Positions 1 through 35,247 of a DNA stretch of 35,247 bases are shown piece after piece. The stretch spans positions 1 through 35,247 of the forward strand of contig CAKZKA010000134.1 in NCBI GenBank assembly GCA_937120965.1, written 5' to 3'. The DNA is from an uncultured Chloroflexota bacterium. GTDB taxonomy: Bacteria > Chloroflexota > Chloroflexia > Chloroflexales > Chloroflexaceae. The number at the start of each line of letters is the position of its first letter. Position 1 is the stretch's first letter. The translations under genes and the position numbers were made by a program. The notes beneath the pieces are model-generated. The model worked only from the letters and a program-made list of their open reading frames with translations. It had not been told where the DNA came from and made no database searches.

Positions 1-397
1 GCGGTTCGACAGGCTCACCGCAGGTGGGGCAACCCGGTTGCCCCATGTCCCAACCGCTGGTGGGAGCGGCTGCCACCTCCTCAGGCAGGGGGATGAGGCA
101 ACCCGGTTGCCCCATGTCCCAACCGCTGGTGGGAGCGGCTGCCACCCTCACAGGCAGGGGTGCGGTTCGACAGGCTCACCGCAGGTGGGGCAACCCGGTT
201 GCCCCATGTCCCAACCGCTGGTGGGAGCGGCTGCCACCCCCTCAGGCAGGGGGATGAGGCAACCCGGTCGCCCCATGTCCCAACCGCTGGTGGGAGCGGC
301 TGCCACCCCCACAGGCAGGGGTGCGATTCGACAGGCTCACCGCAGGTGGGGCAACCCGGTTGCCCCATATTTTCACATCAGTTCCAGGAACGTGTCT
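1..397. repeat. Tandem block of palindromic repeats upstream of moeA
   Basis: This stretch has no convincing gene. It holds about five copies of a GC-rich unit built around the palindrome GGGGCAACCCGGTTGCCCC (near 27-45, 98-117, 188-207, 258-277 and 347-366). Between them are copies of a CCAACCGCTGGTGGGAGCGG hairpin and of the motif TTCGACAGGCTCACCGCAGG. All frames stay open through the block, so the moeA frame runs on artificially to position 38, but the translated segment is itself repetitive. I treat it as non-coding repeat DNA. The block may continue beyond the left edge of the window. Confidence 0.85.
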
Positions 398-1624
398 ATG
401 AGCGAGATGCTGCGCGAGTCGCCCTACCCGATGGTATCTGTTGACGAGGCGCTGCGCCTGATTATGTCGCGCGCTGCACCGCTCGATGTCGAGGAGGTTG
501 ATGCCCTGACCGCCGATGGACGGGTGCTGGCCGAGGGTATACGCTCGCCCGAGGCCGTTCCCGACGCTCCCCGCGCGGCAATGGATGGGTACGCGCTGCG
601 GGCCGCCGATGGGCTGGCTGAACGCCGTGTCGTGGCCGAGTTGACCGCCGGCGTCACGCCCGACCTGTTGATTGGCCCGGGCATGGCGGCCCGGATCATG
701 ACCGGCACCCCTGTGCCCGCTGGCGCCGACGCGATGATACCCGTGGAGTTCACCGAGGAGCATGCGGGCGCGCTGCGCGTGCTGCGCGCCGTGCAGCCGG
801 GCGACCATGTGCATACGGTGGGCCAGGATATTGCTCCCGGCGCGCCGGTGCTGGAACCCGGCACCGTGCTTGGCGCGCCTGAGGTGGGCCTGCTCGCTGC
901 TCTCGGGCTTACCCGTGTGCGCGTCTACCGCCGGCCCCGCGTCGGAGTGCTCTCCACGGGCGATGAGATCGTCGAGCCGGGGACGGTGCGCCCTGCCGGC
1001 GGCGTGCGCGACTCGAACCGCTACGCCCTCCTCGCTGCGGCCCGCGAGGCCGGCTGCGAGACGCGCTCGCTCGGCATCGCTCGCGACGATCCGGCCGTGC
1101 AACGGCAGGCAATCCTCCAGGGCCTCGAGCACACCGATGTCCTGATCACCAGTGGCGGGGCGAGTATGGGCGCCCGCGATCTGATCAAAGGCATCCTGAC
1201 CGAGATTGGCGCCATCCATTTCGGACGGGTGGCGTTCAAGCCCGGCAAGCCTACAACCTTCGCTACGGTCGGCGACAAACTGATCTTCGGCCTGCCGGGC
1301 TACCCGGTTTCATCGCTGGTTTCCTTCGAGGTCTTTGTTCGCCCGGCGCTGCGCGCATTGCAGGGCGATGCGCGGCCCATGCGGCCCCGCGTACGCGTTA
1401 CGCTGGCCGGGCCGGTGCGCCCCGCCCCCGATCGTCCCGAATACCAGCGCGTCGTGGTGCGCTGGGCCGACGGGCGCCTGCTGGCAACGACAACGGGCGC
1501 GCAGGGCAGTTCGCGCCTGCTCTCCCTCCGCGGCGCCAACGGCTTGATCCTCGTTCCCCCCGGCGATCGTGAACACCCCGCCGGAGCCGAGCTCGAGGCC
1601 CTGCTGACCGGCCCGCTGATGTGA
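398..1624 (+). CDS. moeA: Molybdopterin molybdenumtransferase MoeA
   Basis: MoeA inserts molybdate into adenylylated molybdopterin, the last general step of molybdenum cofactor synthesis in the cytoplasm. The product has 408 residues, close to the usual 400-410. Visible motifs are MDGYAL (62-67), TGTPVPAGADA (102-112), STGDE (186-190), the MPT-binding TSGGASMG (251-258), KPGKP (281-285) and GLPGYPVSS (298-306), where the family more often has Asn in place of Tyr. A C-terminal beta-barrel domain follows. I chose ATG 398 because AGGAA lies seven bases upstream. The open frame extends to 38, but that part only translates repeat DNA. The last codons (Leu-Met-stop) fall within a repeat motif, TGATGTGAACATA, that recurs across the window. 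No other cofactor gene is adjacent. Confidence 0.95.
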   Translation: MSEMLRESPYPMVSVDEALRLIMSRAAPLDVEEVDALTADGRVLAEGIRSPEAVPDAPRAAMDGYALRAADGLAERRVVAELTAGVTPDLLIGPGMAARIMTGTPVPAGADAMIPVEFTEEHAGALRVLRAVQPGDHVHTVGQDIAPGAPVLEPGTVLGAPEVGLLAALGLTRVRVYRRPRVGVLSTGDEIVEPGTVRPAGGVRDSNRYALLAAAREAGCETRSLGIARDDPAVQRQAILQGLEHTDVLITSGGASMGARDLIKGILTEIGAIHFGRVAFKPGKPTTFATVGDKLIFGLPGYPVSSLVSFEVFVRPALRALQGDARPMRPRVRVTLAGPVRPAPDRPEYQRVVVRWADGRLLATTTGAQGSSRLLSLRGANGLILVPPGDREHPAGAELEALLTGPLM

Positions 1625-2538
1625 ACATACGGGGAAACCAGGTTTCCCCAATCCCCTCCCTGCGGGGAGGAGCCCGGTTCCCTCCCCCAGCGGGGGAGGG
1701 CCAGGGAGGGGGCGGCCCTCCCAGAGATACCCTATGTTCATCGCGGCGCTGTGCGCCCCGCGAATGACCGTCTGAGGTGAACATAGCCCGCCCGCGGGAG
1801 GGTTTGGGCGTAGGGGCGCGGCGGCGCCGCGCCCCTGCCACCTCCCAGCAAACAACCCGCCCGCGGGAGGGTTTGGGAGGGATCCGCCCTCCCGGGAGTC
1901 AACCCGCCAGCGGGGAGGGTTTGGGAGGGCGCAGCCCTTCAACGGGTTTCACCTGCTCCGGGATAGGCTTCCTGGGACGCCGAGGGGAAATGGGCCAACG
2001 AATGGGAAACGAATAAACGAATGCGCGCGGCGTGCCTGCCTCCGAGGTGAACAGAGCCCGCCCGCGGGAGGGTTTGGGAGGGATCCGCCCTCCCGGGAGT
2101 CAACCCGCCAGCGGGGAGGGTTTGGGAGGGCTGCGCCCTCCCAAGAACAATACTATTTTCATTCTGGCGCTGTGCGCCCCGCGAATGACCGTCTGAGGTG
2201 AACATAGCCCGCCCGCGGGAGGGTTTGGGAGGGCTGCGCCCTCCCAAGAACAAATATTTTCATCCGGTGTTATGCGGCGCAGCCGCATGGACGGCTGATG
2301 TGAACATACGGGGAAACCAGGTTTCCCCACCTGCGGTGAGCCTGTCGAACCGCACCCCTGCCTGTGTGGGCGCCAGCCGCTCCCAACATGTGAACATACG
2401 GGGAACCCGGGGTTCCCCACGTCCCTGCCCGGCGGGGCGCCAGGCGTGCCCACCAGCGATTGGGGGATGGGGAAACTGTGCTTCCCCATCCCCGCCGAGC
2501 GGCGAGGGGGGCGGGGCGCCGCGAGTTCCTCGTTTGCA
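1625..2538. repeat. Intergenic mosaic of palindromic repeats (about 0.9 kb)
   Basis: No gene is visible in this gap. It is a mosaic of recurring modules. One is TGAKGTGAAMATA followed by GGGGAAACCAGGTTTCCCC (1632-1651, 2308-2327) or by CCCGCCCGCGGGAGGGTTTGGG (about 1786, 2054, 2207). Others are GGGAGGGCTGCGCCCTCCC-type palindromes (2124-2142, 2227-2245), the GTAGGGGCGCGGC palindrome at 1810-1838, ATGCGGCGCAGCCGCAT near 2269-2288, and a TGAGCCTGTCGAA copy near 2338. A perfect 12-bp stem at 2463-2474/2482-2493 closes the block. Short ORFs here are palindrome translations. The modules resemble composite REP/BIME elements, but no mobilising gene is present. Confidence 0.85.
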
Positions 2539-2558
2539 TATAGTACCGGTTCTACAAC

Positions 2559-3680
2559 ATGACATCTGAACTCACTGTTACAACCGCCTCCGGCGCATAC
2601 CCTGTGATCGTCGCTGCGGGCGCGCTGGCCCAACTGCCGGAGCGACTCGCCGCCCTCGGGCAGCGCGGCGCCCTCTGGCTGGTGAGCGACGCGGCAGTGG
2701 CCTCGACCTTTGGCGCATCGCTGGCCGCCCGACTGAGCCAGGCCGGCTATCAGGTGCAGCGGTATACCGTGCCCTCCGGTGAGGCCAGCAAGAGCCAGGA
2801 ACAGCTCTGGCGGCTGTACGACTGGATGATCGGCAACGGGGTGGAGCGGCGCGACACGGTGCTGGCCCTCGGTGGCGGCGTCGTGGGCGACCTGGCGGGC
2901 TACGCCGCCGCCACCGTGCTGCGCGGCATCGCCGTGGTGCAACTGCCCACCACCCTCCTGGCGATGGTGGACGCGGCTGTGGGCGGTAAGACTGGTATCA
3001 ATCACCCCCTGGGCAAGAACCTCATCGGCGCCTTCCACCAGCCCCGGCTGGTGCTCGCCGACACCGACACTCTCGCGACCCTGCCGCGCCGCGAGTTGTG
3101 CGCCGGCTGGGCCGAGGTGATCAAGCACGGCGTCCTCCGCGAGGCCGGCCTCTTCAGCGACCTGGAGCAGCTCGCCGCCGAGCGCGGTTGGACCAGCGCG
3201 GGCTTTAGCGGCTGGAACGCTGAGGACGCGCCGCTGACCGACCGCCTTACCGCCCTGATCCGGCGCGCCGTGGCGGTAAAGGTCGCCGTGGTCAACCGCG
3301 ATGAGCGCGAGCAGGGCGAGCGCATCACCCTGAACTACGGCCACACCATCGGCCACGCCGTCGAGGCCCTGGTGAGCGAGTGGGCGCTGCTCCACGGCGA
3401 GGCCGTGGCGATAGGCATGCACACCGAGGCGCGCATTGCTGCGGCCATGGGTCTGTGCGACCCCGCCCTCGTCGAGCGGCAGCGCCGTCTGCTCGCCGCC
3501 TACGGCCTGAGCGTCACCCTGCCGTCAAACCTCGATCCCGAAGCCGTCCTCACGCTCGCCCTGCGCGACAAAAAGGTGCGCGCCGGACGCATTCGCTGGG
3601 TGCTGCCGACGGCCATCGGCAGCGTCACCGTGCGCGACGACGTGCCCGAAACGACAGTGCGCGCCGTGCTCGCCGAATGA
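2559..3680 (+). CDS. aroB: 3-Dehydroquinate synthase AroB
   Basis: AroB converts DAHP to 3-dehydroquinate, the second step of the shikimate pathway, using NAD+ and a divalent metal. The 373-residue product shows the NAD-binding GGGVVGD (105-111), VGGKTGIN (141-148), the metal-ligand region AEVIKHG (185-191) and NYGHTIGHAVE (259-269). It is slightly longer than typical because of a loop near 208-230. The ATG has no clear Shine-Dalgarno sequence. A TATAGT hexamer at 2539-2544 lies 14 bases upstream, so the message may be leaderless or have a very short leader, but no good -35 box matches it. The gene stands alone between repeat blocks. pheA lies 12 kb away in the ilv/leu block, with no other shikimate gene nearby. 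Confidence 0.96.
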   Translation: MTSELTVTTASGAYPVIVAAGALAQLPERLAALGQRGALWLVSDAAVASTFGASLAARLSQAGYQVQRYTVPSGEASKSQEQLWRLYDWMIGNGVERRDTVLALGGGVVGDLAGYAAATVLRGIAVVQLPTTLLAMVDAAVGGKTGINHPLGKNLIGAFHQPRLVLADTDTLATLPRRELCAGWAEVIKHGVLREAGLFSDLEQLAAERGWTSAGFSGWNAEDAPLTDRLTALIRRAVAVKVAVVNRDEREQGERITLNYGHTIGHAVEALVSEWALLHGEAVAIGMHTEARIAAAMGLCDPALVERQRRLLAAYGLSVTLPSNLDPEAVLTLALRDKKVRAGRIRWVLPTAIGSVTVRDDVPETTVRAVLAE

Positions 3681-3842
3681 GCCAGGCCCTCCCCTCAGGG
3701 CGGGGGTATGGGGAAACCCGGTTTCCCCAAAACGTGAGTTTGTTCCTGGGAAGGCGCAGCCCTCCCACCCCCCCCTCAGGCAGGGGCATGGGGAAACCCG
3801 GTTTTCCCATTCATATCCACCCCGGCGGCCCCGCACGAAAGC
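3681..3842. repeat. Palindromic repeats between aroB and the MoxR gene
   Basis: Two GGGGAAACCCGGTTTCCCC-type palindromes lie at 3709-3729 and 3789-3809. They are joined by AGGCGCAGCCCTCCC and CCCCTCAGGCAGGGG modules like those in the other intergenic regions. The GC-rich hairpin at about 3688-3705 could end aroB transcription, although no T-run follows it. Confidence 0.75.
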
Positions 3843-3871
3843 CTGTTGCCCGGACGCGATAGTGGTATACT
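3843..3871 (+). promoter_or_regulatory. Possible promoter of the MoxR gene
   Basis: A TATACT -10 hexamer lies at 3866-3871, preceded by GTGG. The -35 region is weak: CTGTTG at 3843-3848 with 17-bp spacing, or TTGCCC at 3846 with a too-short 14-bp gap. It resembles the proposed kinase promoter at 8227-8255. Confidence 0.4.
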
Positions 3872-3908
3872 GCACTCCGGGACCGAACCTTCCACACCGA
3901 GGTGTGTT

Positions 3909-4892
3909 TTGGATATCGTGAAAGCCTTCGCCGACCGCGTCATCGGCAACGTTGACCAGGTGATCGTCGGCAAGCGTCAGGCCGTGGAACTGGTGCTGGT
4001 GGCGCTGTTGTGCCGCGGTCACGTGCTGCTCGAAGACGTGCCCGGCACCGGCAAGACGGTGCTGGCCAAGAGCATCGCGCGCTCGATCGGGTGCAGCTTC
4101 AAGCGCATCCAGTTCACGCCTGACCTGCTGCCTTCCGATGTGACCGGCGTGTCAATCTTCAATCAGCAGAGCCGCGAGTTCGAGTTTCGGCCCGGGCCGG
4201 TGTTCGCGCAGATTGTGCTCGCCGACGAGATCAACCGTGCCACGCCCAGGACCCAGAGCGCCCTGCTGGAGGCGATGGAGGAGCGCCAGATCACCGTTGA
4301 CGGCGTCACCTACGCTCTGCCCTCGCCCTTTATTGTGCTCGCCACCCAGAACCCGATCGAGTATGAGGGCACTTTCCCTCTGCCCGAGGCCCAGCTTGAC
4401 CGCTTTCTGCTGCGGCTGCACCTCGGCTACCCGGAGCGGCACGACGAGATCGCCATCCTCAAGCGTCAGCGCCAGGCCCACCCGCTCGACTCCCTCCAGC
4501 CGGTCGCCGACATTGATGAATTGCTCCGGTTGCAAAGTACCATCACCGAGGTCTACGTGGACGACCTGATCGAGGAATACATCGTTGCCCTGGTCACCGC
4601 CACGCGCCACCACGAGGATGTCTACCTGGGGGCCAGCGCCCGCGGCTCGCTGGCCCTCTACCGCACGGCCCAGGCGCGGGCCGCCATCCGTGGGCACGAT
4701 TTTGTTACCCCTGATGACATCAAGGCCCTGGCAGGAGCGGTGCTCGGCCACCGGATGATCATCAACCCGGCCGCCCGCATCCGCAACGTAACCGCCGGGG
4801 CAGTGCTTGACGAGATCCTGGGTGCGGTAGCCGTACCGGGGGCGCGCTCCGGGCGGCGCTTCGACCGCACCGGCACAGTTATGAGTCGCTGA
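3909..4892 (+). CDS. MoxR-family AAA+ ATPase
   Basis: MoxR ATPases are cytoplasmic AAA+ chaperones that remodel or activate partner proteins, often von Willebrand A-domain or DUF58 proteins. From TTG 3909 the product has 327 residues, typical of the family. It has the Walker A core PGTGKT (45-50), Walker B IVLADEIN (102-109), a sensor-1 region [20 protein letters not shown] and a C-terminal lid domain. The open frame reaches a TTG at 3846, but that overlaps the proposed promoter. GAGGTG at 3899-3904 favours TTG 3909, and GTG 3918 is a second choice. The usual DUF58 or transglutaminase partner is not next to it, so its client cannot be read from context. The TGA stop is the first triplet of a recurring repeat motif, TGAGGTGAACATA. 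Confidence 0.9.
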
Positions 4893-5053
4893 GGTGAACA
4901 TAGCCCGCTCGCGGGAGGGTTTGGGCGTAGTAGGGGCGCGGCGGTGCCGCGCCCCTACGCCCTCCCGGGAACCAACCCGCCAGCGGGGAGGGTTTGGGAG
5001 GGCGCAGCCCTCCCAAGAACAATAATAGCTGGCGTTGTGCGGCGCAGCCGCAT
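4893..5053. repeat. Palindromic repeats after the MoxR gene
   Basis: The module order is the same as at 1773-1935: TGAGGTGAACATAG, CCCGCTCGCGGGAGGGTTTGGG, then a 13-bp perfect palindrome arm GTAGGGGCGCGGC (4930-4942/4946-4958). CCCGCCAGCGGGGAGGG, GGGAGGGCGCAGCCCTCCC and GTGCGGCGCAGCCGCAT (near 5037-5053) follow. No gene is present. Confidence 0.8.
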
Positions 5054-5061
5054 AGGCATCA

Positions 5062-7137
5062 ATGATCACCCCATCAGCGCTGCTGGAACGGACCCTGGCG
5101 GTCCACGGCGATCGTCTGTACCACATAGCTTTACTGGCCGGCGGCGATGAACGCACAGCCGCCGAGCTTCTCCGTAGCGCTACGCGCGCCCTTCTGGAGT
5201 CCTGGCAGGAACGGCCCCCGGCGCAGCCTCCCGCCGAGTCGGAACTGTTGACCAGGCTTGTAAGCGTGGCGCGCAGCGCCCCGGCGCGGGTCGCGCGGCA
5301 GCGTCCGTGGTCGCGGCGCGGGCCACCGGTTGCTTTTCCACCCTTCGCCCTGCACCATCTGCCACTCGATCAGCGCCTGGCGATGGGGCTGCACCTGCTG
5401 CTGGGCTACGATTGCGCCCGCATCGGCCAGGTGCTCGACCAGGATCAAGCCGCTACCTGTGCCGCGTTGATCGCCGCCGCGCGCGCCCTCGGCCCCGCCG
5501 CCGGAACCAGCCTGCCTGACCGGCGTGAGGATGAGCGGTGCGAGGCCGTGCGCATGGCCCTGATCGACCCGCTGGCCGGAACGCCCCCCGCCGTCGTTCG
5601 GGGCCATCTGGCCGCCTGTGCCCTCTGCCGGGCCTTTGAGCGGGCCTGGGGCGAGATCACCCGCCAGGTGGAAACGGCCCTTCGCGCCGCGTTGCGCAAG
5701 CGGCCCCTGCCCGCCTCGCTCCACGCGCACCTGCTGGCCCGGGCGCAGCCGCCGCAGCGCTCCGGCCCCGGCCTGCGCCTGGCGCTGCCCACACTGGCAG
5801 TCCTGGCCCTGATCGCCGCCCTGGTGCTCCCCGGCTTTGTGCGCGAGCCGGCGCGCGTGGTAGAGCGCCGGACCAGCGCCCCGGTGGATGCCGGCGCCCT
5901 CATCGCGCGGGCACTGGAGCGTTACGGCCAGCCGCCCGAAGGCGGGGAAGTCTGGTACCGGCGCTACGAGACCCTGTGGTACTTCGACGACACCACGGTG
6001 GCGCCGCTGCGCGCCGAGATGTGGCTCGACCCGCGCAATCCCGCGCGTCACCGCCTGCAACTGACCCACACCGACGGCGGCGCACCCTACGAGTTGCAAC
6101 TCGGCGACGGCGCCTCGCGCCTCTACTACGCGCTCGATGGCCTTATGGCCCCTTCCCTCTACGGGCCACTACCCACCCGGGCGCGCCCCGAGGCGCCCGC
6201 GCTGCTGGTCGAAGAACTCAACGCCGACGACCAGCGACGTGCCCTGGCCCTGCGCCTGGCCAGCGGTCCCTGGTCGCTCCCGCTGAGCTACCTGCAACAG
6301 GCGCGCAACGCTGCCAACCTGCGCGCCCTGGGCCATCAGCGCGACGGCGCGCGCACCGTGCAGATCCTCAGCTTCACCGCGAACAGCCCGCTGGGGTTGC
6401 CGCCCGGCGCCGCCGGGGAGCAGGCGGAGCGCGTCACTGTGCTCCTCACGATTGACCCCGAGGACGGTCTGCTGCGCTCCGCAATCGAACTGGCCGGACC
6501 GCAGGGCGCCGCCCAGACCAGCCGCGTCACCTGGCGCCTGGTCGAAGAGTATGCGGCCATACCGGTGGAGCAGGTCTTCTCCATCAACCGGGCGTGGACC
6601 GGCCTGGGCGAGTTCAGCGAAGTGGGCCGACATCGCAGCGCCGATCTGGCATTACCGCTCATCCACCGGCAGGCGCTGGGCGAACCGGCGCGCCTGCTGA
6701 TGCCGCCCTATAACCAGACGCCCGTCTGGCTACCGGCAGCGCCGCCCCCGGGCATCGAGCGGGCCTTGCTCCTCTGGGGTGACGGCAATCGGTGGGTTAG
6801 GCCTCCGCAGGCGCTGATCTACCTCGGTGAAGGGCGACAACTGACGCTCCTCTTCAATACGGCTGCCACCCTCGAGGGTGAGACGCTGACGATTGGCCCC
6901 TGGCAGGCGATCCTGCGGGCGGGGCGCGCGCAGCGCTACACCGTGGCCCTGTACCAACCCACCACAAATGGCCAGGGCGCCGCTGGTGATCCTGGCGCCA
7001 GCGTCGTGCTCGACGCGCGCGGCTTTACCCGCCACGAGGTGCTGGCGCTGGTGGCGAGCCTGCGGCCGGTTGACGCACAGACGCTGGCCGCCCATCGCGC
7101 CCTCTTCACCGCCGCCTCTGCACAGCCGCTGATGTGA
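5062..7137 (+). CDS. Predicted sigma-70-like/anti-sigma fusion with external domain
   Basis: I know no named family for the full 691-residue protein. Residues about 10-50 resemble ECF sigma region 2 (HGDRLYHIALLAGGDERTAA). Residues about 98-143 resemble sigma region 4 (LPLDQRLAMGLHLLLGYDC), with a degenerate helix-turn-helix. H182, C186 and C189 form the HLAACALC pattern of zinc anti-sigma (zf-HC2) proteins. One membrane helix lies at about 239-260, and a 430-residue domain follows that would be outside the cell. A sigma factor and its membrane anti-sigma thus appear joined in one chain. The sigma-like parts are divergent and may no longer direct transcription. The gene stands alone after a repeat block, and its final Leu-Met-stop overlaps a repeat motif. 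The function is inferred from domain order only. Confidence 0.75.
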   Translation: MITPSALLERTLAVHGDRLYHIALLAGGDERTAAELLRSATRALLESWQERPPAQPPAESELLTRLVSVARSAPARVARQRPWSRRGPPVAFPPFALHHLPLDQRLAMGLHLLLGYDCARIGQVLDQDQAATCAALIAAARALGPAAGTSLPDRREDERCEAVRMALIDPLAGTPPAVVRGHLAACALCRAFERAWGEITRQVETALRAALRKRPLPASLHAHLLARAQPPQRSGPGLRLALPTLAVLALIAALVLPGFVREPARVVERRTSAPVDAGALIARALERYGQPPEGGEVWYRRYETLWYFDDTTVAPLRAEMWLDPRNPARHRLQLTHTDGGAPYELQLGDGASRLYYALDGLMAPSLYGPLPTRARPEAPALLVEELNADDQRRALALRLASGPWSLPLSYLQQARNAANLRALGHQRDGARTVQILSFTANSPLGLPPGAAGEQAERVTVLLTIDPEDGLLRSAIELAGPQGAAQTSRVTWRLVEEYAAIPVEQVFSINRAWTGLGEFSEVGRHRSADLALPLIHRQALGEPARLLMPPYNQTPVWLPAAPPPGIERALLLWGDGNRWVRPPQALIYLGEGRQLTLLFNTAATLEGETLTIGPWQAILRAGRAQRYTVALYQPTTNGQGAAGDPGASVVLDARGFTRHEVLALVASLRPVDAQTLAAHRALFTAASAQPLM

Positions 7138-7548
7138 AAATATGTGGAAACCGGGTTTCCCCAACCCCTGCCTGAGGGGGCGGCAAGCCCTCCCCCACCG
7201 GGAGGGTCTGGGAGGGCTGCGCCCTCCCAGGAAAAAAACCTGTCTTCATCTTGTCGGAGTATGGGGAAACCGGGTTTCCCCATGGCCCTGCCTGTTCAGG
7301 GACGGACAGAACAGATGAGCGCCGACGGGCGTTGTGGCGTTGGGATGCGCTGCCTGGTCCTCACCCCCGGCCCCCTCCAGCTTCGCTGGAGAGCCTGCGC
7401 TGAGCCTGTCGAAGCGGGGAGACCAGAGCCGTGCGCGGGGGCGTTCCAATGCGGTACAAGCCACGTCGGCTCGGATGTTCCGTCAAATAAGCGTCCCCCG
7501 GGGGCGGGCACAGCCTGGCGAAGGAAATCTCTTTGAGGGGGGATGCCG
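7138..7548. repeat. Intergenic repeats; no gene seen
   Basis: This gap holds GGAAACCGGGTTTCCCC palindromes at 7145-7162 and 7261-7281, a GGGAGGGCTGCGCCCTCCC hairpin at 7211-7229, and a CTGAGCCTGTCGAA copy near 7399-7412. The remainder (7413-7548) is GC-rich, without recognisable coding signal or RNA gene. Confidence 0.7.
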
Positions 7549-7549
7549 G

Positions 7550-7577
7550 TAGGGGCGCCGCACGGTTCGCCCCTACT
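7550..7577. repeat. GTAGGGGCG palindrome at the 3' end of the HTH-like gene
   Basis: A GTAGGGGCG arm (7550-7558) pairs with CGCCCCTAC (7569-7577) across a ten-base loop. The minus-strand gene at 7573-7857 ends inside it, its TAG lying in the right arm. It resembles the longer GTAGGGGCGCGGC palindromes elsewhere. No T-run follows, so termination is uncertain. Confidence 0.6.
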
Positions 7578-7857
7578 CGGCGCCGTTGCCGCGCTCACGT
7601 TCTTTGGGCGGGCGCCCGGTGCGGATGTTGCGCAGCGAGTGAATGGTAGCGGCAATCGCGCGGTCGGCCCAACCATAGATCGTCGGGCGGCTCTTCCGCA
7701 GATCCTCGGCGATCTGGGTCACATTGGTGCGGTATTCCGGGTCGAACGTGGCAAGGTTGATCCGCGCCGAGGCGACAATCTGCTGGATCTCCTCCTCGGT
7801 TAGCCCGTGCTCGCGGATGAGCTTACGGGCACGCTTGCTGGAAACATCAAGCTGCAT
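7573..7857 (-). CDS. Small hypothetical protein with a likely helix-turn-helix
   Basis: The 94-residue product is not a family I can name. It is charged and predicted helical. The segment TNVTQIAEDLRKSRPTIYGW (about 45-64) reads like a helix-turn-helix of the kind seen in small regulators and transposase N-termini. A GRPPKER basic tail (81-87) could contact the DNA minor groove in AT-hook fashion. ATG 7857 is supported by AAGGAG seven bases upstream. A promoter (7995-8023) and a perfect 12-bp palindrome (7924-7935) lie ahead of it, so autoregulation is possible. It is divergent from the histidine kinase gene across 416 bp. A solitary transposase-derived protein is the main alternative. Confidence 0.7.
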   Translation of the reverse strand: MQLDVSSKRARKLIREHGLTEEEIQQIVASARINLATFDPEYRTNVTQIAEDLRKSRPTIYGWADRAIAATIHSLRNIRTGRPPKERERGNGAE

Positions 7858-7923
7858 GGTACGCTCCTTGCCAACGCTCTGCCCGCGTCGTGCCCATCAG
7901 GAACCCGCACGGGACCCGGCAGC

Positions 7924-7935
7924 ACGACCGGTCGT
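7924..7935. promoter_or_regulatory. Perfect 12-bp palindrome, candidate operator
   Basis: ACGACCGGTCGT is its own reverse complement. It lies between the proposed promoter and the start of the small HTH-like gene, where a repressor could block transcription. A partly overlapping second inverted repeat, GACCG-N6-CGGTC, spans 7926-7941. Binding by the adjacent HTH protein is inference. Confidence 0.35.
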
Positions 7936-7994
7936 ACGGTCAGACAGACGCGGCTGCTCACTCCTCGGTCAGTCATGAGGTGTAAGTCTTTATC

Positions 7995-8023
7995 ATCATA
8001 CCATGCGCCAGAGCGCCTGTCGA
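7995..8023 (-). promoter_or_regulatory. Promoter of the small HTH-like gene
   Basis: On the minus strand TCGACA (8023-8018) is followed after exactly 17 bp by TATGAT (8000-7995), each close to sigma-70 consensus. The surrounding region (about 7970-8230) is clearly more AT-rich than the genes and otherwise empty. Confidence 0.6.
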
Positions 8024-8226
8024 GTCGCACGTGTAAACAGTATTTTCGACCTGAGCGGACGGCTGGCGCCATTGTGGATAACCGCGTATTTGAAGCACCG
8101 TAGAGCATTAAGAACCATGTTCGCATACGCGTCTCCACGGCCCTTTGCGGCCTATGTATTGCATGATAATGTTTAACATGTAGTCTCATGGCCCATGGAA
8201 CGCATTGTAAAGTCTTGTTTCACACG

Positions 8227-8255
8227 TTATTGTGCCCGGCGCGCTATGGTACAAT
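8227..8255 (+). promoter_or_regulatory. Probable promoter of the histidine kinase gene
   Basis: TACAAT at 8250-8255 is preceded by TTATTG at 8227-8232 with 17-bp spacing. Transcription would begin near 8262, just before GGAGG (8263-8267), giving a very short leader. Confidence 0.5.
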
Positions 8256-8273
8256 TGCCGGCGGAGGCTCCCA

Positions 8274-9887
8274 ATGCTTGAATCGATTGACCACCGCCTG
8301 CGGCAGCGGGAGTATCTGCTGCAGATCAGCCGCGCGATGACCGCGCAACTCGATCTGGTAAGCGTACTCTCGCTCGTGATCAGCTATGCCGTCGAGATGA
8401 CCGCCGGAACCTCGGGGCTGATTGCGCTTTACGATGAGGACGGCAGCGACGAGTTACGGATTCGCGCCTCGGCGCACCTGTCGCGTGAAGACTGGCCCGC
8501 CTTTGCCCGCCTGCTGACCCTGCCGCTCAGCGAGATTCCCCGGCGGGGCGAGGCAGTCCTGCGCGAGATCGCTGCCGATACCGGGTTGACGCTGCGCCAG
8601 ATGATTGCCCTTCCGCTGGTGCTGCGCGATACGCCGGTAGGCGTGATCTACGTCTTTCGGGCGGCGCTTAATGTTGCCTTTTCGGCCAATGATCGTCAGG
8701 TGCTTGAGGATTTTGCCGACCAGGCGGCGATCGCCGTCTTCAATGCGCGCCTGTACCAGGGCGTCCTGCGCGAGAAGCAGCGCCTGGATGCGACCATCGA
8801 GCAGTCAGCCGATGGGGTTATGATCATTGATAGTCGCTGGCGGATCGTGACCTTCAACAAGGCAATGGAGCATCTTACCGGCTGGTCACGCGAGGAGGCC
8901 ATCGGACGGCCCTGCGCCGAGGTGCTCGCTATTCACAATCCCCAGGGGGTCAATATCTGCCTGGTGGATTGCCCGCTCAATCGCTTGCCCTACATCGCCA
9001 ATCCGGTTGTCGAGGGCCGCATCGTCACCCGCGATGGACGCGAGTTGTTTGTCCAGAGCCGCTATGCGCCCCAGCGCGGGCCTCAAGGGCAGTTTCTCGG
9101 CGCGATTGCCAATGTACGCGATATTACAGCTCAAAAACAGGAAGAGGAGTTGCAGAATACCTTCATTTCGGTGATTTCACACGAGTTGAAAACCCCGGTC
9201 AGTATTATTAAGGGCTACGCCGGCACCCTGCGCCGCGAGGATGTGACGTTTACGCCCGAACAGTATCGCGAGGGCCTGGCAGTGATTGAGGAGGAGGCCG
9301 ATCGCCTGGCGCGCCAGATCCAGGATCTGCTCGATGTGTCACGCCTGACGGCGGGGGGACTGCGCCTCGAACTGACCGATGTTTCCCTGCCGCTGCTCGC
9401 CGCCGAGGTCGTGCGCGGCTTCGCCGCCACTGCCGGAGAGCGCTACCAGTTCGAGTTGCGCTTTCCCGACGATATGCCACCGGTTCGCGCCGATTATGAG
9501 CGCGTGCGCCAGGTGCTGAACAATCTGGTTTCGAATGCGGTGAAGTATAGCCCCGAAGGCGGTACGATTCGCATCGGCGGCTGGAACGAGCAGGATTTTG
9601 CCGTTTGCTATGTGTCCGATCAGGGCATTGGCATTCCGCCTGAGGAGCAAGAGGCGATCTTTCGCCGCTTTTACCGCGTAGATAATCGCCTCGCCCGCGA
9701 AACGCAGGGCAGTGGCCTCGGCCTCTTCCTCACCCGCGCGATCGTCGAGGCCCACGGGGGGCGTATCTGGGTCGAGAGCCAGGTGGGCAAGGGGTCGCGC
9801 TTCGTGTTTACCCTGCCCCTCGGGCGTCGCAAGCTCGTGGATCTGCGCCGCCCCGCGGAGGCTGAAAGGGCTTCATCCGGCGAGTAA
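8274..9887 (+). CDS. GAF-PAS sensor histidine kinase
   Basis: A 537-residue two-component kinase. It has an N-terminal GAF domain (about 28-160), a PAS domain (about 171-285), HisKA with the phospho-accepting His303 in ISHELKTP, and an HATPase domain. The latter shows the N box NLVSNAVKYS (417-426), G1 DQGIGIP (449-455) and G2 GSGLGL (479-484). No membrane segment is visible, so it is probably a soluble cytoplasmic sensor. The PAS domain carries C214, C229 and C233 in a C-x14-C-x3-C arrangement that could bind metal or sense redox state. ATG 8274 has GGAGG six bases upstream, whereas the longer frame to GTG 8232 overlaps the promoter. No response regulator is adjacent, so this is an orphan kinase. 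The TAA stop overlaps the end of a MITE-like repeat. Confidence 0.92.
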   Translation: MLESIDHRLRQREYLLQISRAMTAQLDLVSVLSLVISYAVEMTAGTSGLIALYDEDGSDELRIRASAHLSREDWPAFARLLTLPLSEIPRRGEAVLREIAADTGLTLRQMIALPLVLRDTPVGVIYVFRAALNVAFSANDRQVLEDFADQAAIAVFNARLYQGVLREKQRLDATIEQSADGVMIIDSRWRIVTFNKAMEHLTGWSREEAIGRPCAEVLAIHNPQGVNICLVDCPLNRLPYIANPVVEGRIVTRDGRELFVQSRYAPQRGPQGQFLGAIANVRDITAQKQEEELQNTFISVISHELKTPVSIIKGYAGTLRREDVTFTPEQYREGLAVIEEEADRLARQIQDLLDVSRLTAGGLRLELTDVSLPLLAAEVVRGFAATAGERYQFELRFPDDMPPVRADYERVRQVLNNLVSNAVKYSPEGGTIRIGGWNEQDFAVCYVSDQGIGIPPEEQEAIFRRFYRVDNRLARETQGSGLGLFLTRAIVEAHGGRIWVESQVGKGSRFVFTLPLGRRKLVDLRRPAEAERASSGE

Positions 9888-9990
9888 TACCATTTTAGAT
9901 TGCCGATTTTGGATTGTGGATTACGATCCCGGGCATTACCGTGCGCTATCGCAGCTCGGGTTATGCGGAATGTTCAACAGAAATTGGTAT
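9887..9990 (-). repeat. MITE-like element, copy A
   Basis: Read on the minus strand, the 104-bp element begins ATACCAATT, has TTGAACATTCCGCA just inside, and ends AATCTAAAATGGTAT, so its ends are ATACCA/TGGTAT inverted repeats. It starts on the stop codon of the kinase gene and is joined head to head with copy B. It has no coding capacity. The TTATACCA-like ends suggest a TA target, as for Tc1/mariner or IS630-type elements (inference). Confidence 0.65.
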
Positions 9991-9991
9991 A

Positions 9992-10095
9992 ATACCAATT
10001 ACCGTTGATGATGCCGCATTGCCTGAAGCGATTTCAGGCGTTGTGCTGCCCAGCGTGGCAATCCACAATCCAAAATCTAAAATCCAAAATGGTAT
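9992..10095 (+). repeat. MITE-like element, copy B
   Basis: This 104-bp copy begins ATACCAATT, has TTGATGATGCCGCA inside and ends ATCCAAAATGGTAT. It shares both ends, but not the middle, with copies A and C. With copy A it forms a 209-bp imperfect palindrome whose outer arms (about 35 nt) could pair strongly in RNA. Confidence 0.65.
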
Positions 10096-10163
10096 AAGTA
10101 CCATGCCCTCCCCAACCTTCCCGCCGGGCAGCGGCACGGGGTAACCCGGGGTTTCCCTGATCT

Positions 10164-10916
10164 TCAGCCCGAAAGGGCCACATTGATCAACAGGAGCGCC
10201 AGTCCATTCTGCAGGGCGTGGTACAGCACCCCCGGCCAGATCGAGCCACTGCGCTCGCGCAGATAGGCCAGGATCAGGCCAATGATGAAGAGGCCCGGCA
10301 GCAACTGCGGAATAACGTGGACCACGGCAAACAGCGCCGCGTTGAGGAGTATGGCGCGCGCAGGGCCGAGGTCGCGGCGCATCAGCGGGTACAGCATGCC
10401 GCGAAAGAACAGCTCTTCGGCAAACGGCACCACGCCCGCCACCAGGATCAGCAGCAGCAGTACCTCGACCGGGGCGAGCGCGGCGCCGCCGGTGAGCGCT
10501 TCGACCTGCGGGTTCTGAAAGCCGCCCATCAGCAGGCCGACTGTCGCGTTGACCAGGATCAGGGCCAGCATGCCTGCGACGAAGAGCGGCGGCACCAGCA
10601 GCAGGCTCAGCCAGTCAGGAGGCCGCAGCCCCAGTGCAGCCCGCCCGGCGCGACGCCCCACCAGGGCGTAGACTCCGCCAATCGCGGCGAGGTAGATCCC
10701 CAGTCCAACCACATAGACTGCCGGTGAGATCAGCCGCTGCTCCAGAGTCAGGCCAAGCGCTGCCACCAGGCCCCGAGCCAGCAGCGCCAGCGCCGCCGCT
10801 ACCGCCACGATTAGCAGCACGACCCCGCCCACGTCGCGCCAGGTCCACGGGGGCGTCGCAGGCGGCTCGGGCGCGGGCGGCGGGGGAACGGCGGCGGTCA
10901 GACGATCATCGCGCAT
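10164..10916 (-). CDS. CPBP-family intramembrane glutamic protease
   Basis: A 250-residue integral membrane protein of the CPBP (CAAX protease/Abi) family. In other organisms members cleave prenylated or other membrane substrates or act in bacteriocin immunity, and the substrate here is unknown. Motif 1 is E167-E168-xxx-R172 (FAEELFFRG). Motif 2 includes His200 (AVVH), and the C-terminal motif is H233-x3-N237 (YHALQN). About seven or eight hydrophobic segments are visible, after a Pro-rich cytoplasmic N-terminus (about 10-25). I kept ATG 10916, although no strong Shine-Dalgarno sequence precedes it. It stands alone between the MITE pair and a palindrome cluster. Confidence 0.9.
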   Translation of the reverse strand: MRDDRLTAAVPPPPAPEPPATPPWTWRDVGGVVLLIVAVAAALALLARGLVAALGLTLEQRLISPAVYVVGLGIYLAAIGGVYALVGRRAGRAALGLRPPDWLSLLLVPPLFVAGMLALILVNATVGLLMGGFQNPQVEALTGGAALAPVEVLLLLILVAGVVPFAEELFFRGMLYPLMRRDLGPARAILLNAALFAVVHVIPQLLPGLFIIGLILAYLRERSGSIWPGVLYHALQNGLALLLINVALSG

Positions 10917-10952
10917 CGTGGTGCCCTGGCGGGGCGCCGGTCACCCCGGCGG

Positions 10953-11093
10953 CCCTGAGGTGAAAATACGGGGAAACCGGGTTTCCCCATCCCCCTGCCC
11001 GTGGGGGCGCCAGCCGCCCCCAACGGCGGTTGGGACATGGGGCAACTGGGTTGCCTCACGCCCTCCCTGAGGGGAGGGGTTGGGCGAAGGGTC
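10953..11093. repeat. Palindromic repeat cluster between leuD and the CPBP gene
   Basis: The cluster contains TGAGGTGAAAATAC, then GGGGAAACCGGGTTTCCCC (10970-10988), a GCCCCCAACGGCGGTTGGG hairpin, and a GGGGCAACTGGGTTGCC variant near 11040-11056. These are the same modules as at 13471-13800. No gene is present. Confidence 0.75.
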
Positions 11094-11143
11094 GCAGCGG
11101 CGCCACGCCTCTTCGGCGGGGGTCATAGCTGGTCAAAAGCGCC

Positions 11144-11767
11144 TCACGCGCCCCCATCGGGGTGCAACGTGTTCACCCGGGCAGGCGTGGCGGCCTCGTA
11201 GGCGGCAATGGCCTCCTCGTGCTGCTGGATGAAGCCAAGCTGATCCACGCCGTGGATCAGGCAATGTTTGGCGAAGCCGTCAATTGGGAAGCTCACCGCG
11301 CGACCCCCGGGCAACACCACCTGCTGGTTGGGCAGGTCAACCCTAACGGTAGTTTCGGGGTCCTCTTCAATGTGGCTGAGCAGTTCGCGGTGGCTTTCTT
11401 CGTCTACGACAATTGGCAGTAGACCGATCTTCAGGCTATTGTTGCGAAAGATATCGGCGAAGGAGAGGGCAATCACGGCCTTGAAGCCATAGCCCTGCAA
11501 AGCCCAGGGGGCGTGCTCACGCGAACTGCCGCAGCCGAAGTTGCGCCCGGTGACCAGCACGGTAGCGCCGGCAGCCTCGGGCCGGTTGAGGGGAAAGTCG
11601 GGGTTCGGCGTCCCATCGGGCAGGTAACGCCAGGCCTGAAAGAGACCCTCGGCCAGGCCGCTCTTGTCGGTAACCTTCAGGTATGCCGCAGGGATGATCT
11701 GGTCGGTATCAATATCGTCGGCCACCAGGGCGACGACTTTTCCGGTAAAGGTGGTAACAGGCTCCAA
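11144..11767 (-). CDS. leuD: 3-Isopropylmalate dehydratase small subunit LeuD
   Basis: LeuD pairs with LeuC to isomerise 2-isopropylmalate to 3-isopropylmalate. With CimA in the same block it should also isomerise citramalate to 3-methylmalate for isoleucine. The protein has 207 residues and a swivelling aconitase-like fold, with ADDIDTDQIIPAAYLK near the N-terminus and GRNFGCGSSREHAPWAL in the substrate-recognition region. I chose TTG 11767 because AGGAGG lies about seven bases upstream. The open frame continues 17 codons further to 11818, past that ribosome site. It is the last gene of the minus-strand block, about 200 bp after leuC, with a strong hairpin in the gap. Confidence 0.93.
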   Translation of the reverse strand: MEPVTTFTGKVVALVADDIDTDQIIPAAYLKVTDKSGLAEGLFQAWRYLPDGTPNPDFPLNRPEAAGATVLVTGRNFGCGSSREHAPWALQGYGFKAVIALSFADIFRNNSLKIGLLPIVVDEESHRELLSHIEEDPETTVRVDLPNQQVVLPGGRAVSFPIDGFAKHCLIHGVDQLGFIQQHEEAIAAYEAATPARVNTLHPDGGA

Positions 11768-11817
11768 GCTTCCCTCCTGAGGCAAGCAGCGGGCGTTGTA
11801 ACGTTCCAATCGCTCCA

Positions 11818-11866
11818 CATCTCCACACCTACAACTGGCCCGGAGAGCTGTAGCGGTGTGGAGATG
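11818..11866 (-). promoter_or_regulatory. Long stem-loop in the leuC-leuD gap
   Basis: CATCTCCACACC (11818-11829) and GGTGTGGAGATG (11855-11866) form a perfect 12-bp stem. An inner partial stem follows (CTACAACT against AGCTGTAG). In the transcript it lies between leuC and leuD and is not followed by a T-run, so it is not a normal terminator. It could be an RNA processing or stability element that sets the LeuC:LeuD ratio, or an inserted repeat (inference). Confidence 0.6.
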
Positions 11867-11974
11867 AAAGCCGGATGGTCAAGCGGGTCTGAACCACACC
11901 TGACACTGGCGCATTCGGCCAACGGGCTTACGTTCAAGAAGAAGGATGCGCAGGGCTGCGCCCTCATCGATCGT

Positions 11975-13417
11975 TCACGCGCCTGCCAGGGCGCCCTCCA
12001 GCATCGTCCGCGGGTCGGTGACCACACCGGTGAGGGCCGTGGCGGCCGCGGTGAGCGGGCTGGCGAGCAGGGTGCGCGCGCCTGGCCCCTGGCGGCCCTC
12101 GAAGTTGCGGTTGCTGGTCGAAATGGCATACTTGCCGGGCGGCACCTTGTCATCGTTCATCCCCAGGCACGCCGAGCACCCCGCCTCGCGCCATTCGGCG
12201 CCCGCGGCGCGGAAGATCTCGTGCAACCCTTCGGCCTCGGCCTGCCGCTTCACCTGCTGGCTGCCGGGCACGACCATCACCCGCACGCCTTCGGCCACCT
12301 TGCGGCCCTTCCAGAGCGCCGCTACCTGCCGCAGGTCGCTGATGCGCGAGTTGGTGCAACTGCCGATGAAGACCACGTCAACTCTGTGGCCCAGGAGCAG
12401 CTTGCCCGGCTCCAGGCCCATATAGCTCAGAGCCTTGTCGAGAGCCTGGCGGCTGCTGGCGTCGGGCATGTGTTCAGGGGCGGGAATGGCTGCATCAATC
12501 GGCATACCCATGCCGGGGTTGGTGCCGTAGGTGATCATTGGCGCCAGGGTGCTGGCATCGAGGAACATCTCTTTGTCGAAGCGCGCCTCGGGGTCACTGG
12601 GCAACTGGCGCCAGTGAGCCACGGCGGCCTCGAAATCGGCGCCCTTCGGCGCGTAGGGCCGCCCGGCCACGTACTCGAAGGTGGTGTCATCGGGAGCGAC
12701 CATGCCTGCCCGCGCCCCACCTTCAATGGACATGTTGCAGATGGTCATGCGCTCCTCCATCGAGAGGGCGCGAATGGCCTCGCCCATGTACTCAAACACG
12801 TGCCCGGCGCCGCCGCCAACCCCGTACTTCGCGATGATCGCCAGAATGATGTCCTTGGCGGTCACACCCGGCTGCAAGCGCCCCTCTACCCGCACGGCGC
12901 AGGTCTTCGGGCGGTACTGGAGCAGACACTGCGTGGCGAGCACGTGACCGACTTCGCTGGTGCCGATGCCGAAGGCCAGGGCGCCGAAGGCGCCGTGGGT
13001 CGAGGTATGGCTGTCACCACAGACGATCGTCATCCCCGGCTGGGTCAGCCCCTGCTCGGGACCGATCACGTGGACGATCCCCTGGTTGGCGCTCCCCAGT
13101 TCGTAGAGCGGAATGCCAAACTCGGCGCAGTTGGCGCGCAGTCGGTCAAGCTGCGCGATGGCCTGGGGGTCAATGACCGGAATGACGCCCAGCGCGTTCC
13201 GGGGCGTGGTCGGGGTCGAGTGATCCATCGTGGCGAGGGTGCGGTCGGGGCGGCGCACGCGCAGGCCACGCTGGCGCAACTCGGTGAACGCCTGCGGCGA
13301 TGTCACCTCGTGGATCAGATGCAGGTCAATGTACAGCACCGCCGGCGTGTCGGCGGTTTCGGGGCGCACCAGGTGCGCGTCCCATACCTTGTCGAAGAGG
13401 GTCTTTGACTGGCTCAT
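11975..13417 (-). CDS. leuC: 3-Isopropylmalate dehydratase large subunit LeuC
   Basis: LeuC is the catalytic, [4Fe-4S]-bearing subunit of isopropylmalate isomerase. The 480-residue product shows the aconitase-family [19 protein letters not shown] region and the cluster cysteines in GSCTNSR and GCSACLGMN. The length matches bacterial LeuC (about 465-480). GTG 13420 and ATG 13417 are adjacent in frame. I prefer ATG 13417, which has AGGA six bases upstream. It lies about 400 bp downstream of cimA, a gap filled with palindromic repeats, so transcription from the ilv promoter may weaken before it. The partner subunit leuD follows in the same direction. Confidence 0.96.
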
Positions 13418-13470
13418 CACGCTTCCTGTTCCAGCGATGGTATCTTACACCTGGATGAAAGGGGTTTTCT

Positions 13471-13800
13471 TGATGTGAAAATACGGGGAAACCGGGTTTC
13501 CCCATCTCTTGCCTGTGGAGGCGCCAGCCGCCCCCAACCGCGGTTGGGGTGTGGGGAAACCGGGTTTCCCCACGCCCTTCCTCCCGGGGGCCCCGGACGC
13601 CCCCACCAGCGGTTGGGAAATGGGGAAACCGGGTTTCCCCATCTCCTGCCGGTGGAGGCGCCAGCCGCCCCCACCGGCGGTTGGGGGGATGGGAAATCCG
13701 GGTTTCCCCATCCCCCCTGCCCGGCAGGGTGGCCCGCCCTCCGCACCGGGAGGGCAAGCCCTCCCGTGGGCGCGGACACGGGGAAACCCGGTTTCCCCTA
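13471..13800. repeat. Palindrome cluster between leuC and cimA
   Basis: Five GGGGAAACCGGGTTTCCCC-type palindromes lie near 13485-13503, 13555-13573, 13622-13640, 13689-13708 and 13780-13798. They alternate with CGCCAGCCGCCCCCA-type hairpins at about 67-90 bp period. A TGATGTGAAAATAC motif starts the cluster. The alternating arrangement resembles BIMEs. The 'spacers' are near-identical to one another, unlike CRISPR. No coding sequence is present. Confidence 0.8.
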
Positions 13801-13816
13801 TGTTAAGGCATTGCGT

Positions 13817-15415
13817 CTAGGCCTCACCGCCGGCAGCCTCCAGGCGCGCCTCGCGCTCGCGCAGCAGGGGTAACTCCAGGCTGTCCCAGAGCGCCAGGTA
13901 GCTGGCCTCGATAATGTTCTGCGAGGCGCCAATGGTGGACCAGCGTTCGTCGCCCCGGGCGCTTTCGATCAGCACCTGCGGCGTGGCGGCAGTGCCCAGA
14001 TGGGCGTCAATGATGCGTACTTTATAGTCTACCAGACGCACTTCCGCAAGGAGGGGATAGTGGGGCAGCAGCGCCTTGCGGATGGCGGCATCGAGCGCAT
14101 TGACCGGGCCGTGGCCCTCGGCAGCGGTGTGCATCACCTCGTTGCCAACGCGCACCTTGACCATTGCCTGCGAAGCGATGGCGCGGTCGCCGCGCTTCTC
14201 GACGATCACCGTAAAATCGAGCAACTCAAAGGGCGGCTGGTAGTCTTCGGCGCTGCGGCGCACCAGCATCTCGAAGCTGCCCTCCGCGGCCTCGAACTGG
14301 AAGCCGCGATGCTCAAGCTCCTTGATACGCTGCACCAGCCCGCGCTCGGCACCGTTGAGGCGCAACCCCAGTTCATCGGCGCGCATGCGCACGTTGCCTC
14401 GCCCCGCCAGTTCGCTTACCACCACCCGCTTGCGGTTGCCGACCAGAGCCGGATCAATGTGCTGGTAGCTCGACTCGACCTTTTCGATCGCCGCGACGTG
14501 GATGCCACCCTTGTGGGCAAAGGCGCTGCGCCCGACGTAGGGCGCATGGTGGTCAGGGTTGAGGTTTGCCACGGCAGCAACAAAGTGGGACACTTCGGAG
14601 AGGCGCCGCAACTGTTCGGGCGCGACGCAGCAGTAGCCGAGCTTGAGTTGGAGATTGGCGATAAGCGGGATCAGGTCCATGTTGCCGCAGCGCTCACCAT
14701 AGCCGTTGATCGTCCCCTGCACATGGATGGCCCCCGCCTCAACCGCAGCCATGGCGTTCGCCAGGGCCAGGCCGCCGTCGTTGTGGGTGTGGATGCCGAT
14801 CTGCGGGTGGGCGGCCCCGAAACGCTCGCGCACCGTCCGCACTATCGCCGCCACATCGCCGGGCAGCGAGCCGCCATTGGTGTCGCAGAGCACCAGACAG
14901 TCGGCGCCTGCGCCTGCGGCGGCCTCCAGCGTGCGCAGGGCGTAGTCCGCGTCGAGGCGGTAGCCATCGAAGAAGTGCTCGGCGTCGTAGATCACCTCCT
15001 TGCCGCGGGCCTTGAAAAAGGCCACCGAGTCGGCGATCATGGCCAGATTCTCGGCCAGCGTGGTCTCGAGCACCTGTTCAACGTGCAGCACCGAGCTTTT
15101 CCCGACCAGGGTGACCACGGGGGTGGCGGCCTCGAGCAGCGCGCGGATGTTCGCGTCGGCCTCGCAGGTACTCCCGGCGTGGCGCGTGGCCCCGAAGGCG
15201 CTCACGCGAGCGTGGCGCAGCCCCAGGGCCGGCACGCGCTGGAAGAACTCAGCATCCTTGGGGTTTGACCCCGGCCAGCCGCCTTCGATGTAATGCACCC
15301 CCAGTTGATCGAGCACCCGGGCGATCTTCAGCTTATCATCGCACGAAAGCGCAAGGCCCTCGCGCTGGGCGCCATCGCGCAGAGTGGTGTCGTAGAGCAG
15401 GATTTGCACGGCCAT
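13817..15415 (-). CDS. cimA: (R)-Citramalate synthase CimA
   Basis: CimA condenses pyruvate with acetyl-CoA to (R)-citramalate, starting the threonine-independent route to 2-oxobutanoate and isoleucine. The 532-residue protein begins with the DRE-TIM signature LYDTTLRDGAQREG, has the metal ligands in GIHTHNDGG and CDTNGG, and ends with a LeuA-type allosteric domain. The GAQREG form with a long C-terminus separates it from true 2-isopropylmalate synthase, which is present 1.2 kb upstream as leuA. ATG 15415 has GGAGG close upstream. Its partners LeuC and LeuD follow downstream, matching the pathway order. The upstream 211-bp gap holds a GC-rich stem-loop. Confidence 0.93.
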   Translation of the reverse strand: MAVQILLYDTTLRDGAQREGLALSCDDKLKIARVLDQLGVHYIEGGWPGSNPKDAEFFQRVPALGLRHARVSAFGATRHAGSTCEADANIRALLEAATPVVTLVGKSSVLHVEQVLETTLAENLAMIADSVAFFKARGKEVIYDAEHFFDGYRLDADYALRTLEAAAGAGADCLVLCDTNGGSLPGDVAAIVRTVRERFGAAHPQIGIHTHNDGGLALANAMAAVEAGAIHVQGTINGYGERCGNMDLIPLIANLQLKLGYCCVAPEQLRRLSEVSHFVAAVANLNPDHHAPYVGRSAFAHKGGIHVAAIEKVESSYQHIDPALVGNRKRVVVSELAGRGNVRMRADELGLRLNGAERGLVQRIKELEHRGFQFEAAEGSFEMLVRRSAEDYQPPFELLDFTVIVEKRGDRAIASQAMVKVRVGNEVMHTAAEGHGPVNALDAAIRKALLPHYPLLAEVRLVDYKVRIIDAHLGTAATPQVLIESARGDERWSTIGASQNIIEASYLALWDSLELPLLREREARLEAAGGEA

Positions 15416-15497
15416 GCCTCCATGGTTTCGTATGCCAGGCTCTCAGTGGACGGCGTGTGAGCAGACGCCCCATCACCCTCAGGAGAGAGGCGCAGAC

Positions 15498-15526
15498 GGG
15501 TAGCGCTGGCGCGCGCCACGCTACCC
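15498..15526 (-). promoter_or_regulatory. Stem-loop in the cimA leader
   Basis: GGGTAGCG (15498-15505) pairs with CGCTACCC (15519-15526), and the loop contains a further TGGCGC/GCGCCA palindrome. Together they give a near-continuous stem in the pheA-cimA gap. No T-run follows it, so it looks like a structural or processing element. The role is unknown. Confidence 0.5.
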
Positions 15527-15626
15527 TTGACGGCGGGCCGTGCCGATGGCGGGCAGCGGCGACGCGCCCTTGCGTCGAGCCGCTGCCGGTTGCTCCTCCT
15601 TGTGCCGGATGCATTGGTCCATACGC

Positions 15627-16460
15627 TCAACCCTTCCAGCGGGGATAGCTCCCGAAGATCTTGAACATCCCCGTTCTGGCGCGAATGCGGTCCAGGGCCC
15701 GGGCGACATGGGCTTCTTCACGATGCCCATTTATGTCAACCAGAAAGATGTACTGCCCCAGTACGGCCCGGGAGGGTCGTGACTCGAGCTTGGTCATATT
15801 GATCTGTTCCTCGGCCAGTTCAAGCAGTGCCCCGACCAGCGTGCCGGCTCGATCCTCGGTAAAACCGAAGCAGAAGCTGGTCTTGTCATCGCCAGTGGGA
15901 GGGGCGTCGCTGCGGGCCAGCACGATGAAGCGGGTCACGTTGCCCAGATTGTCGGCGATGTCGCGGGCCAGCACCGCAGCCTCCAGCAGCTCGGCGGCGC
16001 GACGGGTGGTGATGGCGACGGCAGGGCGCTCGTCGGCGAGAGCCTCGCGCAGCGCGGCGCTGTTGGAGAGTGAGGCGACCGTTGCAACCCCCGGCAGGCA
16101 GCGCTCGATGAACTTCCGGCACTGCCCCAGGCTCTGCGGGTGGGCGTAGAGTACACTCGCCTCGGAGAGTTGGACACCGGGGCGCGCAGCTAGATACTGG
16201 CGGATCGGAATAACGATCTCGCCAGCGATCTGGAGGCTCGTCTCGTGGATCAGCAGATCAAGGGTGTAGTTGACGCTGCCCTCGAGCAGATTCTCGATCG
16301 GCAACACGCCGACAGTGGCCGCATCGGTTTCGATCGCCGTGACTACCGCTGGAATGCTCGCCAGCGGCAGGAGGATCGCGCCGGACAAACTGGCCGCATA
16401 GGCCAGCGCCGCTTCTTCGCTGAAGGTGCCGGCCGGGCCGAGGTACGCGATGGTGGTCAT
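15627..16460 (-). CDS. pheA: Prephenate dehydratase PheA
   Basis: PheA converts prephenate to phenylpyruvate, the committed step to phenylalanine. The 277-residue monofunctional form starts with IAYLGPAGTFSEEAA and contains the catalytic-region motif NVTRFIVL near 175-182. A C-terminal ACT regulatory domain (about 195-272) carries the ESRPSR motif that binds phenylalanine in this family. No chorismate mutase domain is fused. It sits between leuA and cimA on the same strand, so an aromatic gene is embedded in a branched-chain operon. The leuA-pheA gap (171 bp) contains repeat modules, so an internal promoter is possible. Confidence 0.95.
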   Translation of the reverse strand: MTTIAYLGPAGTFSEEAALAYAASLSGAILLPLASIPAVVTAIETDAATVGVLPIENLLEGSVNYTLDLLIHETSLQIAGEIVIPIRQYLAARPGVQLSEASVLYAHPQSLGQCRKFIERCLPGVATVASLSNSAALREALADERPAVAITTRRAAELLEAAVLARDIADNLGNVTRFIVLARSDAPPTGDDKTSFCFGFTEDRAGTLVGALLELAEEQINMTKLESRPSRAVLGQYIFLVDINGHREEAHVARALDRIRARTGMFKIFGSYPRWKG

Positions 16461-16544
16461 TGGATGGCTATCGTATGTCTTGCTCTTTGCCAGGCAGCCG
16501 CGCGGCTGCGCCCCGCGCCACAGGTATACGCAAAGACTCGCCTG

Positions 16545-16605
16545 GGAGGGTTGCGCCCTCCCAAACCCTCTCCACAGGCAGGGGCATAGGGAACCCTGCT
16601 TGCCC
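16545..16605. repeat. Degenerate palindromic repeat between pheA and leuA
   Basis: GGGAGGGTTGCGCCCTCCC (16543-16561) and a degraded AGGGAACCCTGCTTGCCCC palindrome (about 16588-16606) match the families seen in the other gaps. Mutation in both arms suggests older copies. Confidence 0.6.
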
Positions 16606-16631
16606 CTGGTGCGCTACCACAGCGTGCCAGA

Positions 16632-18305
16632 CTAGTCCGTGCCGTAGCCCGCGGCGTAGGCCACCGCCTCGGCCTTGATCCGCTCCTGGCGCGCGGCGAG
16701 CATTTTGTTGAGCGCGGCCATATAGGCCTGGGCCGCGGCTACAATCGTATCCGTATGCACGCCGTAGCCGCTGAAAATCTGCTGCGCCGCCCGTTTGCCG
16801 GTCAGCACCGTGGTCGTGCTGGTGCTGGCCCCCAGGTCCACCCCCGCGCCCTCGCTGCCCGGCGCGCCCTGCTCGCGGATACGCACGGTCACCTCGGCCA
16901 CCGCATCCAGCCCTTCGGTGATGGCGTTGATCGAAAACTCGATCAACTCGCTGGGGCGCTGAACCACCCGGTTGATCGCCCGGTAGATCGCGTCCACCGG
17001 GCCGGTGCCTGTATCGCTGTCAATGTGGACCTGGCCTTCAGGGCCGATCAGGCGCACCGTCGCGGTGGGGATCATCCCCAGACCGGAGTTGTACTGCACG
17101 TGGTCCAGGCGGTAGATCTCCGGGGTATGCTGCAACTCGCCGGTAACCAGGGCAAGAATATCGCGCTCGTCCACCCGCTTCTTGCGATCGCACAGGTCCT
17201 TGAAGCGCTCGAAGAGGTGCTGGAACTCTTCCTCGCTCTCCAGTTCGATGCCCATCGCGTTCAGCTTGGTGCGGAAGGCGTGCCGTCCGGAGTGCTTGCC
17301 GAGCACCAGTTCGCTCCCATCCAGGCCCACCGTCTCGGCGCTCATGATCTCGTAGGTCTGGCGGTGCTTGAGCACTCCGTCCTGATGGATGCCCGACTCG
17401 TGGGCGAAGGCGTTGGCGCCGACAATGGCCTTGTTCGGTGGCACAGGCACGCCGATGAAGCTGGAAACCAGGCGCGAGGTGCGGGCGATCTCGCGGGTGT
17501 TGATCTGCGTGCGCACCCCGTAGAACTTCCCGCGGGTGTGGATGGCCATCACCACTTCTTCCAGCGAGGCGTTGCCAGCGCGCTCACCGATACCGTTAAT
17601 GGTACACTCCACCTGGCGCGCCCCGTTGCGTACTCCCGCCAGGGAGTTAGCTACCGCTACTCCCAGGTCATCGTGGCAGTGGGTCGAGAGGATGCACTGC
17701 TTGATCCCTGGCACGTGTTCGTAAAGATCGCGGATCATCGCGCCGTACTCGTCGGGGGTCAGGTACCCAACGGTATCGGGGATGTTCAGGGTCGTGGCAC
17801 CGGCCTCGATGGCCGTTGCCACAGCCTGGCGCAGGAAGAGGGGGTCACTGCGCCCGGCGTCCATTGGCGAAAACTCCACATCGTCGCAGAGCGAGCGCGC
17901 GAAGCTCACCATCTCACGGATAATGACCAGGGCTTCTTCACGGGTCTTGCGGAACTGGTGCTCGAGGTGGATGTCCGAGGTGGACATGAAGGTGTGGATG
18001 CGCTTCTTCGCGGCGGGCTGGATGGCCGACCAGGCCTTTTCGATATCATCGCGGTTGGCCCGCGCCAGGGCGGCAATCACCGGGCCGCTGGACGTCCCTA
18101 CCTCGCGCGCGATCTCATGCACCGCTGCCCAGTCACCGGGGGAAGCGGCAGGGAAGCCGGCTTCGATGATGTCCACGTTCAGGCGCGCCAGTTGCCGCGC
18201 CACCTCCAGCTTCTCCTCCAGGGTCATAGTACAGCCAGGCGCCTGCTCGCCATCGCGCAGGGTCGTATCGAAGATGCGTACGTGATCTACCGCAGGGGTC
18301 TCCAT
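16632..18305 (-). CDS. leuA: 2-Isopropylmalate synthase LeuA
   Basis: LeuA condenses 2-oxoisovalerate with acetyl-CoA, the first step of the leucine branch. The 557-residue protein has the signature [16 protein letters not shown], the metal-binding [16 protein letters not shown] region and a C-terminal leucine-responsive domain (about 400-520). It is somewhat longer than the 510-525 of many LeuA proteins, because of a C-terminal tail. The ATG is preceded by GGAGGAACC. It follows ilvC by 95 bp and is most likely cotranscribed. Its family resemblance to CimA is clear, but the DGEQAPG form and NGIGERAGN segment mark it as true LeuA. Confidence 0.96.
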
Positions 18306-18400
18306 GGTTCCTCCGTCTCTCTCGACAGCACGGCTGGGTGGCGGCGGCGCCCCGGCCGGCCCTGGAGCCGCGCCCGGTTGCCGCCTACCCCGCTGAGCGC

Positions 18401-19423
18401 TCAGGCGCCCCCGCTGCCGGGGGTCACCTCACGCGGGTTGACGAACGGCATCATCCGGCGCAACTCCAGACCGATCTTCTCGATCGGGTGCTCGATGTCG
18501 GCCTTGCGATAGGCGTTGAAACGTGGGCGCCCGTTGTGGTTCTCCTCGATCCAGTCCTCGGCAAAGGCGCCTGACTGAATATCGGCCAGAATGCGCTTCA
18601 TTGCCGCCCGGGTCTCGGCGGTAATGATCTTTGGCCCGGAGGTGTAATCGCCCCACTCGGCAGTATCGCTCACCGAGTAGCGCATGTAGTTTAGCCCGCC
18701 CTGGTAGAACAGGTCCACGATCAGTTTCAGTTCGTGCATGCACTCGAAGTAGGCCACCTCGGGCTGATAGCCGGCCTCGACCAGGGTCTCGAAGGCGGCC
18801 TTGACCAGCGCCGAGACGCCCCCGCAGAGCACCACCTGCTCTCCGAACAGGTCAGTCTCGGTCTCCTCGGCGAAGGTGGTCTTGAGCACCCCGGCGCGGG
18901 TACAGCCCAACCCCCTGGCGTAAGCCAGCGCGTCCTCGAAGGCTCCGCCGCTGGCATCTTGCTGGACGGCGACCAGCGCGGGCACGCCGCCGCCCTGGAT
19001 GAAGACCTCGCGCACGCGATGGCCGGGCGCTTTGGGAGCGACCATGCTCACATCAATGCCCGCAGGGGGCACGATCTGCCCGAACCGGATATTGAAGCCA
19101 TGGGCGAACATCAGGGTCTTACCCGGCTCCATCGAGGGCGCGATATGATCGCGGTAGACGTCGGCCTGGCCGATATCCGGGGTGAGCATCATCACAATCT
19201 GGGCCTCGCGGGCCGCCTCGGCCACGCTCATCGCCCGCAGGCCGGCCGCCTCGACCCTGGCCCAGCTCTTCGAGCCGGGGTAGAGGCCAACCCGCACATC
19301 GAGACCGCTGTCGGCCAGGTTGCAGGCATGGGCGTGCCCCTGGCTGCCAAAGCCGATAATCGCGATCGGCCTGCCCTTCAAGCGCTCGAGATCGGCCTGC
19401 TTATCGTAGAACAACTCTGCCAT
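18401..19423 (-). CDS. ilvC: Ketol-acid reductoisomerase IlvC
   Basis: IlvC performs the Mg2+-dependent alkyl migration and NADPH reduction that turns acetolactate or acetohydroxybutyrate into dihydroxy acids for valine and isoleucine. The 340-residue class I enzyme has the Rossmann motif [10 protein letters not shown] and the cofactor-phosphate loop LYPGSKSW, with serines and lysine that suit NADPH. It also has VAPKAPGH, and the metal-ligand segment ETDLFGEQ in the helical domain. It lies between ilvN and leuA on the same strand. The start follows a purine-rich GAAGGAGCG stretch. The dihydroxyacid dehydratase gene ilvD is not in this window. Confidence 0.97.
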
Positions 19424-19542
19424 ACGCCCTTACGCTCCTTCGCAGAGCGGGATCGACACCCGCGGCGGGGGTCAGGCTCCTGGCCTGCCCATCCAGAGAA
19501 TGAGAGGGGCGGACACTCAGGCCCGCCCGCAGAACGCACCTG

Positions 19543-20085
19543 TCATTTGGTCGTCGGTACCGGCACCCCGTTGGGTCCCGCGTGTTCAACATACTCGGTG
19601 GCAAACTGCCCGCGCGCGCCGCGTACCATGGCAATGCGCCCGGTGCGCATCAACTCGCGGATGCCGTAGGGCCGCACCACCTCGATGAAGTTCTCCACCT
19701 TGGCGGGCGCGCCGGTCATCTCGACGATCATGGTGCTGGCGCCCACATCAACGATCTTGGCGTCAAACACGCCACACATCGAGACAATCTCGTGGCGCGA
19801 GGCCGTGGGCGCGTTGAGCTTCAGCACCACCATCTCGCGCTCGACGATGGGATCGTCGGTCACGTCTGAAACCTTGATCACCTCGATCAGGCGGTAGAGT
19901 TGCTTGACCACCTGCTCGACATCTTCCGACTCGACGACAATGGTCATCCGGCTGACCCCGGGTTGCTCGCTGTGCCCCACGGCCAGACTCTGGATATTGT
20001 ACCCGCGCCGGCGCACCAGGCCGGCCACGCGGCTGAGCACGCCGGGGCGATCTTGCACGAGGAGGACGATCGTGTGGGTTTTCAT
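19543..20085 (-). CDS. ilvN: Acetolactate synthase regulatory subunit IlvN (IlvH)
   Basis: The small subunit activates the catalytic IlvB protein and confers feedback inhibition by valine. It has 180 residues: an N-terminal ACT domain beginning THTIVLLVQDRPGVLSRVAG, where valine binds at the dimer interface in homologues, then a C-terminal ALS_ss_C domain (about 85-165). The length is typical of the longer IlvH type. It starts 50 bp after ilvB and is almost certainly cotranslated from the same message, then is followed by ilvC at 119 bp. Confidence 0.95.
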   Translation of the reverse strand: MKTHTIVLLVQDRPGVLSRVAGLVRRRGYNIQSLAVGHSEQPGVSRMTIVVESEDVEQVVKQLYRLIEVIKVSDVTDDPIVEREMVVLKLNAPTASRHEIVSMCGVFDAKIVDVGASTMIVEMTGAPAKVENFIEVVRPYGIRELMRTGRIAMVRGARGQFATEYVEHAGPNGVPVPTTK

Positions 20086-20135
20086 ACACCTGGCTCGTTT
20101 CTCAGCGCGGACGGTCGCCCGTCCACTGGCTGCTA

Positions 20136-21878
20136 TCAGGCATCCGCCTCGGTGATAATCATCTCGGCGATCGACTTGTTCTGGGGCACCATCGGGAAGA
20201 CGTTCACCTCGCGCTCGACACGGAAGTCGATCAGCACCGGGCCATCGGTGGCGTGGGCCTCATCAATCGCCTCCTGCACCTGGTCGGCGTGTTCGACGGT
20301 CAGGCCCTTCCAGCCGTAGGCTTCGGCCAGTTTGGCGAAGTCGGGGCCGGAGAGGGGCGTGCCGCTGTAGCGCTTGTTCTCGAACAACTCCTGCCACTGG
20401 CGAACCATGCCCAGATAGCCGTTGTTGATCACCGCGATCTTGATATTCTTGATCCCCTCCTGCTTGATCGTCGCCATCTCCTGGTTGGTCATCTGGAACC
20501 CACCATCGCCGACAATGGCCCAGATCGTATCATTGGGGTGCGCGATCGCCACGCCGAGGGAGGCGGGCACAGCGAAGCCCATGGTGCCGGCGCCGCCGGA
20601 GGTAATGTGGGTGCGTGGCCCGGCGTTCCAGTCAATCAACTGCGCGGCCCACATCTGATGCTGGCCCACATCGGTAACCACGCGGTAGTTGCCGCGCGCC
20701 GCCAGCGTGCGGTTCAACTTTTCGTAGACATCGTGGGGCGGCAGCGCCCACTGGGCCGTATTGGCGCGATTGACGTACTGCTGCTTGCCCTGGTGTTTCT
20801 CCTGCAAATCGCGGATGTGCTCCAGCCAGTCGGAAGCATGCGAGTGCAACTCGGCCAGGGCCTCCCGCTCGGGCAGTTCCTCCAGCAGGGCCAGGAGCGT
20901 CAGACGCGCATCGCCGACGATGGGCACTGTCACCTTGACATTCTTGCCGATCTCAGACGGATCGATGTCCACGTGGATCACCTTCGCGTTCGGCGCAAAG
21001 GTGCTGGCCTTGCCCGTCACCCGGTCGTCGAAGCGCCCGCCGATGTTGAAGAGCACATCGCACTCCTGGATGGCGCGGTTGCAGTGGACCCAGCCGTGCA
21101 TGCCGGGCATGCCCAGGCTGAGCGGATGGCTCTCGGGGAAGGAACCGATGCCGTGCAGGGTGGTGATCACCGGAATACGCAGCGTCTCGGCGAACTGGCG
21201 CAGTTCCTCCGTCGCCCCCGACATGATCACCCCATTGCCGGCGATGATCAGCGGCTTTTGCGCCGAGAGCAGCAGTTTCACCGCCTCGCGCACTTGTTTG
21301 CGGTTTGGCGCGTAGGTCGGCTTGTAGCCGGGAAGATTGAGTTTCTGGTCCCAATTCGGCACGGTGGACTTCTGCATTGCGTCCTTGGTAATATCGATCA
21401 GCACCGGGCCGGGGCGGCCAGTGGTGGCGATATAGATCGCCTCCCGGAAGACATAGGCCAGGTCATTCACGTCCTTCACCAGGTAATTGTGCTTGGTGAT
21501 CGGCATAGTGATCCCGGTGATATCGGTCTCCTGGAAGGCGTCTTTGCCGAGCACGTGGCTGCCCACCTGCCCGCAGATCGCCAGCAGCGGCGTGCTATCC
21601 ATCATCGCGTCGGCGATTGGCGTGACCAGGTTCGTCCCCCCCGGCCCACTGGTGCCGATACACACGCCAATCCGCCCGGTGGCGCGGGCATAGCCCTCAG
21701 CGGCGTGACCGGCGCCCTGCTCGTGGCGGCAAAGTACGTGGCGCAGCTTATCCCGGTATTCCCACATCGCGTAGTAGAAGGGCATGATCGCGCCCCCGGG
21801 AATACCGAACATCACCTCGACCCCCTCACGGATAAGCGCCTCACACATGATCTGGGCGCCGGTTCGTGTCTCGGACAT
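20136..21878 (-). CDS. ilvB: Acetolactate synthase catalytic subunit IlvB
   Basis: IlvB is the thiamine diphosphate enzyme that joins pyruvate to pyruvate or 2-oxobutanoate, the entry to valine/leucine and isoleucine. The 580-residue protein has the catalytic Glu in RHEQGAGHAAEGYAR, an FAD-binding middle domain and the ThDP motif GDGGFQMTNQE-x-NNGYLGMV. The ATG has GAGGAGG a few bases upstream. It is the first structural gene of the minus-strand block. About 300 bases of leader separate it from a leader peptide and terminator, and the promoter is at 22291-22320, so its expression is probably set by attenuation. Confidence 0.97.
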   Translation of the reverse strand: MSETRTGAQIMCEALIREGVEVMFGIPGGAIMPFYYAMWEYRDKLRHVLCRHEQGAGHAAEGYARATGRIGVCIGTSGPGGTNLVTPIADAMMDSTPLLAICGQVGSHVLGKDAFQETDITGITMPITKHNYLVKDVNDLAYVFREAIYIATTGRPGPVLIDITKDAMQKSTVPNWDQKLNLPGYKPTYAPNRKQVREAVKLLLSAQKPLIIAGNGVIMSGATEELRQFAETLRIPVITTLHGIGSFPESHPLSLGMPGMHGWVHCNRAIQECDVLFNIGGRFDDRVTGKASTFAPNAKVIHVDIDPSEIGKNVKVTVPIVGDARLTLLALLEELPEREALAELHSHASDWLEHIRDLQEKHQGKQQYVNRANTAQWALPPHDVYEKLNRTLAARGNYRVVTDVGQHQMWAAQLIDWNAGPRTHITSGGAGTMGFAVPASLGVAIAHPNDTIWAIVGDGGFQMTNQEMATIKQEGIKNIKIAVINNGYLGMVRQWQELFENKRYSGTPLSGPDFAKLAEAYGWKGLTVEHADQVQEAIDEAHATDGPVLIDFRVEREVNVFPMVPQNKSIAEMIITEADA

Positions 21879-22106
21879 ACGTCCTCCTCATCGCGCGTGG
21901 TGCTGGCAATGCAAAGCCCGGGCGGCACAGCGTCGGGCTGCTCGCGTCACCGTAGAACGTCTGGATTACGAAACTGTTACCTCTGGACTACCGACCGGCG
22001 GAGCCGCCTCGATGGGGCGTTACGCCGCTACCCACGTCGTTGTGGGCCGGCGCCCGCGCGGGGCCGTGCGCGAGCGGTGCGGCGGTGAACAGGACACGTT
22101 CGACAT

Positions 22107-22138
22107 TGAAAAACCTCCCGGCACTGGCTCGGGAGGTT
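22107..22138 (-). terminator. Intrinsic terminator of the ilv attenuator
   Basis: On the minus strand AACCTCCCG (22138-22130) and CGGGAGGTT (22120-22112) form a nine-bp stem, followed directly by TTTTT. It lies about 40 bases after the leader peptide stop and 230 bases before ilvB, so it ends transcription before the structural genes. Confidence 0.9.
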
Positions 22139-22169
22139 CAGTCTCGCTCAGGCTGCTGGGGCTCGGCAT

Positions 22170-22177
22170 CCCCTCCC
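22170..22177 (-). promoter_or_regulatory. Candidate anti-terminator segment of the ilv attenuator
   Basis: In the transcript GGGAGGGG follows the leader peptide stop codon directly. It can pair either with CTCCTCC inside the leucine codons (22201-22210 or 22221-22231) or with CCTCCC of the terminator's left arm (22131-22136). This is the segment 2 role in a classical four-segment attenuator. Confidence 0.6.
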
Positions 22178-22258
22178 TCAACGGCTATTGCTCCACCCGA
22201 TAAGGAGGAGTACAAGCACGCTCAGGAGGAGGATAGATACAAACCGAGACGCTGCCAT
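22178..22258 (-). CDS. Branched-chain amino acid leader peptide of the ilv operon
   Basis: A 26-codon reading frame sits between the ilv promoter and the terminator. After MAASRF it encodes VSILLLSVLVLLLI, then a short GWSNSR tail and TGA. Of the 14 residues in that run, 12 are Leu, Val or Ile (seven Leu, three Val, two Ile). This is the hallmark of leader peptides that sense charged branched-chain tRNAs by ribosome stalling. AAGG lies eight bases before the ATG. Its codons include repeated CTC-CTC pairs whose RNA can pair with the GGGAGGGG just after the stop. A short membrane peptide is the alternative, because the composition is also that of a transmembrane helix. The position between promoter and terminator argues for regulation. 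Confidence 0.8.
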   Translation of the reverse strand: MAASRFVSILLLSVLVLLLIGWSNSR

Positions 22259-22290
22259 CTGTGCAACCTTCACAAATCGTTATTGTGGGG

Positions 22291-22320
22291 AGCATACCAC
22301 ACGGCTACCGGTGCTGTCAA
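22291..22320 (-). promoter_or_regulatory. Promoter of the ilvB-leuD block
   Basis: Consensus TTGACA (22320-22315) and TATGCT (22296-22291) are separated by 18 bp on the minus strand. Transcription would begin about 25 bases before the leader peptide. Confidence 0.8.
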
Positions 22321-22521
22321 GAGTGTTGCGGCACGTCGGCACGGGTATGACGTAGTTGCCCGGCGCCCAGCGCAGGGCCGAAGCATGCGAGCAGTGCGCG
22401 ACAGGCACGGACGCCTCTGTGCGGCGCATACTTCGGCCTGCCCCCCCATGCGGCAACCCGGTCGCCCGGGGGCCGCCGGATCGAATGCCCGAAACCGATC
22501 ACCCTGGCCCGATGGCGGCCA

Positions 22522-23529
22522 TCACGACCCGGCGGAGGTATCGCCGCGCAGAAAGGCCGCACACTCCTCGGGGAGCGAGGGATTGATCCAGACGCCGCTG
22601 CCAAGCTCCAGGCCGGCACTGCGACTGAGGCGAGGGATGATGGCGATGTACCAGTGGAAATAGCCGTTCTCAGGCTCCTTGGTGGGCGTCGAGCGGATGA
22701 GCAGGTTAAAATCCGGATCGTTCAGATGAGCGTAGAGGCGAAAGAGCACATCGCGCAGCAGCGGGGCCAGGAAGGCCAGTTCCTCATCCGAGACGTGCAG
22801 GAAACTGGCGCGGTGCTGCCGCGGCACGATCCAGATGTGGAAAGGCGACGAGGCGGCGTAGAGCACAAAGGCGGCGAAACGTTCATTGACCGCCACCAGG
22901 CGCTCACGGCGCGTCAGTTCATCGGCGAGCATGGTGCAGAACACACACTGGCCAGTATCGTCGAAGAACCGCCGCGCTTCTTCGATGCGGTGGCGAATAT
23001 CACTCGGCACAATCGGCAGCCCGACCACCTGACTGTGGGCGTGCAGCAGCGAAGCGCCGGCCCGCTCGCCGTGGTTCTTGAAAAAGACGATCTGCTCCAC
23101 CCGCACGTCCGCGGCGATCTGCTGACCGCGACGCAAGTACATCTGCAACACCGCGCGGACCTCTTCGTCCGTCATCAGGGCCAGGGTCGTGTTATGAAAC
23201 GGATGCTCAACCAGCACCTCGTGGTAGCCAAAGCCGGTAATGCTACGCTCCACCCCGTTGAAGCTACGGATGAGCGAACCGTTCTCGATCAGCGCCGGAT
23301 ACTTGTTCCGCACAATCCGCGTCTGCCAGCCGGCGCCGTTGGGTTCGCGCCAGACCTCCAGATCGAGTTCCTCGTTGCCAGGACAGAAAGGACAGCCGGG
23401 ATCGCATTCGACGCGCTCGTGGGTGCGCAGCCGGTCGCTGGATTCCACGTAGGCATTAGGACGGCGCGCCCGTTCACGGGCAATGATCACCCATTCGCGG
23501 GTCGCGAGATTCTGCCGCAACTCGGCCAT
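22522..23529 (-). CDS. galT: Galactose-1-phosphate uridylyltransferase family protein GalT
   Basis: GalT-family enzymes of the HIT superfamily swap a nucleotide between UDP-glucose (or a similar donor) and a sugar phosphate through a uridylyl-histidine intermediate. The 335-residue protein has CPFCPGN near residue 46, of zinc-site type, then FGYHEVLVEHPFHN. The active-site motif is HAHSQVVGLP (canonical form HPHGQ), and a second CVFC pair and a YFHWYIAIIPRL C-terminal region follow. The HAHSQ form also occurs in homologues acting on other sugar phosphates, for instance ADP-glucose phosphorylase, so galactose as substrate is not certain. No other Leloir gene is nearby. It is divergent from guaB, with its own promoter at 23616-23644. 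Confidence 0.88.
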   Translation of the reverse strand: MAELRQNLATREWVIIARERARRPNAYVESSDRLRTHERVECDPGCPFCPGNEELDLEVWREPNGAGWQTRIVRNKYPALIENGSLIRSFNGVERSITGFGYHEVLVEHPFHNTTLALMTDEEVRAVLQMYLRRGQQIAADVRVEQIVFFKNHGERAGASLLHAHSQVVGLPIVPSDIRHRIEEARRFFDDTGQCVFCTMLADELTRRERLVAVNERFAAFVLYAASSPFHIWIVPRQHRASFLHVSDEELAFLAPLLRDVLFRLYAHLNDPDFNLLIRSTPTKEPENGYFHWYIAIIPRLSRSAGLELGSGVWINPSLPEECAAFLRGDTSAGS

Positions 23530-23615
23530 ATATCGATCCCTGTGTTGCCGCTGCGAGCGGCGATAATGAGCCCTGCCAGGTGAATCCGGAGGCGGGGGTT
23601 AATGTAAGCCGTTCT

Positions 23616-23644
23616 ATTGTAGTTCGCTCTGCCGGTATGTGCAA
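23616..23644 (-). promoter_or_regulatory. Promoter of galT
   Basis: On the minus strand TTGCAC (23644-23639) and TACAAT (23621-23616) are exactly 17 bp apart. A GCCGCT/AGCGGC hairpin (23547-23561) lies in the roughly 80-base leader. Confidence 0.75.
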
Positions 23645-23662
23645 GCGCAACTATAACTCCGG

Positions 23663-23691
23663 TTGACGCCCGCGAGATTGCGGGGTATAGT
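23663..23691 (+). promoter_or_regulatory. Promoter of guaB with inverted repeat in the spacer
   Basis: TTGACG (23663-23668) and TATAGT (23686-23691) have a 17-bp spacer. The spacer holds CCCGC-GAGATT-GCGGG, a perfect five-bp inverted repeat between the two hexamers, where a repressor would compete with polymerase. Operator function is inference. Confidence 0.75.
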
Positions 23692-23739
23692 GATGGAGAT
23701 GAGCATGCAAGCTGATCATGCCCATGCACCTGCCGCGCC

Positions 23740-23821
23740 GCGCCGGGGGTTGCGCCCTGGCGAGACGAACCCTGGCGCACGATGCCGTCGCCCCTCGCGC
23801 CTTGTTGCGCGGGGGTTTTTT
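23740..23821 (+). promoter_or_regulatory. Candidate attenuator in the guaB leader
   Basis: A strong intrinsic terminator (CCCCTCGCGC at 23791-23800, GCGCGGGGG at 23807-23815, then six T) lies in the 278-base leader, about 150 bases before the guaB start. An upstream segment GCGCCGGGGG (23740-23749) can pair with the terminator's left arm over nine of ten positions, so a mutually exclusive anti-terminator is possible. GGCGAGACG and CGTCGCC in between offer another pairing. No known riboswitch consensus was recognised, and the possible leader ORF is not rich in any telling amino acid. Confidence 0.55.
23791..23821 (+). terminator. Intrinsic terminator inside the guaB leader
   Basis: A nine-bp stem with one U-G pair closes a six-base loop and is followed by TTTTTT. 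It stands between the guaB promoter and the gene, with no complete gene before it. Confidence 0.85.
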
Positions 23822-23930
23822 GCATCACCAGACTGCCGTTCGGCAAGCCGCCACGCCTGGACCAGACCCAGCCTGCCACGTCCGGGGGCGCCGGGAAGGC
23901 CGCGCCTCCCCGCGCCTCGCCAGACTGTAA

Positions 23931-25448
<1,518 letters not shown>

Positions 25449-25452
25449 GATA

Positions 25453-25541
25453 ATACCAATTGGAATTGAACAAGCCGCACAGGCACTCACACCAGAGCGC
25501 ACTGCAACGCCATTGCGGCAATCGGCAATCTGCAATGGTAT
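25453..25541 (+). repeat. MITE-like element, copy C
   Basis: This 89-bp element starts ATACCAATT, has TTGAACAAGCCGCA just inside, and ends AATCTGCAATGGTAT. It matches copies A and B (9887-10095) at both ends, with a different and shorter middle. As with copy A, it begins at a gene's stop codon (guaB). Confidence 0.65.
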
Positions 25542-25770
25542 AAACCGGGTTTCTCCGTGATTCTGCTCCGGGAGGGTGTGAGAGGGTTGTTCCCTCCTGA
25601 TACCCTCCCGCGCAGGAACGCCCGGAAGGCGCCAGGCGGTCCGACGGCTCGCCTGAGGAGGTGTGGGATGAGGGGCGGGCGCTGGCGAGCGCCGGAACGT
25701 CATCCCTGAACGCCCCCGGTCTTTCTCTTCCGCAGCTTCTGCCGGGCAGCGTACAGCTCCCGAAGCAACT
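25542..25770. other. Intergenic region before the mevalonate decarboxylase gene
   Basis: A half-palindrome AAACCGGGTTTCTCC (25543-25557) and a GGGAGGGTGTGAGAGGG stretch are degraded repeat modules. The sequence CCTGAGGAGGTGTGGGATG near 25651-25669 looks like a ribosome site but opens only an out-of-frame shadow ORF. No clear promoter is seen. Confidence 0.4.
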
Positions 25771-26937
25771 ATGCATACCAGCATTCCCGACGGCTTTGCC
25801 GACACCGTTCCGGCCATGCGCGCGGCCCACGAGCGGATCCTTACGGCCCTCGACGCGGCGGGGATCACCGTGGCAACCTTTCCAACCCGCCTGCCCGGGC
25901 CAGACGAGCGTGGCCGGGCTGCGGCCCGCGCCTACCCCATGCAGGGTGTGCTCAAGTACCACGGGCTGGCCGACTGGGCCTACCGCACCGCGTTTCTCCC
26001 CAGCATCTCGCTCAACAACGATGCCGCTCACACCGTCACTCTGGTAGAGTTCGACCCGCGCCTGCCCGCCGATGAGGTTCGCTTCGGCGGGCAACCCGCC
26101 CGGGGCCGCGAACTGGAGCGCATCGTGCGCATCCTCGACGCCGTGCGCGCCCTCGGAGGCGCGCGCGTAGCCGCCCGCGTCACGACGCGCAACGTGTTCA
26201 AGGCGCGGATCGCCGGCAAGGGCCTCGGCACCAGCGCAGCGGGCGCCGCGGCGCTCGCTGCGGCGGCCGTGGGCGCGCTCTACGGCCCGGAGCTTGTCGC
26301 CAACACTCGCTTCCTGAGTTGCATCGCCCGCCTGCTGGCCGGTTCGGGCTGTCGCGCCACTGCCGGCGGCCTGGCCCTCTGGCTCTCCTACCCCGGCATC
26401 GCCCACCAGGACAGCTTCGCGGTGCGCCTGGACGGCGCGGACCAGTTCGCCGACGTACGGCTGATCACCGTACCCATCGACTCGCGCATCGGCCTGCAAA
26501 CCGAGCAGGCCCACCACGATGCGCCACACAGCAGCTTCTTCAAAGCCTGGATGCTGAGCCGGGGCGAGGAGATCCTCGAGTGCCTCAGCGCCGCGCAGCG
26601 GGGCGACTGGCGCGTGGTGGGCCAACTGGCCGAACTCGACAGTATGCGCCTGCACGGCGTCACCATGTCTGGCTCGCGTGAGCAGAAGTTGATCGGCTGG
26701 GAACCCGAAAATATTACCATTTTTCGTATGTGCAACACCCTGCGCGCGCAGGGCATTCCGGTCTACGCCAGCACCGATACCGGGCCCACGGTGGTGTTAA
26801 TCACCCACCGCGAGCACGAAGAGGCCGTCAGCGCCGCGGTTGCCGCCCTGGGCCTGGAGAGCGTGCGCGGGCGCATCGCCGGTCCGGCCACGCTTATCGA
26901 CATAGACGCGGCCCGCGCCGAACTCGAGGCAGGATAA
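25771..26937 (+). CDS. Mevalonate-pathway decarboxylase (phosphomevalonate or diphosphomevalonate decarboxylase)
   Basis: A 388-residue GHMP-superfamily decarboxylase that makes isopentenyl phosphate or isopentenyl diphosphate for isoprenoids. The ATP loop reads GKGLGTSAAGAAALA. By comparison with yeast MDD, the catalytic set is retained: Lys62 in LKYHG, the Arg in GSGCRATAGG and the Asp in STDTGPTVV. The usual YWGK motif is altered to YHGLADW, and the N-terminus is about 45 residues longer. In Roseiflexus castenholzii a protein of this family uses mevalonate monophosphate, with isopentenyl phosphate kinase completing an alternative pathway. That assignment is plausible here but cannot be decided from sequence by eye. 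The preceding gene is guaB, with no other mevalonate gene nearby. Confidence 0.88.
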   Translation: MHTSIPDGFADTVPAMRAAHERILTALDAAGITVATFPTRLPGPDERGRAAARAYPMQGVLKYHGLADWAYRTAFLPSISLNNDAAHTVTLVEFDPRLPADEVRFGGQPARGRELERIVRILDAVRALGGARVAARVTTRNVFKARIAGKGLGTSAAGAAALAAAAVGALYGPELVANTRFLSCIARLLAGSGCRATAGGLALWLSYPGIAHQDSFAVRLDGADQFADVRLITVPIDSRIGLQTEQAHHDAPHSSFFKAWMLSRGEEILECLSAAQRGDWRVVGQLAELDSMRLHGVTMSGSREQKLIGWEPENITIFRMCNTLRAQGIPVYASTDTGPTVVLITHREHEEAVSAAVAALGLESVRGRIAGPATLIDIDAARAELEAG

Positions 26938-26952
26938 AAATATTTTTGGGAA

Positions 26953-26987
26953 GGCGTAGAGGCGCGGCGGCGCCGCGCCTCTACGCC
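26953..26987. repeat. 16-bp-arm palindrome after the mevalonate decarboxylase gene
   Basis: GGCGTAGAGGCGCGGC (26953-26968) pairs perfectly with 26972-26987 across three bases. Paired A/C-T/G changes relative to the GTAGGGGCGCGGC copies at 1810 and 4930 are compensatory (GAGG/CCTC for GGGG/CCCC), which shows selection or gene conversion for pairing. It may act as a bidirectional terminator between the convergent genes. Confidence 0.7.
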
Positions 26988-26991
26988 CAAA

Positions 26992-27034
26992 CCCTCCCCT
27001 CAGGGAGGGGCGTGGGGAAACCCGGTTTCTCCAT
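26992..27034. repeat. Palindromes between convergent genes
   Basis: CCCTCCC-CTCA-GGGAGGG (about 26993-27010) and GGGGAAACCCGGTTTCTCC (27013-27031) lie in the 100-bp gap where the decarboxylase gene and ychF converge. They may serve as terminators, though only the upstream AAAAATATTTTT is AT-rich. Confidence 0.6.
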
Positions 27035-27037
27035 ACC

Positions 27038-28117
27038 TCAGACATTGAACAGGAAGTGGCAGACGTCCCCATCCTGAACGATGTAGGTCTTGCCCTCCAT
27101 GCGCACCGCGCCGTGTTTCTTCGCCTCAGCCATGGAGCCGGCCTTGACCAGGTCGGCATAGGCCACCACTTCGGCGCGGATGAAGCCCCGTTGAATATCC
27201 GAGTGGATCACCCCCGCGGCCTCCACTGCCGGCGTCTGGCGCCGGATGGTCCACGCGCGCACCTCATCGGGGCCGGCGGTGAGGAAGCTGATCAGCCCGA
27301 GCAACTCATAGCTGCGCTGGATCACCAGGTCACGGGCAGGCCTGGTGATACCGAGATCCGCCATGAACGACTGCGCGTCGGTATCATCGAGCTGGGCCAG
27401 TTCGGCCTCAATCTTGCCGCACACTGGCACCACCGCGCTGCGCGGATAGGGGTACTCCAGCGTCGGCGGGGCTTGCAGGTGCTCCTCGCCGATATTGAGG
27501 ACAATCAGCATCGGCTTGGCGGTGAGAAACTGGTAGCCCCGGATCAGACGCTCCTCGTCCTCTTCCAACTCGAGGCTGCGGATAGGCAGGTCGGCCTCCA
27601 GATGCTCTTTCAACCGCATGAGCAGATCGCGCTCGACGGTGCGCTGTTCCTTCTCTCTGGCGGCCATTTTGGGGATCTCGGCATTCAGGCGGTTCAGCCG
27701 CTTCTCGATAATCGCCAGGTCGGAGAAGGCCAGTTCCAGATCGACGCTCTGAACATCGCGACGCGGATCAACCGCACCTTCGGGATGGGGCACACCGGGA
27801 TCCTCGAAAGCGCGCACCACATGCAGCAGCGCATCGGCGCTGCCCAGGTAGTTGAGCAGGGCCGGGGGCAAACCGCCCGCCGGTTTCCCGCCAGCGATCC
27901 CGGCCACATCAACGTACTGCACATCGGCGTAGGTCACCTTGCGTGGCTTGAACATCTGCGCGAGCACAGCCAGGCGCTCATCGGGCACCTTGACCGTGGC
28001 CAGGTTCGGCTCCATCTGCCCCGACGAGTACGCCGCCGTCTCCGCAGTGCCCCGCGTCAGCGCATTGAACACCGTGGTCTTGCCACTGTTAGCCAATCCG
28101 ATAATTGCGATCTTCAT
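27038..28117 (-). CDS. ychF: Obg-like ATPase YchF
   Basis: YchF/OLA1 is a conserved TRAFAC P-loop ATPase that associates with ribosomes and stress responses. The 359-residue product has the P-loop GLANSGKTT (7-15) and G3 DVAGIAGG. At the G4 position it has NIGEE in place of NKxD, the change that gives this subfamily ATP preference. A helical insertion and a C-terminal TGS-like region ending GDVCHFLFNV follow. The length is that of the bacterial family (about 360). It has its own promoter at 28179-28207 and converges on the mevalonate decarboxylase gene. Confidence 0.96.
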   Translation of the reverse strand: MKIAIIGLANSGKTTVFNALTRGTAETAAYSSGQMEPNLATVKVPDERLAVLAQMFKPRKVTYADVQYVDVAGIAGGKPAGGLPPALLNYLGSADALLHVVRAFEDPGVPHPEGAVDPRRDVQSVDLELAFSDLAIIEKRLNRLNAEIPKMAAREKEQRTVERDLLMRLKEHLEADLPIRSLELEEDEERLIRGYQFLTAKPMLIVLNIGEEHLQAPPTLEYPYPRSAVVPVCGKIEAELAQLDDTDAQSFMADLGITRPARDLVIQRSYELLGLISFLTAGPDEVRAWTIRRQTPAVEAAGVIHSDIQRGFIRAEVVAYADLVKAGSMAEAKKHGAVRMEGKTYIVQDGDVCHFLFNV

Positions 28118-28178
28118 GCGTCAGGTCCTGACCCGGGCGAATTACGAACCTCCGTCGCATTCTGCTGCGAGCTTTGCC

Positions 28179-28207
28179 AGTATAGCGCGAGCGCTGCGCG
28201 AGCGCAA
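28179..28207 (-). promoter_or_regulatory. Promoter of ychF
   Basis: On the minus strand TTGCGC (28207-28202) and TATACT (28184-28179) are 17 bp apart. The spacer is the alternating TCGCGCAGCGCTCGCGC, itself nearly palindromic. Confidence 0.75.
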
Positions 28208-28233
28208 CTGGTGGATATTAACAGTTTTTTCCC

Positions 28234-28262
28234 TTACAGACTCGCAAGCCAGCCAGTATAAT
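28234..28262 (+). promoter_or_regulatory. Promoter of the ECF sigma gene
   Basis: TTACAG (28234-28239) and a consensus TATAAT (28257-28262) have 17-bp spacing, divergent from the ychF promoter. The roughly 160-base leader that follows (to 28431) contains no recognised RNA element. The housekeeping-type hexamers suggest the sigma gene is not simply self-driven. Confidence 0.7.
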
Positions 28263-28431
28263 GCAAAGTGGCATGAAACGATCGTTTATGAGTTAAGACA
28301 TGGCGTGGGTTCATAGTAAAGATTAGTAAACGGGCTGGCGCAACTTTTTCGCTCGCCGGGGCGTTTGTATTTATGAGCGGCATGCGCGGCCGCCGGCAAG
28401 CGGAAGGGTGCGGCAGGTCGTGGGATGAGCA

Positions 28432-29124
28432 ATGCTCTCCTCAGACCAATTGCGCGCGGTGATCGATCGCGCTCAACAGCGCGACCCGACGGCGATCAGC
28501 GAGTTGTACGCCTCGTACGCTGGCATGATCCTGCGGTATATGCACGTCCGCGTGGCCGAACTGGAACTCGCTCAGGACCTGACCCAGGAGGTCTTTATTA
28601 AGATTATCAACGGCATCAATCGCTTTGAATACCGTGACGAGAAAGCGTTTCTCGGCTGGATGTACACGATTGCGGCCAATGTGCTGTACAGCCATCAGCG
28701 CCGACGCCGCGTCGTATCCACGCCGTTTGATACGCGCGAGGATCTCGTTGACACCAGCAGCGAAAACGATGTCCGTATGGTCACCGACCGCATTGCCCTG
28801 CAGCAGGCCCTTGGCCAGCTCACCCGCGACCAGCAGCAGGTGCTCACCCTGCGCTTCTTCGCTGATATGAGCAACAGCGAGATCGCCGGGGTGCTCCAGC
28901 GCAGTGAAGGGGCGATCAAGGCCATTCAGCATCGGGCCCTGCAGAGCTTGCAGAAGATTCTGAACCGTGAGGCTGAGGAACCAGCCTTCACCGGCGGTCC
29001 ACCCACATCACGGGGCGAACAGGGCTACCAGCGCCAGTTCGCCCTGAACGAGCGCGAAGTAGCCGCCACTGTCACCCGGCACGACGTGCCGATGACGCCC
29101 TGCGAGGCGCCGGCGGGAGATTGA
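28432..29124 (+). CDS. ECF-type RNA polymerase sigma factor
   Basis: A 230-residue extracytoplasmic-function sigma-70 protein. Region 2 (about 22-93) includes [16 protein letters not shown], the -10 recognition and polymerase-binding segment. Region 4 (about 118-176) has the helix-turn-helix [20 protein letters not shown] for the -35 box. About 50 residues at the C-terminus are extra and probably disordered. It overlaps or abuts the next gene, which encodes a membrane protein with a short cytoplasmic N-terminus, the standard sigma/anti-sigma arrangement. Its ribosome site is weak (GGGATGAG). The subgroup and regulon cannot be read from the sequence. Confidence 0.93.
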
Positions 29125-29126
29125 GC

Positions 29127-31097
29127 GTGCGTCCGGATCTGTCACAACTTCTTGATGAGGCTCTCGAGCAGCTCCGGGCTGGCGCTAGCATCGAAGAGAT
29201 CCTGCGCGCCCATCCGGAGCATCGGGCTGCCCTTGAGCCGATGCTCCGCACGGCTGCTGCTATTCGGCAGCAGGCTGCCAGTTCGATGCCGCCATCGCTC
29301 GAACAGTGGCTTGCCTCCGGACGCCGCGAAATCGAGGAGCTAGCGCGATCCACCTACGCCCGCCCTGAAACGTTCTGGCAGCGCCTGCAACGCGCCCTTG
29401 CCCCGCTGACTACCCGCTTCGCCCGCCGTAGCCCGATACGTATGGCCACCGTGGCCCTGACTGCCCTGCTGATCTGCTTCCTCACGTTTTATTCGGTGGA
29501 CCAGGCGGCTGCGCGCAGCCTCCCCGGCGATTATCTGTATCCCTGGAAACTTGCCTCCGAACAGGTGCGTATCGCCCTTGTCACTGATCCCGACCGGCGC
29601 GCCGATCTCGCCGCGGCCCGCGTCGAACGCCGTATCGTCGAGATTAACGCCCTGACCCAACGCGGCGACGCCGATCCTGAGCAACTCAGCCAGATGGTGC
29701 AGCAACTCAACAGCCAGGTGCGCCAGACCATCGAGAAACTGCCCGATAGCAGCCCGGAGGTTCAGGAACGCATCGTGGCGCGTATGGGCCGGCTCCTGGC
29801 CCGCGCCGAGTCCGATCTGCGCACCGCCGCCGCGCCTGACACAGAGACACAACAGATCATCGAATCTGTCGCTGCCGAGGTGTCGAGCATCGCCGAGAGT
29901 CTGCCGGTTGAAGGTGAAGCCCCGACTCCGCCCGCGCCTGCCGGAACCAGTGAAACGGTTCGTCCCACCCGTACACCGGTGATCGCCGTGATCCCCGTGC
30001 CCTCGCCCACGCCGAGCCGCGTCGCCGGAGGTGTCGCCACGCCTATCACCGCTCCTGACATCAACCAGAGTGGCCCTGCGCCCACTCCCACAGATAGTCT
30101 GGGGGCGGAACCGATTGGCAACGATTGGCCGCCAACCTTCACCCCCGCCATCCGGCCCTCGGCGACACCCGCCGCAACCCGCAGCCCTGAGCCAGAGGCG
30201 CCCAGCCCGACCCGGGCAGCGCCGCCCTCGGTGACGGCGCCAGCACCCCCTCCGGAGACAGCAACAGCCACTGCCCAACCTACGAGCGCGCCCACGGCGA
30301 CACCCACCAGCACGCCCACGGCGACGCCCACTCGAACGCCCACCAGCACGCCCACTCGAACGCCCACTCGAACGCCCACCAGCACGCCCACGGCGACGCC
30401 CACTCGAACGCCCACCAGCACGCCCACGGCGACGCCCACTCGAACGCCCACCAGCACGCCCACTCGAACGCCCACGGCGACGCACACCAGCACGCCCACT
30501 CGAACGCCCACGGCGACGCACACCAGCACGCCCACGGCGACGTCCACCAGTACGCCCACGGCAACGCCTACTAGCACGCCCACGGCAACGCCTACCAGCA
30601 CGCCCACGGCAACGCCTACCAGCACGCCTACGGCGACACCCACCAGCACGCCTACGGAAACGCCTACCAATACGCCTACGGCAACGCCTACCAGCACGCC
30701 TACGGAGACGCCTACCAGCACGCCTACGGAGACGCTAACCAGTACGCCTACCGCGACGTCCACCAGCACGCCCACGACCGAGCCTGATGAAGGCGTCGGA
30801 TTGCGTCCCGTTCTGCAGTGTGTTACCAGGGTTAACGAGACGCGCTACATAGCCTACTTTACCTATCGTAACACCCCGACCGGTCCAGTCGTTGTCGCCT
30901 TTGGCCCGGACAATCGCTTCTCACCCGAGCCAATCGATCGAGGTCAACCCACGGTCTTCCCGCCCGGCGAGCCTGAGGTCTATCCGCGATTCAACTTTAG
31001 TGTGGAGTGGGACGGAAGCGTGCTGGTCTGGTTCCTCAATGGAAGGACCGCGGCGGCCTCCAGTGCTAGCCCGCGCTGCGACATATCCCAGCCGTAA
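29127..31097 (+). CDS. DUF5667 membrane protein with Thr/Pro stalk, likely anti-sigma partner
   Basis: A 656-residue single-pass membrane protein. The cytoplasmic part (1-100) has a [16 protein letters not shown] helix and a segment [17 protein letters not shown] common in proteins beside Chloroflexi ECF sigma genes. A membrane helix lies at about 104-121. A DUF5667-like domain (about 130-230) begins [20 protein letters not shown]. Then comes a linker, and from about 385 to 550 a [11 protein letters not shown] low-complexity stalk. A 100-residue head with two cysteines follows (LQCV, PRCD). GTG 29127 has GGGAG seven bases upstream. TTG 29121 would overlap the sigma stop but leaves only one base of spacing. 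The stalk suits an extracellular sensor reaching through the envelope. The anti-sigma role is inferred from context. Confidence 0.85.
30280..30780 (+). repeat. Coding tandem repeat for the Thr/Pro stalk
   Basis: About 500 bases are built from 6- and 12-base units such as ACGCCCACGGCG and ACGCCCACCAGC, encoding [12 protein letters not shown]. The first half uses GCG/CCC codons and many TPTR units. The second half drifts to CCTACG spellings without Arg. Such DNA changes length easily by slippage. Minus-strand Val/Gly and Arg/Gly ORFs across it are artefacts. Confidence 0.9.
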
Positions 31098-31529
31098 ACC
31101 TTGTCGGCGCATCCGGCAACTCCCGCTTGTCAGAGTATGGGGAAACCGGGTTTCCCATACCCCCATCCACCGGGTGGCAAGCCCTGGCGAGGCGCCCCAC
31201 TCGCAGGCCTTTTTCGCGCTACCACAAAACTCTACCCCTGAGAACCCCGGCCCTCCCGTTTGGCAACATGCCGGATGTAATACGTGGCATAGCGATGTAT
31301 AATACCGATAGTAGCAGACCGATTCGTCGTTCTGGCGCACACCTGATCTACCCCATGCCTGCCCTGCGCGTGGCGGAGGAAAGCGCACGCCCATACTTCC
31401 CGACTGTAACGCCGACCGAAACTCTGTCGAAGTGGCGCACCGGAACGTCTCGAACGGAAGGGACCAGGAGGGCCTCGCCCTGTCAGGGATCCGCTTCCCC
31501 GACCATGCGTATCAGAGACCTCGCCAGAC
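31098..31529. other. Intergenic region upstream of the unknown membrane-anchored gene
   Basis: A GGGGAAACCGGGTTTCCC palindrome lies at 31140-31157. A TATAAT hexamer at 31298-31303 has no good -35 partner and could start transcription of the following genes. The rest (31310-31529) shows no convincing gene. An ATG at 31505 opens a short frame in another phase. Confidence 0.5.
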
Positions 31530-32645
31530 GTGCGACCAGGCGCATTAACACCTGTGCAAGCTGCAACACCAACAACAGAAGCGGTAGGACCTGGCTACGG
31601 CCATCCCCAGGTCATCTTCTTCAGCGAGCTTGACGGGACCGAGCTGCTCGCGCGCCTTCGCGACGGTGGTCTTGCCGCTTACCTTGCCACGCACGGCTAC
31701 GGGGTGGCGCTGGCGCTCTATGAGTTTACCCCGAGCCTTGCCGAGGCGGTGCGCGTGTTGAACCAGCGCGACGTTTCGGTCGTCGCCTGGCTCCTCCTTC
31801 CGCCCGGCGAAGACTTCTGGTTCAATCTACAGAACTATCCCCAGGCCTTTGCGCGCTACTATCGCTTCCGCGACTGGGTACGGGAGCACGGGTTGCGGTT
31901 CCGCGCGGTTGGCCTGAACATTGCCCCTCCGGGCAGCGCCATTGACCAGTTGCAACACGGGAACCCGCGCCACCTGGCTCGCCGCCTGCTGCGCGCCCGC
32001 GACAACGTGCTCTACGGCGCCGCTCGTAACGCCTACACCGACCTGGTGAGCGAAATCCGCCACGACGGCTACGAGGTGCACACCTACCAGGTGCCCATTG
32101 TGGCCGACGACCGGCGAGCGGGCAGTACCCTGGCCCAGCGAGTGCTCGACATTGTTGACATACCAGCCGATGTGGAAGTACTGATCTGTTACAGTAGCGT
32201 TCCGCTGGCGGCCCTGGAAGATGACCTGGGCGGCGCGCTGATCGCCAGTTACGGCCCGGCCGCGGATGGTATTGCCGTTGGCGTGGTTGATAGCGCTGGT
32301 TCGCGCGCCAGGAGCATCAGAGGGCTGCCACCCCTGTCGTGGGAGGCGCTTGAACGCGACCTCATTCTCGCCGGTCAATTTACCGATACGATCTACGTCT
32401 ACTCTCTGGAGGGGTGCCTGGAACGGGGGCTGTTGCCGCGCATCGCCGCAATCGACTGGGAGGTCGCCCCGCGGGTGCTGGCCTGGAAGCGCAGCCTCGT
32501 TGGCGCGGTGCGCATCGCGCTCCTCATCGGCTTGCTGCTCACGCGCTTGAGTCACACGCTGATCGCCTGGCTCGGGTGGGCGCTCTTCGCCCTGCTGCTC
32601 GCCCGCCAGCTACGCGCCGCCTTGCGGCGCCATCGCAGCCTATGA
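31530..32645 (+). CDS. Unknown protein with C-terminal membrane anchor
   Basis: I do not recognise this 371-residue protein. Alternating strands and helices, with segments such as DVSVVAWLLLPPGEDFWFN and RFRAVGLNIAPPGS, suggest a beta/alpha barrel, perhaps of glycoside-hydrolase or deacetylase type, but no catalytic pair is clear. Two hydrophobic helices close the protein (about 327-361, ALLIGLLL and LGWALFALLLA), followed by the basic tail RAALRRHRSL, so it may be tail-anchored. The start is uncertain: the frame is open from 31410, GTG 31530 is the first usual start, and GTG 31554 is an alternative. No ribosome site is obvious. Its stop overlaps the next start by four bases (ATGA), which ties it to the aldolase and DUF507 genes. 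Confidence 0.65.
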   Translation: MRPGALTPVQAATPTTEAVGPGYGHPQVIFFSELDGTELLARLRDGGLAAYLATHGYGVALALYEFTPSLAEAVRVLNQRDVSVVAWLLLPPGEDFWFNLQNYPQAFARYYRFRDWVREHGLRFRAVGLNIAPPGSAIDQLQHGNPRHLARRLLRARDNVLYGAARNAYTDLVSEIRHDGYEVHTYQVPIVADDRRAGSTLAQRVLDIVDIPADVEVLICYSSVPLAALEDDLGGALIASYGPAADGIAVGVVDSAGSRARSIRGLPPLSWEALERDLILAGQFTDTIYVYSLEGCLERGLLPRIAAIDWEVAPRVLAWKRSLVGAVRIALLIGLLLTRLSHTLIAWLGWALFALLLARQLRAALRRHRSL

Positions 32646-33319
32646 ACAACCACGCTCCGACCGAGGAGACACTCCGCCTTGCCATTGTTCAGGTGGGACG
32701 CCGGCTCTACCAGCGGGGGTTGATCGCCGCTGGCGACGGCAACATCTCGGCCCGACTGCCCGATGGCACGATTGTGATCACGCCAGCGGGGATGTGCAAA
32801 GGCGATCTGGAACCCGAGGACCTGGTAGTTGTCGACACCGAGGGCCAGTTGCTCCGCGCGGCGCCGGGCCGGCGCCAGTCTACCGAGCAACTGCTGCACC
32901 TGCACGTCTACCGCCGCCGACCCGACGCGCGGGCCTGCGTGCACGCCCATCCGCCCACCGCCGTGGCGCTCACCCTGGCGGGTATCAGCATGACCGAGCC
33001 GTTCCTGCCTGAGGCCGTGCTGGCCCTCGGCCCCGTGCCCACCGCGCCCTATGCCCGCACCGGCACCGCCGAGATGGGCGCCGCTGTTGACGACCTGATC
33101 GGCGAGCACAACGCGGTGCTGCTCTCTCACCACGGCGCGCTGACACTGGGAAGCACGCCCCTCGAGGCCTACTACCTGATGGAGCAACTCGAGCACTGCG
33201 CGCGGATCATCCACGCAGCGACGCTGCTTGGCCCGATCCGGCGCCTGCCCCCGGAGCGCATTGACGAACTGCGCGCCTTGCGCCAGACCCTCTCCGCCAC
33301 CCGTGAGGAGAACGGATGA
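32642..33319 (+). CDS. Class II aldolase/adducin family protein
   Basis: A 225-residue zinc-dependent aldolase of the fuculose-phosphate/ribulose-phosphate epimerase type, which cleaves sugar phosphates to dihydroxyacetone phosphate and an aldehyde or epimerises them. The motif GDGNISARLPDGTIVITPAG (N-terminal phosphate site) is present, as is Glu in RQSTEQLLHL. The zinc histidines are in CVHAHPP and LLSHHGALTLG. The exact substrate cannot be told from sequence. The ATG overlaps the upstream stop, and its own stop overlaps the next ATG, so the three genes are translationally coupled. A longer open frame to 32414 is only a shadow of the previous gene. Confidence 0.88.
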   Translation: MNNHAPTEETLRLAIVQVGRRLYQRGLIAAGDGNISARLPDGTIVITPAGMCKGDLEPEDLVVVDTEGQLLRAAPGRRQSTEQLLHLHVYRRRPDARACVHAHPPTAVALTLAGISMTEPFLPEAVLALGPVPTAPYARTGTAEMGAAVDDLIGEHNAVLLSHHGALTLGSTPLEAYYLMEQLEHCARIIHAATLLGPIRRLPPERIDELRALRQTLSATREENG

Positions 33320-33597
33320 AGCTCTCTCCTGAAAAGATCGAGGCCCTGGCCGTGGCCCTCATTGACACCCTCGCCGACATTGACGGCGTACTCTTTCGCG
33401 GCGATGATACGGCGCTGAAGCTCGCCATCATCGAGATTATTACCGATGAGCTGATGGTCGAGGAGCGCCTCGACGCCGAGGTACACAAGATGCTCCAGGC
33501 CTACAAGTACGAGATTACCATGGGGCGCCTCAACTACGATGAACTGTACCGCAAGCTGCGGAATAAGTTGATTGCCGAACGCAAGATTGTGCTCTGA
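33316..33597 (+). CDS. DUF507 family protein
   Basis: A small helical protein of 93 residues that matches DUF507 as I know it: an N-terminal LSPEKIEALAVALIDTL helix, acidic centre ITDELMVEERLDAEVHKML, and a C-terminal segment YDELYRKLRNKLIAERKIVL. The function of the family is unknown. Its ATG overlaps the aldolase stop (ATGA), with GAGGAG upstream. It is unusual to see it coupled to a sugar-phosphate aldolase. The TGA stop is followed by GGCGAAC and then GGGGAAATCCGCTTTCCCC, a diverged member of the stop-linked repeat family. Confidence 0.85.
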   Translation: MKLSPEKIEALAVALIDTLADIDGVLFRGDDTALKLAIIEIITDELMVEERLDAEVHKMLQAYKYEITMGRLNYDELYRKLRNKLIAERKIVL

Positions 33598-33632
33598 GGC
33601 GAACGCGCGAAGGGGAAATCCGCTTTCCCCCG
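33595..33632. repeat. Diverged palindromic repeat at the stop of the DUF507 gene
   Basis: TGAGGCGAAC followed by the palindrome GGGGAAATCCGCTTTCCCC (33613-33631) matches the layout TGAKGTGAAMATA plus GGGGAAACC seen after moeA. It lies between convergent genes and could act as a terminator. Confidence 0.55.
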
Positions 33633-33717
33633 GCCTCCCCGCGTTCCTGCCCGACAAGAGGCTCCGGGGCGTTCCGCCCCCTTCCAGGAAACAACCCATG
33701 CTCATCCACGGCACAGA

Positions 33718-34686
33718 TCACAGGTGAAACGAACAGGGCAACCTGGCCTCTCCGTCCCAGTCGCGGGCCGCTTCCTCAAGCGTCAAAGCAGGAGTGACAC
33801 AGGCATCCAGATCGGCAAAGACGGGCAACCATTCCTCCAGGCGGCGCCGGGCGATCAGCGTGGCGATCTCGTCGGCCAGGGCCTGCTGATCGGCGTCCTG
33901 ATGCTTGGGAATCAGGTCAGGACGCCCCAGGGCCTCGCAGAAGCGCGCCCAGAAGTGCGGCTCCAGCGCCGCCACCGCCAGATGACGCCCATCGGCGGTG
34001 CGGTAGGCCCGGTAGCAGGCTGTCCGGCCAGTCAACCCACCTTCCTGCTCGCCGGCGCGCGCCACTGCATACCAGGGCGTCATCAACCAGCGGGTCGCGC
34101 CGAGCATAGGCGCATCGATCCGGCAACCCGGCCCATCACCGCGGGCGAGCAGCGCCGCCAGAATCGCCGTTGCCGCGGTCAGGCCACTCACCAGATCGGC
34201 GAGCTGGGTACCCGGCAGCGCCGGTTCGTCGCCTACGGTCGTGGTCGCCAGCAACCCCGAGAGCGCCACGAAGTTCAGATCGTGCCCCGCCAGATGGCTG
34301 AGGGGTCCCGACAGACCATAGCCGCTCAGCGCACAGTAGATCAGGCGAGGATTGAGAGCCTGGAGCGCCGCCGGTCCCACCCCCAGGCGTTCCAGCGCGC
34401 CCGGACGCATCCCATCCACCACGACATCGGCCTGGCGCGCGAGGGTCCGGAAGGTTTCCGCGTCCTCCGGGCGTTTCAAATCCAGTTCCACTTCAACCTT
34501 GCCGGCATTCAGGGCCGCGTAGGCCACGTGCAGCGGTGGAAGCCGCTGGAGCGGATCGCCGCCCGGGCGCACCACTTTGGTCACGCGCGCGCCGAGGCTC
34601 GCCAGCAACCGGGTGCACGCCGGCCCCGGCAGATACGTCGCCACCTCCAATACCTGAACCTCGCGCAACGCCGCTTCGATGGACAT
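33718..34686 (-). CDS. CaiB/BaiF family CoA-transferase
   Basis: A class III CoA-transferase or acyl-CoA racemase of 322 residues, shorter than the usual 380-400. It opens with VQVLEVATYLPGPACTRLLASLGA, shows the LDLKRPEDAETF region, and has the catalytic-Asp segment GTQLADLVSG. The C-terminal RTADGRHLAVAALEPHFWARF is typical of alpha-methylacyl-CoA racemase-like members. Substrate cannot be assigned. Chloroflexus uses CaiB-family transferases in its 3-hydroxypropionate cycle, but the companion genes of that cycle are absent here. The ATG has GAGGAAACG upstream. It stands alone, convergent with the DUF507 gene and divergent from the rRNA operon. Confidence 0.88.
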   Translation of the reverse strand: MSIEAALREVQVLEVATYLPGPACTRLLASLGARVTKVVRPGGDPLQRLPPLHVAYAALNAGKVEVELDLKRPEDAETFRTLARQADVVVDGMRPGALERLGVGPAALQALNPRLIYCALSGYGLSGPLSHLAGHDLNFVALSGLLATTTVGDEPALPGTQLADLVSGLTAATAILAALLARGDGPGCRIDAPMLGATRWLMTPWYAVARAGEQEGGLTGRTACYRAYRTADGRHLAVAALEPHFWARFCEALGRPDLIPKHQDADQQALADEIATLIARRRLEEWLPVFADLDACVTPALTLEEAARDWDGEARLPCSFHL

Positions 34687-34878
34687 CGTTTCCTCGCCTG
34701 ACTCCTACCGAGCGCACCTGAAGCAGTGGCACGTGCGGCGTGGCCACACATATCGAAGGCGCGCCCGGAACTGCTACCTGGTTCCGAAACTAGCCCATGG
34801 TAACATAGTTCACCGCCGCTCCGGGGCGCCGCGCTTCACGGCCCCATAATCTATGCAGACTCACCTCTTAACACATCC

Positions 34879-34907
34879 TTGACAACCCTCGGCGCGAGTG
34901 CTATACT
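34879..34907 (+). promoter_or_regulatory. Ribosomal RNA promoter
   Basis: Consensus TTGACA (34879-34884) and TATACT (34902-34907) lie exactly 17 bp apart, the best promoter match in the window. Transcription should start near 34914, about 255 bases before the 16S gene. Confidence 0.85.
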
Positions 34908-34913
34908 ACCAAC

Positions 34914-35058
34914 GCTGCAACGAGCCACGTCTCACTCACAGTCTGCTGTGGGGTAGACGCAACAAGCGAGGAAACAAACCGAGCGAACCGCGCTGATAGC
35001 TGTATCAGAGACGTCGCCAGGAAGCTCAGAAACATCTGAACCTTCCTGGTTTTGTTTT
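34914..35058 (+). ncRNA. Structured RNA between the rRNA promoter and 16S
   Basis: The transcript can close a long-range stem ACGTCTC/GAGACGT (34927-34933 with 35008-35014). Inside are the hairpins CACAG-TCTG-CTGTG (34937-34950) and CTGATA-GCTG-TATCAG (34993-35008), joined by a purine-rich stretch (34960-34990). An intrinsic terminator follows immediately. A multi-helix domain with a closing stem followed by a terminator is the layout of a riboswitch or a free small RNA. No known family was recognised. The alternative is an ordinary rRNA leader whose folding is incidental. Confidence 0.4.
35017..35058 (+). terminator. Intrinsic terminator in the rRNA leader
   Basis: CCAGGAAG (35017-35024) pairs with CTTCCTGG (35042-35049). 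An inner TCAGA/TCTGA stem extends it, and TTTTGTTTT follows. It is about 110 bases upstream of 16S, so polymerase from the rRNA promoter must pass it. Confidence 0.85.
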
Positions 35059-35167
35059 CCCCCGGCTCGTTTTCAGTGAGCACCTTCACAACCAGAATAC
35101 GGTAGTTGATAGAGTTGGTCCACGTCAATAACGGATGGTGAGGGCGCCGGAAGGCGCGCTTCACAAT

Positions 35168-35247
35168 CCCACGCAGAGTTTGATCCTGGCTCAGGACGAA
35201 CGCTGGCGGCGTGCCTAATGCATGCAAGTCGAACGCAGGGCGCTTGC
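35168..35247 (+). rRNA. rrs: 16S ribosomal RNA, 5' end (partial)
   Basis: AGAGTTTGATCCTGGCTCAG at 35175-35194 is the universal 5' region (E. coli position 8 onward), followed by GACGAACGCTGGCGGCGTGC and ATGCAAGTCGAACG. By that alignment the mature 5' end is near 35168. The gene continues beyond the window. The bases in view agree with a Chloroflexota-type sequence but are too few for placement. Confidence 0.97.

Follow-up and report, generated by a model that had tools for sequence, protein, structure and literature searches.

Introduction

Established examples of ilv operons attenuated through translation of a leader peptide come from Enterobacteria, Corynebacterium, Staphylococcus and Listeria (PMC1183508, PMC11857589, PMC5794164, PMC5864092). 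The enterobacterial ilvGMEDA, ilvBN and leu attenuators combine a run of control codons, mutually exclusive 2:3 and 3:4 helices, an intrinsic terminator and a codon bias in the leader (PMC1183508). The Corynebacterium ilvBNC attenuator (the ilvB-II motif; PMC10272879, PMC11857589) places a branched-chain-rich leader peptide before ilvB, together with a terminator, an antiterminator and a further hairpin, and the peptide of C. glutamicum, MTIIRLVVVTARRLP, has 15 residues. The ilv leaders of Staphylococcus aureus and Listeria monocytogenes (PMC5794164, PMC5864092) show that branched-chain leader-peptide attenuation is also found outside Proteobacteria and Actinobacteria. The ilvB-OMG and Leptospira ilvB motifs (PMC10272879) are conserved RNAs in which a short Leu/Ile/Val-rich ORF stands before ilvB. 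T-box leaders likewise respond to the charging of tRNA, in many cases through a terminator, but they bind the tRNA directly and need no leader peptide.

Here we describe a leader of this kind in front of the ilv operon of an uncultured Chloroflexaceae bacterium, located in a stretch of 35,247 nucleotides (contig CAKZKA010000134.1, hereafter the window), together with its counterparts in related genomes. It shares with the enterobacterial attenuators the control codons, the two exclusive helices, the terminator and the codon bias. It differs in that only some lineages of Chloroflexales clearly pair their leader codons with segment 2, and in a hairpin within the ORF that is conserved in more of them. 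The Corynebacterium attenuator, which belongs to a different phylum, is likened to it by layout and not by sequence; a difference from that system is that segment 2 of the Chloroflexales leaders abuts the end of the ORF or falls inside it. The S. aureus and L. monocytogenes leaders, which are likened here by their type of control, differ in acting together with CodY. In contrast to the ilvB-OMG and Leptospira motifs, the leader of the window is matched by no Rfam model, and no T-box was found at the operon of the window, although T-boxes are present in the same genomes.

We are highly confident that this leader is a ribosome-mediated transcription attenuator, that is, a known type of mechanism in a phylum that is new for it, possibly in a variant layout. 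A first, sequence-only reading of this DNA had assigned such leaders to gamma-proteobacteria, where they do occur, but the examples from Corynebacterium, Staphylococcus and Listeria widen that range (PMC11857589, PMC5794164, PMC5864092). The same reading knew of no characterised case in Chloroflexota, and no earlier report from this phylum was found in the literature searched. The coverage of that search stopped short of the 2010 survey by Lopatovskaya et al., which is said to deal with attenuation across all bacteria. The leader extends translation-coupled attenuation to a deep-branching phylum that includes cultivated, testable genera (Chloroflexus and Roseiflexus).

Architecture of the leader

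The leader occupies positions 22320 to 22107 of the minus strand and consists of a promoter, a leader ORF of 26 codons, the segment GGGAGGGG after its stop codon and a 9-bp terminator with a T-run, all located before ilvB, exactly as the sequence-only reading had set them out. The promoter (22320-22291) is composed of TTGACA at 22320-22315, a spacer of 18 nt and an extended -10 element, TATGCT at 22296-22291 with TG before it. Four sigma-70-like sites were detected by a scan of 10900-22700, and this one, which has the highest score, is the only one on the minus strand. The likely ribosome-binding site of the leader ORF is GAAGG at 22271-22267, which is located 8 nt before the ATG at 22258. The ORF continues to the TGA at 22180-22178 and encodes MAASRFVSILLLSVLVLLLIGWSNSR; in its 12-codon stretch ILLLSVLVLLLI, 11 codons specify Leu, Ile or Val.

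Two elements with pairing potential are located inside the ORF. Segment 1 is the first cluster of Leu codons, ATC CTC CTC CTG (22235-22224), for which pairing with segment 2 is predicted in the absence of a ribosome. The second is a hairpin, designated H1 (22210-22191), whose arms are CTCCTCCT and GGGTGGAG and whose loop contains the last control codons, CTT ATC. Segment 2, the putative antiterminator strand GGGAGGGG (22177-22170), abuts the 3' side of the stop codon. Segment 3, AACCTCCCG (22138-22130), is the 5' arm of the terminator and at the same time the partner of segment 2. A loop of 9 nt separates it from segment 4, the 3' arm CGGGAGGTT (22120-22112), and the T-run continues to 22109, which leaves 230 nt to the start of ilvB at 21878. 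The folding energy of the 177-nt leader is -77.9 kcal/mol, compared with -59.5 +/- 4.0 kcal/mol in shuffled sequences (z -4.6).

The possibility that GGGAGGGG serves as a Shine-Dalgarno site for an ORF starting at the adjoining ATG 22169 was considered and ruled out, since this ATG is ACG or AAG in relatives and the segment varies together with the terminator arm. In the interval between segments 2 and 3 (around 22139-22150 in the window) the leaders of Chloroflexaceae keep AGACTGA or a close variant of it, for which no role was found.

Occurrence in Chloroflexales

The presence of this device in Chloroflexales is far from chance. When the regions upstream of ilvB are compared among relatives, which is the check that had been proposed from the sequence alone, the leader frame, the 2:3 and 3:4 helices and the promoter are found to be conserved, and segments 2 and 3 covary. 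The comparison comprised the upstream DNA of ilvB from 70 genomes of the order (loci L001-L070), two of which (G026 and G078) were left out as unreadable because the contig ends before the leader site. In all 68 readable genomes a leader ORF with a terminator stands at the head of the ilv operon, immediately before ilvB in 52 genomes and before ilvD-ilvB in 16. In 15 of these 16 genomes the leader is located about 2.1 kb upstream of ilvB, and in the 16th (G005) it was located on the contig that bears the start of ilvD; the ilvD gene preceding ilvB was confirmed by profile in two cases and by sequence in others. One additional leader (L081/L332) comes on top of the 68. Among the named records are Chloroflexus (L071), Roseiflexus (L074, L077) and Oscillochloris (L073, L076).

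A strict automated call, which takes ORFs no longer than 60 codons in which 8 codons hold 6 or more Leu/Ile/Val and whose stop codon is followed by a terminator at most 90 nt away, accepted 47 of the 70 regions of the order, compared with 0.6 in dinucleotide shuffles. Among 660 random genomic windows six matches also contained an antiterminator segment, and all six are ilv leaders of the same kind. A promoter with at least 9 of the 12 consensus bases is found 132-202 nt before the leader stop codon in every one of the 52 relatives in which the leader adjoins ilvB, and each of the 17 genomes with the pattern GTACTCCTCC contains it once.

Coordinated change of antiterminator and terminator

Nearly every leader carries, around its stop codon, a near copy of the 3' arm of the terminator that can pair with the 5' arm. 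In the window, GGGAGG of segment 2 complements CCTCCC of segment 3, and this 2:3 pairing excludes the 3:4 helix. The two strands vary together, giving GGGAGG/CCTCCC, GGAAGG/CCTTCC, GAGAGG/CCTCTC and GGGCGG/CCGCCC. The second combination is found in family f2 and also in G312, a genome of another class; the third belongs to G044, where a CCTCTC arm accompanies GAGAGG; and the fourth is found in G340/L287, again of another class, where the CCGCCC arm goes with TGGGCGG. The peptide varies along with the RNA, so that GGA GGG becomes GGA AGG and Gly-Gly becomes Gly-Arg.

Since segment 2 shifts relative to the stop codon and cannot be aligned, an alignment-wide count of pairs was replaced by arm-swap and synonymous-recoding tests. 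Arms of the CTTCC type reach -13.7 kcal/mol with their own segment 2 region and foreign CTCC(C) arms only -8.5 kcal/mol; the mean cost of a foreign arm is approximately 5 kcal/mol for the CTTCC type and 2.4 kcal/mol for the CTCTC type. These values should be read with the definition of segment 2 as the best match to the arm in mind, which biases counts of pairs and is removed only partly by swapping arms. As far as can be judged from such comparisons, the coordinated change of segment 2 and the arm lends support to ribosome-mediated attenuation, as do the spacing of the control codons, the codon preferences and the modelled folding described below.

Position of the control codons and codon usage

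A usable segment 2 is present in 57 order-level leaders, and in 44 of them it begins 18-25 nt past the last Leu, Ile or Val codon of the run, with a mode of 20 or 21 nt. The 13 exceptions comprise seven Chloroflexus leaders in which the script misplaced the end of the run (the spacing is 23 nt by eye) and six true or unclear outliers. The place of the stop codon varies in the main set, where segment 2 starts anywhere between 18 nt ahead of it and 7 nt behind it. In G340, which belongs to another class, the distance from the last control codon to segment 2 is 20 nt. Considering that the spacing is nearly constant while the stop codon moves, it appears that selection acts on the distance between the stall site and segment 2 and not on the position of the stop codon. 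The distance from the codons to the antiterminator offers a comparative ruler for the position of the stalled ribosome.

Codon choice in the leaders departs from that of the structural gene. GTA accounts for 112 of the 211 Val codons in leaders and for 41 of 1333 in ilvB, and the Leu codons of the leaders are shifted from CTG to CTC and CTT. Codon bias is a recognised trait of attenuation leaders (PMC1183508), and the control codons of C. glutamicum, CUU and GUA (PMC11857589), are codons that are enriched in the leaders of Chloroflexales. The bias may serve to make the leader sensitive to tRNA charging.

Pairing within the leader frame

The sequence-only reading proposed four mutually exclusive segments, in which GGGAGGGG pairs either with CTCCTCC in the leucine codons or with the terminator arm. 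The 2:3 and 3:4 parts of this scheme are conserved, whereas the 1:2 part is clear mainly in Chloroflexaceae. In the window, the proposed pairing of CTCCTCC with GGGAGGGG is present in the minimum free energy structure of the whole leader, via the first leucine cluster, and it is stronger than expected from synonymous recoding (p 0.043). Across the order the pairing is stronger than in synonymous recodings for 23 of 57 leaders, mostly those of Chloroflexaceae, which suggests that it is not universal.

The hairpin H1, which the sequence-only reading does not mention, is conserved more widely than the 1:2 pairing. In 49 of 53 leaders it is more stable than synonymous recodings are on average; the mean z is -1.36 (relatedness not removed), and 14 leaders differ singly at p < 0.05. 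The sequence of H1 varies by lineage but the pairing is kept, with the last control codons in or beside the loop: its counterparts are CTTCTCC/GGACGAAG in G006, GTCCTC/GAGGAC in f2, GCCCTT/AAGGGC in G044 and AGCCCTGAT/ATCACGGGCT in leaders of the Roseiflexus type. It is possible that H1 acts as a pause hairpin for RNA polymerase.

Proposed working of the switch

The following course of events is proposed for the leader. Transcription would begin approximately 25 nt upstream of the leader ORF, with a ribosome translating the ORF close behind RNA polymerase and H1 probably pausing the polymerase until the ribosome arrives. A shortage of charged Leu-, Ile- or Val-tRNA is expected to stall the ribosome on the control codons, some 20 nt or more ahead of segment 2. 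GGGAGG of segment 2 would then be free to pair with CCTCCC of segment 3 once this has been made, and the 2:3 helix would block the 3:4 terminator, so that the operon is transcribed. When amino acids are plentiful, the ribosome would reach the stop codon and cover segment 2, which allows 3:4 to form and transcription to end near 22107. If the leader is not translated, segment 2 would in most leaders be engaged in other pairings, which in the window involve the leucine-codon sequence, and the terminator would be favoured. If the leader works in this way, Chloroflexota must have ribosome and polymerase closely coupled at this operon.

The scheme was modelled by folding the leaders up to the start of the 3' arm of the terminator, with the stretch covered by the ribosome held single-stranded. 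The modelled probability of the 2:3 helix has a median of 0.94 (mean 0.81) when the last control codon is in the A site, a median of 0.00 when the stop codon is there, and a median of 0.00 (mean 0.20) without a ribosome. It is higher for the stalled ribosome than for the one at the stop codon in 53 of 57 leaders. The probability is still high when the codon in the A site has come to within approximately 12 nt of segment 2, but at a distance of 6 nt it collapses. When the full leader is folded at equilibrium, the terminator is usually favoured even with a stalled ribosome, and therefore the mechanism has to be a kinetic, co-transcriptional one, as in the known systems.

With the last control codon in the A site, the leader of the window itself gives a low value, 0.19, and a range of 0.16-0.57 when the end of the transcript is varied, so that its antiterminator is predicted to be only marginally stable. 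Relatives of the same genus, which differ by a few bases and carry C in place of a T in the terminator loop, reach 0.85-0.93; it is probably this T that allows a competing CAGT/ACTG pairing in the window. The low value is what would be expected if the terminator were constitutive, insulating the operon or reducing its transcription, with a leader ORF that has no regulatory role in this genome and an antiterminator that has decayed. This explanation is very unlikely, considering that every segment is intact in the window, that its relatives of the same genus score high and that the window itself reaches 0.57-0.81 at some positions of ribosome and transcript.

The second alternative assigns the function to the peptide, as a real small membrane protein acting in trans, whose short gene merely ends at the terminator. 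On the one hand, a very hydrophobic peptide is conserved throughout the order. On the other hand, its residues follow the RNA: those past the Leu/Ile/Val run (GWS, EDN, NKG or ITG) are encoded by the 3' arm of H1 and change with its pairing, the GG or GR residues are encoded by segment 2 and vary with its pairing, and G014 and G025 keep GGTGGAG although their frame differs. The codon choice is skewed to GTA, and the device stands at the head of the ilv operon, in one copy per genome wherever this was tested, all of which makes a membrane protein extremely improbable.

Control of the terminator by a ligand-binding RNA (a T-box, a ppGpp or another riboswitch), with the ORF being incidental, could be suggested by the T-boxes that occur in these genomes and that, in two more distant Chloroflexota (G082 and G159), are located within 5 kb upstream of ilvB, but it deserves hardly any credence. 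No Rfam covariance model gave a match to the leader, either at the gathering threshold or, over 21850-22400, at E values up to 5, and the window is not matched by the T-box model RF00230. Moreover, every readable genome of the order has a Leu/Ile/Val-rich frame, whose control codons mostly keep their spacing to segment 2. Since no Rfam family covers the attenuator leader, the approximately 70 leaders collected here form a natural data set for building a covariance model.

Genes downstream of the leader

The leader precedes eight genes of the minus strand in the order ilvB-ilvN-ilvC-leuA-pheA-cimA-leuC-leuD, each confirmed by profile. The first structural gene is ilvB (21878-20136), which encodes the large subunit of acetolactate synthase (TIGR00118, 723 bits). 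It is followed by ilvN (20085-19543, TIGR00119), ilvC (19423-18401, TIGR00465), leuA (18305-16632, TIGR00973), pheA for prephenate dehydratase (16460-15627, NF008865), cimA for citramalate synthase (15415-13817, TIGR00977), leuC (13420-11975, TIGR00170) and leuD (11770-11144, TIGR00171). In other Chloroflexales the gene order is common from ilvB to pheA and mostly to leuD; pheA follows leuA in the six related loci that were read, and no match to cimA was found in the Chloroflexus locus L071. Given this conserved gene order, it is plausible that one switch sets all eight genes. The scan of 10900-22700 detected no other promoter-like site on the minus strand in the interior of the operon.

The gap of 397 nt between cimA and leuC is filled with palindromic GGGGAAACCGGGTTTCCCC repeats, which could act as weak terminators or as RNA processing sites. 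The repeats, in units of approximately 68 nt, are scattered in intergenic DNA and are dense in this gap; they are found in the window at 13485-13798 and 10971-10988, and also upstream of ilvD in L290. The latter ilvD is that of the window genome, located on a separate contig (G000:C79), and its N-terminus is unlike that of the ilvD preceding ilvB in relatives such as L262. No second attenuator was found in the upstream DNA read before this separate ilvD.

A Trp leader before trpE was also looked for among 25 relatives and gave no consistent candidate. T-box-like matches are located up to several kb upstream of trpE in G000:C40, G046:C1, G012:C15, G043:C35 and others. These genomes may rely on T-boxes for trp and on a leader peptide in the case of ilv.

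A 16S rRNA gene begins at the right end of the contig (35168-35247).

Leaders in other Chloroflexota

Leader-peptide attenuation of ilv appears to be old and general in Chloroflexota. In the other orders of the class 19 regions pass in 40 genomes, 15 of them with a segment 2, and in other classes of the phylum 14 pass in 71 genomes, 8 of them with a segment 2; these are rough counts that include some weak calls, compared with at most 0.2 passing in the shuffle controls. Six automated calls at the level of the class (G083, G088, G091, G092, G094 and G097) and the terminator chosen by the script in G072 were judged spurious and dropped. Among more distant Chloroflexota, the T-boxes near ilvB in G082 and G159 indicate that the phylum mixes two solutions.

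A stronger proposal is that a distinct and ancient layout of attenuation is general in the phylum, with a constant distance of approximately 20 nt between codons and antiterminator, a stop codon that is free to cross the antiterminator strand and a hairpin of the H1 type in place of the classical 1:2 pause hairpin. We regard this proposal as tentative, with the chances somewhat against it.

The more distant locus L080 (VEPF01000233.1) has a leader of the same kind, which precedes leuA instead. The record is titled Gemmatimonadetes, but its IlvB is 72% identical to that of the window, and the title may belong to a misassigned Chloroflexota genome.
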